64,000 nt of DNA from Microbacterium luteum (GTDB lineage Bacteria > Actinomycetota > Actinomycetes > Actinomycetales > Microbacteriaceae): contig NZ_CP063814.1 in assembly GCF_015277875.1 (NCBI RefSeq), positions 1,550,001 through 1,614,000 on the forward strand, in the 5' to 3' direction. Shown here in pieces: positions 1 to 64,000 of the stretch (positions are counted from its first letter, which is position 1; the number at the start of each line of letters is the position of its first letter). The notes under the pieces were generated by a model, which saw only the letters and a program-made list of their open reading frames with translations, made no database searches and had not been told where the DNA came from. The position numbers were made by a program, and so were the translations under genes.

Positions 1-1980
1 CCACAGGCGGACGAAGCGCTGCGCGTCGTCGATCTCGGGGAGGGTCACCGTCACCGGACGCTCGGACCCGTGCACGACGAGCAGGATGCGATTGCGGGCC
101 TCGTGCTCGGGCGTCGAGGCCGCGACATACTGGAGGGTGCGCTTGGAGGAGTCGTTCCACCGCTCATCCGACATCGTCTCGCCGTGCTCGTCGTACCACT
201 CCATCACCGACGCGGACGGAACGTGCTCCCCGCGCTTGGCGTAGCGCACAGGCCGCAGGGCCGGATTCTGCTGACGCAGTGCGATGAGGCGCGCGACGTG
301 AGCCTGCAGGTCCTCCTGCCAGCCCGCGTGCTCCCACGACAGCCACGTGAGCGGGGAATCGTGGCAGTAGGCGTTGTTGTTCCCGCGCTGGCTGCGCCCG
401 AACTCGTCGCCCGCCGTCAGCATCGGCACGCCCGCCGACAGCAAGAGGGTTCCGAGGAGGTTCCGCATCGCCTTGCGTCGTGTCGCGAGGATTCCCGCGT
501 CGTCGGTGTGCCCCTCAGCACCGTGGTTGAACGAGCGATTCGTGTCGGCGCCGTCGCGATTCTGCTCGCCGTTGCCGAGATTGTGCTTCACGTCGTACGA
601 GACGAGGTCGTGAAGGGTGAATCCGTCGTGAGCGGTGACGAAGTTCACGCTCGCGAGCGGCCCGCGCTCGGCGGAGAACGTGTGGGAGGAACCCGCGAGT
701 CGCGTGGCGACGCCGCCGACTCCGACGGGCGTGACGTCGGCCCGGCGCGCGTAATCGATGTCGCTGAGCCAGAAGTTGCGCACGCGATCGCGGTAGCGGT
801 CGTTCCACTCGTGCCAGCCGTCGCCGAAGTTGCCGGTCTGCCAGCCCCCCATTCCGACATCCCACGGCTCGGCGATCTTCTTCACGCCTGCCAAAGCCGG
901 ATCGGCGATGATCCCCCGGAGCAGGGGATGGTCCGGGGTGAAGGCGTGGGCGGCGTCGCGGCCCAGGGTGGCGGCGAGATCGAAGCGGAAGCCGTCGATC
1001 TGCACGTCTTGCGCCCAGTATCGGAGCGAGTCCAGCACGAGACGGGCGGCGGCGTCCGTTGCGGTGTTCAGCGAGTTCCCGCACCCGGTGACGTCGATGT
1101 AGGTGCCGTCGTCCTGCTGCCGGTAGTAGTGGCGGTTGTCCAGACCGCGCAGGCTCGTGCGGGGTCCGCCGAGACCTTCTTCGCTGGTGTGGTTGTAGAC
1201 GACGTCGAGGATGACCTCGATGCCCGCCTCGTGCAGGAGCTTCACCATTCCCTTCACCTCGCGCAGGACCGCGTCAGGGCCTCGGCGACGGTTCTCCTCG
1301 GTCGCGTACGCGGCGTGGGGGGTGAAGAAGTTCAGCGAGTTGTAGCCCCAGTAGTTGGCCAGCCCGTGCTGCAGGAGCCGAGGTTCCGTGGCGAATGCAT
1401 GAATGGGCAGCAGCTGCAGGGCGGTCACCCCGAGCTGCTGGTAGTGCTCGATCATCGCCGGATGCGCGAGGCCTGCATACGTGCCGTGCAGCGCGGGCGG
1501 CACTCCCGGGTGGCGCTTGGAGAGTCCCTTCACGTGACCTTCGTAGATCACGGTGCGATCCATGGGGGTGAGCGGCTTCGTGACGCCTCCCCAGTCGAAG
1601 CTCCGATCCACCACGACCGACCGCCAGTCCTCGTACCCGTCACCGGTGGCCAGGCCCCGGGAGTACGGTTCGATGAGCAGCGTGCCACGGTTGAAGGTGG
1701 CCCCCGGCGTGCGTGGGCCGTCCGCGCGCACGGCATATCGCGCACCCGGCCGCAGCAGATCGCTGCTCACGCTCCACACGCCGTCACCGACCGGTTCCAG
1801 CGGGATGTCCGCGATGCTCCAGTCGAGGTCGGCGTCATCGAAGACCACGAGCTCGATCGCATCCGCGTCCTCTGACCACACGCGGAGGGTGCCGCCGCCG
1901 TCGTGCAGGGTGACTCCCAGATCGTCGAAAGCGGGCGAGGAAAGAGCCGGCGCGGGCGCAGTGGAGGGGGCGGGGGACAT
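1..1980 (-). CDS. glgX: Glycogen debranching enzyme GlgX (partial, N-terminal 660 residues)
   Basis: Alpha-1,6-glucosidase of the GlgX/TreX type (GH13), acting on glycogen limit dextrin in the cytoplasm. The reverse strand reads from ATG at 1980 out of the window, so the C-terminus is missing. An N-terminal CBM48-like beta-sandwich is followed by the GH13 barrel with region I DVVYNHT, a GFRFDLA segment holding the nucleophile Asp, and FVTAHDGFTLHDLVSY. The start lies 7 nt after a TACTCT -10 box (1988-1993), so the message is probably leaderless. It is divergent from the cysteine desulfurase gene. A long plus-strand frame across it is only its antisense shadow. Confidence 0.95.
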   Translation of the reverse strand, partial: MSPAPSTAPAPALSSPAFDDLGVTLHDGGGTLRVWSEDADAIELVVFDDADLDWSIADIPLEPVGDGVWSVSSDLLRPGARYAVRADGPRTPGATFNRGTLLIEPYSRGLATGDGYEDWRSVVVDRSFDWGGVTKPLTPMDRTVIYEGHVKGLSKRHPGVPPALHGTYAGLAHPAMIEHYQQLGVTALQLLPIHAFATEPRLLQHGLANYWGYNSLNFFTPHAAYATEENRRRGPDAVLREVKGMVKLLHEAGIEVILDVVYNHTSEEGLGGPRTSLRGLDNRHYYRQQDDGTYIDVTGCGNSLNTATDAAARLVLDSLRYWAQDVQIDGFRFDLAATLGRDAAHAFTPDHPLLRGIIADPALAGVKKIAEPWDVGMGGWQTGNFGDGWHEWNDRYRDRVRNFWLSDIDYARRADVTPVGVGGVATRLAGSSHTFSAERGPLASVNFVTAHDGFTLHDLVSYDVKHNLGNGEQNRDGADTNRSFNHGAEGHTDDAGILATRRKAMRNLLGTLLLSAGVPMLTAGDEFGRSQRGNNNAYCHDSPLTWLSWEHAGWQEDLQAHVARLIALRQQNPALRPVRYAKRGEHVPSASVMEWYDEHGETMSDERWNDSSKRTLQYVAASTPEHEARNRILLVVHGSERPVTVTLPEIDDAQRFVRLW

Positions 1981-2044
1981 GCGATCTAGAGTAGTGACGC
2001 CGCGAGAAGGCAGCACTCGGACGCGAGACCGTCGAAGGAGGGGG

Positions 2045-3208
2045 ATGGTCGTCTACCTCGATCACGCCGCCGGCACATCGCTGCGCCCCGAGGCGCGCGA
2101 CGCCTGGGTGCACGTGCAGACGCGCGTCGGCAATGCGTCGGCGATCCACGCCGCCGGCCAGGGCGCGCGCCGCCTCCTGGAGGAGGCGCGCGAACGGCTC
2201 GCAGCGGTGCTCGGATGCGGATCGATCGAGGTGGTGTTCACGTCGGGAGGCACCGAAGCGGTGAACCTGGCGATCAAGGGCCTGTGGGACGCGCGCGGGG
2301 GTGAGGGGGATGCGATCGTCCTCCCCGACGGCGAGCATCACGCGACCCTCGACACGGTGGGATGGCTGGCAGCCCGCCGCGGGGCCCGTGTCCGCTCGGT
2401 GGAGCTGGACCGGCTGGGGCGCATCCCGCCTGCGTCCTTCGGGGCGGCCCTCCCGGGTGCGGCCCTGGCCACGGCACTCGTCGCGAACAACGAGGTCGGC
2501 ACCGTCAACGACGCGCCGGCACTCGCGGCGGAGGCAGTCGCCGCGGGGACGCCTCTCCACCTCGACGCCGTCTCGGCCTTCGGGCACGTGCCCGTCGACT
2601 TCGCTCGGTGGCGGGGCGATGTCCGCGATGGAACGGGGCTGGTGGCACTCAGCGTGTCGGCGCACAAGATCGGAGGGCCCGTGGGGGTGGGCGCGCTCGT
2701 GGTGTCGCGCCACGCCGAGCCGACGCCGCTGCTGCACGGAGGCGGACAGCAGCGCTCCCTGCGGGCGGGAACGCAGGATGTCGCCGGAGCGACCGCCTTC
2801 GCCGTGGCCGCCGAACTCGCCGTCGCCGAACGGGAGGAGGAAGCCAGGCGCCTCTCCGCGCTGCGCGAGCGCGCGCTCGCGGCCATCCGCCGCGACATCC
2901 CCGATGTCGTTCCCCTCGGAGATCCGATCGACAGGATCCCGGGCAATCTGCACCTGCATCTTCCGGGAGCGGGGGGCGAGTCCCTGCTGTTCCTGCTCGA
3001 TCAACGCGGGATCGCCGTCTCCACCGGCTCGGCGTGCCAGGCGGGCGTGCCCGAACCGTCCCACGTCGTGCAGGCGCTGGGGTTCGACGAGCGGGCGGCG
3101 CGACAGGTGCTTCGCATCACTCTCGGTCGCACGAGCACCGTCGACGACGTCGACGCGTTGTCCGCGGCGCTTCCGGAAGCGGTGTCGCGAGCTCGCGCCG
3201 CCCGCTGA
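2045..3208 (+). CDS. Cysteine desulfurase (NifS/IscS-like)
   Basis: PLP enzyme that removes sulfur from L-cysteine as a persulfide for Fe-S clusters and tRNA thiolation. It has 387 residues from ATG 2045, with a GGAGGGGG ribosome site just upstream. Visible signatures: YLDHAAGT at the N-terminus, [14 protein letters not shown], the PLP-lysine motif SAHKIGGP (about residue 215), the RAGTQDV loop, and the catalytic-cysteine loop STGSACQAG near residue 330. It stands 62 bp ahead of mnmA, which needs a persulfide donor, so a role as sulfur donor for tRNA 2-thiouridine is likely (inference from neighbourhood). Confidence 0.95.
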
Positions 3209-3270
3209 GCAGGCCGGGTGAGGACCGGCGGTCAGGCGCCGGTCAGTCCGCCGTCCCTAGACTGGTTCGC

Positions 3271-4368
3271 ATGAGGATCCTTGCGGCGATGAGTGGCGGT
3301 GTCGACTCGGCGGTGGCGACCGCCCGGGCGGTCGAGGCCGGTCACGACGTCGTCGGCGTGCATCTGGCGCTGTCGCGCGCAGGCGGCACGCTCCGAGCCG
3401 GCAGTCGCGGCTGCTGCACGATCGAGGATGCGATGGACGCCCGTCGCGCCGCGGATTCACTCGGCATCCCGTTCTACGTGTGGGACTTCTCCGAGCGCTT
3501 CCGCGATGACGTCATCGATGACTTCGTCGCCGAGTACCGCGCCGGTCGAACGCCCAATCCCTGCATGCGCTGCAACGAGAAGATCAAGTTCGCCGCTCTC
3601 CTCGAGCGCGCTCTCGAGCTCGGCTTCGACGCGGTGTGCACCGGGCACTACGCCACGCTCGTCGAGGGTGAGGGGGGACTCGAGCTGCACCGCGCATCCG
3701 ACGCCGCGAAGGACCAGTCGTATGTGCTCGGGGTGCTCACCGCCGATCAGCTGGCGCACACGTACTTCCCCCTGGGCGACACGCCCTCGAAGGAGCTCGT
3801 CCGGTCCGAAGCCGAAGAGCGGGGGCTGACCGTGGCCCGCAAGCCCGACAGTCATGACATCTGCTTCATCCCCGACGGCGACACCCGAGGGTGGCTGGCC
3901 GACAGGGTCGGGGCGGAGAAGGGCGACATCGTCGATCGCGCCGGCGCGGTCGTGGGATCGCACGAAGGGGCGCACGCGTTCACCGTGGGGCAGCGTCGGG
4001 GACTTCAACTCGGCGTGCCCGCAGCCGACGGCAAGCCCCGCTTCGTGCTCGAGGTCAGGCCGGTGTCGAACACGGTCGTGGTCGGACCGAAGGAGGCGCT
4101 CGCGTGCGCGCGCATCGCGGGCGTGCGCCGCTCGTGGGCGGGCGCGGCCCCGACGGAGTCGGACTTCTCCTGCCACGTGCAGATCCGCGCTCACGCGGAG
4201 CCGGTGCCGGCGCTGGCGTGGATCGAGGACGACGTGATCACCGTCGAGCCGCAGACGCCGTTCGACGGCGTCGCCCCGGGACAGACGGCCGTGCTCTACG
4301 ACGGCACGCGCGTACTCGGCCAGTTCACGATCGACCGGACGGAATCAGCCGTTCCCGTCGACGCATGA
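3271..4368 (+). CDS. mnmA: tRNA-specific 2-thiouridylase MnmA
   Basis: ATP-dependent thiolation of U34 in tRNA Lys, Glu and Gln. It has 365 residues, normal for the family. The PP-loop SGGVDSAV is at residues 8-15. The two catalytic cysteines lie in [12 protein letters not shown] (about residue 100) and [10 protein letters not shown] (about residue 197), and the GHYATL and GQRRGLQLG motifs are present. The start is 7 nt after a TAGACT -10 box (3258-3263), so it is probably leaderless. It lies between cysteine desulfurase and ligA, a common actinobacterial order. Confidence 0.97.
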
Positions 4369-4426
4369 GGGTGGCCGCGATCCCGCTCCGGCCCCGTCCG
4401 ACCGTCGTGTCGGCGGGCGTCCATAG

Positions 4427-6694
<2,268 letters not shown>

Positions 6695-6727
6695 CTCCGG
6701 ACGTCCGTCCGGCGACGGCCGCCCGGC

Positions 6728-8431
6728 TCAGACGTCGTCCGCAAGGAGTCGATCGCGCACCTGCCGCCGCAGCACCTTGCCGATCAATGATGTCGGCAGC
6801 TCGTCGACCACGACGACCCGCTTGGGCACCTTGTAGGGCGTGAGCTCCTCGCGGGCGAAGGCCCGGATCGCCTCCGGGTCGATCCGCTGTCCGGCGGCGG
6901 CGACGACGGCCGCGACGACCTGTTCACCGGCACGATCATCGGGCAGACCGACGACGGCGGCATCGGCGATGCTCGGATGCCGCCGCAGCGCGTTCTCGAC
7001 CTCGGTCGGAGCGACGTTGAAGCCGCCCGTGATCACGAGCTCCTTGATGCGGTCGACGATCCGGACGAACCCGGCATCGTCGATCGTGACGATATCCCCG
7101 GTGCGGAACCAGTCGCCCGCGAAGACGGCGGCGGTCTCCTCCGGCTTGCGGAAGTACCCGTCGAAGACCTGCGGTCCGCGCACGATCAGCTCACCCGCCT
7201 CTCCCGGGGGCATGTCGCGGCCGGGATCCTCGGGATCCACGACGCGGCACTCCGTGCCGGGGAGGGGGAGTCCGACGGTTCCAGGGACGCGGTGGGGGGC
7301 GACCGGGTTGGCCATCAGGACGGGGGAGCACTCCGACAGGCCGTACCCCTCGACCAGATAGCCGCCGGTGGCCGCCTCGAAGGGCACGACCAGATCGTGT
7401 GAGAGCGCCATGGCGCCGGAGATCGCGATGCCGGTTCCCGCCAGCGACACTCCCCGCTCCTCGGCCGAGGCGAGCAGGCGTCGTGCGATCGGCGGCACGA
7501 GAGGGAGGAACGTCGCGGGCCGCTTCTTCGTGACCGACAGCACCATGTCGGGATCGAAGCGAGGGAAGAGCACCAGGCGGGCCGCCATCGACATGGCGAA
7601 CGTCAAGCAGAGCGTGAGGCCGTAGGCATGGAACATCGGAAGCACCGCGTAGACGACGCAGCCTTCGCCGCGCGTGATCGTGGGAACCCATGCTCGGGCC
7701 TGCGCCGCGTTTGCGAGAAGGTTCCGGTGCGTGAGGCGGGCGCCCTTCGGTGACCCGGTCGTGCCGCTGGTGTATTGGATGAGCGCGAGGTCGTCCGTCT
7801 CCGGTCGCGGATGCGATGCATCCAAGGCGGTGGCGCTGACGACGTCGTCCCAGGCGATGGTCCCGGAGGTGGGCGCCGTCAGCGCCTCACGCCCCTCGCG
7901 CGCCTTTCGGATGGGCAGGTGCAGCGCCAGTCGGGTGTGCCAGGGCATCGCGGTGGTGAGATCCACCGAGACGAGGGAATCCACGCGTACCTCGTCGGAG
8001 AACGCCTGCACCGTCGCCGCGACCTTGGACCACACGATGGCGTGCTTCGCGCCGTGATCGGCGAACTGGCGTTCCAGCTCGACCGGCGTGTAGAGCGGAT
8101 TGTGCTCCACGACGACCGCACCCAGGCGCAGGATCGCGTAGAAGGCCACGACGTGCTGCGGGCAGTTGGGAAGGACGATCGCGACCGGTTCGCCCGCGGT
8201 CACCCCGACCTCCCTCAGCCCGGCGGCGGCTCGAGAGATCTGCACCTCCAGATCCCGATAGCTCGTCGTGCGCCCGAAGAACTCCAGCGCGGGAGCATCG
8301 GGGTGGGTGCGCGCCGAAGCGGCGACGATGTCCACGAGCGAGCCCGAGACCTCCGCCAGGTCCTCCGGAACTCCTTCGGCGTAGCTGTGGATCCACGGAC
8401 GCGGCGGGTCGTAGGTCGCTGACACGGGCAT
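6728..8431 (-). CDS. Long-chain fatty-acid-CoA ligase (AMP-binding)
   Basis: Adenylate-forming enzyme that activates a fatty acid with ATP and CoA. It has 567 residues. The P-loop motif IQYTSGTTGSPKGA, the YGLSECSPV motif, the GDWFRTGD hinge region and the C-terminal lysine region PTSLIGKVLRR are visible, so the enzyme looks complete. The outermost start is ATG 8431. A GTG at 8425 lies exactly 7 nt after a TAGGCT -10 box, the spacing seen at other leaderless starts here, so it may be the true start. Substrate chain length cannot be read from the sequence. Confidence 0.9.
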   Translation of the reverse strand: MPVSATYDPPRPWIHSYAEGVPEDLAEVSGSLVDIVAASARTHPDAPALEFFGRTTSYRDLEVQISRAAAGLREVGVTAGEPVAIVLPNCPQHVVAFYAILRLGAVVVEHNPLYTPVELERQFADHGAKHAIVWSKVAATVQAFSDEVRVDSLVSVDLTTAMPWHTRLALHLPIRKAREGREALTAPTSGTIAWDDVVSATALDASHPRPETDDLALIQYTSGTTGSPKGARLTHRNLLANAAQARAWVPTITRGEGCVVYAVLPMFHAYGLTLCLTFAMSMAARLVLFPRFDPDMVLSVTKKRPATFLPLVPPIARRLLASAEERGVSLAGTGIAISGAMALSHDLVVPFEAATGGYLVEGYGLSECSPVLMANPVAPHRVPGTVGLPLPGTECRVVDPEDPGRDMPPGEAGELIVRGPQVFDGYFRKPEETAAVFAGDWFRTGDIVTIDDAGFVRIVDRIKELVITGGFNVAPTEVENALRRHPSIADAAVVGLPDDRAGEQVVAAVVAAAGQRIDPEAIRAFAREELTPYKVPKRVVVVDELPTSLIGKVLRRQVRDRLLADDV

Positions 8432-8489
8432 CAGCCTAGACGGGTCGCGTGCCCCGGGACGGACGGAGACACCCGCCTACAATGGTCTG

Positions 8490-8789
8490 GTGTCTGAAAT
8501 CACCCCCGATCTCGTGCGCCATCTCGGTGTGCTCGCCAGGATCCAGCTCGACGACGAGGAGGTCGACCGCCTCACCGGGCAGCTCGATGCGATCGTCGAC
8601 AACATCGCGAAGGTGTCGCAGGTGGCGACACCGGATGTGGTCGCCACGAGCCATCCCATCCCGCTGCAGAACGTCTTCCGTGCCGACGAGGTGGGGCACA
8701 CGCTCACCGTCGACGAGGCGCTCCAGAACGCTCCGGATGCCGCCGACGGCCGTTTCCGCGTGACCGCGATCCTCGGCGAAGAGCAGTAG
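8490..8789 (+). CDS. gatC: Aspartyl/glutamyl-tRNA amidotransferase subunit C
   Basis: Small stabilising subunit of the GatCAB complex, which converts mischarged Glu-tRNA(Gln) or Asp-tRNA(Asn) to the correct aminoacyl-tRNA. It has 99 residues from GTG 8490, 6 nt after a TACAAT -10 box (8478-8483). Typical segments: [17 protein letters not shown] and a helical middle followed by the extended belt that wraps GatA. It is 11 bp upstream of gatA and is the first gene of gatC-gatA-gatB. Confidence 0.96.
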
Positions 8790-8800
8790 AGGACGGATCC

Positions 8801-10315
8801 GTGACCGACATCACCAACCTCTCCGCCGCCGCGCTCGCCGACCGCCTCGCTGCCGGCGAGATCTCCAGCGTCGAGGCGACACAGGCCCACCTCGATCGCA
8901 TCGCCGCCGTCGACGGCGACATCCATGCCTTCCTGCACGTCAGCGACCATGCACTCGACGTCGCCGCGGACATCGACCGTCGTCGCGCGTCCGGCGAGGT
9001 CCTCAATGCTCTCGCCGGCGTGCCGGTGGCGATCAAAGACGTGCTCGTGACCACGGACATGCCCTCCACGAGCGGATCGAAGATCCTCGAGGGGTACATG
9101 TCGCCGTACGACGCGACCGTCGTCGCGCGTTCGCGTACGGCGGGCCTGGTTCCGCTCGGCAAGACGAACATGGACGAGTTCGCGATGGGCTCGTCCACCG
9201 AGCACTCCGCCTACGGGCCGACCCGCAACCCGTGGGACCTGGAACGCATCCCCGGCGGGTCGGGCGGCGGCTCCGCCGCCGCGGTCGCCGCCTACGAAGC
9301 GCCCCTCGCGCTCGGCTCCGACACCGGGGGCTCGATCCGGCAGCCGGCGCATGTCACGGGAACGGTCGGGGTGAAGCCGACCTACGGTGCCGTGAGCCGA
9401 TACGGCGCGATCGCCCTGGCATCGAGCCTGGATCAGGTCGGCCCTGTCACCCGAACGGTGCTCGACGCCGGACTCCTGCACGATGTCATCGGCGGTCATG
9501 ACGCGAACGACTCCACGTCGCTCACGGATTCCTGGCCGTCCTTCGCCGAAGCCGCCCGAGAGGGCGCGCGCGGCGATGTGCTCCGGGGTCTGCGGGTGGG
9601 CGTGATCCGCGAGCTCGGGGAGGATGGATTCCAGCCCGGCGTGACCGCGGCATTCCGCGCGTCGCTGTCGGCGATGGAGGCCGCGGGTGCCGATATCGTC
9701 GAGATCAGCGCTCCTCACTTCGAATACGGCGTGGCCGCCTACTATCTCGTGCTGCCCGCCGAGGCATCGAGCAATCTCGCGAAGTTCGACTCCGTGCGCT
9801 TCGGCATGCGCGTGAGCCCTCGCGCGGGCGCGACGGTCGAAGACGTCATGGCCGCCACGCGCGATGCGGGGTTCGGCGACGAGGTCAAGCGGCGGATCAT
9901 CCTGGGCACCTACGCCCTCTCTGCCGGATACTACGACGCCTACTACGGCTCGGCGCAGAAGGTGCGCACGCTCATCCAGTCCGACTTCGACGCCGCCTTC
10001 GAGAGGGTCGACGTCATCGCCACCCCGACCGCGCCCACCACGGCGTTCCGCCTCGGCGAGAAGCTCGACGACCCGATGCAGATGTACCTGAACGACGTCA
10101 CGACGATCCCGGCGAACCTCGCCGGCGTGCCGGGGATCTCGATTCCGGCCGGCCTCGCGGCGGAGGACGGCCTGCCCGTCGGCATCCAGTTCCTCGCGCC
10201 CGCTCGCGAGGACGCCCGTCTGTACCGTGTCGGGGCCGCACTCGAGGCTCGTCTTGTCGATTCATGGGGAGGTCCGCTTCTGGACCGCGCACCTGTCCGA
10301 GGAGGGGCACGCTGA
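8801..10315 (+). CDS. gatA: Glutamyl-tRNA(Gln) amidotransferase subunit A
   Basis: Amidase subunit of GatCAB that releases ammonia from glutamine. It has 504 residues from GTG 8801. The amidase-signature Ser-cisSer-Lys machinery is visible: VAIKDVLVT (catalytic Lys), the glycine/serine-rich [14 protein letters not shown], and [10 protein letters not shown] with the nucleophile Ser. Its stop overlaps the gatB start (TGATG), so translation is coupled. Confidence 0.97.
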
Positions 10316-11844
10316 TGGCCGGTGGCAAGCTGATGGACTTCGACGAGGCGCTCGAGCGCTTCGAGCCCGTGCTCGGGTTCGAGGTGCACGTCGAGTTGAA
10401 CACCCGCACCAAAATGTTCTCCGGTGCGCCCAATCCCGCCCACCCCGACAACCACGACGCCGCGCCGAACACCCTGGTGGCTCCCGTGGACATGGGGCTT
10501 CCCGGTTCACTGCCGGTGGTGAACGAGCAGGCGATCCGCTCATCGATCAGTCTGGGCTTGGCGCTCGGGTGCTCCATCGCCCCGTCGAGCCGATTCGCAC
10601 GCAAGAACTACTTCTATCCCGACCTGGGGAAGAACTACCAGATCTCGCAGTACGACGAACCCATCGCCTTCGAGGGGAGAGTCGAGGTGGAGCTCGAGGA
10701 CGGAACGATCGTCGAGGTCCCCATCGAGCGTGCGCACATGGAGGAGGACGCCGGAAAGCTCACCCACATGGGCGGTGCCACGGGCCGCATCCAGGGGGCG
10801 GAATACTCGCTGGTCGACTACAACCGCGCCGGCGTTCCGCTGGTCGAGATCGTCACCAAGCCGATCTTCGGTGCGGAGCACCGCGCGCCCGATATCGCGA
10901 AGGCCTACGTCGCCACGATCCGCGACATCGTGCGATCGCTGGGCATCTCGGAAGCGCGGATGGAGCGCGGCAACCTGCGCTGCGACGCGAACGTCTCCCT
11001 GCGGCCGCGGGCCGCAGCGGGACAGCCGGTGGCGCCGCTGGGCACCAGAACCGAGACGAAGAACGTCAACTCGATGCGCTCGGTCGAGCGCGCCGTGCGC
11101 TACGAGATCCAGCGACAGGCCGCGATCCTGGCCGATGGCGGCGCGATCGTGCAGGAGACCCGCCACTGGCACGAGGACACCGGCACCACGTCACCTGGGC
11201 GCCCGAAGTCCGACGCGGACGACTATCGTTACTTCCCCGAGCCGGATCTGCTGCCCGTCGCGCCGGCGCCCGACCTGGTCGAGAAGCTTCGCGCGGCCCT
11301 TCCGGAAGCGCCGGCGGCGCATCGTCGTCGCCTGAAGGCCGCGTGGGGGTTCACCGACCTGGAATTCCAGGACGTCCGCAACGGCGGACTGCTCTCGGAG
11401 GTCGAGGCGACCGTCGCCGCCGGGTGTGCGCCCGCTGCCGCCCGCAAGTGGTGGACGGGTGAGATCAGCCGCATCGCGAACGCGCAGGGTGCCGAGCCGG
11501 GAGCGCTCGTCACGCCGGCCGATGTCGCGGCCCTGCAGGCGCTGGTCGTGGCCGGCACCCTCACCGACAAGCTCGCACGGCAGGTGCTCGAGGCGATGAT
11601 CGCCGGCGAGGGCACACCGCAGGAGATCGTCGACGCACGTGGTCTTGCCGTCGTCTCCGACGACGGCGCGCTCGTGGCGGCGATCGACGAAGCCCTGGCC
11701 GCACAGCCCGACGTGCTCGAGAAGATCCGGGACGGCAAGGTACAGGCCGCCGGAGCGATCATCGGTGCCGTCATGAAAGCGATGAGGGGGCAGGCCGACG
11801 CCGCACGGGTGCGGGAGCTCATCCTGGAGCGCGCCGCGCAGTGA
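10315..11844 (+). CDS. gatB: Aspartyl/glutamyl-tRNA amidotransferase subunit B
   Basis: Kinase and tRNA-binding subunit of GatCAB, which phosphorylates the mischarged aminoacyl-tRNA before amidation. It has 509 residues. ATG 10315 was chosen because it overlaps the gatA stop and is preceded by [26 protein letters not shown], the [19 protein letters not shown] catalytic segment and the C-terminal YqeY-like tail (about 360-509) are all recognisable. Confidence 0.97.
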
Positions 11845-11910
11845 TCAGCCGGTCAGCCGACCGGCGTCGGCTGCGGGCGGCGTGTCGGTGGCCGGGAGCA
11901 CGATAGAAGC

Positions 11911-13176
11911 ATGGGACGCGGGGACGGTTCGGGGCGCATCGTGTCCGCCGCGGGCGCGGATGACACGGGGGCGGGAATCCTCCACGTCGACATGGACGCG
12001 TTCTATGCGGCGGTGGAGGTGCTCGACGACCCTTCCCTGGCCGGGAAGCCGATCATCGTCGGTGCGCCGAAGGGGCGCGGGGTCGTCTCGAGCGCGTCGT
12101 ACGAGGCCCGGCGCTTCGGCGTGCGCTCGGCGATGCCCGTGGGGCAGGCGCTGCGCCTCTGCCCGACGGCGACCGTCGTCCCGCCGCACTTCGAGCGCTA
12201 CATCGCCCTGTCGCGGCAGGTGATGGACATCTTCCGGGATGTCACGCCCCTTGTCGAGCCGCTGTCCATCGACGAGGCCTTCCTCGACGTGCGCGGGGCG
12301 CGACGACTCTGGGGGAGACCTGGGGAGATCGCACGGATGCTGCGGCGGAAGGTCCGCGATGAAACCGGCCTCACGTGCAGCATCGGCGCAGCGGCCACGA
12401 AGCACGTCGCGAAGATGGCGTCGACGATCAGCAAGCCCGACGGGCTGCTCATCGTGGCCGAGGCAGACACGCAGCGTTTCCTCGCTGCCCGCTCGGTACG
12501 CGCGCTGTGGGGCGTGGGGCCCAAAGCGGCGGAAGCGCTCGAATCGCGCGGACTGCGCACCGTCGCCGACGTTCTCGACGCACCCACATCGGTGCTCGAG
12601 CACGCTCTCGGCTCCGCGATGGCCCACCGCGTGTGGCACCTCTCCCGCGGGATCGACCCCCGCGAGGTCACGACGGAGCGGGTGGAGAAGAGCGTCGGGC
12701 ACGAGGAGACCTTCGGCGAAGACATCGACGACCCGCGCGTGCTCCGCTCCGAGTTCCGGCGCCTCGCCGATCGTGTGGCGGCTCGGCTCCGATCGCACGG
12801 GTGGGAGGCCGGCGTCGTCGCGGTGAAGGTGCGTCTGTCCGACTTCACCACCCTGTCGAGATCGCAGACTCTCGCTGAGCCGACGTCCGTCGGTCAGCGG
12901 ATCGGGGAGACCGCGATCGAGCTGTTCGAGACGGTGGCGCGGGATCTGCCGGTGCGCCTGATCGGGGTCCGCGGAGAAAAGCTCCGTTCGTCCGGCAGCG
13001 GAGCGCTGGCGCTCTGGGACGACGATGAGGACTGGCGGCGCGTCGAAGACGCGCTCGACGGCGCGACGGCGAAGTTCGGGAAGGGCGCTGTGACACGGGC
13101 CACCCTTCTCGGTCCCGCGAGAGCCGGTGGTGCCGCGCCGTCGCATCCGCGGGCCGACCACCCGCCCGCACACTGA
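11911..13176 (+). CDS. dinB: DNA polymerase IV (Y-family, DinB)
   Basis: Error-prone translesion polymerase. It has 421 residues from ATG 11911. The palm motifs are intact: ILHVDMDAFYAAVE (first metal Asp) and LSIDEAFLDV (second catalytic Asp/Glu pair). A helix-hairpin-helix segment (VRALWGVGPKAAEAL) and the little-finger domain follow. The C-terminus is a short, proline- and histidine-rich tail with no obvious beta-clamp motif that I can defend. Confidence 0.95.
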   Translation: MGRGDGSGRIVSAAGADDTGAGILHVDMDAFYAAVEVLDDPSLAGKPIIVGAPKGRGVVSSASYEARRFGVRSAMPVGQALRLCPTATVVPPHFERYIALSRQVMDIFRDVTPLVEPLSIDEAFLDVRGARRLWGRPGEIARMLRRKVRDETGLTCSIGAAATKHVAKMASTISKPDGLLIVAEADTQRFLAARSVRALWGVGPKAAEALESRGLRTVADVLDAPTSVLEHALGSAMAHRVWHLSRGIDPREVTTERVEKSVGHEETFGEDIDDPRVLRSEFRRLADRVAARLRSHGWEAGVVAVKVRLSDFTTLSRSQTLAEPTSVGQRIGETAIELFETVARDLPVRLIGVRGEKLRSSGSGALALWDDDEDWRRVEDALDGATAKFGKGAVTRATLLGPARAGGAAPSHPRADHPPAH

Positions 13177-13220
13177 TCGGGATCTGTCCCCGCGGCTCGG
13201 ATGCGGGTAGCGTGGACGAC

Positions 13221-13541
13221 ATGCCCAACATCGCACTCGAACTCGGCAAGCAGTCGGCGGCCTTCGGCGTCAACAGCGCGTATGGAGAACAGCAGGACGT
13301 CGACGGCGTCCGCATCGTTCCCGTCGCCCTGTCGTGGTCGGGATTCGGTGGCGGCAGCGACGACGCGGGCAACGGTGGTGGCGGTGGCGGTGGCTACGCG
13401 ATCCCGCTCGGCGCGTACATCCGCCGCGGTGACGACCTCCGCTTCGAGCCGAACATCGTGTCGCTGCTCGCCGTCGCGATCCCCTTCGTGTGGGTCGCGG
13501 GTCGCTCGCTTAGCCGTGTCATCCGCATCCTCAAGAAGTAG
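13221..13541 (+). CDS. GerW/YtfJ-like small protein
   Basis: A 106-residue protein with a glycine-rich loop (about residues 46-60) between two beta-rich segments and a hydrophobic stretch near the C-terminus (LLAVAIPFVWVAG). This layout resembles the GerW (YtfJ) family, known from spore germination in Bacillus but widespread in non-sporulating actinobacteria, where its role is unknown. The ATG at 13221 is 7 nt after TAGCGT, the local leaderless pattern, and is preferred over the in-frame GTG at 13212. Family assignment is moderate. Confidence 0.7.
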   Translation: MPNIALELGKQSAAFGVNSAYGEQQDVDGVRIVPVALSWSGFGGGSDDAGNGGGGGGGYAIPLGAYIRRGDDLRFEPNIVSLLAVAIPFVWVAGRSLSRVIRILKK

Positions 13542-14109
13542 TCGCGACCCGGTCGATCTCGCCCTCGCCCGTGCGGCCTCCGTCGTGCGGGATGCCGTTG
13601 CGGCGACCGCTGCGGCGAATCCGGTCGTGCTCATCGACGGTCGCAGCGGGGCAGGAAAGTCCTCACTGGCGCGACGTCTGATACGGGATTGGCCGATGCG
13701 CGGTCGCGTGCAGGCTGTCGCCCTCGACGCGCTCTATCCCGGATGGGACGGGCTGCGCGAGGGTGTCGAGCTCGCGCGAGAGCAGATCCTGATCCCTCAT
13801 GCTCGCGGTGTCATCGGCGTGTGGCGCAGCTGGGATTGGGAGCGCGACGGGTGGGATGCGGCCCACGCCGTCGACCCGGCGCTGCCGCTCATCGTCGAGG
13901 GAGCCGGGCTTCTCACTCCCGGGACGGCGCCGCTGGGCGACGTCCGCGTCTGGCTCGAGTCTCCGGCGGCCTCCCGTCGGCACCGCGCGCTCGATCGCGA
14001 CGGCGAGACCTACCGTCCGCACTGGGAACGGTGGGCGGCGCAGGAGGACCGCCACCTCGCCGAAGACGAGCCGGCGTCCCGTGCGACGCACGTGTTCCCC
14101 GTGCCCTGA
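13516..14109 (+). CDS. P-loop nucleoside-kinase-like ATPase
   Basis: A protein of up to 197 residues with Walker A LIDGRSGAGKSSLARR and features of small-molecule kinases: a DALYPGWDGL segment after the first strand, LIVEGAGLL in the Walker B position and an arginine-rich lid (SRRHRALDRDG). The substrate is unknown; uridine-kinase-like is the closest description. No clear ribosome site is seen. GTG 13516 overlaps the previous gene by 26 bp, and an alternative GTG lies near 13588. The longer frame upstream is shadow coding over the previous gene. Confidence 0.7.
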   Translation: MSSASSRSSRDPVDLALARAASVVRDAVAATAAANPVVLIDGRSGAGKSSLARRLIRDWPMRGRVQAVALDALYPGWDGLREGVELAREQILIPHARGVIGVWRSWDWERDGWDAAHAVDPALPLIVEGAGLLTPGTAPLGDVRVWLESPAASRRHRALDRDGETYRPHWERWAAQEDRHLAEDEPASRATHVFPVP

Positions 14110-14141
14110 TCACGCCGTGAGGTGATCCGCGCTCGGCGATA

Positions 14142-14615
14142 TCAGTCGTCGAGAGCCGTCATCAGGCCGTCGAGACGGAATCCCAGCCATTCGTAGACGC
14201 CGAAGCGGGGATCATCGACCTCGCCGTCGCTCTCCGTCCGGATCCCGAGGCGCTCGGCGAGCACGAGTCGCAGGGCGGCCAGGCAGCGTACCCACGCGGC
14301 CGCGGTGGGCGGATCCAGGGGAAGTCCCACCGGCTCGAGGTCGGTCGGATCCTCCGCGAGCAGGGGCGCCAACGACGCCACCACCATCGCGGCGTCGTCG
14401 CTGCGCCGCTCCAGGAGGGTCGGCTCGGTGAGGCGGCGGAATTCGGCTGAGCCCTGCGGGTCGTCGGTGTACGCATCGGGGACCAGTCGCGCGACCGCCG
14501 GGTCCTCCGTCGGTCGTGACGCCTGAAGCAGCTCGTCGAACTGCGTGACGAGGTCGGTGAGGTGCGTCGCCTCGAGTGGAGTGATCTCGAGGATCACGGT
14601 CTTGGCGTCGGTCAT
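14142..14615 (-). CDS. DUF2017 family protein
   Basis: A 157-residue acidic protein of the actinobacterial DUF2017 family, usually found beside clpS. Its ATG overlaps the clpS stop (ATGA at 14612-14615), so it is the third gene of a coupled operon. Predicted to be mostly helical with a C-terminal GVYEWLGFRLDGLM segment. Function is unknown; the fixed linkage to the N-degron adaptor ClpS suggests a link with Clp proteolysis (inference). Confidence 0.85.
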   Translation of the reverse strand: MTDAKTVILEITPLEATHLTDLVTQFDELLQASRPTEDPAVARLVPDAYTDDPQGSAEFRRLTEPTLLERRSDDAAMVVASLAPLLAEDPTDLEPVGLPLDPPTAAAWVRCLAALRLVLAERLGIRTESDGEVDDPRFGVYEWLGFRLDGLMTALDD

Positions 14616-14908
14616 TCCGGTGCCTCTCTCACGGTCGCCCACAGTCCGTAGTCGTGCATCGCTTGCGCGTGAAGCTCCATCTGTTCGCGCGCTCCCTCAG
14701 CCACGACGGCATGTCCGTCGTGGTGCACGGCGAGCATGAGATGCTCGGCGCGATCCCGCGGATAGCCGAAGTACGTGCGGAACACGTGCACCACATAGCT
14801 CATCAGATTCACGGGGTCGTTCCAGACCACGGTCTGCCAGACGCGTGCGAAGTGCTGGCCAGCGGTGACGGACTGCTCGATCTCTGGGAGTGTCGGAGTC
14901 GTCGTCAT
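14612..14908 (-). CDS. clpS: ATP-dependent Clp protease adaptor ClpS
   Basis: Adaptor that brings N-end-rule substrates to the Clp unfoldase. It has 98 residues. The signature VVWNDPVNLMSYVVHVFRT binds the N-degron, and the later helices (RAEHLMLAVHHDGHAVVAEG) match the family. Start ATG 14908 overlaps the metallopeptidase stop by an ATGA junction. Confidence 0.95.
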   Translation of the reverse strand: MTTTPTLPEIEQSVTAGQHFARVWQTVVWNDPVNLMSYVVHVFRTYFGYPRDRAEHLMLAVHHDGHAVVAEGAREQMELHAQAMHDYGLWATVREAPE

Positions 14909-15255
14909 GCCCACCCCAGTTCGTGCAGCTTCTCGTCGTCGATCCCGTAGAAGTGCGCGATCTCGTGAACGAGCGTCGTGTGCACCTCGCGGCGCAGCTC
15001 CGGCTCGTCGGCGCACCGGTCCAGGTGGGGCTCGCGGTAGACGATGATGCGATCGGGCAGCTCGCCCATGCCGTATCGATCACGCTCGGTCAGCGACCAT
15101 CCGTCGTAGAGGCCGAGCAGATCGAGACTCCCGTCCTCCGGGCGGTCCTCCACCACGAACACGACATTGTCGAGACCATCCACCATGTCGTCGGGCAGTC
15201 GGTCGAGCTCGTCCACGACGAGCGCCTCGAATGTCTCGGCATCCATGTCACGCAT
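14905..15255 (-). CDS. Zincin-type metallopeptidase (DUF1025/MAP family)
   Basis: A 116-residue minimal zinc protease-like protein with HEIAHFYG (HExxH) near the C-terminus and a conserved N-terminal FEALVVDELDRLP. It is the first gene of metallopeptidase-clpS-DUF2017. The ATG at 15255 directly follows the CCA of tRNA-His, so tRNA 3' processing could leave a message starting at this codon. A second in-frame ATG lies at 15246. No substrate can be named. Confidence 0.88.
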   Translation of the reverse strand: MRDMDAETFEALVVDELDRLPDDMVDGLDNVVFVVEDRPEDGSLDLLGLYDGWSLTERDRYGMGELPDRIIVYREPHLDRCADEPELRREVHTTLVHEIAHFYGIDDEKLHELGWA

Positions 15256-15332
15256 TGGGGTGGCTAACGGGACTTGAACCCGCGACCCCCGCGACCACAA
15301 CGCGGTGCTCTACCAACTGAGCTATAGCCACC
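15256..15332 (-). tRNA. tRNA-His (anticodon GTG)
   Basis: A cloverleaf on the reverse strand with acceptor GTGGCTA/TAGCCAC, D arm GCTC..GAGC, anticodon stem CCGCG/CGCGG with loop TTGTGGT, and T arm GCGGG-TTCAAGT-CCCGT. The histidine-specific G at position -1 faces discriminator C73, and CCA is encoded at 15258-15256. Confidence 0.96.
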
Positions 15333-15368
15333 ATGTCCTCCCGCCGAGCGGGCAACCAGAAGATTCTC

Positions 15369-15992
15369 TCACATAATCGGAGCGAACGACGACACGACGG
15401 ATGCCGCGGCGGTGCGTGCGTGATCGCTCGTCGGGCCGGGCTCCGGCACGAAGACCGCCTGGCGGTAGTAGGCCAGTTCGCGGATCGACTCCTTGATGTC
15501 GGCGAGCGCGCGATGGCCGCCGTCTTTCGCCGGCGCGTGAATGTATGCGCGGGGATACCAGCGTCGGGAGAGCTCCTTGATGCTGGAAACGTCGACGTTC
15601 CGATAGTGCAGGTAATCGTCGACGTCGGGCATGTACTTCGCCAGGAACATGCGGTCCGTTCCGATGGTGTTGCCGGCCAGCGGGGCCTTGCTCGGCAGGG
15701 GGGCGAATCGGCGGATGTACGCGAGAGTCTGCGCCTGCGCGTCCGCGAGGCTGACGCCTGCGGGGAGTTCGTCGAGAAGCCCGGAGGACTCGTGCATCGA
15801 GGTGACGAAGTCGTTCATATTGGCCAGCGCGGTCTGGGACGGCTTGATCACGACCTGGAATCCCGGGTCGAGCACACGCAGCTCGAAATCGGTCACCACG
15901 ACGGCGATCTCGACGAGTTCGTCGACCGCAAGGTCGAGACCCGTCATCTCGCAGTCGATCCATACGAGTCTGTCGTTCTCGCTCCCGGCCAT
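15369..15992 (-). CDS. orn: Oligoribonuclease
   Basis: 3'-5' exoribonuclease (DEDDh type) that degrades 2-5 nt RNA and pGpG. It has 207 residues. The first exonuclease motif is WIDCEMTGLD (Asp, Glu), with a later GNTIGTDRMFL segment and the final GGHRALADIKESI motif holding the catalytic His and Asp. The ATG is 6 nt after TAGGAT on the reverse strand, so it is probably leaderless. Confidence 0.96.
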   Translation of the reverse strand: MAGSENDRLVWIDCEMTGLDLAVDELVEIAVVVTDFELRVLDPGFQVVIKPSQTALANMNDFVTSMHESSGLLDELPAGVSLADAQAQTLAYIRRFAPLPSKAPLAGNTIGTDRMFLAKYMPDVDDYLHYRNVDVSSIKELSRRWYPRAYIHAPAKDGGHRALADIKESIRELAYYRQAVFVPEPGPTSDHARTAAASVVSSFAPIM

Positions 15993-16054
15993 GGGCTCAT
16001 CCTATCGATCGCGCCGACACCGGCCGCGTGCGCGCCGTTCGCTACTCTGGAAGG

Positions 16055-16095
16055 GCCCTCGTAGCTCAATGGATAGAGCATCGGCCTTCTAATCC
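16055..16095 (+). pseudogene. 5' half of host tRNA-Arg(TCT), cut by prophage integration
   Basis: Acceptor 5' strand GCCCTCG, D arm GCTC..GAGC and the anticodon loop CTTCTAA are present. The sequence then enters phage DNA that has no T arm and no complementary acceptor strand, so the gene is truncated. Its missing 3' half is at 58492-58523. Joining the two halves gives a complete 73-nt cloverleaf with one G-U pair in the acceptor stem. Confidence 0.88.
16082..16095 (+). repeat. attL core
   Basis: CGGCCTTCTAATCC in the anticodon arm of the split tRNA. It matches the attR core except at position 8 (C here, G at 58485). The last six bases, TAATCC, are identical on both sides and are the most likely crossover region. 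The minus-strand reading of this core supplies the stop codon of the repressor gene. Confidence 0.88.
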
Positions 16096-16376
16096 ATAGG
16101 TCGCACTTCCGGAGTCTCCGGGTCGCCGGCCGCAAGGTAGCCGGCGTAGAACTGCACCGGGTCGACCTTGAGCAGGCGAGCAATCGACTCGAGCTCATCG
16201 GCCAGGAATGCGGTCGTTCCGTTCATGCGCGTCGCGAGGACGCTGTTGGTGATGCCGATAGCGAGGGCGGCAGCGCGGACGGACCAGCGCTCGGCCTTCA
16301 GTGAGTCGTGCACGTAGGCGGCACGGGCGGCTCGCGTGTGGTCAGCAGCCGGGCGAAGCTCGGAGATGTTCGACAT
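16089..16376 (-). CDS. Phage immunity repressor (HTH), truncated by integration
   Basis: A 95-residue DNA-binding protein with a helix-turn-helix at about residues 31-52 and a following TAFLADELESIARLLKV segment also seen in the Cro-like protein opposite. The ATG at 16376 is 7 nt after the TACACT -10 box, so it is leaderless. The stop TAG (16091-16089) lies in the attL core. In the rejoined phage form (16096 joined to 58491) the stop becomes TAC and the frame continues for 24 more residues to TGA at 58415-58413, giving 119 residues. The protein family is inferred from the HTH and its position. See findings for the switch model. Confidence 0.82.
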   Translation of the reverse strand: MSNISELRPAADHTRAARAAYVHDSLKAERWSVRAAALAIGITNSVLATRMNGTTAFLADELESIARLLKVDPVQFYAGYLAAGDPETPEVRPMD

Positions 16377-16383
16377 GTGACTG

Positions 16384-16413
16384 AGTGTATGGGTTTCCGG
16401 ACATTATGTGCAA
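16384..16413 (-). promoter_or_regulatory. Repressor promoter (leaderless)
   Basis: On the reverse strand, -35 TTGCAC (16413-16408), an 18-bp spacer and -10 TACACT (16389-16384) sit 7 nt ahead of the repressor ATG. A GTTTCCGGAC half-site that resembles the operator arms lies in the spacer, so autoregulation is plausible. Confidence 0.65.
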
Positions 16414-16429
16414 GTAGTCGGATCGTGAA

Positions 16430-16444
16430 TTCGGATATCGGGAA
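16430..16444. promoter_or_regulatory. Operator-like palindrome O2
   Basis: TTCGGATATCGGGAA, a GATATC-centred inverted repeat almost identical to the element at 16471-16486. It lies between the two divergent lysogeny promoters and is a probable binding site for the repressor and the Cro-like protein. Confidence 0.6.
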
Positions 16445-16462
16445 AATGCCGCGTGTCGTAGG

Positions 16463-16491
16463 TTGACAGCGTCCGGATATCGGGACATGCT
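16463..16491 (+). promoter_or_regulatory. Cro-side early promoter with embedded operator O1
   Basis: -35 TTGACA (16463-16468), a 17-bp spacer and -10 CATGCT (16486-16491) sit 7 nt ahead of ATG 16499. The spacer holds the palindrome GTCCGGATATCGGGAC (16471-16486), so a protein bound there would cover the promoter. Confidence 0.7.
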
Positions 16492-16498
16492 TTCCGGC

Positions 16499-16729
16499 AT
16501 GACGCAGACCACTTCACGAATTGCGGACAAAGTACGCGGCGTCGCGGCTGAGAAGCGGTTCACCCAGGGCGCGATTGCTCAGGCGCTGGGCATCGCACGC
16601 AGCAGCGTAGCTGAGCGGCTCGCCGGTCGGGTCTCCTTCACGGCGGACGAGATTCTCAAGCTCTCTGCCGCGATGGACGTCCCGGTCTCACGGTTCTTCC
16701 CGGAGCCCTCCCTGGAGCGTGTCGCATGA
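16499..16729 (+). CDS. Cro-like HTH regulator
   Basis: A 76-residue XRE-type protein with HTH at about residues 22-43 (TQGAIAQALGIARSSVAERLAG). The layout after the HTH, FTADEILKLSAAMDVPVSRFF, parallels the repressor on the other strand, so the two probably read the same operators. ATG 16499 was chosen for its 7-nt distance from the -10 box; a longer in-frame start at 16463 would lie in the promoter. The stop overlaps the antirepressor start (ATGA). Confidence 0.85.
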   Translation: MTQTTSRIADKVRGVAAEKRFTQGAIAQALGIARSSVAERLAGRVSFTADEILKLSAAMDVPVSRFFPEPSLERVA

Positions 16730-17487
16730 CCGCCGTCGAGACGTTCCGATTCGGAGCGCACGGCCTGCGTGCTCTCCTGATCGACGGCGAGCCGTGGTTC
16801 GTGGGGGCCGATGTCGCCGCCGTCCTCGGATACGACCGCACCTCGAACATGTCCCGCATGCTCGACGAGGACGAGAAGGGGACTCACATTGTGAGCACCC
16901 CTGGTGGAGATCAGGAGATGCTCACCATCTCCGAGCCGGGTCTCTTCGCGGCCGTGATCCGCTCGCGCATCCCCGAGGCGCGCGAGTTCAAGCGCTGGGT
17001 GACGCACGAGGTGCTCCCCAGCATCCGCCGCACCGGTTCGTACGCCGTGCCCGAGACGCGCGAGCAGCTCCTCGCCCGCGCCGTCCTCGAAGCATCCGAG
17101 GCGATCAAGGAGAAGGACGAGCACATCGCCGAGCTGACCCCGCGCGCCGAAGCGTGGGACGAGCTCGCATCCGCGGACGGCGACTACGAGGTCGCCGACG
17201 CTGCGAAGATCCTCGCCCGCGCCGGCGTCGAGACCGGCCGCCAGCGACTCTTCTCCCAACTCCACGGCCTCGGATGGATCTACCGCGGCACGCAGGGGAA
17301 GTGGACTGCGAAGCAGACCGCCGTGGATTCCGGCTACCTCCGGGAGAAGCCGCAGTCCCACCACCATCCCCGCACCGGTGAGCTGATCCTCGATCCGCCG
17401 CAGGTGCGCGTCACGCTCCGCGGGATCGAACGGCTCCGGGTGCGCCTCGGTGTCCTCAAGCCCGTCGAGATGGCGGTGGTCTCGTGA
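16726..17487 (+). CDS. Phage antirepressor (BRO-N plus KilA-C/ANT domain)
   Basis: A 253-residue protein with an N-terminal BRO-type domain (WFVGADVAAVLGYDR, then REFKRWVTHEVLPSIRRTGSY), a coiled linker, and a C-terminal antirepressor domain with GLGWIYRGTQGKW. Such proteins act against the immunity repressor or modulate early gene expression. It is coupled to the Cro-like gene by an ATGA overlap, as expected for an early lytic operon. Confidence 0.88.
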   Translation: MTAVETFRFGAHGLRALLIDGEPWFVGADVAAVLGYDRTSNMSRMLDEDEKGTHIVSTPGGDQEMLTISEPGLFAAVIRSRIPEAREFKRWVTHEVLPSIRRTGSYAVPETREQLLARAVLEASEAIKEKDEHIAELTPRAEAWDELASADGDYEVADAAKILARAGVETGRQRLFSQLHGLGWIYRGTQGKWTAKQTAVDSGYLREKPQSHHHPRTGELILDPPQVRVTLRGIERLRVRLGVLKPVEMAVVS

Positions 17488-18233
17488 ACGCCTCGACCGG
17501 ACCCCAGCCCCGGGTCGAGTCGGAGGAGGTGGCCGCGCGCGTTGAGCGTCCCCAACGCGCTCCCCGCGCGGCCACCGTCATCACCACCCTGCTCGCGCTC
17601 CTCCCGGCGCTCGCGTTCTTCGCCGCGGACATCACCCGCATGACGATCGAGCGCGCCGCAGGCCTCCCGGGCCTCCCGTCCGGGATCACCCTCATCGGCC
17701 TCGGCTTCGCAGTCGCCTGGCTCTACGGCATCGGCGCCTTCCAGCGCCAGTTCTGGATCAGCGCGATCGCATCACCCGAGCACCCCGCGAGAGCCTGTCA
17801 CGCCTGGACCGCCTCGACGGCGTCGGCACGCACACACCACGCAACGCGCAAACCCACCCCTGAACCCGCTCACCGTCACGAAAGGCACGATCATGACGGA
17901 CCACACCACCCACGACTCACCCCTCGGACTCTGGAAGTCATTCGAACGCGCCTCCCGCGTCGCCTGGACGATGCAGCGCATCAACACCCTCGCCACCCTC
18001 GCAACACAGCTCGAGCCGAACGACCGGGTCGACGCGGCCCGCGGAATCTGGCTGGAGTACGTCGACGGACACGGCACCACCGACCTCGACCGCAACGAGG
18101 AAGCCCACATCCTCGCCGCGATCTATCAGTGGCTCCCGAAGTCCGATGTCGTGAAGTTCGCCCGCAACGCATGGGGCGACAGGATGCTCGACGCGCACGC
18201 CCGAGACGACCTCCACATCTCATGGTGGCCTGA
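17484..18233 (+). CDS. Membrane protein with an unresolved 3' end
   Basis: It starts at GTG 17484 in a GTGA overlap with the antirepressor. The first 100 residues look genuine, with two hydrophobic segments (about 31-48 and 67-87). Beyond about 17770 the frame becomes rich in Arg, His and Pro and runs 341 bp through the well-supported gene at 17893 in another frame. A -1 shift near 17770 would instead give a natural-looking tail (SRLDRLDGVGTH) and a stop at 17861-17863. The real protein is probably about 126 residues, or the gene is frameshifted. Function unknown. Confidence 0.4.
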   Translation: MNASTGPQPRVESEEVAARVERPQRAPRAATVITTLLALLPALAFFAADITRMTIERAAGLPGLPSGITLIGLGFAVAWLYGIGAFQRQFWISAIASPEHPARACHAWTASTASARTHHATRKPTPEPAHRHERHDHDGPHHPRLTPRTLEVIRTRLPRRLDDAAHQHPRHPRNTARAERPGRRGPRNLAGVRRRTRHHRPRPQRGSPHPRRDLSVAPEVRCREVRPQRMGRQDARRARPRRPPHLMVA

Positions 18234-18327
18234 CGACTCGTCGGTGATCATCCAGCACACGACCCGCATCGGCACGGTCGCGACGCTCGTCCTCACTGAG
18301 ACCTCCGCGACCGGCCGGCTGAGGTGA
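17893..18327 (+). CDS. Phage protein of unknown function
   Basis: A 144-residue protein with strong high-GC codon bias and a GAAAGG ribosome site upstream of ATG 17893. The N-terminal half is helical, with a DRVDAARGIWLEYVDGHG segment, and the C-terminal half has beta-type HISWWPDDSSVIIQHTTR. I do not recognise the family. It is in the early operon and coupled to the next small gene by GTGA. Confidence 0.75.
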   Translation: MTDHTTHDSPLGLWKSFERASRVAWTMQRINTLATLATQLEPNDRVDAARGIWLEYVDGHGTTDLDRNEEAHILAAIYQWLPKSDVVKFARNAWGDRMLDAHARDDLHISWWPDDSSVIIQHTTRIGTVATLVLTETSATGRLR

Positions 18328-18443
18328 TTGGCGTGATCTACGCGACGGCATTCGCCCTCGCGGTCGTCAGCCTCGCCCTGGCGACCCTCATCATCCACAC
18401 CCACATGAGACCGCGGCGACGTACCGCCGCAGAAGGAGAGTGA
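18324..18443 (+). CDS. Small single-pass membrane protein
   Basis: A 39-residue frame from GTG 18324, overlapping the previous stop (GTGA). One hydrophobic helix (about residues 4-24) is followed by a short basic tail RPRRRT. Its position between two coupled genes supports it. The function is unknown. Confidence 0.55.
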   Translation: MIGVIYATAFALAVVSLALATLIIHTHMRPRRRTAAEGE

Positions 18444-18444
18444 C

Positions 18445-18825
18445 ATGGCAGTCAAGCTGTCGGGAACCCTGCCCAACGACATCGACCGCAACGGGATGTA
18501 CCGCATCGCCGCGGAGCTCGTGAAGAAGCCCGAGCGGCGCCACGTCGTCGTCATGGTCGTCGACTGCGTGCGCACGACGATCGACCACAACGGCGAAGAC
18601 GAGTTCACTCCGACCGCCGGCGCCCTGTTCATCGAGCCGATCACTGACGAGTCGGACGTCGACGACGTCGTCGAGATGATGAGCCGCGCGCGGGCGGAGC
18701 GCACGGGGAACGACACTCTCGATTTCGATTTCGGCGTCGGCACCGACCCGTTCGCGAAGGCGGCGAACGATCTCCGCACCGCCTCCGGCGTGTACGTCCA
18801 TGACGACGAGGCGAGCAACGAGTGA
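18445..18825 (+). CDS. Phage protein of unknown function
   Basis: A 126-residue protein from ATG 18445 with a good ribosome site (AGAAGGAGAG). It is acidic toward the C-terminus (NDTLDFDFGVGTDPF) with a beta-rich core. The position just ahead of the YqaJ exonuclease suggests a replication or recombination role. No family recognised. Confidence 0.75.
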   Translation: MAVKLSGTLPNDIDRNGMYRIAAELVKKPERRHVVVMVVDCVRTTIDHNGEDEFTPTAGALFIEPITDESDVDDVVEMMSRARAERTGNDTLDFDFGVGTDPFAKAANDLRTASGVYVHDDEASNE

Positions 18826-18992
18826 ACCGGTGGGAGGCGGGCGACGCGCTGACCGTCGGCAAGATCCGCTGGCAGGTCGTCGCGGTCATGCCCAGTGGCC
18901 CGAACCCGGTCCGCCTCATGGCGCTGAACACCATGACGAAGCGCACGTGGGCGACCACGCATCGGAACCTCCCGCGAAAGGTGGCGGCATGA
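18822..18992 (+). CDS. Small phage protein of unknown function
   Basis: A 56-residue basic protein from GTG 18822, coupled upstream (GTGA) and downstream (ATGA). It begins NRWEAGDALTVGKIRWQVV and looks like a small beta-barrel-type domain. No function can be given. Confidence 0.65.
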   Translation: MNRWEAGDALTVGKIRWQVVAVMPSGPNPVRLMALNTMTKRTWATTHRNLPRKVAA

Positions 18993-19948
18993 ACATCGGA
19001 CACATCATCGTCCCCGGCGACGCGCCCCGCGAGCTGTGGTCGGCGGAGCGCGGCGAAGGTGTCACAGCGTCCGAGGCTCTGGCGGTCGCGCGCGGCGGGC
19101 TCAAGGCGCGCCAGGCGATCGCGGAGCGGAAGATGAACGGCTCCACGTTCCATGGCAACGCCGCCACCCGGGCCGGCAGCGCACGCGAGGCCGCGTTGCT
19201 CGACGAGGCGATGGAGATCATCCCCGGCATCGAGCCCAACTCGGCGCTGTGGGGCGCGCACGACAACGACCTGCACCGCGCGACGCCCGACGGCATCGGC
19301 ACCGACGAAGAGGGGAACCTGCTCGTCGTCGAGGTCAAGTCTCACGAGTGGGGCTGGGAGCACGCCACCATCCCGGCAGACCACCGCGCGCAGCTCCAGT
19401 GGCAGATGCACGTCGTAGGGGCGGACTATGCGCTCTACGGCTTTGAGGTCCGCGACGAAGACGACCAACCCCCGATCGAGGGAGCGCAGTGGATTCGCGT
19501 CGACCGCGACGAGGAAATGATCGAGTGGCTCGTCGACCGAGCTGACGCTTTCATCTCGTGGCGCAACGACGGATGCCCGGCCGTCGATGACCTCCCGGAC
19601 GACGTCGCTTCCGCGCTCGATGAATGGGCGCCGCTCAAGCGCGAGCTCGACGCGCTCGCGAAGCGCGAGAAGGCCGCAGCGGCGGCGCTCAGGAAAGCCA
19701 CCGCGGACCTACCGCACGTCGAGCGGTTCGGAACCGTCGGCATGGGCGAGGCCGGGGGATTCCAGCTCAGCGTCGCCGAGATCGTCTCCATCGACGAAGA
19801 GAGGTGGAAGGACGACGACCCCACCGGTCACGCCGCGATTCAGCAGGCGCGCGCCGCCATCGCCATGGCCGAGGCGAAGGCGAAGCGCCTCTACCCGAAG
19901 ATCACCCGCCGCCCGTCACTGCGATTCCAGGAGGCCACCAGTGTCTGA
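18989..19948 (+). CDS. YqaJ-like viral exonuclease
   Basis: A 319-residue protein of the YqaJ/lambda-exonuclease nuclease fold, which chews 5' strands for single-strand annealing recombination. Active-site pieces are visible: GSAREAALLDEA (helix Glu), ATPDGIGTD (Asp), VVEVKSHEWGW (E-x-K) and HRAQLQWQMHV. It is followed directly by a RecT-like annealing protein, the usual partner. Confidence 0.85.
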   Translation: MNIGHIIVPGDAPRELWSAERGEGVTASEALAVARGGLKARQAIAERKMNGSTFHGNAATRAGSAREAALLDEAMEIIPGIEPNSALWGAHDNDLHRATPDGIGTDEEGNLLVVEVKSHEWGWEHATIPADHRAQLQWQMHVVGADYALYGFEVRDEDDQPPIEGAQWIRVDRDEEMIEWLVDRADAFISWRNDGCPAVDDLPDDVASALDEWAPLKRELDALAKREKAAAAALRKATADLPHVERFGTVGMGEAGGFQLSVAEIVSIDEERWKDDDPTGHAAIQQARAAIAMAEAKAKRLYPKITRRPSLRFQEATSV

Positions 19949-20690
19949 CATCGAAACCCCTGAGCTGAAGACCATCGGCGAGGTCGAGCGCATCGTCCAC
20001 GCATCCGGCGTCTGGGATGGCACATCCGCGGTCGAGTTCTCCGACGACGGCGAGAGCTGGCGCGAGGCATGGTCACCCACGGTCATCGACGGCAACGACG
20101 GCGAACCGATCCGCGTCGTTCAAGCACACCCGGAGTTCGCGCGCGTCACCGTGTACCGCAAAGACGTCCGGGTGCCCACGACGGTCACGATCCGGTGGGA
20201 CGAGCAGGTGCCTGTCGAGAACGAGGAGTGGTCGGAGAACTGGCACCGCTCGCCGATGCGTCACTTCGGCCGCACCGCCCGCATGGTCGGATTCCGGCAG
20301 ACGTTCCGCGACCTCCTGGGGGACATCCGCATCCCCGACGAGCACCAGCCGCCCGCCGAGCCCGATGTCGTAGAGCGCGACTGGGCCGCGGAGTTCGAAG
20401 CGGCAGACACCCCCGAGGCGATCGAGGACCTCGGAAAGTGGGCACGCGCCGCGCGGGCCTTCACCCCGGACGCGGACGGCACAGCGCTGCACCGTGCATG
20501 GCGCGACCGTCGCAAGCAGCTCATCGACGCCGCCTGGCGCCCCGAGGCGCCGGAGCTCTCACCCGATGAGCTCGACCGGCACCACGCGTTCTTCGGAGAC
20601 CCGGCCCGGATTGCCGCCCCGCAGGATCACCGCCCCCCGCAGAACCGTGCACAGCGCCGCGCGGCGGGGCGAAAGAAGGGCCGCCGCTGA
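19941..20690 (+). CDS. RecT/Bet-like recombination protein
   Basis: A 249-residue protein from GTG 19941, overlapping the exonuclease gene by 8 bp. Features of RecT-type annealases are visible: ARVTVYRKD, then TVTIRWDEQVP, then W..SPMRHFGRTARMVGFRQTFRDLLGDIRIPDE, matching the W..mP..ml.K..A...R..fp..l.G pattern. The C-terminus is basic (RAQRRAAGRKKGRR). The assignment rests on motif order and on the neighbouring YqaJ gene. Confidence 0.7.
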   Translation: MSDIETPELKTIGEVERIVHASGVWDGTSAVEFSDDGESWREAWSPTVIDGNDGEPIRVVQAHPEFARVTVYRKDVRVPTTVTIRWDEQVPVENEEWSENWHRSPMRHFGRTARMVGFRQTFRDLLGDIRIPDEHQPPAEPDVVERDWAAEFEAADTPEAIEDLGKWARAARAFTPDADGTALHRAWRDRRKQLIDAAWRPEAPELSPDELDRHHAFFGDPARIAAPQDHRPPQNRAQRRAAGRKKGRR

Positions 20691-21160
20691 TGCCCGACGT
20701 GAACCCGATCACCGGCGAGGTCGAGGAACCGGAGCACATCCCCGGCACCGACACCGAACTGGTGCCGTTGAACCTCTCGGCCATGAGCGAGGACGAGCTG
20801 ATCGCGCTGTTCCCGACGCCCGTCCAGGCCGCCGGAGCGCTCATGTACGCGCGCAACGTAGCCCGCCGCGCACCCGCCGCGCTAGACACGTACCGCCGCA
20901 AGCTCAAGACCGCAGAGCGCGACCTGACCGTGGCGCTCGCACTCGGAGCGGAGAAGATTCTCGAGGTCTACCCGCGGATGCCGATGGGGGAGCGCCGTGA
21001 CCTCGCGCGCGCGATCGATGACCGTGTGAAGGATGCACAGCTCGCCGCCGACACGGCGTGGCTGGAAATGGAGTATGCCCGCGACTTCGACCGCATGATC
21101 GGCCGGGACATCGACATCCTGCGATCACTGAACGCCAACCTGCGGGGTGAGCAGCGATGA
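20690..21160 (+). CDS. Phage protein of unknown function
   Basis: A 156-residue, mostly helical acidic protein coupled to the RecT-like gene by a TGATG overlap. Segments such as RRAPAALDTYRRKLKTAERDL suggest coiled-coil helices. It may be an accessory recombination factor; this is inferred only from position. Confidence 0.7.
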   Translation: MPDVNPITGEVEEPEHIPGTDTELVPLNLSAMSEDELIALFPTPVQAAGALMYARNVARRAPAALDTYRRKLKTAERDLTVALALGAEKILEVYPRMPMGERRDLARAIDDRVKDAQLAADTAWLEMEYARDFDRMIGRDIDILRSLNANLRGEQR

Positions 21161-21555
21161 GCAAGCCGACCACGGCCGTTCGCGACAGCACCTACGAGCG
21201 GGACATGCACCGGTGCGTGTCGTGCGGCGTCATAGTCGCGCTCTCGTTTCAGCACCGCCGAGCGGTCGGTAACGGCGGGTCGAAGATCCGCCCCACCTGT
21301 GAGGACGGGCTGACCCTCTGCGTGCTCTGCAACAACCGCGCCGAGCACGTGCTGCAAGCGCGAGCGCTCTACTTCGGATGGAAGGTCCGCCGCTGGGTGA
21401 AAGACCCCTCGCGCGTGCCCGTCTACTACCCGCACGAATTCGAGTGGTTCCGGCTCGTCGGCACCCGCCGAGAGAGGATCACCGCCGGCGCGGCGCACGA
21501 GATGATGCGCGATGTCTACGGCGACGAGCACGAGACGTGGAGGGCAGCCGCATGA
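21157..21555 (+). CDS. HNH-type zinc-binding endonuclease-like protein
   Basis: A 132-residue protein with a paired-cysteine metal site and HNH-like core: CVSC near residue 19, FQHRRAVGNGG (His pair), and CVLCNNRAEHVL. Spacing fits a C-x2-C..H..C-x2-C HNH fold. It lies in the recombination/replication block, coupled by ATGA at both ends. Confidence 0.7.
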   Translation: MSKPTTAVRDSTYERDMHRCVSCGVIVALSFQHRRAVGNGGSKIRPTCEDGLTLCVLCNNRAEHVLQARALYFGWKVRRWVKDPSRVPVYYPHEFEWFRLVGTRRERITAGAAHEMMRDVYGDEHETWRAAA

Positions 21556-22520
21556 GCATGCCCGAGTTCGCGATGACCTACGTCGTGTTCTGGCCCGAGC
21601 ACAACGTGCTCAAGGTCGGCCGCGCATGGAGGTTCAACCGCGTCCACCGGATGACCCGCACCGGCGGACACATCATCATCCTCGCCAGAGGCACCGACGC
21701 CACCTGGGAACGCGAAGCGCTCCGCACACTCCGCCGATGGTTCCCGCAGGCCTTCCGCAACGAGACCGAAGCGACCGGCCTCCTGCTGATGGGCCGCGGC
21801 TGGTCGGAGTGCTTCCAGGTCGACGAGCACCACCTACAGCTCGCCGTCGACCTGTGCATCGAGGGATTCGCGAGAGGGAACGAGCAAGGTGTCAACGACG
21901 AAGAGCGTCCAGAGGAAGATCACGACACAGGATCTGGAGTTCCCCGGGTACCTGCGAGCCCCACACGCGGCGAAGACGACAGCACTCGGCCTGTGGCTGC
22001 ACACGGACGGACTCGGCCGCCGGCAACTCATCCCGGAGCTGATCGCCGCAGCGATCTACCCGGGCGAAGCCGCGACCGAAACGGTGATCGAGCACCTGCT
22101 GATGCTCGAGGAGTCCGGCTTCCTGGAGATGTACTCGGCGGACGGCGAGGAGTGGATCGCACTGCGACGCCCGCTGAAGCTCGACGCCCGCACTGCCTGG
22201 TCGAACTGCCCCGACCCGCCCATTCGCGAACATTCGCGAAGCTTCGCGGCTGTGGGGGGAGCGCGGGCGAGGGCGCGGGAGCGGATGCGAGACGAGGACC
22301 GGGAGCGCGCGGGGGAGTGGGCCGAGTGGCGCGAGGAGCAGGAGCGCACGCCCCTGCCACCGCGACCCCGCCTACTGGACGCCCCGCCCATCGGATGCCC
22401 GGATCACCCCAATGGTCGCTTCGAGGACTGCGGGAAGTGCGGGACTGCTCGCCGCCAGCACGACAGATGGCTCGCTCAGCAGCGATACGAGGACCAGCTC
22501 ACGAAGGCGATGGAGGATGA
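21552..22520 (+). CDS. GIY-YIG/T5orf172-like protein with an overlapping 3' end
   Basis: It starts at ATG 21552 in an ATGA overlap. The first 110 residues look real and recall GIY-YIG-related domains (YVVFWPEHNVLKVGRA, then an arginine and a conserved Glu in TWEREALRTLRRWFP). After about 21885 the frame is low-complexity and runs 632 bp under the well-supported gene at 21889. Either the true protein is short and a frameshift hides its stop, or the overlap is real. Confidence 0.4.
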   Translation: MSMPEFAMTYVVFWPEHNVLKVGRAWRFNRVHRMTRTGGHIIILARGTDATWEREALRTLRRWFPQAFRNETEATGLLLMGRGWSECFQVDEHHLQLAVDLCIEGFARGNEQGVNDEERPEEDHDTGSGVPRVPASPTRGEDDSTRPVAAHGRTRPPATHPGADRRSDLPGRSRDRNGDRAPADARGVRLPGDVLGGRRGVDRTATPAEARRPHCLVELPRPAHSRTFAKLRGCGGSAGEGAGADARRGPGARGGVGRVARGAGAHAPATATPPTGRPAHRMPGSPQWSLRGLREVRDCSPPARQMARSAAIRGPAHEGDGG

Positions 22521-22539
22521 CGATGGACAGCCGTTCTGA
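21889..22539 (+). CDS. Replication-module protein with winged-helix-like N-terminus
   Basis: A 216-residue protein from GTG 21889. The N-terminal 90 residues (GLWLHTDGLGRRQLIPELIAAAIYP, then EHLLMLEESGFLEMY) resemble the winged-helix module of phage replication proteins. An Arg/Glu-rich helix follows, and then a short CxxC-type C-terminus (CPDHPNGRFEDCGKCG). The precise role is unknown. Confidence 0.75.
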   Translation: MSTTKSVQRKITTQDLEFPGYLRAPHAAKTTALGLWLHTDGLGRRQLIPELIAAAIYPGEAATETVIEHLLMLEESGFLEMYSADGEEWIALRRPLKLDARTAWSNCPDPPIREHSRSFAAVGGARARARERMRDEDRERAGEWAEWREEQERTPLPPRPRLLDAPPIGCPDHPNGRFEDCGKCGTARRQHDRWLAQQRYEDQLTKAMEDDDGQPF

Positions 22540-22864
22540 CCGGTTCCTGGAGCTCGAAGCGTCCGGGGCGTCTTCCGCGGAGATCGCGGGCATCCTCGGT
22601 GTCTCGACTCGCACGGTGACCCGGTGGCGTCACGACGCGGGCTGTAGCCACGCGCCGGCGGCGAACGTCCGGGACATGTCGGTGCGGGAGCGGGCGCGGC
22701 GCCTCCTTGACGATGGAGCGTCGTTCGCCGACGCAGCCGCGACGGTCGGGGTGGCCCGGTCGACGCTCCGGCGCTGGTTCCCCGACGTGCCCGCGTGGAC
22801 TCGCTCCCAGACCGGCCAGTGGTCAGTGCTGCTTCGCCAGGGTGAGGCGGTGCTTCATGGGTGA
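22523..22864 (+). CDS. Double HTH DNA-binding protein
   Basis: A 113-residue protein with two Hin/homeodomain-like HTH units: SSAEIAGILGVSTRTVTRWR (about 16-35) and SFADAAATVGVARSTLRRWF (about 67-86). ATG 22523 has GGAGG 6 nt upstream and is preferred over ATG 22517. It probably binds DNA as a phage regulator. Confidence 0.75.
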   Translation: MDSRSDRFLELEASGASSAEIAGILGVSTRTVTRWRHDAGCSHAPAANVRDMSVRERARRLLDDGASFADAAATVGVARSTLRRWFPDVPAWTRSQTGQWSVLLRQGEAVLHG

Positions 22865-23756
22865 CCGGGTCTGCATCCGTGGGTGCACGCAACGCCAGCA
22901 CTTCGCCGACTGCCCCGACTACGGCAAGACGGACGGCACCTGCCGCGGCTGCGTCCCCGCAGAAGCCCGCGAGCGCTCATGGATCTGCGACCGCTGCTTC
23001 GGACGCACCCGCCGCATGATCACCGACGCCCCCGACCTCCTCGGCCGCATCCGCTCCCTGGGTGACCCGACGAAGGCCCGCGCCTACGACCAGGTCGGAT
23101 CAGGCGCCGCACGGAACGTCGAGGCGCCCGCCCCGATCCCCGCTGACCTTATCGACGCCGGCGACGCGATCGCCGGGACTCTCCGCGCCTGGGCATCCAT
23201 GCTCGAGCACCGCGGATGGGACTCCCGCGGCCTCCCCGCCGGCGCTGACGCTGCCGACGCCTACGAGGAAGCACAGGGGAACGCCTCGGTCATCCTCGAC
23301 GAGCTCCCGAAGCTCGCGAACGACCAGGACATGATCATCGCCCTCACCGCCGCCGCCCTCGACCTCCACCCGGCCGTGGATGGGATCCGGGAGCGCTGGT
23401 CGATAGCTGACGCGATGTACCGGTGGAACGTCGAACGCCCCACGGAAGCATTCGTCGAGGTCCACGAAGACGACGAAGAGATCACCGTCGGAGGCGTCAC
23501 CGAGTGGGGCACAGAGCACGAGATCTGGGACCGCCGACAGGCCGCCCGCGAAGTCGGAGTTTCCGAAGAGTCGCTGCGCCGATGGGTCCGCGAGAAGGAT
23601 CTGCATCCGGTCGCGACGACGAGGGGACCGCTCGGGAAGGTGACGTGGTTCCGGGCAGCCGCTGTCCGCGCCGCCGCCGCAGCCGTCGCGGCACGCAAGG
23701 GCAAGAAGGCTGAGGCGACCGCCTCATCTGATCATCAGGTTGGGAGCATGGAATGA
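22857..23756 (+). CDS. Zinc-finger and HTH phage protein
   Basis: A 299-residue protein with an N-terminal cysteine cluster (CIRGCTQRQHFADCPDYGK, CRGC, CDRC), a helical middle, and a C-terminal MerR/excisionase-like HTH (WDRRQAAREVGVSEESLRRWVREKDL) followed by an Ala/Lys tail. The architecture suggests binding to nucleic acid. It overlaps the previous gene by 8 bp and the helicase by ATGA. Confidence 0.75.
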   Translation: MGDRVCIRGCTQRQHFADCPDYGKTDGTCRGCVPAEARERSWICDRCFGRTRRMITDAPDLLGRIRSLGDPTKARAYDQVGSGAARNVEAPAPIPADLIDAGDAIAGTLRAWASMLEHRGWDSRGLPAGADAADAYEEAQGNASVILDELPKLANDQDMIIALTAAALDLHPAVDGIRERWSIADAMYRWNVERPTEAFVEVHEDDEEITVGGVTEWGTEHEIWDRRQAAREVGVSEESLRRWVREKDLHPVATTRGPLGKVTWFRAAAVRAAAAAVAARKGKKAEATASSDHQVGSME

Positions 23757-25048
23757 CCATCCCGTACAGCGATTTCATCGCGCGTCGAGCGGCCCGTGTG
23801 CGGCCCGTGGGCATCGACGTTGGTCCGGGGGACCTGCACCACAGCCTCAAGCCGTTTCAGGTCGACGTGACCCGGTGGGCGGCGCGCGTGGGCCGTCCCG
23901 CCGTGTGGGCGGATACGGGGCTCGGCAAGACCCGGATGCAGCTCGAGTGGTGTCGAGTCATGGCGGACGTGTCGCTGATCGTCGCGCCGCTTGGTGTCGC
24001 CCGCCAGACGCCGGAGGAAGCGGCCCTGATCCACACCGATGCGCGGTACGTGCGCAGCGGCGACGAGATCACCGGACCCGGCGTCTACGTGACCAACTAC
24101 GAGATGGTCGACCAGTTCGACCCGTCGAAAATCGGGGCTGTCGCACTCGATGAGGCTTCCATCCTCAAGCAGTCAGACGGGAAGACTCGCACGAAGCTGA
24201 TCCGCCACTTCGAGAACGTCGAGTACCGGTCGACATGGACGGCGACGCCGGCACCGAACGACCCGGAAGAGCTGACCAATCAGGCCGAGTTCCTCGGGCA
24301 CATGACCCGGGCGAATATGCTCGCCGCCTATTTCGTGCACGACCAGGACGGGTGGCGCCTCAAGGGTCACGCCGTGGAACCGATGCTCGACTGGATGGGC
24401 ACGTGGGCGATCGCGATCCGGCGCCCGTCCGACCTCGGCTACGCCGACGACGGCTACAACTTGCCCGGTCTGAACATCATCCCCGAGCTGGTCGACGTCG
24501 AGATCGAGCCAGCAGATGGGGAACTGTTCGCCATGACGATCGGCGGCGTGCAGGGCCGGTCGAAGGTGCGCCGCGAGTCGCTCGCAGCTCGCGTCGACCG
24601 CGCCGTGGAGCTCGTCGAGCGAGAGTCCGATGAGCCCTGGCTGTTGTGGACCGGGCTGAATGACGAAGCCGACGCGATCGCCGACGCGATCCCCGGGTCG
24701 GTCAACGTGCACGGGTCCATGAGCCCCGACGAGAAGGCCGACCTTCTCCTGGGGTTCGCGCATGGCGACTTCCGAGTGCTCATCACCAAGCTCAAGATCG
24801 CCGGGCTCGGGATGAACTACCAGCACTCCGCGCGCATGGCGTTCGTTGGATTGAACGACAGCTACGAGCAGTACTACCAGGGCATCCGCCGCTCATTCCG
24901 GTACGGGCAGACGCGGGTGGTCAACGCGCACATCGTGCTCTCCGAGATCGAGTCGCAGATCGCCGAGAACGTCGCCCGTAAGGAATCGCAGGCGAACCGA
25001 GTAATCGACGGGCTTATCGCCCGCAACACCACAAGGAGGGTCGCATGA
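23753..25048 (+). CDS. SNF2/DEAD-type phage helicase
   Basis: A 431-residue superfamily-2 ATPase. Walker A DTGLGKT is at residues 54-60, and motif II is ALDEAS (133-136) in place of DEAH. SATP-type motif III is replaced by TWTATPAPND, and motif VI is YQGIRRSFRYGQT. Its stop overlaps the methyltransferase start by ATGA, a pair often seen in actinophages. A replication or DNA-remodelling role is inferred. Confidence 0.87.
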   Translation: MTIPYSDFIARRAARVRPVGIDVGPGDLHHSLKPFQVDVTRWAARVGRPAVWADTGLGKTRMQLEWCRVMADVSLIVAPLGVARQTPEEAALIHTDARYVRSGDEITGPGVYVTNYEMVDQFDPSKIGAVALDEASILKQSDGKTRTKLIRHFENVEYRSTWTATPAPNDPEELTNQAEFLGHMTRANMLAAYFVHDQDGWRLKGHAVEPMLDWMGTWAIAIRRPSDLGYADDGYNLPGLNIIPELVDVEIEPADGELFAMTIGGVQGRSKVRRESLAARVDRAVELVERESDEPWLLWTGLNDEADAIADAIPGSVNVHGSMSPDEKADLLLGFAHGDFRVLITKLKIAGLGMNYQHSARMAFVGLNDSYEQYYQGIRRSFRYGQTRVVNAHIVLSEIESQIAENVARKESQANRVIDGLIARNTTRRVA

Positions 25049-25929
25049 GCGACTACATCACCGATGAAGCCCGCGGCAACATGTGGGAATTCTGGCTCGG
25101 CGACAGCGCCGAACGTCTGGCAGAGATCCCGGACGAGTCGATCGACATGGACCTCGGATCGCCCCCGTTCGAGTCGCTCTACACCTACTCGAACAGCCCG
25201 CGCGACATGGGCAACGCCCTCGACCGCGCTGACTTCTTCGAGCAGTACGGGTACATGATCCGCGAGACCCTCAGGGTGCTAAAGCCGGGCCGCATGTCGG
25301 TCGTCCACGTGCAGCAGACCACGAAGATGAAGGGCCGCGACGGGTTCATCGGCATGGTCGACTTCCGTGGCGACGTGATCCGCGCGCACGAGCGCGAGGG
25401 GTTCATCTACTGGGGTGAGGTCACGGTCGACAAGGACCCGCAAGCTCAGGCGATCCGCACCAAGGCGCAACAGCTCATGTTCGTCACGAAGAACAAGGAC
25501 CGCACCATGATCCGGCCCGCCCTGGCGGACTACGCGCTGATCTTCAAGAAGCCCGGCGACAACAACGTTCCGGTCGTCGGTGACCTCAGCAACGAGGAAT
25601 GGATCAAGCTCGCCCGACCCGTGTGGCTCGAGATCCAGGAGGGCAACACCCTCAACGCGAAGATCGCCCGTGAGGACGACGACGAACGTCACCTGACCCC
25701 GTTGCAGCTCGACTTCATCGAGAACTGCATCCGCCTCTACACGAACGCGGGAGAGACGGTCCTGTCGAAGTACGGCGGCGTGGGCTCGGAACTCTACATG
25801 GCGGTGAAGCTCGGCCGCCGTGCGCACGGCATCGAGCTCAAGCCGTCGTACTGGCGTTCTGGATGCGACTACTTGCGCGACCTCGAACACGCTCTCGCGC
25901 AGCCCGCCTTCGATTTCGAGAGCGCCTGA
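25045..25929 (+). CDS. DNA methyltransferase (N4-cytosine/N6-adenine class)
   Basis: A 294-residue beta-class methyltransferase. The catalytic motif IV is GSPPFESLY (residues 38-46), and the SAM-binding motif I comes later as KYGGVGSELYMAV with GIELKPSYW (about 243-272), giving the beta order. SPPF favours N4-cytosine, but N6-adenine cannot be excluded. No cognate endonuclease is adjacent. It probably protects phage DNA from host restriction. Confidence 0.87.
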   Translation: MSDYITDEARGNMWEFWLGDSAERLAEIPDESIDMDLGSPPFESLYTYSNSPRDMGNALDRADFFEQYGYMIRETLRVLKPGRMSVVHVQQTTKMKGRDGFIGMVDFRGDVIRAHEREGFIYWGEVTVDKDPQAQAIRTKAQQLMFVTKNKDRTMIRPALADYALIFKKPGDNNVPVVGDLSNEEWIKLARPVWLEIQEGNTLNAKIAREDDDERHLTPLQLDFIENCIRLYTNAGETVLSKYGGVGSELYMAVKLGRRAHGIELKPSYWRSGCDYLRDLEHALAQPAFDFESA

Positions 25930-25969
25930 CCGTGGCTACCAACCAGGCCAACAGCGGGTCGGAGGAATC

Positions 25970-26365
25970 ATGAGCATTGGAATCACTCGACCGAATGGGT
26001 CGGTCTATCGGCCTCGCAAGATCCGCGCGCAGCTGCTCGGAAACGAGGACGAGACGAACGCGGTCGTCGTTCTCGGCACTCACGACCTGGCGGATGCGCG
26101 GGTGCGCGCTCAGGCGGAGGTGAACGAGCTCAACAGCGGCATCGACTACCAGTTCTTCATCCGCCCGAGTGACCGCGGAAAGAGGGTCTGGTATCGGCAG
26201 AAGCTCTGGGGCTTCTACGAGGATGCTCCGCTCTACGGCTTCGAGGTGGATGAGGAGCGCGGGGTGGCTGGTGTGGAGTTCGACATCATCACAGAGTTCG
26301 ATCTGTACGACGCTTGCCTCGAAGAGTTCGACGCTCCCGAGGCCAACAGGGGGGCAGAGGGATGA
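25970..26365 (+). CDS. Phage protein of unknown function
   Basis: A 131-residue protein from ATG 25970 with GGAGGA 5 nt upstream. A mixed alpha/beta protein, acidic at the C-terminus (TEFDLYDACLEEFDAPE). It ends the first early operon just before a convergent minus-strand gene. Not recognised. Confidence 0.72.
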   Translation: MSIGITRPNGSVYRPRKIRAQLLGNEDETNAVVVLGTHDLADARVRAQAEVNELNSGIDYQFFIRPSDRGKRVWYRQKLWGFYEDAPLYGFEVDEERGVAGVEFDIITEFDLYDACLEEFDAPEANRGAEG

Positions 26366-26370
26366 GCGTG

Positions 26371-26529
26371 TCAGCGGGAGTTGTGGAGCTTGATGACGCC
26401 GGCGCGGGACATGTTGAGGGCGGTGGCGATCTGTTCCCAGGTGGCGCCTTCTTCGCGGGCTTGCGCGATGAGCTCGGGTCGCCGTTCGATGTCTCGGGCG
26501 ATTCGTTCGAGCTGGGTGAGTGCCTTCAT
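26371..26529 (-). CDS. Small HTH protein, possible repressor of the adjacent operon
   Basis: A 52-residue protein from ATG 26529 with a clean HTH (EGATWEQIATALNMSRAGVIKLHN) filling its C-terminal half. It is the only minus-strand gene in the early region. The ATG lies 7 nt after TAGAGT (26542-26537), so it is leaderless. It is divergent from the operon at 26590 with an inverted repeat between them, an arrangement typical of autoregulatory repressors. Confidence 0.7.
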   Translation of the reverse strand: MKALTQLERIARDIERRPELIAQAREEGATWEQIATALNMSRAGVIKLHNSR

Positions 26530-26536
26530 GCGGGCA

Positions 26537-26583
26537 ACTCTACCGTCTACTTTATTGACACGCCACCGTCTAGAAAGTAGACT
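26537..26583. promoter_or_regulatory. Divergent leaderless promoters with a 9-bp inverted repeat
   Basis: The plus strand has TTGACA (26555-26560), a 17-bp spacer and TAGACT (26578-26583), a near-consensus promoter. The minus strand has TAGAGT (26542-26537). The inverted repeat GTCTACTTT (26545-26553) / AAAGTAGAC (26574-26582) brackets the plus -35 and covers its -10, and is a likely operator. Confidence 0.75.
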
Positions 26584-26589
26584 ATGAGT

Positions 26590-27021
26590 ATGGCGACCAC
26601 CACTTGCGCACACTGGGTTGGGAACGACACCACCGGCCACCGCTGCAACGCCGCCGACATCCGCTCCGAGCGTCTCCCGTTCTGCGAGAAGCACTACAAG
26701 ATCCAGCTCGCTCGAGCCGAGAAGCAGCTCGCCAAGGAGCGGGCACGCCATGCCCGCACCGAGGCTGACTGGTTCGCACGCAACGCCCACTGGCTCCCCG
26801 CATGGCGTCGCCAGCTCGAGCAGGCCGAAGCCGAGTACGAGCGTCGCACCGCAGCACCCATCGCCGACCGTGCCGCAGTCGGTGGTGCCATGCACGGCTC
26901 CATCGTCCGTTCCCAGCGGTCGCACCTGTCCGACACGAACGTCTCCCGCGTCGTCGAGCTCCAGAGCATCATCGCAAAGCTCCGGGCCGACATCGCACGA
27001 GCAGAAGGAAACGCAGCATGA
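26590..27021 (+). CDS. Cys/His-containing coiled-coil phage protein
   Basis: A 143-residue protein. The N-terminus has a CAHWVGNDTTGHRC..C..H pattern that could hold zinc, followed by long charged helices (ARAEKQLAKERARHARTEA) and a C-terminal helix. ATG 26590 was preferred over ATG 26584 because it lies 6 nt after the -10 box, where transcription should begin. Function unknown. Confidence 0.72.
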   Translation: MATTTCAHWVGNDTTGHRCNAADIRSERLPFCEKHYKIQLARAEKQLAKERARHARTEADWFARNAHWLPAWRRQLEQAEAEYERRTAAPIADRAAVGGAMHGSIVRSQRSHLSDTNVSRVVELQSIIAKLRADIARAEGNAA

Positions 27022-27203
27022 ACGCGACAAGCCTGCTGGTCTACCCCGGCCCTACTCGGACCCACCATCATCCCTGCCACGGCCTAGACGGATGGGTTGG
27101 CCCCGGGCGAGGAACAGATCCGGTCGACGACGAAGCGATACGCGCGTGTGAGCGCGACGTGGACCGAATCCTGTCGACCATCCACACGGACGGTGAGTCA
27201 TGA
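27018..27203 (+). CDS. Small phage protein of unknown function
   Basis: A 61-residue protein coupled by ATGA overlaps to both neighbours. The N-terminus has a His cluster (THHHPCHG), the C-terminus an acidic helix. Nothing more can be assigned. Confidence 0.6.
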   Translation: MNATSLLVYPGPTRTHHHPCHGLDGWVGPGRGTDPVDDEAIRACERDVDRILSTIHTDGES

Positions 27204-27481
27204 GTGCTGTCATCTATGAGAACAACCTCAATGAGTTCCGGTTCCAGCCCGAGCTTTCGGATGGGCGGCGGCTCTGCGTGATGTCGGATCTCTACGGGTC
27301 GTGGACAGAGTGGAGGTGGCCCGGAGACGAGTGGGCTGATGGGCCGAAGCTGTTCGCCTCGCGTTCGCGCGCGGAGCGAGTCGCGAGGCGGCAACAACGG
27401 CGGGAGCGACGTGAGGACAGGAAGGTCTTCCGCGAAAGAGGCTCCCAACCGACCGGACCTGGGACATCCGATGCTGAGTGA
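27200..27481 (+). CDS. Small phage protein of unknown function
   Basis: A 93-residue protein with aromatic-rich N-terminal strands (NEFRFQPELSDGRRLCVM, SWTEWRW) and a very basic Arg-rich C-terminal helix. Its last 11 bp overlap the recombinase gene. Not recognised. Confidence 0.62.
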   Translation: MSAVIYENNLNEFRFQPELSDGRRLCVMSDLYGSWTEWRWPGDEWADGPKLFASRSRAERVARRQQRRERREDRKVFRERGSQPTGPGTSDAE

Positions 27482-28286
27482 AGCCTGGCGTCAGGCGATC
27501 CGGTCCTTCCTGAGCAACGAGCGCGCCGGCGGAAAGCCTGAGACGACCGTGAGCGCCAGGAAGCATCACCTCGAGCACGCCGCACGACGTCTCGGCCCCG
27601 ACCCATGGGCGGTGTCCGTCGACGAGATCCGGGACTACTTCGCGACGCAGAAGTGGGCGCAGGAGACCCGCCGCGGCCGCCGCACCACCCTGACCCGGTT
27701 CTACGACTGGGCCATCGAAGCTGGCTACACGGACACCAGCCCGGCCGCACGCCTCCCGAAGGTGCCCATGAAGGCGGGGCGACCGCGGCCGGCGCCAGAG
27801 CGGGCGTACAGCGCCGCACTGCGCAGCGCCGACCCGCGCGAGCTCCTCGCGCTCCGCCTCGCCGCCGAAGTCGGTCTCCGCCGAGCCGAGGTCACGAAGA
27901 TCCACTCCGACGACCTCTTCGAGGACGAGGGAGGTGTGTCCCTGCTGGTCCACGGCAAAGGAGACCGCGACCGGACAGTGCCGCTCCCGAAGAGCCTCGG
28001 CGAAGCGCTCACCGCACTCCCGTACGGGTACGCGTTTCCAGGGAAGGACCACGGCCACCTCTCGCCCCGATACTTGGGGAAGCTGATCGCCCGACTCCTC
28101 CCGGACACTCTCACGATGCACACCCTCCGCCACCGGTTCGCGACCCGCCTCTACGCGAGACGCCGCGACATCCTGATGGTGCAGCAAGCGCTCGGTCACG
28201 CCAGCGTCGGCACGACACAGCGGTATGTCGACTACGACCGGAACACCATGCGCGAAGCCATCGACGAGATGGCAGGCAGCGGATGA
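27471..28286 (+). CDS. Tyrosine recombinase (XerC/D-like), internal
   Basis: A 271-residue recombinase with an N-terminal SAM-like core-binding domain and a complete catalytic set: Arg137 (GLRRAEV), Lys163 (HGKGDRD), HTLRH (His217, Arg220), His243 (LGHASVGTTQ) and Tyr252. ATG 27471 overlaps the previous gene. It lies in the middle of the phage, far from the att sites, so it is probably not the integrase; dimer resolution or a captured element is possible. Confidence 0.85.
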   Translation: MLSEAWRQAIRSFLSNERAGGKPETTVSARKHHLEHAARRLGPDPWAVSVDEIRDYFATQKWAQETRRGRRTTLTRFYDWAIEAGYTDTSPAARLPKVPMKAGRPRPAPERAYSAALRSADPRELLALRLAAEVGLRRAEVTKIHSDDLFEDEGGVSLLVHGKGDRDRTVPLPKSLGEALTALPYGYAFPGKDHGHLSPRYLGKLIARLLPDTLTMHTLRHRFATRLYARRRDILMVQQALGHASVGTTQRYVDYDRNTMREAIDEMAGSG

Positions 28287-28370
28287 CACCCGGCGTGTCG
28301 CATCGCCGGCTTCCCAGACCTATGAACAGTTCTCGATTAGGGTGGACCCTGCGGGGTCACCGACCCTACT

Positions 28371-28403
28371 GAAGCCTCCACCTCCCAACAGGTGAGAGGC
28401 TTC
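28371..28403 (+). terminator. Hairpin, probable transcription terminator
   Basis: GAAGCCTC (28371-28378) pairs with GAGGCTTC (28396-28403), extended by ACCT/AGGT around a CCCAAC loop. There is no T-run. It lies 85 bp after the recombinase stop. Confidence 0.5.
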
Positions 28404-28440
28404 GGTCGTTCCTGGCATCGTGCAGCCCGGGGCGACACCA

Positions 28441-28506
28441 GCTCCCATCGCAGCGCGACACACACCGTGCGGGCCTTCGCCAGGTCGCAGACTCGTCGGT
28501 GGGAGC
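28441..28506. other. Structured element (nested inverted repeats)
   Basis: GCTCCCATCG (28441-28450) pairs with CGGTGGGAGC (28497-28506) with one G-U. Inside, GCGAC pairs with GTCGC, with a GGC-cttc-GCC tip. It could be a small structured RNA or the 5' leader of the next operon. Confidence 0.4.
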
Positions 28507-28562
28507 CACTTCCTCGGCATGCCGGTTGACCTGGTCCTGGCTAGCTCGAGGGACGGTCGCAT

Positions 28563-28766
28563 GTGACGGCGACCACAGCCGACGGCTCGGGTCCGTCTGG
28601 CATACCGGGGCGGGTGTACGGGCGTGGACGCCCGCCCCCACATCCTTCAGGGGGTCCAACGGTGGACACACTCCGAGCACTCGCGATCGTCGGCGCCTGG
28701 GTCATCGGCCTGACCGTGATCACGTACTGCCTCGCCGAGCTCGGTCGGGCCATGGGGATCACATGA
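28563..28766 (+). CDS. Small membrane protein
   Basis: Open from GTG 28563, giving 67 residues. The first 33 are Gly/Pro-rich and may not be translated: GTG 28662 has AGGGGG upstream and would give a 34-residue protein that is one hydrophobic helix (LRALAIVGAWVIGLTVITYC). It is coupled by ATGA to the next gene. Confidence 0.5.
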   Translation: MTATTADGSGPSGIPGRVYGRGRPPPHPSGGPTVDTLRALAIVGAWVIGLTVITYCLAELGRAMGIT

Positions 28767-28951
28767 GCCGCATCGAGGACATCGTCACCGACCAAGCCGA
28801 CCCACCCGACCGGCGCCCGTACGAGTGCTGGCACTGCGAGAAGCGCCATCACTTCCGGTGGCAGGCCGCCTGGTGCTGCGACGTGATCAGCAACGAGCTC
28901 GACGGCGAACCGAGACCGAACGCGCCGGGCATCCACCGAGGGGTCGACTGA
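28763..28951 (+). CDS. Small zinc-binding-like phage protein
   Basis: A 62-residue protein with CWHCEKRHHF and WCCDV, a likely zinc-binding knuckle. ATG 28763 overlaps the preceding stop. It lies upstream of the HNH gene. Function unknown. Confidence 0.65.
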   Translation: MSRIEDIVTDQADPPDRRPYECWHCEKRHHFRWQAAWCCDVISNELDGEPRPNAPGIHRGVD

Positions 28952-28952
28952 C

Positions 28953-29306
28953 ATGACCATCGCAGAGCAGGAGCCGCGCGCACGCCGATCCAACTCGCGG
29001 CGCATGCACATGCTCCGCCAGGAGTTCTTCGAGCAGGGCAAGAAGCTCGCCGCCGAGGAAGATCCCGCCGCGAACTGCTGGATCTGCACCGAACCGATCG
29101 ACTACGAAGCGAAACCCGGCACCACCCCCGACTCGCACGAGCTCGATCACCGCTTCCCCGTCTCGACTCACCCCGAGCTGCAGGAAGACCCCGACAACTT
29201 CGAGCACTCCCACAAGCTCTGCAACCAGACCCGCGGAGCGAAGACCCCGAGCGCCGGCCTCGGCACGGAGGTAGTGCCCGACTGGTGGGACGAGGAGACA
29301 TCATGA
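28953..29306 (+). CDS. HNH endonuclease
   Basis: A 117-residue protein with the complete ββα-metal layout: CWIC (residues about 47-50), SHELDHRFPV, then NFEHSHKLCNQTRG. HNH proteins beside terminase genes are required for packaging in several cos phages (established for HK97-like phages), and this one is about 850 bp upstream of the small terminase. Confidence 0.85.
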   Translation: MTIAEQEPRARRSNSRRMHMLRQEFFEQGKKLAAEEDPAANCWICTEPIDYEAKPGTTPDSHELDHRFPVSTHPELQEDPDNFEHSHKLCNQTRGAKTPSAGLGTEVVPDWWDEETS

Positions 29307-29572
29307 CCGCGACGGTGGAGATCTACACGCGCACCGACGGGAAGTACGCCTGGCGCCTCATCGCCTCGAACGGCAGCATCATCTCGAACGACGGCGGTCA
29401 GGGCTACGAGAACAAGTCGGACTGCGAACGCATGGCGCGGTACGTCGTGAACGGTAAGTACCGCGGCGCCAAGATCAAGACGGTGAACGACGGGCGACGG
29501 GCGAAGAAACGCCAGACACCGCCCCCGCCGCCGGCACCCCCCACGACTGAGGGCGCGCGCATCCCGCTATGA
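29303..29572 (+). CDS. DUF1508 (YegP-like) domain protein
   Basis: An 89-residue protein with one DUF1508 repeat: YAWRLIASNGSIISNDGGQGYENKSDCERMA. A basic and proline-rich tail follows. YegP-like proteins are small beta-rich proteins of unclear function. ATG 29303 overlaps the HNH stop. Confidence 0.78.
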   Translation: MTATVEIYTRTDGKYAWRLIASNGSIISNDGGQGYENKSDCERMARYVVNGKYRGAKIKTVNDGRRAKKRQTPPPPPAPPTTEGARIPL

Positions 29573-29877
29573 GCCGGATACGAATGCGTCGATCGCGCAT
29601 CCTGAAGCCGCTCCGCATCGTCGAAGCGCCTGGCCCCGTGATCGAGTACGTCGGCTTCGGCGGCACCCTCCGCACCGTCACCACGGACATGAGGCTCGGC
29701 AGGGGAGTCTGGCGCACCCCGCAGTACGGTCTACGCCGCGCAGCGTGGGACGCCGCCTTCGGGTACGTGTCTGGGTTCCGCATCCGCGACATCGCTTACT
29801 ACCTCGTGACCCGCTCCTTCTCTGAACGCATCGCTGAGCGCGTCATCGCATGGGAGCAGAGCAAGGAGACACGATGA
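29569..29877 (+). CDS. Phage protein of unknown function
   Basis: A 102-residue basic protein, coupled by ATGA at both ends. An Arg-rich N-terminus (MSRIRMRRSRILKPLR) is followed by beta and helical segments. Not recognised. Confidence 0.65.
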   Translation: MSRIRMRRSRILKPLRIVEAPGPVIEYVGFGGTLRTVTTDMRLGRGVWRTPQYGLRRAAWDAAFGYVSGFRIRDIAYYLVTRSFSERIAERVIAWEQSKETR

Positions 29878-30053
29878 GTGACACGGGACGAGGGGGAGTC
29901 ACCTCAGGGTCTGCCCACCGCACCATCGGTGACCATGACGGCAAGGAAGCGTACATACCGCTCAAGCCCGACAGCGACCGCAGCAAGGCCATCATCGCCG
30001 AGACCGCGAGACGTCTCGGCATCGACCCAGACCAGACCAACACCATCCCGTGA
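29874..30053 (+). CDS. Small phage protein of unknown function
   Basis: A 59-residue protein starting at ATG 29874 (ATGA overlap). The C-terminal half is helical (DRSKAIIAETARRLGI). It is the last gene before the terminase module. Confidence 0.6.
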   Translation: MSDTGRGGVTSGSAHRTIGDHDGKEAYIPLKPDSDRSKAIIAETARRLGIDPDQTNTIP

Positions 30054-30088
30054 AAAATCCAGCGATGGCCTAAGGGCCGGACCGGACA

Positions 30089-30114
30089 CCGGGGATCGCT
30101 TCCTCTCTCCCCGG
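30089..30114 (+). terminator. Hairpin between the small-gene cluster and terminase
   Basis: CCGGGG (30089-30094) pairs with CCCCGG (30109-30114) around a 14-nt pyrimidine-rich loop. It may end the upstream operon. There is no T-run. Confidence 0.35.
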
Positions 30115-30155
30115 GAGTGATGCGTGATTTCCAATCGGGGTGGGTGGTGCTCGCG

Positions 30156-30677
30156 ATGGCTACTCGGAAGCGGTACTCGGCGGCTGATCGGGAGCGTCTC
30201 GTCGGATTGGTCCAGCAGGCGCGCCGTGTCGAGCCCGGATTGTCGTCGAACGCGGCAGTTGCGCGGATTTCTGAGGCGGAGGGCGTCAAGCGGGACACGT
30301 TGCGGGGGTGGTGCCGTGCGGCGGCGTCGCCTGGTGACGGGTTCAAGCCGCAGCGTGCCGCGGTCGAGCGGGCGTTGGTGGCTACGGGTGTTATCGACAT
30401 GCCGGGCGAGGCGGTGCTGATCAGTCTGCTCCGAGACATGGCTGACGCGCTCGATACCGAGCCGACGAACCAGCTTCGGGTCGCGATGCTGTCGGCGCAG
30501 AAGGATCTCCGAGCGGTGGCTGAGGCGGCTCGTCTTCGAGCCGAGCGTGAGAAGGCGCAGGCGAGCCGAGAGGCGCCAGGGGCGGCGGAAGAGCCGAGCG
30601 TGGCTGGACGGTCGCGGAAGCCTGGCGACCCGGTCTCGCTGGAGAGCTGGCGCAGTGGGCAGGGAGTTGCCGGCTGA
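30156..30677 (+). CDS. Terminase small subunit (putative)
   Basis: A 173-residue protein from ATG 30156, with further in-frame starts upstream at 30117 and 30120. The N-terminal HTH-like region (RYSAADRERLVGLVQQARRV, then NAAVARISEAEGVKRDTLRGW) would bind the packaging site, and a long helix (EVAEAARLRAEREK-type) follows. The name rests mainly on its position 14 bp before the large terminase. Confidence 0.7.
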   Translation: MATRKRYSAADRERLVGLVQQARRVEPGLSSNAAVARISEAEGVKRDTLRGWCRAAASPGDGFKPQRAAVERALVATGVIDMPGEAVLISLLRDMADALDTEPTNQLRVAMLSAQKDLRAVAEAARLRAEREKAQASREAPGAAEEPSVAGRSRKPGDPVSLESWRSGQGVAG

Positions 30678-30691
30678 CCTGAGGAGGGCAT

Positions 30692-32416
30692 GTGGCGACG
30701 ACCGTGCGGCCCGAGTCGGCGGAGTGGTGGCAGACCGACGAGTACCTCGACGTGGTGTACGCGGTCGATCCCGAGGATGGTGCGCGGCATATCGGCGTGA
30801 CGGAGCCTCGGATCGGGTCGCTTCCGTTGCGTCCGTTGGACTCGTCGACGTCGCTCGGGTTCGAAGCGGTCGCTTTCGCGAGCGAGATGCTGAACGTACA
30901 GCTGTACCCGTGGGAGCGGGCGGCGCTGATCCGGGGTCTCGAGATCAACCCGGACGGCACGTACCGGTTCCGGCGTGTGCTGATCAGCGTTGCGCGCCAG
31001 AACGGCAAGACGCTGCTGGCTTCGGTGCTGGCGGCATGGTGGCTGTTCGTCGAGTCGGCCCGCCGGAAAGACCGTGTCCCGCCGTTCAAGTTCAAGATCG
31101 TCGGCATCGCTCAGAACCTCGACATCGCGAAAGAGCCGTGGAACACGGTGAAGATGTGGGCCGACCCGGACCCGGAGACCGAGGAAGATCAGGAGCTCGC
31201 GCTGCCGTGGTTGCAGGAGGCCACCACGAAGGTGGTCGACACGAACGGGGCACTCGCGATCATCGCGAGATCACGAGCGCACTACGAGATCCGTGCCGGG
31301 AAGAACGCCCGCGGAAAGCCCGCGGCGCGCGTCCTGATGGACGAGATGCGTGAGCAGAAGGACTGGTCGGTATGGAACGCTGTAGCGCACACCACGAAGT
31401 CGTTCTGGAACGGCATGCTCGTCGGGTTCTCCAACGCCGGTGACTCGTCGGCTGTGGTGCTGAAGCAGCAGCGCAAGGACGCGATCGCCGCCGACGAAGA
31501 GCTGCGCGCGTACATCGAGGAGGGTATAGGCCGCCTCGAAGAGTTCGCGAACACACACGATGTGACGCTCGGCATCCTCGAATGGTCAGCACCCGACGGA
31601 TGCGACCTCGACGATGTCGACGCGATCCTCGCAGCAAATCCGACGATCGGGTACGGCGCCATGACGGTGCAGACGGTGCTGTCGGACATCCGCACGCCGG
31701 ACTACCGCACCGAGTCGCTGAACCAGTGGGTGACGGTTCGCGTGAAATCGCACATTGACCCGCGAGAGTACGACGCGCGGTGCGTGCCGGCGGCGCAGGT
31801 TCGCCCCGTCCACGGTGCCCGCACCGTGTGGGGCGTGGACGTGTTCAACGGGATGTCGTGGGTGACCTCGGCGGTGGCGACAGAGTCGGGGAAGACGTTC
31901 CTGACGGCGCGGATCGCTCGCGCGGGAACGCTGTGGGTGCCGGAGTATCTCAAGGATCTGGCCGAACGGTCGGGTTTCTACGAGGTGGCGCTGCAGGCGT
32001 CGATCGGTGTCCCCTCTGCAGAGCTCGCTGAGCCTCTGGAGAAGCTGACTCTCGCGGGCGGGAAGAAGCTGATCGTGCACCGCCTTGGCGGTGGTGAGGT
32101 GGCTGCGGCGACCACGATGATCGGCCAGCGCATCCGTGACCGGCAAGTGGTGTTCGTGAAGCAGCCCGGCATCCGCCTCGCCTTCGAGGGCGGCGCGGCA
32201 CGCGAATACAACGAGTCCCACATCTGGTCCCGGAACCGGTCGAAGCCGGTCGATATCGCTGGGCTGGTCGCGATGAGCGAGGCCCTGTACGTCCATGAGG
32301 CGGTCGACCCGCCGAAGAACAAGCCCGCACCGTCGACCCCGCCGCGCGCGGCGGTGATCGAAGCGGAGTCCAACGCACGCTCGAACGACGTGAACCTCGT
32401 CGACGTGGCGTTCTAG
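30692..32416 (+). CDS. Terminase large subunit
   Basis: A 574-residue DNA-packaging motor from GTG 30692. ATPase domain: adenine-binding LYPWERA, Walker A-like ARQNGKT at residues 101-107, and an acidic Walker B region. The C-terminal nuclease region starts with WGVDVFNGMSWV (about residue 375). Full length, with no break. Confidence 0.93.
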   Translation: MATTVRPESAEWWQTDEYLDVVYAVDPEDGARHIGVTEPRIGSLPLRPLDSSTSLGFEAVAFASEMLNVQLYPWERAALIRGLEINPDGTYRFRRVLISVARQNGKTLLASVLAAWWLFVESARRKDRVPPFKFKIVGIAQNLDIAKEPWNTVKMWADPDPETEEDQELALPWLQEATTKVVDTNGALAIIARSRAHYEIRAGKNARGKPAARVLMDEMREQKDWSVWNAVAHTTKSFWNGMLVGFSNAGDSSAVVLKQQRKDAIAADEELRAYIEEGIGRLEEFANTHDVTLGILEWSAPDGCDLDDVDAILAANPTIGYGAMTVQTVLSDIRTPDYRTESLNQWVTVRVKSHIDPREYDARCVPAAQVRPVHGARTVWGVDVFNGMSWVTSAVATESGKTFLTARIARAGTLWVPEYLKDLAERSGFYEVALQASIGVPSAELAEPLEKLTLAGGKKLIVHRLGGGEVAAATTMIGQRIRDRQVVFVKQPGIRLAFEGGAAREYNESHIWSRNRSKPVDIAGLVAMSEALYVHEAVDPPKNKPAPSTPPRAAVIEAESNARSNDVNLVDVAF

Positions 32417-32433
32417 TCGAGGAGGTGAACGGC

Positions 32434-33873
32434 GTGCCGGAGAAGGGCTACCAGGTCGACGCGAAGATCCCCGGATGGGCATCGATGGTCGAGGAGACCA
32501 ACGAGACCAACCCGGAGTTGATGTGGCCGAAGTCCAACATCCTGTTCGACCGGATGCGCTCCGAGGACTCGCAGGTCGGGTCGGTGCTCCGCGCCGTCAC
32601 TCTTCCCGTGATGCGCACCGGGTGGATGATCGACCCTGCTGGAGCGCCACGCGAAGTCGTCGAGGACATCGCACGAAACCTGAACCTGCCGATCAAGGGC
32701 GAAGATCCAGTCGCGCAGCCGCGAACCCGCGGACGGTTCTCGTGGACGGAACACCTGCGGCTCGCGCTGCTGTGTCTCGTGTTCGGACATGCGTTCTTCG
32801 AGCAGGTCTACGAGTTCGATGAGGCATCCGGGCGGCACCGGCTGCACAAGCTCGCCTACCGTCCGCCGCGTACCATCTCGAAGATCGCCGTGAAGCGCGA
32901 CGGTGGGCTCGACTACATCGAGCAGGGTTTTCACGGCAGCAAGCTCGTAAAGCTGACCGTCGATGAGCTGGTCGTCTACGTCAACGAGCGTGAAGGCGGA
33001 AACTGGCTCGGCCGCTCCGTGCTCCGCCCGGCGTACAAGAACTGGCTCCTGAAGGACCGCCTGCTGCGCATCCAGGCGCTCGTCGCCGAACGCAACGGCC
33101 TCGGGCTTCCCGTGTACACCGGCGCCCCCGTCCCGGACCAGTACGACGAGACGAAGATCGACGAATGGATCAAGACCCAGCAGGAAGACGGGCTCGGGAT
33201 CGCGCGCGGGCTGCGCGCGGGGGAGACTGCGGGGGCGTCGATTCCTCATGGCGCGAAGATGGAGCTTCTCGGTGTGGCGGGGAAGCTCCCCGACACCGGT
33301 CCGATGATCCAGTACCACGACGAGCAGATCGCTCGCGCGGTGCTCGCCCACTTCCTGAACCTCGGCTCCGAGACCGGATCGTGGGCTCTCGGGACCACGT
33401 TCGCGGAGTTCTTCACCGGTTCGCTGAATGCTGTGGCGCAGCACATCGCCGACGTCACGCAGCAGCACGTCGTCGAGGACATCGTCGACAAGAACTGGGG
33501 CATTGAGGTGCCGGCGCCTCGAATCGTCGCCAACGCGATCGGTGCCGAACAGCCAGCGACTGCCGAGGCCATCCGAGCTCTCATCGAGGCCGGCGCTGTC
33601 GTGCCTGACGAAAAGCTCGAGGCATGGACTCGCGAGCGGTGGGGGATGCCAGTCAAGGCGCAGAGCGCCGCGGGCGAGGTGGCCGGCATGTCGCCGGCAG
33701 AGGCCGCGAGGTTCGTCGCTGAGGTGTCTCAGAAGGTCTACCTCGCCGTGGTCAACGGGGTGTTGAGCGTCGAGGAAGGCAGACAGGTCCTGCAGTCGGC
33801 AGGAGCCATGATCGACCCCGCAACGGTCCCGAGCCGTGGCGGCCAGCAGAGCGCCCCAGAGGAGGCAGCATGA
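32434..33873 (+). CDS. Portal protein
   Basis: A 479-residue phage portal of the DUF935-like type. GTG 32434 has GGAGG 8 nt upstream and is preferred over GTG 32425. It contains SQVGSVLRAVTLPVMRTGWMIDP at the N-terminus and a middle with DELVVYVNEREGGNWLGRSVLRPAY. The dodecameric portal forms the DNA entry vertex and docks terminase. Confidence 0.88.
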   Translation: MPEKGYQVDAKIPGWASMVEETNETNPELMWPKSNILFDRMRSEDSQVGSVLRAVTLPVMRTGWMIDPAGAPREVVEDIARNLNLPIKGEDPVAQPRTRGRFSWTEHLRLALLCLVFGHAFFEQVYEFDEASGRHRLHKLAYRPPRTISKIAVKRDGGLDYIEQGFHGSKLVKLTVDELVVYVNEREGGNWLGRSVLRPAYKNWLLKDRLLRIQALVAERNGLGLPVYTGAPVPDQYDETKIDEWIKTQQEDGLGIARGLRAGETAGASIPHGAKMELLGVAGKLPDTGPMIQYHDEQIARAVLAHFLNLGSETGSWALGTTFAEFFTGSLNAVAQHIADVTQQHVVEDIVDKNWGIEVPAPRIVANAIGAEQPATAEAIRALIEAGAVVPDEKLEAWTRERWGMPVKAQSAAGEVAGMSPAEAARFVAEVSQKVYLAVVNGVLSVEEGRQVLQSAGAMIDPATVPSRGGQQSAPEEAA

Positions 33874-35135
33874 CCGAGAAGCGGGATACCCGGTACTGGG
33901 GCGATCGCACCCCGCCGGAGAACAAGGTGGAGTTCTTCAACGCCATCACTACGCCTTCGCCCACAACCGAGGGCGCCACGATCGCGACGATCCGTATGTA
34001 CGGGCCGATCGACTCGTGGGGCGGATGGTGGGGCATCAGCGCGGCGGACGTCTCCGCCGTCATCGACGAGCTCCCCGAATCGGTCGAGCAGATCGTGCTC
34101 CGGATCAACTCGCCCGGCGGGGAGATCTTCGAAGCGTCGACGATCCTCAACATGCTCTCCGCACACAAGGCAACGGTGACCGCCGTAGGAGACGGGCTGG
34201 TCGCATCGGCGGCGTCTTACATCATGGCCGGCTGTGACGAGGCCGTGATGTCTCCCGGATCCGCGATGATGATCCACTCCCCGCTGTCGATCGTGTGGGG
34301 CAACGCCGAGGACATGCGGAAGACCGCGAACCTGCTCGACACTCTCGAGCGCTCCATCGTCGAGATCTACACCGCGAAGGCGGGCGAGAAGGACTGGGCG
34401 GCGCTCCTTGCCGCGGACACGTGGCTGACGCCGACCGAAGCGGTCGAGCTCGGGCTCGCCGATCGGACGGGCATCGTCAAGGACGCCGGCCCGGTCCGCA
34501 CAGCAGGCGACGAGGACGACCTGGTCATCATTCAGCTCGATCCCGACCTGGACGACTCGGCGGATGCTCGCGCGACCCGTCTCACCGGAGCCGCAGCCGT
34601 GGCTCTGATCAACAAGCTCCCGGCAACCGAGCCGGGTGAACCGAAGAAGGAGGACGTCATGGCTTATGACGAACTGAAGGCGCAGATGCGCAACCGGCTC
34701 GGTGTGAACGATGCCGACGCCTCGGACGAGACGCTGATCCAGGCGCTCGACCAGGTGCTCGAGGAGCAGGGAACGGAGCCCCAGGCTTCCGCGCTCCCCG
34801 AGGGTGTCGTCGCCATCGACAAGTCGGTGCTGGAGGAGCTGCAGGCGAAGGCGAGCCGCGGCGAGGCCGCAGCCGCCCAGCAGGACAGCGACCGACGCGA
34901 CGGTCTGATCAAGGACGCCCTGCGCGCGGGGAAGATCACCGCCGCATCGCAGCAGAAGTGGCGCACCATGCTCGACCGCGACGAGGAAGGCACCAAGGGG
35001 CTCCTCGCCGACATGGCGGCCGGCAGCGCCGTCAACGTCACCGAGAAGGGTGAGTCCGACGGTGTCCTCGACGCCGATGAGGACCTGTACAACCGCACGA
35101 TCGGGAAGAACAAGACCAAGGAGGAGGTGGCCTGA
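33870..35135 (+). CDS. ClpP-type head maturation protease fused to scaffold domain
   Basis: A 421-residue protein. Residues about 35-205 form an S14 ClpP fold with INSPGGEIFEAST (81-84 SPGG), nucleophile Ser113 in GLVASAASYI and His136 in MMIHSPLS. The C-terminal part (about 264-421) is helical and charged, like a scaffold. An internal start at 34659 with its own GGAGG can make the scaffold alone. Overlaps the portal stop by ATGA. Confidence 0.9.
   Translation: MTEKRDTRYWGDRTPPENKVEFFNAITTPSPTTEGATIATIRMYGPIDSWGGWWGISAADVSAVIDELPESVEQIVLRINSPGGEIFEASTILNMLSAHKATVTAVGDGLVASAASYIMAGCDEAVMSPGSAMMIHSPLSIVWGNAEDMRKTANLLDTLERSIVEIYTAKAGEKDWAALLAADTWLTPTEAVELGLADRTGIVKDAGPVRTAGDEDDLVIIQLDPDLDDSADARATRLTGAAAVALINKLPATEPGEPKKEDVMAYDELKAQMRNRLGVNDADASDETLIQALDQVLEEQGTEPQASALPEGVVAIDKSVLEELQAKASRGEAAAAQQDSDRRDGLIKDALRAGKITAASQQKWRTMLDRDEEGTKGLLADMAAGSAVNVTEKGESDGVLDADEDLYNRTIGKNKTKEEVA
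34659..35135 (+). CDS. Nested scaffolding protein (in-frame internal start)
   Basis: 158 residues, translated from ATG 34659 inside the protease gene and in the same frame. GGAGGACGTC directly precedes the ATG. The product is acidic and helical (ADASDETLIQALDQVLEEQG). This mirrors the lambda C/Nu3 arrangement, in which the scaffold is the C-terminal part of the protease gene. Confidence 0.6.
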   Translation: MAYDELKAQMRNRLGVNDADASDETLIQALDQVLEEQGTEPQASALPEGVVAIDKSVLEELQAKASRGEAAAAQQDSDRRDGLIKDALRAGKITAASQQKWRTMLDRDEEGTKGLLADMAAGSAVNVTEKGESDGVLDADEDLYNRTIGKNKTKEEVA

Positions 35136-35500
35136 TGGCCGACTACCTGCCCCGGCACACTCCGGGAACCGCTGTCACCCGCACCGCTTCGGCGGCTGTC
35201 ACGGGTGGTCGTCTCGTCGTCGCCTCGGGCGCCGACACCGTCGCACACGCTGGTGCCGATGCGGCAAACGTGGTCGGGGTCGCCGGCTTCGACGCCGCGA
35301 ACGGCGAAGCCGTGACGGTCTACACCCGCCCCACGGGTGTGCACCCCCTGGTCGCCTCCGCGGCGATCGCAGCGGGCGCTCAGGTGATCTCCGCCGCCAC
35401 CGGCAAGGTCGCAACCATCGGTGCCGGCGAGAACCCGATCGGGATCGCGCTGACCGCCGCCTCCGCCGACAACGACGTCATCGACGTCCAGTTCGTCTGA
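35135..35500 (+). CDS. DUF2190-like capsid decoration protein
   Basis: A 121-residue, Ala/Gly/Val-rich beta protein, typical of head-stabilising trimers between scaffold and major capsid genes. Its ATG overlaps the protease stop. No cysteines. Confidence 0.8.
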   Translation: MADYLPRHTPGTAVTRTASAAVTGGRLVVASGADTVAHAGADAANVVGVAGFDAANGEAVTVYTRPTGVHPLVASAAIAAGAQVISAATGKVATIGAGENPIGIALTAASADNDVIDVQFV

Positions 35501-35519
35501 CGCAAGGGAGAAGGAAACT

Positions 35520-36443
35520 ATGGCGTCTTACACCTACCCCACGGGGCACCCGTCGGGAACCCTCACCGTCGATGAAGCACGTCTCGTTCTCGGCTCGTCG
35601 GCGGTCGTCGCCCGCGCGCTCGCGGACATCATGGAGATGTCCTTCATCGGCGACTACCTGCTGCAGGACCGCCTCGACGCGGCCGCGGGCGGTGTTTTCT
35701 ACGAGAGCATCGAGTCCGCGTTCGCCCCGACCGAGTCGGAGATCGTGGCGCCGGGCGCCGGGTACCCGAAGGTCGTCCTCCCCGAGGGCACCATCGAGGC
35801 AGCCCGCGCGGTGACCCGTGGTCTCACCACGGATGTCACCGACAAGAAGCTCGCCGAGCGCGGCGGGTCGGTGCTCAGCCGAGCTCTCCGCATCCTCGCG
35901 AACACGGTGATCCGTGACGTCGACACCGTCACGATGGGCGTGATCTCGTCCGTCGTTTCGTCGACGTTCGCTTCCCCCGGCGGCGCGTGGGACTCGGCCG
36001 GTGATGTCGTCCGAGCACTCACGGACATCCGCACTCAGCGGGCCAACCTCGGACTCGGCATCGACCTGAACACGGTCGTCCTGTCGCCGTCGGACTACGC
36101 CACCCTGATCGGCATGTTCATCAACGACGGCGCTCTGCCCCGCGAGGCGCAGAACCCCGCCACCACCGGCGGTGTCCCGCTGAACCTCTACGGGTACAAC
36201 TGGGTAACCTCGCCGTTCTACACCGGCTCGAACCCGCTGTTCGTGGACCGGGAGATGCTCGGCGGCATGGCCGACCAGACCGGCATCTCGCCGGACTGGA
36301 CCTCCTACGGAGAGTTCGGAATCGAGGCACAGTCGGACCGCAAGACCGGCTACGACAAGTGGACGGTCGGCGCACGCCGCATCACCGTTCCGGTGGTCCT
36401 CGAGCCGAACGCCGGCGTGCAGATCACCTCGACCGGACTCTGA
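35520..36443 (+). CDS. Major capsid protein
   Basis: A 307-residue HK97-fold-like capsid subunit by position and composition. Segments VDEARLVLGSSAVVARALADIMEMS at the N-terminus and NTVVLSPSDYATLIG in the middle are consistent with phage coat proteins. The ribosome site is AGGGAGAAGG. No long N-terminal delta domain is present, consistent with a separate scaffold. Confidence 0.85.
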   Translation: MASYTYPTGHPSGTLTVDEARLVLGSSAVVARALADIMEMSFIGDYLLQDRLDAAAGGVFYESIESAFAPTESEIVAPGAGYPKVVLPEGTIEAARAVTRGLTTDVTDKKLAERGGSVLSRALRILANTVIRDVDTVTMGVISSVVSSTFASPGGAWDSAGDVVRALTDIRTQRANLGLGIDLNTVVLSPSDYATLIGMFINDGALPREAQNPATTGGVPLNLYGYNWVTSPFYTGSNPLFVDREMLGGMADQTGISPDWTSYGEFGIEAQSDRKTGYDKWTVGARRITVPVVLEPNAGVQITSTGL

Positions 36444-36456
36444 GGAGGCTGAGCTG

Positions 36457-36645
36457 ATGGCGAAGCACAAGATCACCAACGGCGCGGTCGTTCTCGCATC
36501 GGCGTCGAGCAGCCGGGTGTATCTCTACGCCCCGGCGATCGTCGAGTCGGACGACTACACCCAGGACAGCGTGAAGCACGCCGTGTCCGCAGGGCTGCTC
36601 GAACCGATCGAGGCGAAAGCCTCGAACGCAACGGCCAAGAAGTAA
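36457..36645 (+). CDS. Small head protein
   Basis: A 62-residue protein between the capsid and connector genes. A beta-rich core (KITNGAVVLASASSSRVYLY) and a basic C-terminus. The role is inferred from position only. Confidence 0.65.
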   Translation: MAKHKITNGAVVLASASSSRVYLYAPAIVESDDYTQDSVKHAVSAGLLEPIEAKASNATAKK

Positions 36646-36666
36646 GACGAGAGGGGGCGATGATCC

Positions 36667-37032
36667 GTGGCCTACATCCACTCCGACATCGGTTCGGATG
36701 AGCCCAAGGCGCGTCGCGTGCTCGCACGCGCACGGGTCATCGCCCCCTGCATCTTCACTCTCCCCGCAGGTAGCGAAGAATGGAAAGACGGCCAGGCGAT
36801 CCTGCAGGCCGTCTTCGCGGAGGTGCCCAAGACGGGCACCCGCCGCACCCGGACGCTGTCCCGCAACGGCACCTCAATGTCGTTCGAGGCGTCCGGGATG
36901 TTCACGATCGACGAGATCGAGTCCCTCCGAGGCTTGTGCACGCCGCCACCGGTGGCGACTGGCGCCCCGGTGGGATCATTCCCCACCGGCGGAGTCGTGA
37001 ACCGACTTTGGCCGGCAGGGGAGGACGCCTGA
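36667..37032 (+). CDS. Head-tail connector protein (adaptor)
   Basis: A 121-residue protein from GTG 36667, in the position of the gp6/gp15-type adaptor. An N-terminal helical segment (EPKARRVLARARVIAP) is visible. Its stop overlaps the next start (TGATG). Confidence 0.7.
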   Translation: MAYIHSDIGSDEPKARRVLARARVIAPCIFTLPAGSEEWKDGQAILQAVFAEVPKTGTRRTRTLSRNGTSMSFEASGMFTIDEIESLRGLCTPPPVATGAPVGSFPTGGVVNRLWPAGEDA

Positions 37033-37355
37033 TGTCGTGGCCAGAGTTCTTCTACCCCCACGAGGTCGATATCTCCAACCCGACCGGGGGCGGCGGGCTC
37101 GGGGGTGGCTACGCAGACGCGGCCACCGTCTCCGCTGAGGTGAAAGACCGCATCGAAACCGTTCGCACCCCTGACGGCGCGGAGGCGGTTTCATCAGCGC
37201 AGGTCTCGGTGCCTCTCGACACGACGGTCCGCCTGGGCGCACTCGTGACGACGTGGAAGGGGACTCCGCACCAGCGGACGTCCGAAGTGATCGCGCTCGC
37301 GCGGAACGAGAACGGCGACCCGCTCGACGAGTTCACGATCCTCTATCTGAAGTAA
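37032..37355 (+). CDS. Head closure protein
   Basis: A 107-residue beta-rich protein with FFYPHEVDISNP and EVKDRIETVRTPDGAE, typical of head-tail stoppers (gp16-like) that follow the connector. Coupled to the upstream gene. Confidence 0.7.
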   Translation: MSWPEFFYPHEVDISNPTGGGGLGGGYADAATVSAEVKDRIETVRTPDGAEAVSSAQVSVPLDTTVRLGALVTTWKGTPHQRTSEVIALARNENGDPLDEFTILYLK

Positions 37356-37367
37356 GGCGGCCCGGTG

Positions 37368-37709
37368 ATGCAGATCAACACCCGCGTACTGCTCACCGAA
37401 GCCGAGAAGGCTATCCAGAAGGGACTCCGCGCGGTGGCGCGCGAGACCCTGCGCCGCTCCAACCAGAAAGCGCCGGACGACCCGGGAACAGACGGCCGTG
37501 ACCTGAAGAAGTCCGGCAGCGTCAGCGTCGACGATCTCTCCGCGCAGGTGTCGTACACCGCACGGCACGCCCTCTTCCAGCACGAGCGGCTCGATTATCA
37601 GCACCCCAACGGGGGTGAGGCGAAGTTCCTGGAACGCGCCGCCAGCGAGGTATCCGCCGGGCCGGGTGAGCAGATCATGGCCCGCGCGGTCCGGGAGGTG
37701 TTCAAATGA
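37368..37709 (+). CDS. HK97 gp10-like tail completion protein
   Basis: A 113-residue protein with an N-terminal helix (EAEKAIQKGLRAVARETLRRSNQKAP) and the TGDLKKSG-like GRDLKKSGSV turn, then a HALFQHERLDYQHP motif. This is the gp10 family layout. ATG 37368 is chosen over GTG 37365. Confidence 0.82.
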   Translation: MQINTRVLLTEAEKAIQKGLRAVARETLRRSNQKAPDDPGTDGRDLKKSGSVSVDDLSAQVSYTARHALFQHERLDYQHPNGGEAKFLERAASEVSAGPGEQIMARAVREVFK

Positions 37710-38125
37710 ACGACGACGACCTCACCATCCTCATCTGCGAGACCCTCGGCCACATGCCCGGGTGGAACTGGTGGGAAACCGCCACGCCCTACCCGGTCGA
37801 CGAGGTCGGCATCCACTACGGCGACCTCCCCGCCGACGGTCCAGACCAGGCCATCGGGGTCAGCGTCTACGACGCACAAGACCCCCTCCATCTCTCATGG
37901 CGGAACGTGCAGCTTCGCATCCGCGGCAAACAGCGGGATAAGCGAAGCGCCGACAAGCTCGGCTCCTTCGCGTTCATCGCCATGCAACGGCTCTCCCGGG
38001 TGGGAGGGATCAGCGACACCAGTCGCATCTCATTCGCTCCTCTCGGAGCGGACGGCAACGCCCGCGAAGAGCGGACCGAGAACTACATCATCATCCTCGA
38101 CAACCCGGAGGTAACAGCATCATGA
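37706..38125 (+). CDS. Tail terminator-like protein
   Basis: A 139-residue protein of the minor capsid/tail terminator type, with the domain-typical VQLRIRGKQRDKRSADKL and final beta strands. It lies just ahead of the major tail protein, where the terminator is normally encoded. Confidence 0.75.
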   Translation: MNDDDLTILICETLGHMPGWNWWETATPYPVDEVGIHYGDLPADGPDQAIGVSVYDAQDPLHLSWRNVQLRIRGKQRDKRSADKLGSFAFIAMQRLSRVGGISDTSRISFAPLGADGNAREERTENYIIILDNPEVTAS

Positions 38126-38889
38126 CCACGGCAGTTCCCCTTCCCGCCGGCACGACGCTCGGAAAGAGCTTCGAGTACGGCGTCGACATCAACCTCGGCA
38201 CCACCGGCTCGCCGGACTGGCAGTCGATCCGTCGCATCAGTGGCGTCCAGCCGACGTACACCCCGACCACGCAGGACGTGCAGACCTACGATGACCTCGG
38301 CGCGCAGAACAGCGACGTCACCGGCTGGTCGTGGAGCCTCGCGTTCAACGTGCAGGTCAACCGCAGCCTGTCGACCGGCCTGTACCTGCCGGAGATCGAA
38401 GCGCTCCTCGCGCGCGCATCGGACCCCGACGCGAAGGGTGAGGCGGCGGTCGCGGAGTTCCGCTGGTACCACAAGCCGGAAACCGGCGAGCCGAACCCGA
38501 ACGACGCCCGGCAGGGCATCGGCACGATCTCTGTGTCACGCACCAATGTCGGCCCGAACGGCGAGGTCGAGAACCTCACCGTCACCATCACCGGCAAGGG
38601 CACGTTCGCGAAGATCGCGAACCCGTTCGCGGGCTGGTCGGTCACCGCACCGACCATCTCCACCGCGGCACCGCTCAACGGCGGCGACGGCGACCTGATC
38701 ACCCTGATCGGCTCGTCGTTCCTCGGCACCACGGGTGTCACCGTGGACAGCGACCCGGCGGAGTACAACGTGGTCAACGGAGCCACGATCGTCATCGCGC
38801 TGCCTGTCGGCGACGCCGGCAACGTGCCCATCGTGGTGACCAACGCGACCGGCGCATCGTCCGCGTTCACCTACGCGCGCGCAGCCTGA
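38122..38889 (+). CDS. Major tail tube protein with C-terminal Ig-like (IPT/TIG) domain
   Basis: A 255-residue protein. Residues 1-165 form the tube domain (FEYGVDINLGTTGSPDW, DVTGWSWSLAFNVQVNRS). The last 80 residues (APLNGGDGDLITLIGSSFLGTTGVTV) form an IPT/TIG-type Ig fold, a common surface decoration of siphovirus tails. It is followed by a strong terminator. Confidence 0.85.
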   Translation: MTTAVPLPAGTTLGKSFEYGVDINLGTTGSPDWQSIRRISGVQPTYTPTTQDVQTYDDLGAQNSDVTGWSWSLAFNVQVNRSLSTGLYLPEIEALLARASDPDAKGEAAVAEFRWYHKPETGEPNPNDARQGIGTISVSRTNVGPNGEVENLTVTITGKGTFAKIANPFAGWSVTAPTISTAAPLNGGDGDLITLIGSSFLGTTGVTVDSDPAEYNVVNGATIVIALPVGDAGNVPIVVTNATGASSAFTYARAA

Positions 38890-38899
38890 CGCTGAAAGA

Positions 38900-38936
38900 C
38901 CGGAGGGAGCGGGCGAACATACCCCGCTCCCTCCGG
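38900..38936 (+). terminator. Terminator after the major tail gene
   Basis: A perfect 14-bp stem, CCGGAGGGAGCGGG (38900-38913) with CCCGCTCCCTCCGG (38923-38936), 9-nt loop, and no T-run. It probably attenuates transcription so that the tail-tube gene is expressed above the later tail genes. Confidence 0.75.
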
Positions 38937-38958
38937 ACCAAACCCCGAGGAGCAACCT

Positions 38959-39375
38959 GTGGGACACGTCGACTTCACCGACTGGGCCGTGCAAGATCTG
39001 GTATTGCCGTACAAGGGAAAGCAGTACCGTGTGCCGGCGCCTTCCGTCCGCCGAGCTCCTCTGATCCTCGCGTCGGCGCTTCGCGGTGAGATCAATCTGG
39101 GGTACGCCCGGGACGAGACGGGCGCGCCGATCACCGAAGTGCCCGAAGAGGTGCAGGAGTTGCTCGACACCATCGGCGACACTCACCCCGGCCTGACTGA
39201 CGAGGTATACGCCCAGATGGTCGCCGACGACCTGCCTGTGGTGACCATCGACCGGATGGCGTACTACGCGGTCTTCTACTGGGCGCGAGGGCGCGAGTAC
39301 GCTGACCGGCTCGCCGCTCTCATGTGGACGCCGCGTGAGCTTCCCGAGGAGGAGCAGCCAGCCCCAAAAGACTGA
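38959..39375 (+). CDS. Tail assembly chaperone (G protein)
   Basis: A 138-residue protein from GTG 38959 (ribosome site GAGGAGC). It contains DFTDWAVQDLVLPYKGKQYRVP and a helical C-half. The last codons carry a slippery heptamer CCCAAAA at 39363-39369, two codons before the stop, so part of the ribosomes can shift -1 and make the longer G-T protein. It binds the tape measure during tail assembly. Confidence 0.85.
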   Translation: MGHVDFTDWAVQDLVLPYKGKQYRVPAPSVRRAPLILASALRGEINLGYARDETGAPITEVPEEVQELLDTIGDTHPGLTDEVYAQMVADDLPVVTIDRMAYYAVFYWARGREYADRLAALMWTPRELPEEEQPAPKD

Positions 39376-39701
39376 TCACGGCGGAGGACTGGGCACCCTA
39401 CGCCGCACCCGGCGCCACCGTCGACGCAGACGGCTGGTACTCGGACTATGTGCCCGTCCCCGCAGACCTGCGCCCCGAGATGCCCAGCGCGGCACGCGCA
39501 CAGAAGCCAGCGGTTGAGGTCGACGGCTCGCTGTACGCCGTCACCGCGAACTGGCGCCTCGTGATCGCCGAGCTCATGGAACGCGGCATCGACCTCTACG
39601 ACCCCGCGGTGCTCGACCGACCGTGGCCCGGCGTGCGCGCCCTGATCTTCTCGCTGCTCGACTCCGACACACGGTTGCGGGCGGTGCTCACCCGGAGGTG
39701 A
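39369..39701 (+). CDS. Tail assembly chaperone T extension (by -1 frameshift)
   Basis: Continues the G protein after a -1 shift at CCCAAAA, adding 110 residues for a 247-residue G-T protein. There is no good start of its own near 39375. The extension holds AEDWAPYAAPGATVDADGWYSDY and ELMERGIDLYDPAVLDRPWPGVRALIFSLL. The G/GT arrangement is conserved in siphoviruses (established). Confidence 0.8.
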   Translation, partial: RLITAEDWAPYAAPGATVDADGWYSDYVPVPADLRPEMPSAARAQKPAVEVDGSLYAVTANWRLVIAELMERGIDLYDPAVLDRPWPGVRALIFSLLDSDTRLRAVLTRR

Positions 39702-39707
39702 TCCGCG

Positions 39708-41196
39708 ATGGCCCTTCGCGCCGGCGTGCTCGAGTTCCTCTTCACCGCGAACGACAGCGACTACGAGAAGAAGCTGAAGGGCGTCAAAGACACCGGCGAG
39801 AAGATCGAACGCAACCCGATCAAGCAGAAGCTCGACGCCGACGAGAAGGGTGCTCTCGCCGGCATGGACCGTGTCGAGACCGCCGCGAAGAAGCTCGTCA
39901 GCCAGGACACCGCGATCAAGATCAACGCGAACGTCGCCTCGGCGGAGAAGAGCATTGACTCGACCCAGAAGCGACTCGACTACCTCCGCTCCGTCGAGAC
40001 CACGATGGACGTGAGCGCCGACATCAAGCGCGCTGAAGCGCGCCTGCAGCGACTGGAACGTCAGCGCGACGCACTGGTCAACGCCCGAGCGGAGATGGTG
40101 GTCGACGCATCGACCGATCCGGCACGCCAGAAGCTTCAGGACGTCGAGGGGTACGCCGCCGATTCGGGCAAGAAGGCGGGGAAGAACGCCGGTGAAGAGC
40201 TCGGCGGAAACATCGTTGCCGCGCTCGCTACAATCCCGATCGCCGGGGCCGTGGTCGGCATCGGGTATGCCGCCGGGAAGGCGCTCATCGGTGCGTTCAA
40301 CGACGGGCTGCAGCAGGAGCTCGGCCGCGACCGCCTCGCCGCCCTGACGGGGCTGCAGGAGGCTGACGCGGAACGGATCTCGCGGGCAGCGGGTGAGGCG
40401 TACGCCAACAACTTCGGCGAGTCGATCGAGTCCAACATGGACACCGCCCGCCTCGCACTCCAGTTCGACCTCATCGACGAGCAGGCCACCACGCGCGACG
40501 CGCAGAAGGTCATCTCCGGGCTCGCCGGCATCGCCGACGTTCTCGGGGAAGAGATCCAGCCGACCGCTACGGCCGTGACCACCCTGCTCCGCACAGGCAT
40601 GGCGAAGACCGCCGAGGAGGCGTACGACATCCTCGCTGCCGGCGCACGCGAGGGACTGAACCGCAACGAGGACCTCCTCGACACGATGACGGAATACCCG
40701 GTCGTGTTGCGCCGCCTCGGGATCGACAGCAAGGACATGCTGGGGCTCTTGAACCAGGGGCTCGAAGCGGGAGCCCGGAACACCGACGTCGTAGCGGACG
40801 CGCTCAAGGAGTTTCAGATCCGCGCGACCGATGCATCCGAGTCGTCGGCGGATGGGTTCGAGCGGATCGGTCTGAACGCCGAGGAGATGACGGCGAAGAT
40901 CGCAGCCGGTGGCGAGTCCGCGCGCGATGGGCTGCAGCTCGTGCTGGAGAAGCTGCGCGAGACCGAGGACCCGGTGGAGCGAAATGCGGCGGCCGTGGAG
41001 CTCTTCGGCACGAAGGCGGAAGACCTCGGAGACGCGCTGTTCGCCCTGGACCTCTCAAGCGCCGTAGACGAGCTGGACGGCGTCACGGGCGCGGCTCAGC
41101 GCATGTTCGACACCCTGGCCGACAACGATGCGACCCGCGTGGAGCAGGCGTTCCGAAACATCGAGGTCGCTTCCGACGGCGTCAAGGGGGCTTTAG
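39708..41196 (+). pseudogene. Tape measure protein, 5' part (interrupted by IS)
   Basis: The N-terminal 496 residues of the tape measure: helical and charged at first, then a hydrophobic stretch (GGNIVAALATIPIAGAVVGIGYAAGKALIGAF) and a TP901-like core (NMDTARLALQFDLIDEQATT). The insertion lies after VKGAL. With the insertion sequence present the frame stops at 41213. Removing 1671 bp (41197-42867) restores one 917-residue frame with the part at 42868-44132. Confidence 0.9.
41192..41196. repeat. Target-site duplication, left copy (TTTAG)
   Basis: TTTAG at 41192-41196 is repeated at 42863-42867, directly outside the two inverted repeats. Confidence 0.85.
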
Positions 41197-42862
41197 CCTC
41201 GATCCACCGATGAGCCGTGGGTGTGCCGGGGCGGCATGATCGGGGCGCGGTGACGCGTCGAGGGCAGGGTTGAGTTCCGGGCGTCGCATCCCGGTCGTCC
41301 ACTTGGTCCTCGGTCGTGCCGCGTTGCGGCGATGGTCAGGTGGTCACCGTTGGCGGTGGCGCGTGCGTGGCTGTGAAGAGCCGGTCGAACGCGGTCTGCC
41401 ATGGCCAGGCCTCGGGCAGGTGCAGCGTGATTCGGCGCGCGGAGCGCGCCAGCCGTGCGGGGACGTGGATCAGGGTGCGGCGGATCGTCGCGGTCGTTGC
41501 TCTCGCGAGCCGTCCCGCTCGGTCGGCGACGAGACCGGCAGCGCGGGTGAGGTTGAATGCGATCACGGCGATGACGAGCCAGGCGCTGTTCGCGGTGAAC
41601 ACCCCGGAGGGCAGGTGCGCGAGCGGCCCCGCTTTGAGGTCGGCGTGGACCTGCTCGATGATCGCGTGACCGCGGTGGGTCTTGTCCGCGGCCACCGTGT
41701 CCATCACCTCCTTCGCTGTGGTGGTGAAGAACGCGTGATGCCGGTAGACGTCGAACAGGGTCGGCTGCTCCACCTGTCTCGGGTTCAGATCGGGGATGCG
41801 CCGCACCACCAACCGTCCGGCGACCTGTTCCGCCTTCTTCCTCGAGCGGAACGCGGTGAACGGGACCTCGGCGACCTCGGCTTTGGAGATCAGCTGCCCG
41901 GTGGTCTCGTCACGGATCGCGTCGGTGTACTCGATCATCTCCCACGCATCATCCGGGATGGTCGCGATCGCGGCCTTCACCGCCGGGTCCATCCTCACGG
42001 TCACCGACACGTCGGCGCCCGCCTTGATCGCGGTGCCGACGGTCGCGTGTCCGTAGAACGCGGAGTCCGCCCGCAGCAACGGCCTGGCCCCGGTCGCGGC
42101 GCGGGTGCGGCGCAGGGTGGCGAGAGCATCGCCGACGATCCGCGCGGCCCCCTTCGGGGACCCGGTCTTCCCCTGCCGCAACCGCTGGGCCAGGATCACC
42201 GGCGCCGACGAGGTGGTCGATGCCGTGGCGAGGAGGGCGTTCAGCCCCCGGACGCCGGAGTACCCGAAACCGGCGCCCTGCTTCTGGTATCCGTGGACCT
42301 CGATGATGGTGTCGTCCAGATCCACCATCACCCGCTCGCCATCGCCTGCTCGGAGCAGCGGCGCGTCGACAGCGAGATTCGCGAACACCCGGGAGGCGAC
42401 GGCGTCGAGCTGGCGGACGTGTCCGAACCGGAACTCCCGCAGGAACGACCCGAGCGTCGACGGCGCATACGTCCGGTCGAACAACCGGCCCATTCCGCCA
42501 TGGCGGAGCAGGTTCATGTCGTCGATCGAGTCCGCCCCGGCGAGCATGCCCGCGACCAGTGCCATCACCTTCGCACCCGCGTTGGCGCCCTTATCCGTCG
42601 GGACGCTCAACCGCTCACGCGCGAGCTCGTCCAACCCCGCGGAACGCGCCAGGCGGAGCATCGGCACCAGCCCCGCGGCCGACACGAGATTCGGATCATC
42701 GAACACCGCAGACACTGCGGCGGGGGCGTGCTTGAATTGCATCTACGAGATGCCTCTCCGACCAGACGAACAGAACCCTAAGCAAGCTCTATTCTTCCTG
42801 ATCAGAGGGGCATTTCTACGTCACGACGCTCGCTCAACGCCCCGTCCATCGGTGGATCGAGG
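41197..42862 (-). mobile_element. IS1380-family insertion sequence (1666 bp)
   Basis: Terminal inverted repeats CCTCGATCCACCGATG at 41197-41212 and as the reverse complement at 42847-42862, flanked by the 5-bp duplication TTTAG. One transposase fills it. The intact ends and exact duplication show a recent or well-preserved insertion. Confidence 0.92.
41336..42742 (-). CDS. IS1380-family DDE transposase
   Basis: A 468-residue transposase with catalytic Asp in VMVDLDDTIIEVHG, second Asp in LLRADSAFYGHATV, and the glutamate-containing region HAIIEQVHADLKAGPLAHLPSG followed by the NSAWLV(I)..N motif near the C-terminus, all typical of IS1380. It lies opposite to the phage tail genes and is probably still functional. 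Confidence 0.92.
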   Translation of the reverse strand: MQFKHAPAAVSAVFDDPNLVSAAGLVPMLRLARSAGLDELARERLSVPTDKGANAGAKVMALVAGMLAGADSIDDMNLLRHGGMGRLFDRTYAPSTLGSFLREFRFGHVRQLDAVASRVFANLAVDAPLLRAGDGERVMVDLDDTIIEVHGYQKQGAGFGYSGVRGLNALLATASTTSSAPVILAQRLRQGKTGSPKGAARIVGDALATLRRTRAATGARPLLRADSAFYGHATVGTAIKAGADVSVTVRMDPAVKAAIATIPDDAWEMIEYTDAIRDETTGQLISKAEVAEVPFTAFRSRKKAEQVAGRLVVRRIPDLNPRQVEQPTLFDVYRHHAFFTTTAKEVMDTVAADKTHRGHAIIEQVHADLKAGPLAHLPSGVFTANSAWLVIAVIAFNLTRAAGLVADRAGRLARATTATIRRTLIHVPARLARSARRITLHLPEAWPWQTAFDRLFTATHAPPPTVTT

Positions 42863-42867
42863 TTTAG
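42863..42867. repeat. Target-site duplication, right copy (TTTAG)
   Basis: Second copy of the TTTAG duplication made by the insertion into the tape measure gene. Confidence 0.85.
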
Positions 42868-44132
42868 CGGTCGCGTTCGGCGAACCACTCGGCGACTTCG
42901 CTGAGTGGGTGTCGGCGAACCGTGGCCCGGTGCTCGAGTTCTTCGGCGACCTGATCAACGGTGCGATCGACTTCGCGATCGCGGGGACGGAGAGCTTCGG
43001 CGAGTTCGTCTCTGGGCCGCTTGCTGAGACCGTCGACGGACTCGCGACCGTGATCGACATGTTCAACGGATTCGAGGGAAAGCCGAAGGAGCTCACTGAT
43101 CTCGCCGACAGCATGCGTGATTTCGACGGGTCAACGGAAGGCGCGGTCGGGTCGCTCGAGGCGATGCGTGACGAGTTCAACGACTTCTACGAGCCGCAGG
43201 TAACTCTCGGCTACCTGAACGACATCGCCATCCGAACTGCGCAGTCCATCGACCAGGTCGGCTACGCAGCCGACGGCGCGACGCAGCTCACGGACGCATG
43301 GACGGAGTCGACCGATGGGTCGATCGAAGCCCACGGTGAGCTGGATGAGCAGATTCGCGCGGTGATGGATTCGCTCGCGCAGGAGATCGAGACGGCCGCG
43401 CAGGCGGGGGAGTCGCAGTCGAACCTGTCGGAGCGGTACGACACCACCACGCAGGCTCTCGCTGAGCAGCTGCAGGCGATGGGGTTATCCGAAGAGCAGG
43501 CCTACCAGCTGATCGACTCATACCTTGAGGTGCCGGAGAAGGTCGACACGCAGGTGTCGTCTAACGCGGATCCGGAGCGGGAGAAGATTGAGCGCCTCGG
43601 TTTCAAGATCGAGACGCTGCCTGATGGGTCGGTCCGCGTCACGGCGAACACGACGCCGGCGCGGTCGGAGGTTGATGACTTCATTCGCGACTACGCGGGG
43701 CAGGCGTTCAACATGTACGTCAACGCCATCCCTGGCGGAGGCGGAGGTCGCAGTGCACTCACGAACGCGCGCGGCAACGTCGTTGAGTTCATGGCAGCCG
43801 GCGGAATCCCCGGGCTAACACCGATGCAGCCGATCGCGCAGGTAGTTCCGCCGAGCACTTGGCGGGTCGTTGGTGATCGAGGCGATGTCGCGGAGTCGTT
43901 CATTCCGCATGACGGGTCCGCACGGTCCTACGCGATCCTGGCGGAGACCATGCGCCGCATGGGAGTTGGAGCGGGCGAGGTGCCGGTGGCTACCGCAAGT
44001 GCGCCGGAACAGATGACGATCTCGGGGACTCTTGATCTCGGCAACGGGATCACGGGAGTTGTTGAGGGCGTTCTGCTCGCACGGGAGCGCAGGCAAATCC
44101 GGAATGGGCGGGGGAGGGCGACCAAACCATGA
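42868..44132 (+). pseudogene. Tape measure protein, 3' part
   Basis: The C-terminal 421 residues of the interrupted tape measure, in frame with 39708-41196 once the insertion is removed: it resumes as AVAFGEPLGDFAEWVSANRG. Helical regions (EQIRAVMDSLAQEIETAAQAGE) lead to a C-terminus with the IPGLTPMQPIAQVVPPSTWRV segment common to siphovirus tape measures. Overlaps the next gene by ATGA. Confidence 0.88.
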
Positions 44133-44971
44133 CCCTGACGATCACGGATATTACCGAGAGCGGTGGGGCTCCCCGTGTCGAGGTTCTTCTGACGGGTCTT
44201 GATGCGGGGGTCGCGTCGGTGACGGCGTACCGCTTCAGCCGTGGCATTGAAGAGCCGGTATCGGGTGTGATCAACGCGCCTGTCGCGGGCGCTGGCAACT
44301 GGATCGACTACGAGGTCCCTGCCCAGGCGGCGACGTACAAGGTGGAACTGTTCGACGCGGCCGGGGAGTCGGTGGGGTTTACTGAGCCCACATCGATCGA
44401 GCTGGGGTACACCGGCGTGTGGATGCATTCGCCGTTTGCTCCTTCCGGGGCCGTTCGGGTGAGTCTCACGCCCGAAGCCGTTCGACGCCTGTCTCGTCCG
44501 GTGCCGGGGGCAATAGTGCGCCCCAAGGGGCGTCGGGTTGGGGTGATGGTTTCCAGCCCTCGGCAGGGGTTGCGTGACGTGGTATTCAGCGTGCACTGCA
44601 CCGACCTCGATAGCGCAGACCGGATCCAAGCGTTCCTCGGCGACGAGACGACACGCCTCCCGCCGGTGATCTGCATCCGGGTGGGAGTGGACTACCCGGG
44701 AATCTTTCGACGCATCCGGTCGCCGCTGTTCCTCGGAGTGCTCGACATTCCGGAGGATGACGTGAGCCTCCGTTATGGCGGGGAGCGGACGTTGCAGCAC
44801 ATCATCGGCGATGAGGCAGCCAGGCCAGCACCGGGCCTGTTTATCCCGCTGCTGCGGCGGATGGATGTGGATGCGTACTACGCCTCTCGGGGCGAGTTCG
44901 ACGATGCGTATCTCACGCGCCTCGACGCGAACCGGGATTACTCGCTCGCTGGATTCGCAGACGGTACGTGA
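44129..44971 (+). CDS. Minor tail protein (distal-tail-like)
   Basis: A 280-residue protein directly after the tape measure. The N-terminal 90 residues form a fibronectin-like beta domain (VEVLLTGLDAGVASVTAYRFSR) and the rest is a Dit-like baseplate domain. It is in the usual place for the distal tail protein. Confidence 0.75.
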   Translation: MTLTITDITESGGAPRVEVLLTGLDAGVASVTAYRFSRGIEEPVSGVINAPVAGAGNWIDYEVPAQAATYKVELFDAAGESVGFTEPTSIELGYTGVWMHSPFAPSGAVRVSLTPEAVRRLSRPVPGAIVRPKGRRVGVMVSSPRQGLRDVVFSVHCTDLDSADRIQAFLGDETTRLPPVICIRVGVDYPGIFRRIRSPLFLGVLDIPEDDVSLRYGGERTLQHIIGDEAARPAPGLFIPLLRRMDVDAYYASRGEFDDAYLTRLDANRDYSLAGFADGT

Positions 44972-44986
44972 CGGGGGGAGGTCAGG

Positions 44987-46174
44987 ATGCGGGAAGATTC
45001 CGGCCTCTCCACTGTCCTGGACGACGGGTACTCCCGACACCTCCTCATCGACGTCCTCCACGGCTCTGACCTGGTCGCATCGAACGTGTTCGCGGAGTCG
45101 TGGGATCTGGACGGGAACACCGATCGAGATCCGCTGACGACCGGGCGCGTGCGGATCGTGCACAGCTCGATCAACGGCGAGTCGTGGGTGCCGACCCCGC
45201 AGTCTGGCATCCTTTCCCCATTCCGGGCGACCCTGATCCTCACTGAGGTCATCGAGGTCGGGTCGTTCTCCCGCCGCGTGCAGCTCGGCATGTTCGATGT
45301 GATCGACGTGCCCTATGCGGAAGACATCACCGCCACGTACGGGCATCGGTGGCAGACCGAGGTCGAGACCAGCGACGACCTGTTTGAGGACGTGTTCACG
45401 GAGACGTTCCCCGGGGAGAGCGTCGTCGTCGGGGGCGGCTGGGTGGGGAACGCCCACGAGATCGTCGTCGCTTCCATCGTCGATCTTGAGATCGTGTCCC
45501 TGGACAGTCGGCCGTTGGGTGCATCTTTCCGGTCCCCGAGGACATCGCTGACGTCGGCTTGGAGTGAATGGCGGAAGGTCGGACTCCTTCCGGTGATCCA
45601 GACGGGCGCGGACGCGGTGATCCCCCGAACCGTGTGGCCTGCCGCCGACGGATCACGGCTCGACGACATCCAGGCGTGCGCGACCGCGCTCGGCGGAATC
45701 CCTGTCGTCGACTCCTTCGGACAGTGGGTGCTCGCAGACGACAACACGCCCACGGTGGAGATCCGCCTCGGGGAGACCGGGACGATCGTGGACATGTCGT
45801 CGGCGCTGACGACCGACGGGTTCGCGAACGTGATCGTGGGGAACTACGAAACCGAGGCCGGCGTCCCGCTCCGCGCCGAGTGGGTGGCGCCCGGCTACCT
45901 CGCACCGTCCGTGATGGGGCGAGAGATCGTCCGCTTCCACACATCATCCACGGTCCGGACGCAGGGCCAGGCAGACGCGGCGGTGGCCGCGCAGGGTGCG
46001 ATCGCGACCTCGCAGGACATCGATGTCGAAATCGAGTGCATCTACAACCCGCTCCTCGAGCTCGGCGACCACGTCACCGTGCCGGGAGAGAACGTGTCCG
46101 GCGTCGTCCGGAGGCTGCGTGTCTCCGACGAGGCGACGATGCAGGTCACGGTGCGGATGAGGAGGGCACTGTGA
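44987..46174 (+). CDS. Minor tail protein
   Basis: A 395-residue protein from ATG 44987 with a GGGGAGG-type ribosome site. Beta-rich (FSRRVQLGMFDVIDVPY) and likely part of the tail tip hub. Its stop overlaps the next start by GTGA. No enzymatic motif seen. Confidence 0.75.
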   Translation: MREDSGLSTVLDDGYSRHLLIDVLHGSDLVASNVFAESWDLDGNTDRDPLTTGRVRIVHSSINGESWVPTPQSGILSPFRATLILTEVIEVGSFSRRVQLGMFDVIDVPYAEDITATYGHRWQTEVETSDDLFEDVFTETFPGESVVVGGGWVGNAHEIVVASIVDLEIVSLDSRPLGASFRSPRTSLTSAWSEWRKVGLLPVIQTGADAVIPRTVWPAADGSRLDDIQACATALGGIPVVDSFGQWVLADDNTPTVEIRLGETGTIVDMSSALTTDGFANVIVGNYETEAGVPLRAEWVAPGYLAPSVMGREIVRFHTSSTVRTQGQADAAVAAQGAIATSQDIDVEIECIYNPLLELGDHVTVPGENVSGVVRRLRVSDEATMQVTVRMRRAL

Positions 46175-47049
46175 GGACGTACGAAGACCTCGTCAACAGC
46201 AAGCTCGCCGACATCGCACGGGTGACCACCGCGGTCGGCGTGTTCGTTGGCATGGACGGTGGCCTCGCGAAGGTCAACCTGCAGGGCGCCACCGTGCGGA
46301 TCCGATGTGACGGGTTCTCCCCACCCGCACCGAACATCCCCGTGCGGGTGGACACGGTCGGGGGGATCATGCGGGTCACCGGCCCGGCCCAGACGCTGAA
46401 TCCACGCGGCACGGTCACCGCCGTCGGGGGCGGCTCCACCACCGTCACCGTCGAGGTCGACGGGACATCCTGGGATCTGCCGGTCCTGGCCGGCTACTCG
46501 CCGATGGTCGGTGAGGTCGTGGTCATCAACTGGCAGTCAGGGCACGTGCTGGGCGAGGAAGCATCCGCGCCCGAGCCGACGACTCCTGAAGACAAGCCCG
46601 ACGCTCCGACCGCGTTCAGCAACCTCCTCGTCTACCCGACGGGCTCGGGAAAGTACGACGACGACTGGAACAACTGGTGGGGTGGCGCCGAGGTGTGGGC
46701 GTCCAATTCGAACGACGGCATCTGGGTCTACGGCGGCCGGTTCAGCACCCTCAACGGGGCGGATGTGTCGAAGACCGAGATGTATCTTCCCCGGCTGGAG
46801 GAGCGCGGCGTCGCGTTCATCGGGCTCCACGGCTACTCGGGCATCCCGTCAGGGGCCCCCACGATCACCGACACCGTCACCCTGTCCCCACGCAACGGAT
46901 GGGTCACCCTCCCGTCGTCGTGGGGAAACCACCTGCGGGACAACCCGAACGCCGGAATCGGCGTCACCTCCGGTGCCGGATTCAACCGGTGGGCAGGCGC
47001 CGGCCAACACTCACTCTCCGGTGCGCTGCGTTTCGCGGGCACCCGCTGA
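46171..47049 (+). CDS. Minor tail protein with OB-like domain
   Basis: A 292-residue protein from GTG 46171. The first 130 residues contain a phage-spike/OB-like region (GVFVGMDGGLAKVNLQGATVRIR, SPMVGEVVVINWQSGHVL), followed by an acidic linker and an aromatic C-terminal domain (YDDDWNNWWGGAEVW). Possibly a receptor-proximal tail component. Confidence 0.7.
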   Translation: MRTYEDLVNSKLADIARVTTAVGVFVGMDGGLAKVNLQGATVRIRCDGFSPPAPNIPVRVDTVGGIMRVTGPAQTLNPRGTVTAVGGGSTTVTVEVDGTSWDLPVLAGYSPMVGEVVVINWQSGHVLGEEASAPEPTTPEDKPDAPTAFSNLLVYPTGSGKYDDDWNNWWGGAEVWASNSNDGIWVYGGRFSTLNGADVSKTEMYLPRLEERGVAFIGLHGYSGIPSGAPTITDTVTLSPRNGWVTLPSSWGNHLRDNPNAGIGVTSGAGFNRWAGAGQHSLSGALRFAGTR

Positions 47050-47069
47050 CCTGAACGGAAGGTGCCGCC

Positions 47070-47612
47070 ATGGCCTCAGAAGGACTCCAGCCCGGCTACG
47101 AAGACGCGCCGGCATTCCCCGAAGAGGGGCCGCTCGCGTCCGGCGCTGACCTCGAGGAGGTGGCGCGGCTCGCCGTGAAGCGCGGCAACACGCGCAAGGG
47201 CACCACAGCGGAGCGCGACGCTTACACGCCGGTCAACGGGATGCTGTGGTCGAACACCACCACCGGCGCGGTGGAACGTTGGAATGGCTCCGCGTGGCAG
47301 TTCGTGATGTACCTGGTGGATTGGACGACCCTCGCAGCGACGAACGACTGGACCGCGAACACCGGTGAGGTGTCACCGCAGGTATCCCGTGACGGGTACA
47401 TGGTCTCCTACCACGGCGGCATGTACGGTGGCACGTCCAGCAGCGCCGCCGCGCAGCTTCCTGCATGGTCCTGGCCGAAGCGTGACACCCGTCTGCCGGT
47501 GATCATGTCGGACAACTCGACGATCGGGCGTTGCCGGATCTCGCCGACGGGTGGTCTGTTCTTCTCCGGTGGTGTCAGCCAGGACGCGGCGCTCACGTGG
47601 AGCGTGGTGTGA
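47070..47612 (+). CDS. Minor tail protein
   Basis: A 180-residue protein with an NGMLWSNTTTGAVERWNGSAW segment typical of phage tail tip proteins, and a beta-rich C-terminal half. Coupled to the next gene by TGATG. Confidence 0.7.
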   Translation: MASEGLQPGYEDAPAFPEEGPLASGADLEEVARLAVKRGNTRKGTTAERDAYTPVNGMLWSNTTTGAVERWNGSAWQFVMYLVDWTTLAATNDWTANTGEVSPQVSRDGYMVSYHGGMYGGTSSSAAAQLPAWSWPKRDTRLPVIMSDNSTIGRCRISPTGGLFFSGGVSQDAALTWSVV

Positions 47613-47779
47613 TGGCCGCCGAACTGCCCGGTGCTGATCAGATCCGGGAGATCCTCACCGCGGACGGGGCGCCGCCGCACATCATCCTCGACATCGGCGG
47701 CAGCGCCGACCTCGACGGTGACGGCCTGGTCCGTGCCCGGCTGGATGATGCCGGCGAGCTTGTGTTCGAGGACGCATGA
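47612..47779 (+). CDS. Small phage protein of unknown function
   Basis: A 55-residue acidic protein between tail and lysis genes, overlapping both neighbours. Not recognised. Confidence 0.6.
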   Translation: MAAELPGADQIREILTADGAPPHIILDIGGSADLDGDGLVRARLDDAGELVFEDA

Positions 47780-48594
47780 TGTACGTCTACCCGGGCGAGT
47801 TCGTTGACCTCGGCTACGGCCGCGGCTGGCTGGACCGGAAACCGGCCGCGTCGATCTTCCGCATCGACCAGCGGATCGGGCATCCAATCCAGATCACCGA
47901 GGCTGGCCGCACATGGGAACGGCAGAACGAGTGGCACCAGAAGTACCTCCGCGACGGGTATCCGATCGCCTTGTCTCCGAACACGCCGAGCGTGCACCAG
48001 GAGGGCGGCGCGGTCGACTCCGATGAGGCGCAGCGCATCCTCGCGATCATGCACGACAACGGGTGGCGGCGCACCGTCTACCGGTGGATCAACGGAGTGT
48101 GGACCCTCGTCGAGGAGTGGCACTTCGAATACTTCGAGCACCTCGACAATCACCGCCACGAAGGCACGCCCGCGGGCGGCAACGCACAACCTCTGGAGGA
48201 CGTCATGAATGCTGACCAGGAGAAGAAGCTCGACCGGGTCGTGTCCCGTGTCGACTGGCTCATGGAGCGCGTAGCCGGGTCTAACGAGTCGGGACCGTCG
48301 ATCACGGACCTGCTCCGCGCGATCGAGTCCGACACGGACCGTGTCCGCACTGTCGTGGGCGGTTCCCTCAAGGATGGCGCTGTCGTCGGGGGGAACGTGA
48401 TCAACCGGCTCCGGGCGATCAAGGCCGCGCAGGGCGACGAGCTCACGAAGGAAGACCTCCAGGAGGTCATCGCGGGGATCATCGAGTCCGCGGGTGGGGG
48501 TGGGCTCACGCAGGAGGAGATCACCGACGCGGTCGACGAAGGCTTCCGCCGCGGCATCGACAGTCTCACCATCACCGCGGTGGCGAGCGAGTGA
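47776..48594 (+). CDS. Endolysin, M15-type peptidase
   Basis: A 272-residue lysin. Residues 1-143 form a D-Ala-D-Ala carboxypeptidase/endopeptidase-like domain with SVHQEGGAVDSDE (zinc His and Asp) and VEEWHFEYF (Glu and His), which cuts peptidoglycan peptides. The last 129 residues are a helical, probably wall-targeting or oligomerising domain, with its own internal start at 48205 (GGAGGACGTC before ATG). It is followed by four membrane proteins. Confidence 0.83.
   Translation: MMYVYPGEFVDLGYGRGWLDRKPAASIFRIDQRIGHPIQITEAGRTWERQNEWHQKYLRDGYPIALSPNTPSVHQEGGAVDSDEAQRILAIMHDNGWRRTVYRWINGVWTLVEEWHFEYFEHLDNHRHEGTPAGGNAQPLEDVMNADQEKKLDRVVSRVDWLMERVAGSNESGPSITDLLRAIESDTDRVRTVVGGSLKDGAVVGGNVINRLRAIKAAQGDELTKEDLQEVIAGIIESAGGGGLTQEEITDAVDEGFRRGIDSLTITAVASE
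48205..48594 (+). CDS. Possible separate C-terminal lysin subunit (internal start)
   Basis: 129 residues starting MNADQEKKLDRVVSRVDWL, in frame inside the endolysin. The ATG is preceded by GGAGGACGTC, a strong ribosome site at the right distance. Internal starts that make a C-terminal partner are known in several phage endolysins. Experimental support is lacking here. Confidence 0.4.
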   Translation: MNADQEKKLDRVVSRVDWLMERVAGSNESGPSITDLLRAIESDTDRVRTVVGGSLKDGAVVGGNVINRLRAIKAAQGDELTKEDLQEVIAGIIESAGGGGLTQEEITDAVDEGFRRGIDSLTITAVASE

Positions 48595-49019
48595 TGGCTG
48601 TGCCGGCGATCATCCCGTCCTCGTGGCGGGACAAGCTCGCGCACGCCTACCTGCCGGAGACGTTCGCCAGCATCATCGCCGTCGGTTCTCTGGCGTTCGG
48701 GGTGACGATTGTGATCATGCCGGACTTCTACGCCGGCATCACGTCGTTCGCTCTGGCGTTCGCGTTCGTGGAGCCGCACTGGTGGGGGCTGGTGATGGTC
48801 GCTCTCAGCGTCGCAATGCTCACGCTTCTCTTCACCTCGCGTCAGGCCGTCGCGGTCCCCACGTTCCTGCTCGGCATGGTGTGGGTGCTCTGGGTAGTGC
48901 CCATCGCGGCAGTGCCCGGGTTCGCACCGTCGGCGGCGATCGCGTACTGGATGATCTCGCTGCTGACCATCACGACCGGGTTCGCGTGCACGGTCCGGAG
49001 GGAAGAGAGCAATGGGTGA
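48594..49019 (+). CDS. Holin-like membrane protein (four helices)
   Basis: A 141-residue protein with about four hydrophobic segments (IIAVGSLAFGVTIVIM, GLVMVALSVAMLTLLF, FLLGMVWVLWVVPIAAV, AYWMISLLTITTGFA). ATG 48594 overlaps the endolysin stop; GTG 48591 is also possible. Likely part of the lysis cassette. Confidence 0.7.
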   Translation: MAVPAIIPSSWRDKLAHAYLPETFASIIAVGSLAFGVTIVIMPDFYAGITSFALAFAFVEPHWWGLVMVALSVAMLTLLFTSRQAVAVPTFLLGMVWVLWVVPIAAVPGFAPSAAIAYWMISLLTITTGFACTVRREESNG

Positions 49020-49509
49020 GCACAAGCCTGTTCGGCTGACGTCGCCGACGAACGCTTGGGCTCTCGGCGCGCAGGCGATCTCGTTCCTGATCCCGCTGCT
49101 CGCGGTGGTCGGCGTGTACGACCCGGCCGCGCTCGGAGAGATCAGCCCAATCCTGTCGGACGTGTGGCAGTGGGTGCTGCTGCTGTTCGCTGCGATCGCC
49201 GCGACCGCGACGCTGCTGCTCGAGTACACGCTCGGCGACGGGCGCCGCATGGAGTACGTGCTGAGCATCGAGATGGTGGCCACCGGCATCGTCGCGCTCT
49301 GCTATCTGATCCTATACGGGGCGCTCGTCGACCAGTACGGCTTCCTCGCGAACCCGCTCACCCAGCTCATCATCGGCGGGCTCGGACTCACGGCCGCAGG
49401 CCGGGTCGGGCAGATCGCGTGGGACCGGTGGAAGTACCGCCGCGCGCGGAGTGCTCGACCGGTCCACATCGCACGGGTGGAGGCGATCGCCAACCCGAAG
49501 GAGAGCTGA
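49012..49509 (+). CDS. Membrane protein of the lysis cassette
   Basis: A 165-residue protein with about four hydrophobic segments and a basic, cytoplasmic C-terminus (WDRWKYRRARSARP). It overlaps the previous gene by 8 bp. Holin or holin-associated role inferred from position. Confidence 0.68.
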   Translation: MGEHKPVRLTSPTNAWALGAQAISFLIPLLAVVGVYDPAALGEISPILSDVWQWVLLLFAAIAATATLLLEYTLGDGRRMEYVLSIEMVATGIVALCYLILYGALVDQYGFLANPLTQLIIGGLGLTAAGRVGQIAWDRWKYRRARSARPVHIARVEAIANPKES

Positions 49510-49784
49510 TGTCGTTCGAGCAGTGGGGAGCCCTGCTCGGTGTGGCAGCAACGCTCATTGTCGCCATCACGGGACTCCTGAAGGTCATCCTCGACGCCAT
49601 CGCCCTCCGCAAGAAGAGCGCACCGGAACCAGCACCCGAGGTGGGCATCCCCGCGGCGGCCGACGACGACATCGACTTCCGCGCGTATGAGCGCCTCGAG
49701 GTCGACCGTGACTACTGGCGGGACCTCTACCTCGGCAAGCAGCAAGACAACACCGACGATCCCGGAAGGGGACCATCATCATGA
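49509..49784 (+). CDS. Small single-pass membrane protein (lysis cassette)
   Basis: A 91-residue protein with one N-terminal hydrophobic helix (GALLGVAATLIVAITGLLKVIL), then a basic turn and an acidic tail. The layout fits a class III-like holin or antiholin partner. Confidence 0.68.
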   Translation: MSFEQWGALLGVAATLIVAITGLLKVILDAIALRKKSAPEPAPEVGIPAAADDDIDFRAYERLEVDRDYWRDLYLGKQQDNTDDPGRGPSS

Positions 49785-50182
49785 AGACCATCGCAGCCTG
49801 GTTCACCGCGGAGCGGCGCCAGCTCATCCAAGCGTTCCTCGCCTCCCTCGCCCCGCTCGCGATTCTGCTCGGCTACGGCACCGAGGGCACCTGGGAGCAG
49901 CTGCTGATCATCTCCGGTGCGGGGCTCGCCGCGGCTGGGTCGCTGCTGAGCCTCGTGAACGTCCGCATCGGAGACTGGGCGACCCAGGGGTGGGCGATCG
50001 TCCGTGGCGCGGTGTACGCGCTCGGCACAACCGTGTCGCCGGCGCTCGTGCTCCTCGGTTTCTACGACGACGCGACGAACACGCAGGTTCTCACCGGGAT
50101 CTCGGTGGGGCTCACGGTCCTGTCGTCCGGGATCGCGATCTTCGCGAACGGGCAGCAGCAGAAGACCGCGCTGGCCGCGTGA
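49781..50182 (+). CDS. Holin-like protein
   Basis: A 133-residue protein with several hydrophobic helices (AFLASLAPLAILLGYG, LIISGAGLAAAGSLLSLVN, VLTGISVGLTVLSSGIAIF), typical of actinophage holins. Coupled on both sides. Confidence 0.75.
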   Translation: MKTIAAWFTAERRQLIQAFLASLAPLAILLGYGTEGTWEQLLIISGAGLAAAGSLLSLVNVRIGDWATQGWAIVRGAVYALGTTVSPALVLLGFYDDATNTQVLTGISVGLTVLSSGIAIFANGQQQKTALAA

Positions 50183-50418
50183 GGTACAGCTCGGCGTGGG
50201 TCGCCGGCGCCATGGCGCGCAGCTATGGCATGACTCCTGAACAGGCCGATGAGGTCTTCGCGGTGATCCAGCAGGAGAACCCGGCCGGCACCCCGTCGAC
50301 CTTCATCGCCCAGTTCGAAGCCGCGGCCGTGAGCGTCGGCGCCCTACCCGAGCCTGAACCCGCACCGGAACCGGAACCCGACGCGGAGCCGCCGGTGGAA
50401 GAAGGAGTGGAACCGTGA
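50179..50418 (+). CDS. Small phage protein with a Pro/Glu repeat tail
   Basis: 79 residues from GTG 50179 (GTGA overlap). The helical N-terminal half (MARSYGMTPEQADEVFAVIQQ) is followed by an EPEPAPEPEPDAEPP repeat tail. No function can be assigned. Confidence 0.62.
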   Translation: MRYSSAWVAGAMARSYGMTPEQADEVFAVIQQENPAGTPSTFIAQFEAAAVSVGALPEPEPAPEPEPDAEPPVEEGVEP

Positions 50419-50822
50419 CCGTGATCAACCTCACCGCGCTGCAACGCCTCCTCGGCGCGCCCGGGCCGGTGAAGTCGGGCCACGTCGAAGCAATGTACTG
50501 GGCGGGTGACCGGCCGTACACGAAGGTCGACGGGCAGACCATCACCTTCCCCGCCCCGGTGAGCCTGCCGATCGTCGACGGCGCACCGTCCTCACCGATC
50601 GACCTCGAGCCGTCCGGTGAGGACTGCTGTGTCCGGTGGACCATCCGCGGCGGCAACTATCAGCTACCGGTCCGCTTCACATCCATCCCCGACGAGGGGC
50701 CCGTCGACTTCGACGACCTCCCCATCGTCGACCCCACCCTGTTCGCTCCGGTGGAGCTGACCCCAACCCTGCAGCAGAGCATCGAGAGCATCGCGCGCTC
50801 GACGTCGCTGGATCGTTTCTGA
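50415..50822 (+). CDS. Phage structural protein, unknown
   Basis: 135 residues from GTG 50415. Beta-rich with YTKVDGQTITFPAPVSLP; it probably belongs to the tail fibre region just ahead of the tailspike. Not recognised. Confidence 0.65.
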   Translation: MTVINLTALQRLLGAPGPVKSGHVEAMYWAGDRPYTKVDGQTITFPAPVSLPIVDGAPSSPIDLEPSGEDCCVRWTIRGGNYQLPVRFTSIPDEGPVDFDDLPIVDPTLFAPVELTPTLQQSIESIARSTSLDRF

Positions 50823-50832
50823 GAGGACTGCA

Positions 50833-53493
50833 ATGGCCATCGACGAGGACCTCACCGCCGGTCAGGGCGGGCACACCGCGCACCACATCGCGCTCGCGCA
50901 GAAGGCGAACCAGCTGGACCAGCGCGTCGGTACCGACGCGGCGCTGAGCGCCCGCATGAAGGCCGTCGCGGAGGACACCGACTCCGACTTCGCGATTCAT
51001 CAAAGAGCCACCTTCGCTGCGATGCCAAGTGTCGACATCCGGAAGTTCCTCGCCCCCGGCGAGACTCTGCCGTCGAACGAGGAATCCGACATCGGTCCGC
51101 TCTTGCAGACGGCTGTGGACACGCTCTCGGCGCTGGCTGCGTTCGCGGGGCCTAGGACGATCACGTTCCCGGAAGGTCGGTTCAAGCTAACGACGCCAGT
51201 GATCTGGAAGACCAGTGTGGGCCTGGTCGGTGCGGGTCGTGCGAACACGGTCTTCCTCCCGGAGGGTAGTGCTCAGCTTGCCGCGATGGCGTCACTAGAC
51301 TTCACCGGCACGCTCGACGACATCGTGTTCCGCGACTTCGTAATCGACTGCAGCGCGCAGGTGTCTACGCCCACCGCCACGATCAAGGGGTTCTCCCTCC
51401 GCTATCTCCAGCGGGCGCTGTTCGAGCGCGTCACCGTCAGGGAGTCGTGGGGCACCGGGTTCGGGAACGACTTCTCGCAGGACGTGACCTACGTGGACTG
51501 CATCGCGATCGGCTGCGGTCGCGGCGGCACCTACCGCTGGGGCGCCGGGGCTGGATTCGGCATCGGGGTTGGGATGTTCCCCAACGAATCGTCCACGTTC
51601 ATCAACTGCTGGTCGCTCGACAACCACTCGTCCGGCTTCTTCTTCGAGCGCCTGGCGAACATGCTCGATCAGACTGACGGTCGCGGTTACACGATGATCG
51701 GCTGCACTGCGCGCGGCAACTTCACTGGCATCAACGATGCTGGTGTACACGGACTCCTCGTCTCGGATTGCCACCTCACAGACAACGAGATGGCTGGCTT
51801 CTGCCTGTCCGGATCTGCGGAAGCAGGTCAGCCCCGCTCCGGCGGCAAGGACGGCATCGTCGACATGTGCGTCATCACGCGCAATGGCGGCGAGCCTGGA
51901 TCGAGTGGTGTGCTGCTACGCCACGCCGGCACAGGCGGTTACACCTTCACGAACAACGAGATCACCGACAATGTCGGCTCTGGGATCGGGTCGCCGGCGT
52001 CGGCGCGACTAGGGGCGGGGTGGCGTTTCCGCGGCAACCGCATCGAACGGAACAGCGGTGCGGGCGTCGCCATCGAAGCCCAGATTTTCACACGGCCGGA
52101 GTTCGACGGCAACACCGTCCGTGAGAATGGGTACGACGAGGCCGCGACCTACCGGGGCGGTCTCGTGATAGTCGGTGATGTGATCGAACCGCGCATCGTA
52201 AACAACACGATCCAGGGGCACTTCGGGGCCGGTGTGGAGTTGCTCGGCGCGGAGTCAGTGTGCGCTTCACCGTGGATTCGTCAGAACCGGGTAACGGAAA
52301 ACTGGGGCGGGTGGCTTCTCAACGAGAAAGAGACACTCGACAGCTCCGGCATCTCCGACAACCTGACGTCGACCAGCATCGCGTCGATGACGAACCTTAC
52401 CGGGAACCCGTCGTTCGAGACTGACATCACCGGAGTGGTGGCCGACGGGAATGTGACGAACCTTCGGCGCGTGGTCGGAGACACCCCGTTCGGTGGGGCC
52501 TTCCTCCGGGCTACCACGATCAACACGAACACCGCCGGACTCCGCGTCTTCTCTCGCGCAGGGGACGCCTCGCTCGGCGGTAAGGTTTGGACGCTGTCGG
52601 CGTGGGTTCGCTGCGCGAACCCGAACGCCGTCCTCCGCACGGCCGCTCGCGCCTACGGCACAGGCGGACTCACGCGATCTTGGGGAACGACCGGGTTCCG
52701 ATGCACCACCGAGTGGCAGCGAGTGCACATCACCGTCGTGCTCCCTGCCTCTGCAAACCGTCTCGACTTCACGGTCGGCGCGGACATCCCCGGCGCTGGG
52801 ACAGACGTCGACGTGGACGGTGTGATGATCACTCCGGGCACGTCGCTCTGGCCGTATTTTGAAGGCACGCTAAGCGGGGCGGGAGAGGTGGAGCCGGAGT
52901 TCACTGTGCTTACCTCGGACGCGTTTACTGGCACCCCGGGTGCAATTAATCCGCGCACTTCTGATGCGGCGCTCGGTGGCGCGGGAGTTGCGTGGCAGTT
53001 CGGGAGCGGGCTGGCACGGTTCGCCGTGACGCCGGAGTTCGAACTCGGTCCCGGTGCAGAGCCAGCCTCTGCGGTCATCGGCCTCCCGACGGGTGTCGCC
53101 GGGGCGGCGATCCAGGTCAAGGCTGTCGCGTCACTCGCGGACGGGATCGTCGCGGACATCTACTCCAACCGGACCGCTCTGAATAGCGCAACTCATGGAA
53201 TCGGTGCACGTATCAACGCGACCGGCGGTGTGATGTCGGCACGGTTCCGGACGATCGTGGCCAGCACGGCGAGCCTGGGAGCATCCTCCTTCCCCGTCTC
53301 ACCGGGAGACGCCGTCTGGGTGGGTGTCGTGGACGCCGGGACGGGCGCTGTCGAGTTGCGGATAAACGGCGTCACGGTCGACACGATGACCTACCCCGAC
53401 GCGCTCCCGACGCAGTTCGCCGCGATCTCCTGCGGGAGTGCCACGGACACTGCATGGCGACTGGACGACGTGATCGTCTACGAGGCGGCTTGA
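50833..53493 (+). CDS. Tailspike with right-handed beta-helix (pectate-lyase-like)
   Basis: An 886-residue protein. A short N-terminal helical anchor leads to DIRKFLAPGETLPSNEES and PRTITFPEGRFKLT, the classical entry to a pectate-lyase-type beta-helix, then repeated turns (FTNNEITDNVG, FRGNRIERNSG, FDGNTVRENG, IVNNTIQGHFG) at residues about 370-480. Two C-terminal beta-sandwich lectin-like domains follow (about 530-690 and 710-886). It likely binds or cleaves a cell-surface polysaccharide of the host. Confidence 0.85.
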   Translation: MAIDEDLTAGQGGHTAHHIALAQKANQLDQRVGTDAALSARMKAVAEDTDSDFAIHQRATFAAMPSVDIRKFLAPGETLPSNEESDIGPLLQTAVDTLSALAAFAGPRTITFPEGRFKLTTPVIWKTSVGLVGAGRANTVFLPEGSAQLAAMASLDFTGTLDDIVFRDFVIDCSAQVSTPTATIKGFSLRYLQRALFERVTVRESWGTGFGNDFSQDVTYVDCIAIGCGRGGTYRWGAGAGFGIGVGMFPNESSTFINCWSLDNHSSGFFFERLANMLDQTDGRGYTMIGCTARGNFTGINDAGVHGLLVSDCHLTDNEMAGFCLSGSAEAGQPRSGGKDGIVDMCVITRNGGEPGSSGVLLRHAGTGGYTFTNNEITDNVGSGIGSPASARLGAGWRFRGNRIERNSGAGVAIEAQIFTRPEFDGNTVRENGYDEAATYRGGLVIVGDVIEPRIVNNTIQGHFGAGVELLGAESVCASPWIRQNRVTENWGGWLLNEKETLDSSGISDNLTSTSIASMTNLTGNPSFETDITGVVADGNVTNLRRVVGDTPFGGAFLRATTINTNTAGLRVFSRAGDASLGGKVWTLSAWVRCANPNAVLRTAARAYGTGGLTRSWGTTGFRCTTEWQRVHITVVLPASANRLDFTVGADIPGAGTDVDVDGVMITPGTSLWPYFEGTLSGAGEVEPEFTVLTSDAFTGTPGAINPRTSDAALGGAGVAWQFGSGLARFAVTPEFELGPGAEPASAVIGLPTGVAGAAIQVKAVASLADGIVADIYSNRTALNSATHGIGARINATGGVMSARFRTIVASTASLGASSFPVSPGDAVWVGVVDAGTGAVELRINGVTVDTMTYPDALPTQFAAISCGSATDTAWRLDDVIVYEAA

Positions 53494-53512
53494 TGGGTGG
53501 CATGCTGGGCGT

Positions 53513-53941
53513 GTGAACCTCACCGAACGTCTCGTCGCCCGCCGACGCTCAAGGATCGCGCGCGAACTTCTGCTCCTCTACGGCATCGAGTTCCCTGCAG
53601 AGGTGGAGGTCGGCGAGCAGTTCCGTATGGTCCACCGCGGCCTCGGCACGGTGATTCATCCGCGCACCAGGATCGGCGATCGAGTGCGCATCTTCCATCA
53701 GGTGACGATCGGCCGCGGCGACGGACACCTCCCGGCCGCCGATTCCAAGATGGAGTACATCGAGATCGGTGACGACGCCGTGCTTTTCCCCGGCGCAAAA
53801 GTGCTCGGCGGAGACGGCGTTACGAGGATCGGGCAGGGAACGATCGTTGCAGCCAACGCGGTCATAACGAAGTCCACCGGCGACTGGGAGGTATGGGGCG
53901 GGGTCCCTGCGCGGAAGATCGCTGACCGGCCACGCAACTGA
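53513..53941 (+). CDS. Hexapeptide-repeat acetyltransferase (serine acetyltransferase-like)
   Basis: A 142-residue left-handed beta-helix acyltransferase: HRGLGTVIHPRTRIGDRVRIFHQVTIGRGDGH holds the hexapeptide coils with the catalytic His, then VLFPGAKVLGGDG and a C-terminal GVPARKI. GTG 53513 is 6 nt after CATGCT, so it may have its own leaderless promoter. Being next to the tailspike, it may modify the host surface sugar during lysogeny (inference). Confidence 0.82.
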   Translation: MNLTERLVARRRSRIARELLLLYGIEFPAEVEVGEQFRMVHRGLGTVIHPRTRIGDRVRIFHQVTIGRGDGHLPAADSKMEYIEIGDDAVLFPGAKVLGGDGVTRIGQGTIVAANAVITKSTGDWEVWGGVPARKIADRPRN

Positions 53942-53947
53942 TTCACC

Positions 53948-53970
53948 CACCTATTGCCCACTGATAGGTG
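53948..53970. terminator. Hairpin after the acetyltransferase gene
   Basis: CACCTAT (53948-53954) pairs with ATAGGTG (53964-53970), 9-nt loop, just after the stop codon. Confidence 0.4.
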
Positions 53971-53989
53971 AACTCCGGAGACACGAGAA

Positions 53990-54022
53990 AGGCCCCCGCC
54001 CTGGGTACAAGGGCGGGGGCCT
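53990..54022. terminator. Bidirectional terminator
   Basis: AGGCCCCCGCCCT (53990-54002) pairs perfectly with AGGGCGGGGGCCT (54010-54022), 7-nt loop. It stands between the plus-strand late operon and the convergent minus-strand toxin-antitoxin genes. Confidence 0.8.
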
Positions 54023-54057
54023 CAAATTCTCACTTCGGGCTAGAAGCGGTTGGGGAT

Positions 54058-54561
54058 CTACGCGGTGGCGGCCAGCTTTCTGGGACGGCCGGAGCGAGTG
54101 TTGCGAGTCTCGAGCCAACGCGTGACAGCAGCTTTCGCCATCAGCGGGCCCTGAGCTGTCTCGATCACAGGCTCCGGGAAGGTGGAAGTCTGCGCGAACT
54201 GGCGTGCGCGCTGACGGGTGACGTGGGCCATCTCAGCGATCTCTGCATACCCAACGACCTCGGGGAAGATCGGGGTAAGCAGATCCGCTTCGAATGCATC
54301 GTGACGCTGTGTCCGCAAGGACACGACCTCTGCCTCAACTTCGGATGCTCGCAAAGCGTCAACGGTGAGACGGGATGCCTCAGTCGATGCTTCGAGAGCG
54401 GTGGGCGCGTCGATGGTGAGGAGTGCGCTACCGGATGTGAAGTCCGACGACACGCTCATGACTGCGTCGTACGCGCCGAGCTGTTCCGCAATGTCGAAGG
54501 GTGCATCTTCGTCGAACGCGGTCGTGCCAACGAACTCGACGCTGACGTGCCATGTCTGCAT
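54058..54561 (-). CDS. HTH protein, probable antitoxin partner
   Basis: A 167-residue protein. ATG 54561 has AAAGGAGA 6 nt upstream. Residues 1-80 are a ferredoxin-like beta-alpha domain (MQTWHVSVEFVGTTAF.., SGSALLTIDAPTALEAS), and 105-155 are an HTH (VGYAEIAEMAHVTRQRARQFAQTS). The gene follows the HicA-like toxin gene in a hicA-hicB order. The two-domain form would neutralise the toxin and repress the operon. It does not match canonical HicB. Confidence 0.68.
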   Translation of the reverse strand: MQTWHVSVEFVGTTAFDEDAPFDIAEQLGAYDAVMSVSSDFTSGSALLTIDAPTALEASTEASRLTVDALRASEVEAEVVSLRTQRHDAFEADLLTPIFPEVVGYAEIAEMAHVTRQRARQFAQTSTFPEPVIETAQGPLMAKAAVTRWLETRNTRSGRPRKLAATA

Positions 54562-54675
54562 GTCATTCTCCTTTCTGATGTTCTCTCTGATTTTTTCCTG
54601 ATTTTTGATGATCAGAGCGAGAGGTGCGGGGTATGGTTGGGGCAGCACACCTACCAAGTGACTGCCCCAACCGCT

Positions 54676-54876
54676 CTAGCCCCGCTCCATGTACCCGGAG
54701 CGCTTCAGCTGGCCCATCATGTTCTCCCACGAACGGCTTCCCCGAGCCGTGTTGTGGATCTGAACAAGCCGCTGAGACGGATCAGGAGGAACCGCGTACT
54801 GACCTTTTTTGGTCTTGCGGATCACCCAACCCAGCGCTTCGAGTCGCCGGAACAGGACCTTCAGGTCCTTGTTCAC
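54676..54876 (-). CDS. HicA-like toxin (mRNA interferase fold)
   Basis: A 66-residue protein from GTG 54876 with the HicA dsRBD-like layout: RRLEALGWVIRKTKKGQYAV, then VQIHNTARGSRSWENMMGQLKRSG. The catalytic His of canonical HicA (GSHH) is not in its usual place; HNTARG may take that role. It is upstream of the antitoxin-like gene with its own promoter. Confidence 0.68.
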   Translation of the reverse strand: MNKDLKVLFRRLEALGWVIRKTKKGQYAVPPDPSQRLVQIHNTARGSRSWENMMGQLKRSGYMERG

Positions 54877-54927
54877 AAGCGCCTCGCTCTCTGTTGAGTT
54901 GTCCCCGGCGGTTGCCGGTTCCCCTCT

Positions 54928-54955
54928 ATTCTACCAGAACCCTTCCCAACGGTAA
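54928..54955 (-). promoter_or_regulatory. Promoter of the toxin-antitoxin operon
   Basis: Reverse strand: TTACCG (54955-54950), 16 bp, TAGAAT (54933-54928), about 50 nt upstream of the toxin GTG. An inverted repeat CCGGC/GCCGG lies in the leader. Confidence 0.55.
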
Positions 54956-54965
54956 GAGTTTTACG

Positions 54966-55011
54966 AACGGCCCCGACGCCTCCCCTCGAAAGAGGGAGCG
55001 TCGGGGCCGTT
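54966..55011. terminator. Strong bidirectional terminator
   Basis: AACGGCCCCGACGC...GCGTCGGGGCCGTT, a nearly perfect 19-bp stem (one bulge) with tip loop CGAAAG, followed by T-rich sequence on the plus side. It isolates the toxin-antitoxin unit from the integrase fragment region. Confidence 0.8.
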
Positions 55012-55051
55012 TCAGTCTTTGGTCGGCGCTGTCGCCTGCGCTGGGTGGAAT

Positions 55052-55097
55052 GCGTGCATTCGAGCGAATAGCACGCATCGATGCCAGCCATGCGTGC
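55052..55097. repeat. Overlapping inverted repeats sharing GCACGC
   Basis: GCGTGC-ATTCG (55052-55062) pairs with CGAAT.GCACGC (55065-55076). The same GCACGCAT (55071-55078) can pair instead with ATGCGTGC (55090-55097). Two mutually exclusive hairpins or a cluster of protein sites, about 170 bp upstream of a recombinase gene. Confidence 0.5.
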
Positions 55098-55248
55098 TGA
55101 ACAGCTGGCCTGGCGGGTAGGTTCGGCGCCACGTGTCGGCGGGCGTGCTTAGGATGAATTCTCTCCCGAAGATGGGAGCGGCCCCCGCGCCGGCGGCAAC
55201 CGGGGCGAGGGCCTGACGACATCCAACGCTAGATATTGGAGGTCGCTG

Positions 55249-56149
55249 ATGAGCGATCGTACTCTGCCCGCCTCTCCGCTCGCGATCGAGGCGCGCGACA
55301 ACTTCCTCGCCCACTACAAGAACGGCACCCTCGCGCTCTACGAAGGAGACCTGCGGATCTTCTTCGACTGGTGCGCCGCCGCCAACATCGACCCGTTGCA
55401 GGTCCGCCGGTCCACGCTCGAACGGTTCGTGAACGACGAGATCAACGTGCGCGGCAACACAGCCCGTTCCGCGTGCCGCCGGTTCCAGACCGTCCGGTCG
55501 TTCCTGAAGCTCGCGGCCGCGGATGAACTGATCGACCGTGACCCGACCTGGATGGTGCGGCTCCCGAAATGGAGCATTGTCCGGTCGACGATCGCGTGGC
55601 TCGACAAGCACGAGATGGGTCGCCTGCTGCGCGCGGCTGAGGCGACGTCGCCGGCGCATCATGCGTTGATCGCACTCATGGGCATGCTCGGCCTGCGCGT
55701 CAGTGAGGCGTGCGGTGCCAGGCTCGAGGATCTCCCGGGAAGACAACCTCGGGTACACGACCCTGACTGTCACGAGGAAGGGTGGTAAGGAAGCGACCGT
55801 GCCGGTCCCGGTGCCGTTGCTGCGCATCATCGAACGTGCCCGCGGTGGCCGCACGGTGGGGGCGATCGTGGTGACGAAGCGGGGGAACCAGCAGACCAGG
55901 AACGGAGCGTACGTGTGGGTGAAGACTCTCGCGAAGCGTGCCGGGCTCCCGGAGAACGTGCACCCTCATTCGCTCAGGCATGGGGCGGTAAGTGCTCTCG
56001 TCGACGCGGGTGTGCCGATGCATGAAGCGCAAGAGTTCGCTGGGCACGCCGACATCAGGACGACGGCGCACTACTATCACCGGCCCCTGACACTCGACCA
56101 GCACGGTGCGCACGTCACCGCGAGAGTGTTCGCTGGCGCGGCAGCCTAG
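55249..56149 (+). pseudogene. Frameshifted tyrosine recombinase
   Basis: The frame from ATG 55249 gives the N-terminal core-binding domain and the catalytic Arg (GLRVSEACGARLED) and ends at 55788. The other frame, resuming near 55733 as ISREDNLGYTTLTVTRKGGKE and ending at 56149, holds the catalytic Lys, HSLRHG, GHADIRTTAHYY (His, Tyr). A +1 shift at about 55730 joins them. Either a decayed integrase or a rare programmed shift; decay is more likely. Confidence 0.82.
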
Positions 56150-56343
56150 GACTCGTATCGGGCGCGTCGTTCGAGCCACGCTTCACGGCGCGCCCGGTCC
56201 TCATCGGTCCACAGGTCGGGTTGGTCGGTGATGTCGATCCCGTCGCGGTGTACACGCACCCATTCGGGTTCGGTGCCTGCGGCGAGGTAGACGCGTTCCA
56301 TGTGTTCGTTCACGCCTTGCCGATGCGGGTACCAGTCGGTCAC
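56146..56343 (-). CDS. Small phage protein of unknown function
   Basis: 65 residues from GTG 56343, coupled by GTGA to the upstream zinc-ribbon gene. Trp-rich with an acidic then basic C-terminal helix (WTDEDRARREAWLERRARY). Convergent with the recombinase remnant. Confidence 0.62.
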   Translation of the reverse strand: MTDWYPHRQGVNEHMERVYLAAGTEPEWVRVHRDGIDITDQPDLWTDEDRARREAWLERRARYES

Positions 56344-56468
56344 GGGTGGAGGTTACGACCATCCACTGACACGATCACCGGGAGTTTGCATGCACGGCAC
56401 CAGCGTGGATCCTCGAGCACGGTCCCACACGCCGGACAGGCGACGGTCGGGAGATCAAGCGGGTCCAT
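56340..56468 (-). CDS. Small zinc-ribbon protein
   Basis: A 42-residue protein from ATG 56468 with CPACG and CRAC knuckles 13 residues apart, a minimal zinc ribbon. Short, but coupled to the next gene by GTGA. Confidence 0.58.
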   Translation of the reverse strand: MDPLDLPTVACPACGTVLEDPRWCRACKLPVIVSVDGRNLHP

Positions 56469-56492
56469 GCGAGATCGAGTGGGGGCGGTCGG

Positions 56493-56762
56493 TCAGAGAA
56501 TCAGGGTGACGGCGATGATGAGGGCCGCGATCGCGCCCAGCGCGGCGCCGCCATAGCCAAGCCATGCGCCGGACTCGCCGCGACGCCCGCTGTTGATCGC
56601 GCCGACAACACCGACCAGAACTGCTGCGACAGCGAGGATGAGCGCGATGGGCTGCATGCCTTCCGCGATCGGGAGGAGGAGCAGGGCCGCGACGCCGAGG
56701 ATGAGCGCGACTACAGCGGTGACGCTGATCGGGAATGACTTAGCCTGTTGCCGCTCTACCAT
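56493..56762 (-). CDS. DUF4190-like small membrane protein
   Basis: 89 residues from ATG 56762, which lies 6 nt after TACTCT on the reverse strand (leaderless). Three hydrophobic segments (VTAVVALILGVAALLLLPIA, PIALILAVAAVLVGVVGAI, GAALGAIAALIIAVTLIL). Lysogenically expressed membrane proteins near integrases often exclude superinfecting phages; this is only inferred. Confidence 0.7.
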   Translation of the reverse strand: MVERQQAKSFPISVTAVVALILGVAALLLLPIAEGMQPIALILAVAAVLVGVVGAINSGRRGESGAWLGYGGAALGAIAALIIAVTLIL

Positions 56763-56821
56763 GCGGAAAGAGTAGCGTCCCTGCGCTGGGATGGTCGAGA
56801 GGAGGGCACTACTCTGGCGGG

Positions 56822-57121
56822 GTGGCACACCTCATCGAAGAGATCAAGCGACAACTCAGGTTGCAGGGCAGCGCTCAGAACGTGGTCGAATCTGACGAAC
56901 AGGCCGAAGAATGGCGGACTGCTGCGCGCGCGGCGGCGCGTGAGATGGGGCGCCCTGTCGAAACGGTCCAGAGCGAGTATGTGGTCGCCGCGTCGTTGAA
57001 GGATTGGCCGGCAAACGAACTCGAGGCGGAGGTGCATCGCGCCAGGCTTCATAACGCGATCGCTAGCCTGCCGTGGCTTCCGTCCCCCCGGGGCGATTCG
57101 AACGCCCGACCGACGGATTAG
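56822..57121 (+). CDS. Small protein overlapping the phage tRNA-Arg
   Basis: 99 residues from GTG 56822, 6 nt after TACTCT (56810-56815), divergent from the gene at 56762. The first 80 residues look genuine and helical (TAARAAAREMGRPVETVQ). The last 13 are the antisense of the tRNA gene. Function unknown. Confidence 0.55.
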   Translation: MAHLIEEIKRQLRLQGSAQNVVESDEQAEEWRTAARAAAREMGRPVETVQSEYVVAASLKDWPANELEAEVHRARLHNAIASLPWLPSPRGDSNARPTD

Positions 57122-57155
57122 AAGGCCGCTGCTCTATCCACTGAGCTACGGGGGG
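57083..57155 (-). tRNA. Phage-encoded tRNA-Arg (anticodon TCT)
   Basis: A complete 73-nt cloverleaf on the reverse strand: acceptor CCCCCCG/CGGGGGG, D arm GCTC..GAGC, anticodon loop CTTCTAA, T arm GGGCG-TTCGAAT-CGCCC, discriminator A, no encoded CCA. It carries the same unusual C31-U39 mismatch as the host gene and the same 14 bases as the attL core (57115-57128). It differs in the other stems, so it is not a recent copy. Confidence 0.93.
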
Positions 57156-57163
57156 TGACCGAT

Positions 57164-58021
57164 CTAGGCTACCCGGCGGCCGGATCGGTCTGGAACGGTG
57201 ATGCGGGGGAGCGCGAGCATGGCCCGTTCGATCGACTCGTCCTTGACGCGGACGTAGCGTTCGATGGACTGAGTGTCGCCGTGGCGCATGGCGGCCGAGA
57301 CGACGATGGTCGGGGTGCCGGCGTCGATCATCTCGGTGGCGAACCAGGCGCGCATTTGGTGGGGTCGGTGGTCGATGCCGGCGCGTTTCATAGCGGCGGA
57401 GAGGACGCGGGAGACGTTGTTCGCGGTGACGTGTTTCTCATGGTCACGCGGGGAGGGGAACAGCCACCCCGACGTGCGCCAGGTTTCGAGCTGGTCCCAG
57501 ACGACGGGATGGAGCGGGCGCCACACCTCCTTGCCGTTCTTCCCGTCAAGGGAGAGGAGGCGCCGCCGGTCCCAGTCGACGGATCGGGTGCCGTGCACTG
57601 CGGCTATCTCCTGAGCGCGGAAGCCCTGATATGCGTAGAGGAGTACCCACATGCGAGTGCGGCGATAGATGCCGGACGCGAGGAGGTACTCGATGTCGTC
57701 TGTGGTGACGGGGTCGGGTTCGACTTTCGGGACGCGGACCTTCGGGAGGCGTACGGCTGGGTTGTCGGCGCGGAATTGCTCTTCCTGCATCCATGCGAAG
57801 AACCCGTGGTAGGTGCTCTTGTAGCTGGAGCGTGTTGAGGCTTTGATGCCGGGGCGGCCGAGGTCTCGGATGAGGTCGTGGCGGGTGACGGTGAGGAGTG
57901 TGCGTTCGGTGCGGCGGAGCATGGCTGCGAGGGCGATGCGTCGCTCTCGGATGCTCTTGTTGGTCGATCCGGATGCGGCCAGGTAGGAACCCCAGTAGTC
58001 GAGCAGGGCGTCGTCGTCCAT
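57164..58021 (-). CDS. Tyrosine integrase of the prophage
   Basis: 285 residues from ATG 58021 (GGGGGGAGAGAG upstream). N-terminal core-binding domain, then the catalytic set Arg135 (GFRAQEI), Lys161 (DGKNGKE), HQMR (His221, Arg224), His247 and Tyr256 (QSIERYV). It lies beside attR and the phage tRNA, so it most likely performs integration and excision at the tRNA-Arg site. In the circular phage it follows the repressor and the zinc protein. Confidence 0.9.
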   Translation of the reverse strand: MDDDALLDYWGSYLAASGSTNKSIRERRIALAAMLRRTERTLLTVTRHDLIRDLGRPGIKASTRSSYKSTYHGFFAWMQEEQFRADNPAVRLPKVRVPKVEPDPVTTDDIEYLLASGIYRRTRMWVLLYAYQGFRAQEIAAVHGTRSVDWDRRRLLSLDGKNGKEVWRPLHPVVWDQLETWRTSGWLFPSPRDHEKHVTANNVSRVLSAAMKRAGIDHRPHQMRAWFATEMIDAGTPTIVVSAAMRHGDTQSIERYVRVKDESIERAMLALPRITVPDRSGRRVA

Positions 58022-58149
58022 GTCTCTCTCCCCCCAACGAGATGGTGGAGACGAGACTATGGAGAGCCAGCGTGGTTCGGAAGTGGATTCAGACAAATTA
58101 GGTACGCCTAACGGCATGTGTGGGCGAGGGATGCATGCCCGTTGTCGGA

Positions 58150-58416
58150 TCAGCCGGCGGTGTCGCGCATGTAGGCGCGGGTCATGATCGGGAAGTCGCG
58201 ACGGTCACAGCACGTGGGGCATGTGTAGAGGCTTCCGATTGACCCGTCGGGGCGCACGGATTCGGCGGGGTAGGGGGCCATGCTCCACCCGTTCGGGATG
58301 TCGCTGAACCGTGCCGTGTCGCGGGAGCCGCTGATGCGCCCGCAGATGTGGCAGACGAGCTGCACGCGTCCGGACTTGGTCGGGATGAGGTTGACGACCT
58401 CGGTCGCGATCCTCAT
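58150..58416 (-). CDS. Zinc-knuckle phage protein between repressor tail and integrase
   Basis: 88 residues with CHICG (about residue 22) and CPTCCDRRDF (about residue 66), a probable two-knuckle zinc site. Its ATG overlaps the stop of the repressor tail (ATGA at 58416-58413), so in the phage form it is translationally coupled to the long repressor. It may be an excisionase/regulatory partner (inference). Confidence 0.78.
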   Translation of the reverse strand: MRIATEVVNLIPTKSGRVQLVCHICGRISGSRDTARFSDIPNGWSMAPYPAESVRPDGSIGSLYTCPTCCDRRDFPIMTRAYMRDTAG

Positions 58417-58491
58417 CCCGCCACCTCCGCGATGACCGCGCGGGCGGCGAAGTCGACGTGGACGACGTCGGAACCTGCGGCCTTGTAATCC
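58413..58491 (-). pseudogene. Orphaned 3' end of the repressor gene (phage-form C-terminal tail)
   Basis: Reads in frame with the repressor when 58491 is joined to 16096. It encodes Asp, Tyr, Lys and then a tail ending AVIAEVAG before TGA. In the prophage it has no start codon. It is rich in small hydrophobic residues at the end, like SsrA-type degrons. Confidence 0.75.
58478..58491 (+). repeat. attR core
   Basis: CGGCCTTGTAATCC, direct repeat of the attL core with one mismatch (G at 58485 in place of C). The preceding sequence is phage; the following 32 bp are the host tRNA 3' half. Confidence 0.86.
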
Positions 58492-58523
58492 GGTGGTTGC
58501 AGGTTCGAGTCCTGTCGGGGGCG
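58492..58523 (+). pseudogene. 3' half of host tRNA-Arg(TCT)
   Basis: Variable loop and T arm (GCAGG-TTCGAGT-CCTGT), acceptor 3' strand CGGGGGC (58516-58522) and discriminator G. It pairs with the 5' half at 16055-16095 to make a full tRNA. Confidence 0.88.
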
Positions 58524-58600
58524 CTTCTGATCGGTCACGCGACCCCCTTCCGTTCCGTGTATGACGGGCGTACCGTCGGTGGCGTCGGAAGGAGTTCATC

Positions 58601-58813
58601 ATGGCAACGACCGAGACCATGCACGGACTGTGGGTCGCCTACGGGCCCGCGGGCGTGGTGGGAAGCATTCGCCGGGACGACGCGGGCTACACCGTCACGA
58701 TGGCCGGCGCAGACGAGGCGATCGGCACCTACCCGACGATGGACGTCGCGAAGAGCGCACTGCACGCCCATCTCAAGCCGGGGTCGGACTGGCCGCAGTT
58801 CCGCGAACACTGA
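58601..58813 (+). CDS. Small conserved actinobacterial protein
   Basis: 70 residues from ATG 58601 with a GGAAGGAG ribosome site. One beta-rich domain (GLWVAYGPAGVVGSIRRDDAGYTV) and a C-terminal helix. Host gene; function unknown. Its end overlaps the convergent membrane gene. Confidence 0.72.
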   Translation: MATTETMHGLWVAYGPAGVVGSIRRDDAGYTVTMAGADEAIGTYPTMDVAKSALHAHLKPGSDWPQFREH

Positions 58814-59393
58814 CGCCGCGTCGTCGGGTCTCCGTCAGCGGTAGCGCGACGTGGACGAGCGGACCGATCAACACCGCGAACAGCACGGTGCCCACACCCA
58901 CGGTGCCGCCGAGCATCCACCCGGCGGCAAGCACCGTGACTTCGACGCTGCCGCGTGCCAGCCAGATGGGCCACCTCCACCGTCGGTGGATTCCGGTCAT
59001 GAGACCGTCGCGCGGACCGGGACCGAAGTTCGCTCCGATGTAGAGGCCGGAGGCGGCGGCGACCACCACGATCCCGCCGAGGCACGCGGCGACCTGCCCC
59101 AGGGTGCCCTCCGCCGGAGGCAGGACGTCGAGGACGACCTGCATGGAGGTGCCGACGAGAACGATGTTGGCCACGGTACCGGCGCCGGGTCGCTGTCGAA
59201 GCGGTAGCCACAGCAGGAGCACGCCGAGTCCGATGAGATTCGTCGTCCCCCCGACACCGATGCCGATGTGACCGGAGACACCTTCGGCGAGGACGGTCCA
59301 CGGGTCCACGCCGAGGCCCGCCCGCACGGTCAGGGCGCACCCGGCTCCGTAAAGCAGCAGCCCCACCACGAGCTGCACGAGGCGACGTGTCAT
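58773..59393 (-). CDS. YczE/YyaS-type membrane protein
   Basis: 206 residues with five to six hydrophobic segments and the family motifs GLGVDPWTVLAEG and GANFGPGPRDGLMTG. Likely a transporter-like integral membrane protein of unknown substrate. It is divergent from the GntR/aminotransferase regulator, the pairing known for YczR-YczE. Confidence 0.88.
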   Translation of the reverse strand: MTRRLVQLVVGLLLYGAGCALTVRAGLGVDPWTVLAEGVSGHIGIGVGGTTNLIGLGVLLLWLPLRQRPGAGTVANIVLVGTSMQVVLDVLPPAEGTLGQVAACLGGIVVVAAASGLYIGANFGPGPRDGLMTGIHRRWRWPIWLARGSVEVTVLAAGWMLGGTVGVGTVLFAVLIGPLVHVALPLTETRRRGVSVRGTAASPTPA

Positions 59394-59401
59394 GTCTCAA
59401 T

Positions 59402-59437
59402 CCAATACCTCGATTGGCTCGAGGTAAACGGGCCAAT
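59402..59437. promoter_or_regulatory. Operator-like repeats between yczE-type gene and its regulator
   Basis: TACCTCGA (59406-59413) and TCGAGGTA (59419-59426) form an inverted repeat. CCAAT (59402-59406), ATTGG (59413-59417) and GGCCAAT (59431-59437) overlay it. Likely binding sites of the MocR-type regulator. Confidence 0.6.
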
Positions 59438-59454
59438 GTGATAGGGGTGGCTTC

Positions 59455-60882
59455 GTGGATGCGAAGATCTCGGCACGTTCCCTGTCATCTGCGCTCGGCG
59501 GCTGGCGGTCGCGCGAGCCCGCCTACGAAGCGCTGGCCGACGGGGTGCGGCTCTTGTGCATGGACAACCGGATCGCTCCGCGAACCGCACTGCCGGCTGA
59601 GCGCGAGCTCGCACACGCGCTCGGCCTCAGCCGCAGCACGGTGGCGGCGGCGTACCGCAGTCTGCGGGAGTCCGGACACATCACGAGCGTGCGCGGATCC
59701 GGCTCGATCACCTTGCCGCTCCGGCGACACGACCCCGGCCACACTCGAGGCGACGAGGGCGCGATCGACCTGCAGCAGGCGAGTCCGCCCGCGTGGCCGG
59801 GGCTGTCGGGGGTGATCGCCGAGGCGGCGGCCGACGCAGCCTCTCTTGTCGGACGATCCGGCTACGACATGGTCGGCGACGAGCGCCTGCGCGCCGGGAT
59901 CGCGGCTCGCTACTCCGAGCGCGGCCTGCCGACCGATCCCGAGCAGGTGCTGATCACGAACGGCGCGCAGAGCGCCATCCATCTTCTGGCGCGCACGCTC
60001 GTGACGCGCGGTGACCGCGTGTTGCTGGAGACTCCCACGTATCCGCACGCCGCGGACGCCTTCCGACGCGCCGGAGCCCGATTGGTCGGCGTTCCGGTGA
60101 CCACGTCCGACGGCTGGGATCTCGATCGCGCGACCCAGGCCTTCGGGCGCACTCTGCCGATGCTCGCTTACCTCATGCCCGACTTCCAGAACCCGACCGG
60201 GCGGTCGATGTCCGACGAGGAGCGGGCCGTCTTCCTTCGCGAGGCCGAGCGAGCGGGCACCACCCTCATCGTGGACGAGACGACGGCGGACCTCGGGATC
60301 GAGGAACCCCGTTCCGGCGTGCGATCTTTCCGCGCCGCTGATCCCGCGCACGTCGTGCGCATCGGCTCGGTCGGCAAGACCGTCTGGGGCGGCTTGCGCG
60401 TCGGATGGATCCGGGGCGAGGTGGGGCTGCTGCGCCGACTCGTCGCGGCACGGCCGGAGGGCGACCTCGGCACCCCGGAGCTGGAGCAGGACATCGCTCG
60501 ACGTCTCGTCGCTCGCCTGGACGAGATCGTCACCCAGCGGGCGCACGTGCTGGGGGAAGGTCGCGATGCCGTGACGGCGGCGCTGCGCGAACGGCTTCCC
60601 GAATGGGCCGTGCCGGAGGTGCGCGGAGGCGTCTCGTTGTGGGTCGGGCTGGATGCGCCGCTGAGCTCCGCGTTGGTGATGGATGTGCGATCACGGGGCC
60701 TTCTGCTCTCGGCGGGGCCGCGCTTCTCGATCGAGGGTGGCCATGACCGCCACCTTCGGGTCCCGTTCACGAGTGCGCCCGACGCCCTGGTGCGTGCGGC
60801 CGACATTCTCGCGGAGCGCTGGCCGCAGGTGCGGCGGCTCGCTCCGGACGCCGGCGTGGACGCTCTCGCGACCGTCGTGTGA
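59455..60882 (+). CDS. MocR/YczR-type GntR-aminotransferase regulator
   Basis: 475 residues from GTG 59455. N-terminal GntR winged HTH (about residues 25-85, PAERELAHALGLSRSTVAAAYRSL) is fused to a fold-type I aminotransferase domain that binds PLP (about 110-470; Asn in QNPTGRSMS, lysine in SVGKTVWGGLRVGW). Such regulators sense PLP or amino acids and control the divergent membrane protein gene. Confidence 0.92.
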   Translation: MDAKISARSLSSALGGWRSREPAYEALADGVRLLCMDNRIAPRTALPAERELAHALGLSRSTVAAAYRSLRESGHITSVRGSGSITLPLRRHDPGHTRGDEGAIDLQQASPPAWPGLSGVIAEAAADAASLVGRSGYDMVGDERLRAGIAARYSERGLPTDPEQVLITNGAQSAIHLLARTLVTRGDRVLLETPTYPHAADAFRRAGARLVGVPVTTSDGWDLDRATQAFGRTLPMLAYLMPDFQNPTGRSMSDEERAVFLREAERAGTTLIVDETTADLGIEEPRSGVRSFRAADPAHVVRIGSVGKTVWGGLRVGWIRGEVGLLRRLVAARPEGDLGTPELEQDIARRLVARLDEIVTQRAHVLGEGRDAVTAALRERLPEWAVPEVRGGVSLWVGLDAPLSSALVMDVRSRGLLLSAGPRFSIEGGHDRHLRVPFTSAPDALVRAADILAERWPQVRRLAPDAGVDALATVV

Positions 60883-60900
60883 GGCCCGCACGCGGCCTCG

Positions 60901-61152
60901 TCATGCGTAGCGGATGCACTCGAGAGCGTCGTCGGGTGACCAGAAATCTCCCAGGTTCTGGAACTCTCGACGCAGCGGGTTGAGACGACGTGCGCGCCAG
61001 CGCTCGAGCGTGTCGTCTCCGACGCGCTCGAGGTGACCGATGATCCTGCCCCGCGCGTCGAGCACACGCCACAGGCCGAAAGATGCCGGGTGCAGTCGCA
61101 GCGGGGTGGGTCGCGTGAGGTGCGGCGCGATGGTGTCGGTCAGGACGATCAT
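60901..61152 (-). CDS. Small actinobacterial protein
   Basis: 83 residues from ATG 61152, with LWRVLDARGRIIGHLERV and a C-terminal FWSPDDALECIRYA. Conserved-looking host protein of unknown role. Confidence 0.7.
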   Translation of the reverse strand: MIVLTDTIAPHLTRPTPLRLHPASFGLWRVLDARGRIIGHLERVGDDTLERWRARRLNPLRREFQNLGDFWSPDDALECIRYA

Positions 61153-61377
61153 GATTCTCTCCTCTCGAGTTCGAACGTAGCTTCGACCTCCGACATCGCG
61201 ATCGGGGGCTCACCCTTCCTACACAGGTGATGCCTCGCCGTGCTCTGTCCACGGCGAAGCCGGTGGACGGTCGTCATCTCGTCGGCGCCGGTGAAGCTGG
61301 TCGTGCCGGCGGTCGTCGGGCACGCGGCCGCCGGCTCACATCGTGGGGAAGTCCCCCGCGCACGCTGAGGAGGAGAC

Positions 61378-61899
61378 ATGAACGACACCATCACCGTGGT
61401 GGGCAACCTCGCCACGCCACCCGAGACGAAGCACCTCCCGGACGGCACGCCCGTGACCAGCTTTCGGCTCGCCTCGAGCAGGCGGAAGTTCGACACCGGC
61501 GCCGGTCGCTTCGTCGACGTCGACGCAAATTACTACACGGTCTCCGCGTATCGGGAGTTCGGCCAGCACGTGGCGCAGTCCCTGACGAAGGGGAGCAGGG
61601 TCGTCGTGACGGGGCGCCTGCGACTGCGCTCGTGGCAGTCCGAGCACGGATGGCGGACGTCGCCGGAGGTCGACGCCGACGCGATCGGACCCGACCTCCG
61701 CTACGGCGTCACGTCGTTCCGCCCCCAGGAGCGGTCGACTTCGGAGCGAACACCTTCCGAGGCATCGGACACCTGGACGACGGCGACACCGGGCGGGAGC
61801 GATTCCTCCGAGAACGGAGCGCTCGCGGCCTCTCCGGCGACCGGCGCGGCGGGGGACTGGGGTGCGCCGGCCCCCGAGGCGGAGGCCACGCCGTTCTGA
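61378..61899 (+). CDS. ssb: Single-stranded DNA-binding protein
   Basis: 173 residues from ATG 61378 (GAGGAGAC upstream). OB fold with ITVVGNLATPPETKHLPDGTPVTSFRLA and SRVVVTGRLRLRSWQ. The C-terminal tail is acidic and flexible but ends EAEATPF without a clear DDDIPF tip, so it may be an accessory SSB. Confidence 0.9.
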   Translation: MNDTITVVGNLATPPETKHLPDGTPVTSFRLASSRRKFDTGAGRFVDVDANYYTVSAYREFGQHVAQSLTKGSRVVVTGRLRLRSWQSEHGWRTSPEVDADAIGPDLRYGVTSFRPQERSTSERTPSEASDTWTTATPGGSDSSENGALAASPATGAAGDWGAPAPEAEATPF

Positions 61900-61935
61900 C
61901 CGGGCGCGCAGCATGGCGCACGTAGACTCGGCAGG

Positions 61936-62478
61936 GTGTCCCCGCGCCTGCGAGATTCCCGCCGCCTGCATCCGCCCGTGACGCCCACGCGAGGCGCGGC
62001 CAGGACCGCGCTCGCCGCACTCGCGGTGTTCGGCGTCGTCGCGCTCACCGGGTGCACCGCTCTCGCGGAGGACCCGGGCCCGACGGCGACGCCGACCGTG
62101 TCCATCGAGGTGACCCCGACGCCCACCGAACCGGCGGAGCCGGCGCTCCGTCCGGAGGGCACCGCCGCGGAGAACCTGGAGTTCTTCACCCTCGTGGTCG
62201 AAGAGGTGTGGGCGGCCGGGGGCGAGAGTGCCGTCGCCGGCAGGACGTACATCGACGCACTCACCGCCGCCGGTTTCGACAAGTCCGCGATGCAGGTCAC
62301 CGAGGACACCTCCACGGTCGGCAACCCCGCTGAGAGCATCCAGTTCTCGGTCGCGTGGGGCGAGGAATGCCTCGTGGGACAGGTCGGTCCGGCGACGGGA
62401 GATCCGTTCACGGTCGTCGTCGATGCGCTTCCCGACGGGGGATGCCTGGTCGGTGCAACGCGTCCGATCGACTGGTGA
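61936..62478 (+). CDS. Secreted lipoprotein
   Basis: 180 residues from GTG 61936, 7 nt after TAGACT (61923-61928). The signal peptide ends with lipobox LTGC (Cys about 40), followed by a Thr/Pro linker (PTPTEPAEPA) and a compact domain with two cysteines (EECLVG, GGCLVG) that may form a disulfide. Conserved in Microbacteriaceae by appearance; function unknown. Confidence 0.8.
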   Translation: MSPRLRDSRRLHPPVTPTRGAARTALAALAVFGVVALTGCTALAEDPGPTATPTVSIEVTPTPTEPAEPALRPEGTAAENLEFFTLVVEEVWAAGGESAVAGRTYIDALTAAGFDKSAMQVTEDTSTVGNPAESIQFSVAWGEECLVGQVGPATGDPFTVVVDALPDGGCLVGATRPIDW

Positions 62479-62534
62479 GCAGGTCCCGCTACGGCGCGCA
62501 AGCGGTTCGCGGACCCGCATAGACTGGAGCGGCT

Positions 62535-64000
<1,466 letters not shown>

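Follow-up and report, generated by a model that had tools for sequence, protein, structure and literature searches.

Integration-dependent immunity reportedly goes back to a founding paper by Broussard et al. in 2013, on the mycobacteriophages BPs, Brujita and Charlie. The scheme is established in mycobacteriophages (PMC4557955, PMC8092301, PMC9934374), and stop codons created by the first bacterial base at attL have already been reported in it (in a section of PMC8092301), so that a host-donated stop codon is not in itself new. A second scheme, tRNA-dependent lysogeny, is established for Fionnbharth, cluster L and Gaia (PMC10865867), in a paper whose main text does not contain the word "Microbacterium". 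Because an integrase-defective Fionnbharth still confers immunity (PMC10865867), Fionnbharth lacks integration-dependent immunity.

Here we describe a prophage in a 64,000-nucleotide stretch of Microbacterium luteum DNA (this whole stretch is called the window below). The prophage very probably merges an integration-dependent immunity switch with tRNA-dependent lysogeny.

The prophage interrupts the anticodon loop of a host tRNA gene

The prophage spans 16083-58491 of the window (~42.4 kb) in a host genome of 3.52 Mb. Its two junctions are made up of the following parts.

16055..16095, plus strand: 5' part of the host tRNA-Arg(TCT) gene at attL
16083..16095, plus strand: attL core, GGCCTTCTAATCC; base 16089 is C, the host base, at anticodon position 35
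58479..58491, plus strand: attR core, GGCCTTGTAATCC; base 58485 is G, the phage base
58492..58524, plus strand: 3' part of the host tRNA-Arg(TCT) gene at attR

When attB was rebuilt from the two flanks, ARAGORN recognised a complete tRNA-Arg(TCT), while it found no tRNA in the attL or the attR stretch taken singly. The element therefore sits in the anticodon loop, and the tRNA gene is broken and not rebuilt. As in tRNA-dependent lysogeny, the core is short and the host tRNA is left unrepaired at both junctions. The attL and attR cores are 13 bp long and differ by a single mismatch (16089/58485), and the core 13-mer occurs in two exact copies in the genome, one at attL and one in a tRNA gene carried by the phage.

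We looked for the empty site by running the rebuilt attB, a query of 123 bases, against 119 genomes with BLAST, and examined the two stronger matches, in G011 and G341. Both genomes belong to the same genus as the window and hold an intact tRNA-Arg(TCT) attB, with 100% identity over bases 13-102 of the query in G011 and 94% over bases 14-101 in G341, and anticodon position 35 is C in both. A tRNA-His gene is the neighbour, in the same orientation, at both the G341 site and the window. A stricter pattern search of 24 relatives for the rebuilt tRNA, with a tolerance of 3 mismatches, found no empty site.

Integration shortens the repressor at a stop codon antisense to the anticodon

The gene that runs into attL from the phage side encodes a likely repressor, whose continuation lies at the other end of the prophage.

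16089..16376, minus strand: repressor, prophage form, 95 aa, HTH; stop codon TAG at 16091-16089
58413..58487, minus strand: 24-codon repressor tail (TAC ... TGA), continuous with the repressor only when the phage is free or circular

The repressor matches Pfam HTH_3 with an E-value of 2.7e-4, which is below Pfam's cut-off, the PHROG transcriptional repressor family with an E-value of 7e-5, and the c1 repressor of phage Min1 at 49% over 51 aa. Its frame is antisense to the tRNA and its last codons are GAT TAG, so that the protein ends ...RPMD; the TAG is the antisense of anticodon bases C35 and U36 plus A37. A sequence-only reading had placed this stop inside the attL core, and had proposed that rejoining the prophage ends turns it into TAC by way of the G at 58485, after which the frame would run 24 residues further and end at a TGA (58415-58413) that overlaps the start of the next gene as ATGA. 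All of this agrees with the coordinates that we obtained: the open reading frame at 16089-16376 ends in TAG, the mismatch 16089/58485 is the only one in the core, and the rejoined frame reads GAT TAC and encodes 119 aa, ...RPMD-YKAAGSDVVHVDFAARAVIAEVAG. After the TAC the rejoined frame continues as KAAGSDVVHVDFAARAVIAEVAG, up to the TGA in ATGA. As in integration-dependent immunity, the attP core lies within the repressor coding sequence, and a stop at attL shortens the prophage form.

The promoter side of the broken tRNA gene (16055-16095) faces the 3' end of the repressor gene, so that the lysogen may make RNA antisense to the repressor.

Five other phage genes lie near the two junctions.

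16499..16729, plus strand: cro-like HTH gene, 76 aa, divergent from the repressor (HTH_3 2.9e-6; PHROG transcriptional repressor 1e-10)
16726..17487, plus strand: antirepressor, Bro-N + KilAC/ANT (Pfam and PHROG matches)
57082..57155, minus strand: phage-borne tRNA-Arg(TCT), the predicted substitute for the broken host gene (ARAGORN)
57164..58021, minus strand: tyrosine integrase, 285 aa, C-terminus -RRVA (Phage_integrase 5e-17)
58150..58416, minus strand: small ORF, 88 aa, its ATG overlapping the TGA of the tail; in the phage form it lies between the tail and the integrase

Neither Pfam nor PHROG gave a match to the small ORF, searched as the 87 residues that follow its initial Met. The integrase matches that of Min1 at 76.5% over 82% of its own length. 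A second integrase in the window's genome (G000:C1:1766996-1767841; L031) is 35% identical and possibly belongs to another prophage.

The phage-borne gene at 57082-57155 is the sole complete tRNA-Arg(TCT) found in the 3.52-Mb genome when it was searched for a TTCTAA loop plus T-arm; no second intact host tRNA-Arg(TCT) was found by this pattern, which a tRNA departing from it would escape. The phage tRNA is cognate to the broken one, with anticodon TCT, as is the case in tRNA-dependent lysogeny. Neither the loss of the host tRNA nor the phage copy that would stand in for it figured in the sequence-only reading. The phage tRNA also shares the attB core (CGGCCTTCTAATCCG), and no rule by which the phage spares it as an attB emerged on inspection by eye.

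The arrangement recurs in related prophages and free phages

With the integrase as bait, we found relatives in genomes of the genus (21, of which G000, G042, G037, G147 and G155 were examined), in IMG/VR, in named genomes and in phage records (333, a minority of them examined). In all 15 prophages of which both ends were read, attL carries a stop codon and attR a Tyr codon, each after GAT. The stops are 13 TAG (tRNA-Arg) and 2 TAA (tRNA-Lys), and the Tyr codons are 13 TAC and 2 TAT. The pairs are distributed as follows.

tRNA-Arg(TCT): the window, G042, G037, Leucobacter sulfamidivorax, four Arthrobacter strains, Glaciibacter superstes, Microcella alkaliphila, Rathayibacter sp. and two IMG/VR prophages
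tRNA-Lys(TTT): G187, which was found with the repressor as bait, and L163/L166, the fifteenth pair

The two ends lie on separate contigs in three of these pairs (Arthrobacter 18067, PsM3 and Rathayibacter), and a further locus that repeats Glaciibacter (L098) was excluded from the counts. Every one of the 15 paired prophages encodes a cognate tRNA; the one in Leaf141 is partly N-masked and was identified by inspecting the sequence instead of with ARAGORN.

Intact attP forms, with repressor and tail in one frame and Tyr at the core, were found 16 times: in Min1, in eight Arthrobacter FF phages and in seven IMG/VR contigs (L079, L085, L088, L091, L093, L095 and L097, the last of which is repeated by L099). 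Five further loci show the phage-side end alone, likewise with Tyr: L076, where the contig starts at the core, L080, L082, L107, where the attL contig ends directly after the core, and L165, which is of the Lys type. Tyr thus occupies the core codon in 36/36 cases (15 pairs, 16 attP forms and 5 single ends). The bases after TAC vary in L079, L080, L085, L101 and L102.

Min1, whose record names the attP-bearing gene a probable c1 repressor, is a Microbacterium phage homologue with the same attP position, of the kind that the sequence-only reading had proposed to look for. Its repressor frame reads ...PKDYKAAVSDLTAYRAAKAAG, with TAC (residues ...RQPKDYKAAVSDLTAYRAAKAAG; the gene contains CTTTGTAATCC), so that in this close relative of the window's phage the free form carries TAC in frame, and not the TAG that would have refuted the sequence-only reading. 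Min1 also encodes a tRNA-Arg(TCT). Min1 has, however, been reported to reside in plasmid pMN1 (in a section of PMC7302621), so that it may use something other than a chromosomal tRNA as attB. An AlphaFold model of the Min1 repressor alone was uninformative (mean pLDDT 56). In the Min1 record (EF579802, 1-828; L003) the annotated integrase (1-771) covers the tRNA-Arg at 42-117, and the homologous integrase frame is 130-828, possibly owing to a frameshift or a sequencing error in the record.

The eight FF phages (Ryan, QuinnAvery, Cole, Popper, Zaheer, Nandita, Elesar and Gusanita), which are near relatives of one another, all have TAC in frame. The labels given to the attP-bearing gene differ: it is annotated as Cro in Popper, where another gene is named the immunity repressor, but as the immunity repressor itself in QuinnAvery. 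A second integrase is present in most FF phages. For QuinnAvery a tRNA-Arg, two integrases and lysogen candidates have been reported (PMC13097055), and the first part of that report describes neither an attP nor a truncated repressor.

We found the motif in 15 of the 25 loci of the IMG/VR set (two of the 15 are repeats and one is Min1), a set in which 9 of the 25 loci have no more than about 400 bp before the integrase and are little informative; in L092 it was absent from the 1.5 kb before the integrase. In the named-genome set, 9 of the 14 loci have the motif, and it was absent from the stretches scanned in L106, L109 and L111-L113, whose integrases are 30-40% identical. A later set comprised three loci, of which L164 came with no upstream sequence. 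In G147, whose integrase is 70% identical, no repressor or att site was recognised; the tandem integrases there (G147:C1:2990609-2992308; L011, L030, L041), one with an in-frame stop, suggest a decaying or hybrid-looking element. We rejected G155 (L006, L047) and G198 (L008, L049) as instances of the same design: their repressor relatives adjoin an intact tRNA-Val(TAC), an arrangement that preserves the tRNA. A search of 366 genomes with an attR-type pattern missed G037, and 9 of the 11 places that it found look like ordinary tRNA-Thr(TGT) genes.

Two other loci drew our attention in the course of these comparisons. At the Microcella attR (L101:5395 and 5459) there are two tandem antisense 3' halves of tRNA-Arg, one of them without the TAC core, which suggest repeated integration or a remnant element. 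In the Gordonia phages Eyre and Hedwig (L072, L073), as we read the sequences, the 3' end of the repressor gene overlaps, in antisense orientation, what resembles the 3' half of a tRNA-Thr(TGT) (TTACAAGG), and the repressors end -ADAA; the TGT anticodon may be the source of the G in the attP of the tRNA-Arg phages.

To gauge how distant the repressors are, we compared 14 of them (13 prophage forms and the Min1 repressor cut at the core). No BLASTP match at 1e-3 was obtained for 68 of the 91 pairs, and the nearest to the window's repressor was 42% identical. All 13 prophage forms end in Asp-stop. A junction, a frame and an Asp-stop that are common to very distant repressors speak for selection on the arrangement over recent common descent of the repressor.

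The tail is a candidate degron

The earlier suggestion that an open, coupled tail is unlikely by chance did not survive. Of 3000 dinucleotide shuffles, 75% had a frame without a stop for at least 23 codons (P about 0.75), and an ATGA or GTGA end after at least 11 codons appeared in 32%. Because an open tail is so common in shuffles, we dropped the argument from chance and let the comparison carry the case, which stands above chance because the arrangement recurs in related phages and prophages.

The tails vary in sequence, and in length from 12 to 48 residues. As a group they are enriched for -AA ends: -AA closes 12/32 tails versus 4/143 other coding sequences (Ryan 68, Min1 75; Fisher p = 2e-7), in a test that counts related tails as independent and leaves out L079, L085, L163 and L165. 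When only distinct tail ends are counted, -AA is found in 8/24 (p = 2e-5). In a Microbacteriaceae-like subset, which is our own grouping and includes some rows of unknown host, -AA ends 2/15 tails (p = 0.10), and Ala is found in the last two positions in 12/15 versus 43/143 (p = 2e-4), by a criterion picked post hoc. The window's tail ends -VAG, and the host's tmRNA tag, as given by ARAGORN, is ADKKQSDFALAA. The Microcella tail ends -RAR and that of IMG_2910241274 ends -SGR. Among 23 distinct integrase C-termini, a raw count gives 16 in -AA and 4 in -VA (the window's included); the integrases of Microcella, L097 and Min1 end in neither. In published systems, several groups carry -AA tags on both proteins, repressor and integrase, and others have different signals of unknown nature; integration-dependent immunity systems without -AA tags thus exist (sections of PMC8092301). 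To judge from these sequences, the tail is likely to act as a degron; as a prediction this is well supported for the Arthrobacter group, with its -AA ends, and weaker for the window's tail, with its -VAG end.

The overlap between the tail and the next gene suggests another role, namely translational coupling. On that account read-through would let ribosomes reach the ATGA or GTGA and start the genes toward the integrase, the tail would be no degron, and integration would stop the coupling. The tail stop does overlap the next start in the window and in G042, and in the eight FF phages it lies in a GTGA that is the annotated start of the next gene. However, the overlap is absent in Min1 (TAA) and in G037 (GCCTGA), and coupling has no need of Ala-rich tail ends. 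We consider it improbable that coupling replaces the degron, alongside which it could also operate.

It is very improbable, in our view, that the tail has no bearing on repressor stability or immunity at all. This would fit the differences among the tails in sequence and length, and also the similar DNA binding in vitro of BPs gp33-136 and gp33-103 (PMC4557955, in part). Yet diverse repressors retain the frame and the Asp-stop/Asp-Tyr pair in 15/15 cases, and -AA ends are enriched among the tails.

The stop base is derived from the host

In tyrosine integrases the region of strand exchange is 6-8 bp long. Over 14 pairs, attL and attR are identical for 6-7 bp 3' of position 35 (TAATC plus one or two bases) and for 0-7 bp 5' of it, with no 5' identity in G187, Microcella and Rathayibacter. 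It follows that the exchange lies 3' of the mismatch or includes it, and hence that the stop base is host-derived. This upholds the earlier claim that the host anticodon donates the stop, as do the C in the intact attB of G011 and G341, the TAC in Min1 and the 15/15 paired prophages. A crossover 5' of the mismatch, which would mean that attP has TAG, was considered and rejected: 3 of the 14 pairs are without 5' identity, and the intact attB has C.

With T36 and A37 fixed as part of the shared core, TAN is the only form open to the phage codon, and of these only TAC and TAT avoid a stop. An open frame would therefore require the mismatch at position 35, which fits 36/36 cases. That the core difference is instead a post-integration mutation or an assembly error, attP really being TAG, is barely credible: the window taken singly has 7 bp of 5' identity that would permit a crossover on the other side, but Min1, each of the eight FF phages and a further 12 tRNA-Arg prophages have the same G, and a TAG in attP is already contradicted by the three prophages without any 5' identity and by the C in the intact attB.

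A model for the switch

The model that we propose rests, at the sequence level, on a tRNA gene that is split, a stop codon paired with a Tyr codon, a tail that is in frame, a phage tRNA that is the sole intact copy found, and the recurrence of the arrangement. In the free phage, attP would lie inside the repressor gene, the core being translated as Asp-Tyr-Lys; the long repressor is probably destabilised by its C-terminal tail, which in the window's phage has 24 residues. Repressor, small ORF and integrase would then form one leftward run. The integrase would recombine attP with the anticodon loop of the host tRNA-Arg(TCT), and we infer that the crossover falls within the 6-7 bp that directly follow anticodon position 35 on its 3' side. 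In this way attL would gain the host C35, and the antisense repressor frame would hit TAG and terminate after Asp. The short repressor is expected to be stable and active and to maintain lysogeny. Integration would also separate the integrase from the repressor promoter and destroy the tRNA, for which the phage tRNA-Arg(TCT) would presumably have to substitute.

Whether this amounts to a general logic gate from anticodon to stop, in which the repressor stop of this phage group is supplied by anticodon positions 35-36 and A37 read in antisense, seems to us an even bet. If it does, attB would be limited to tRNAs whose antisense reads as a stop. The attB anticodons would end in CU or UU with a shared TAATC core (Arg, Lys, possibly Ser and Asn), and attP would have to retain a purine (G or A) in place of position 35, a sharp prediction as to which tRNAs such phages may use. 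Immunity would have to await integration into the correct essential tRNA, with the lysogen surviving only by the phage's spare tRNA, so that one recombination would verify the site, switch immunity on and make the host dependent on the prophage.

The model would explain the Asp-stop shared by very distant repressors, and it offers a reason for the tRNA-Arg gene in Min1 and the cluster FF phages. Because the FF phages grow on a laboratory strain of Arthrobacter and lysogen candidates are reported for QuinnAvery, it is directly testable.

Comparison with known systems

We found no description of an anticodon serving as a repressor stop in the literature searched (open-licence papers, among the matches listed). 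The phages nearest to the window's, Min1 and the FF phages, share its integrase group, a repressor that runs through GATTAC and a tRNA-Arg(TCT) beside the integrase. They differ in being free phages, and in the parts of their reports covered here the attP within the repressor, the truncated form and the role of the tRNA are undescribed (PMC7302621, PMC13097055).

Among lysogens, prophiT36-2, a tandem prophage of M. abscessus, comes close, with integration-dependent immunity and a tRNA-Thr thought to compensate for an impaired tRNA at attL. It differs in its 40 bp core at the 3' end of the tRNA, which is impaired by acceptor-stem mismatches only, and in that the compensation is speculated and attributed to a second prophage (PMC9934374, in part). 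The known examples of tRNA-dependent lysogeny resemble the window in that the host tRNA is not rebuilt, the phage carries a cognate tRNA and the core is short, at 8-17 bp; they involve tRNA-Lys, Ile2 and Leu, and the table in the portion of that paper covered contains no tRNA-Arg case (PMC10865867).

The mycobacteriophages BPs, Brujita and Charlie, as far as the sections consulted describe them, likewise have attP inside the repressor gene and the integrase downstream, with a prophage repressor made 20-35 residues shorter by a stop at attL and, in many systems, a tail that bears a degradation signal. In those systems a tRNA attB lies at the 3' end of the gene, the tRNA is kept (impaired by mismatches in prophiT36-2), and translation of the repressor ends at the junction or close to it. 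In the window, by contrast, the anticodon loop serves as attB, the anticodon read in antisense gives the stop, a mismatch in attP lifts the stop, and the tRNA is destroyed. We regard it as well supported that the locus is a recurrent coding switch that fuses two established schemes. A single strand exchange would do three jobs, placing an anticodon-derived stop in a regulator, breaking an essential tRNA and letting a phage-borne replacement take over, and would thereby bring together two schemes that the literature covered here has mostly described apart.
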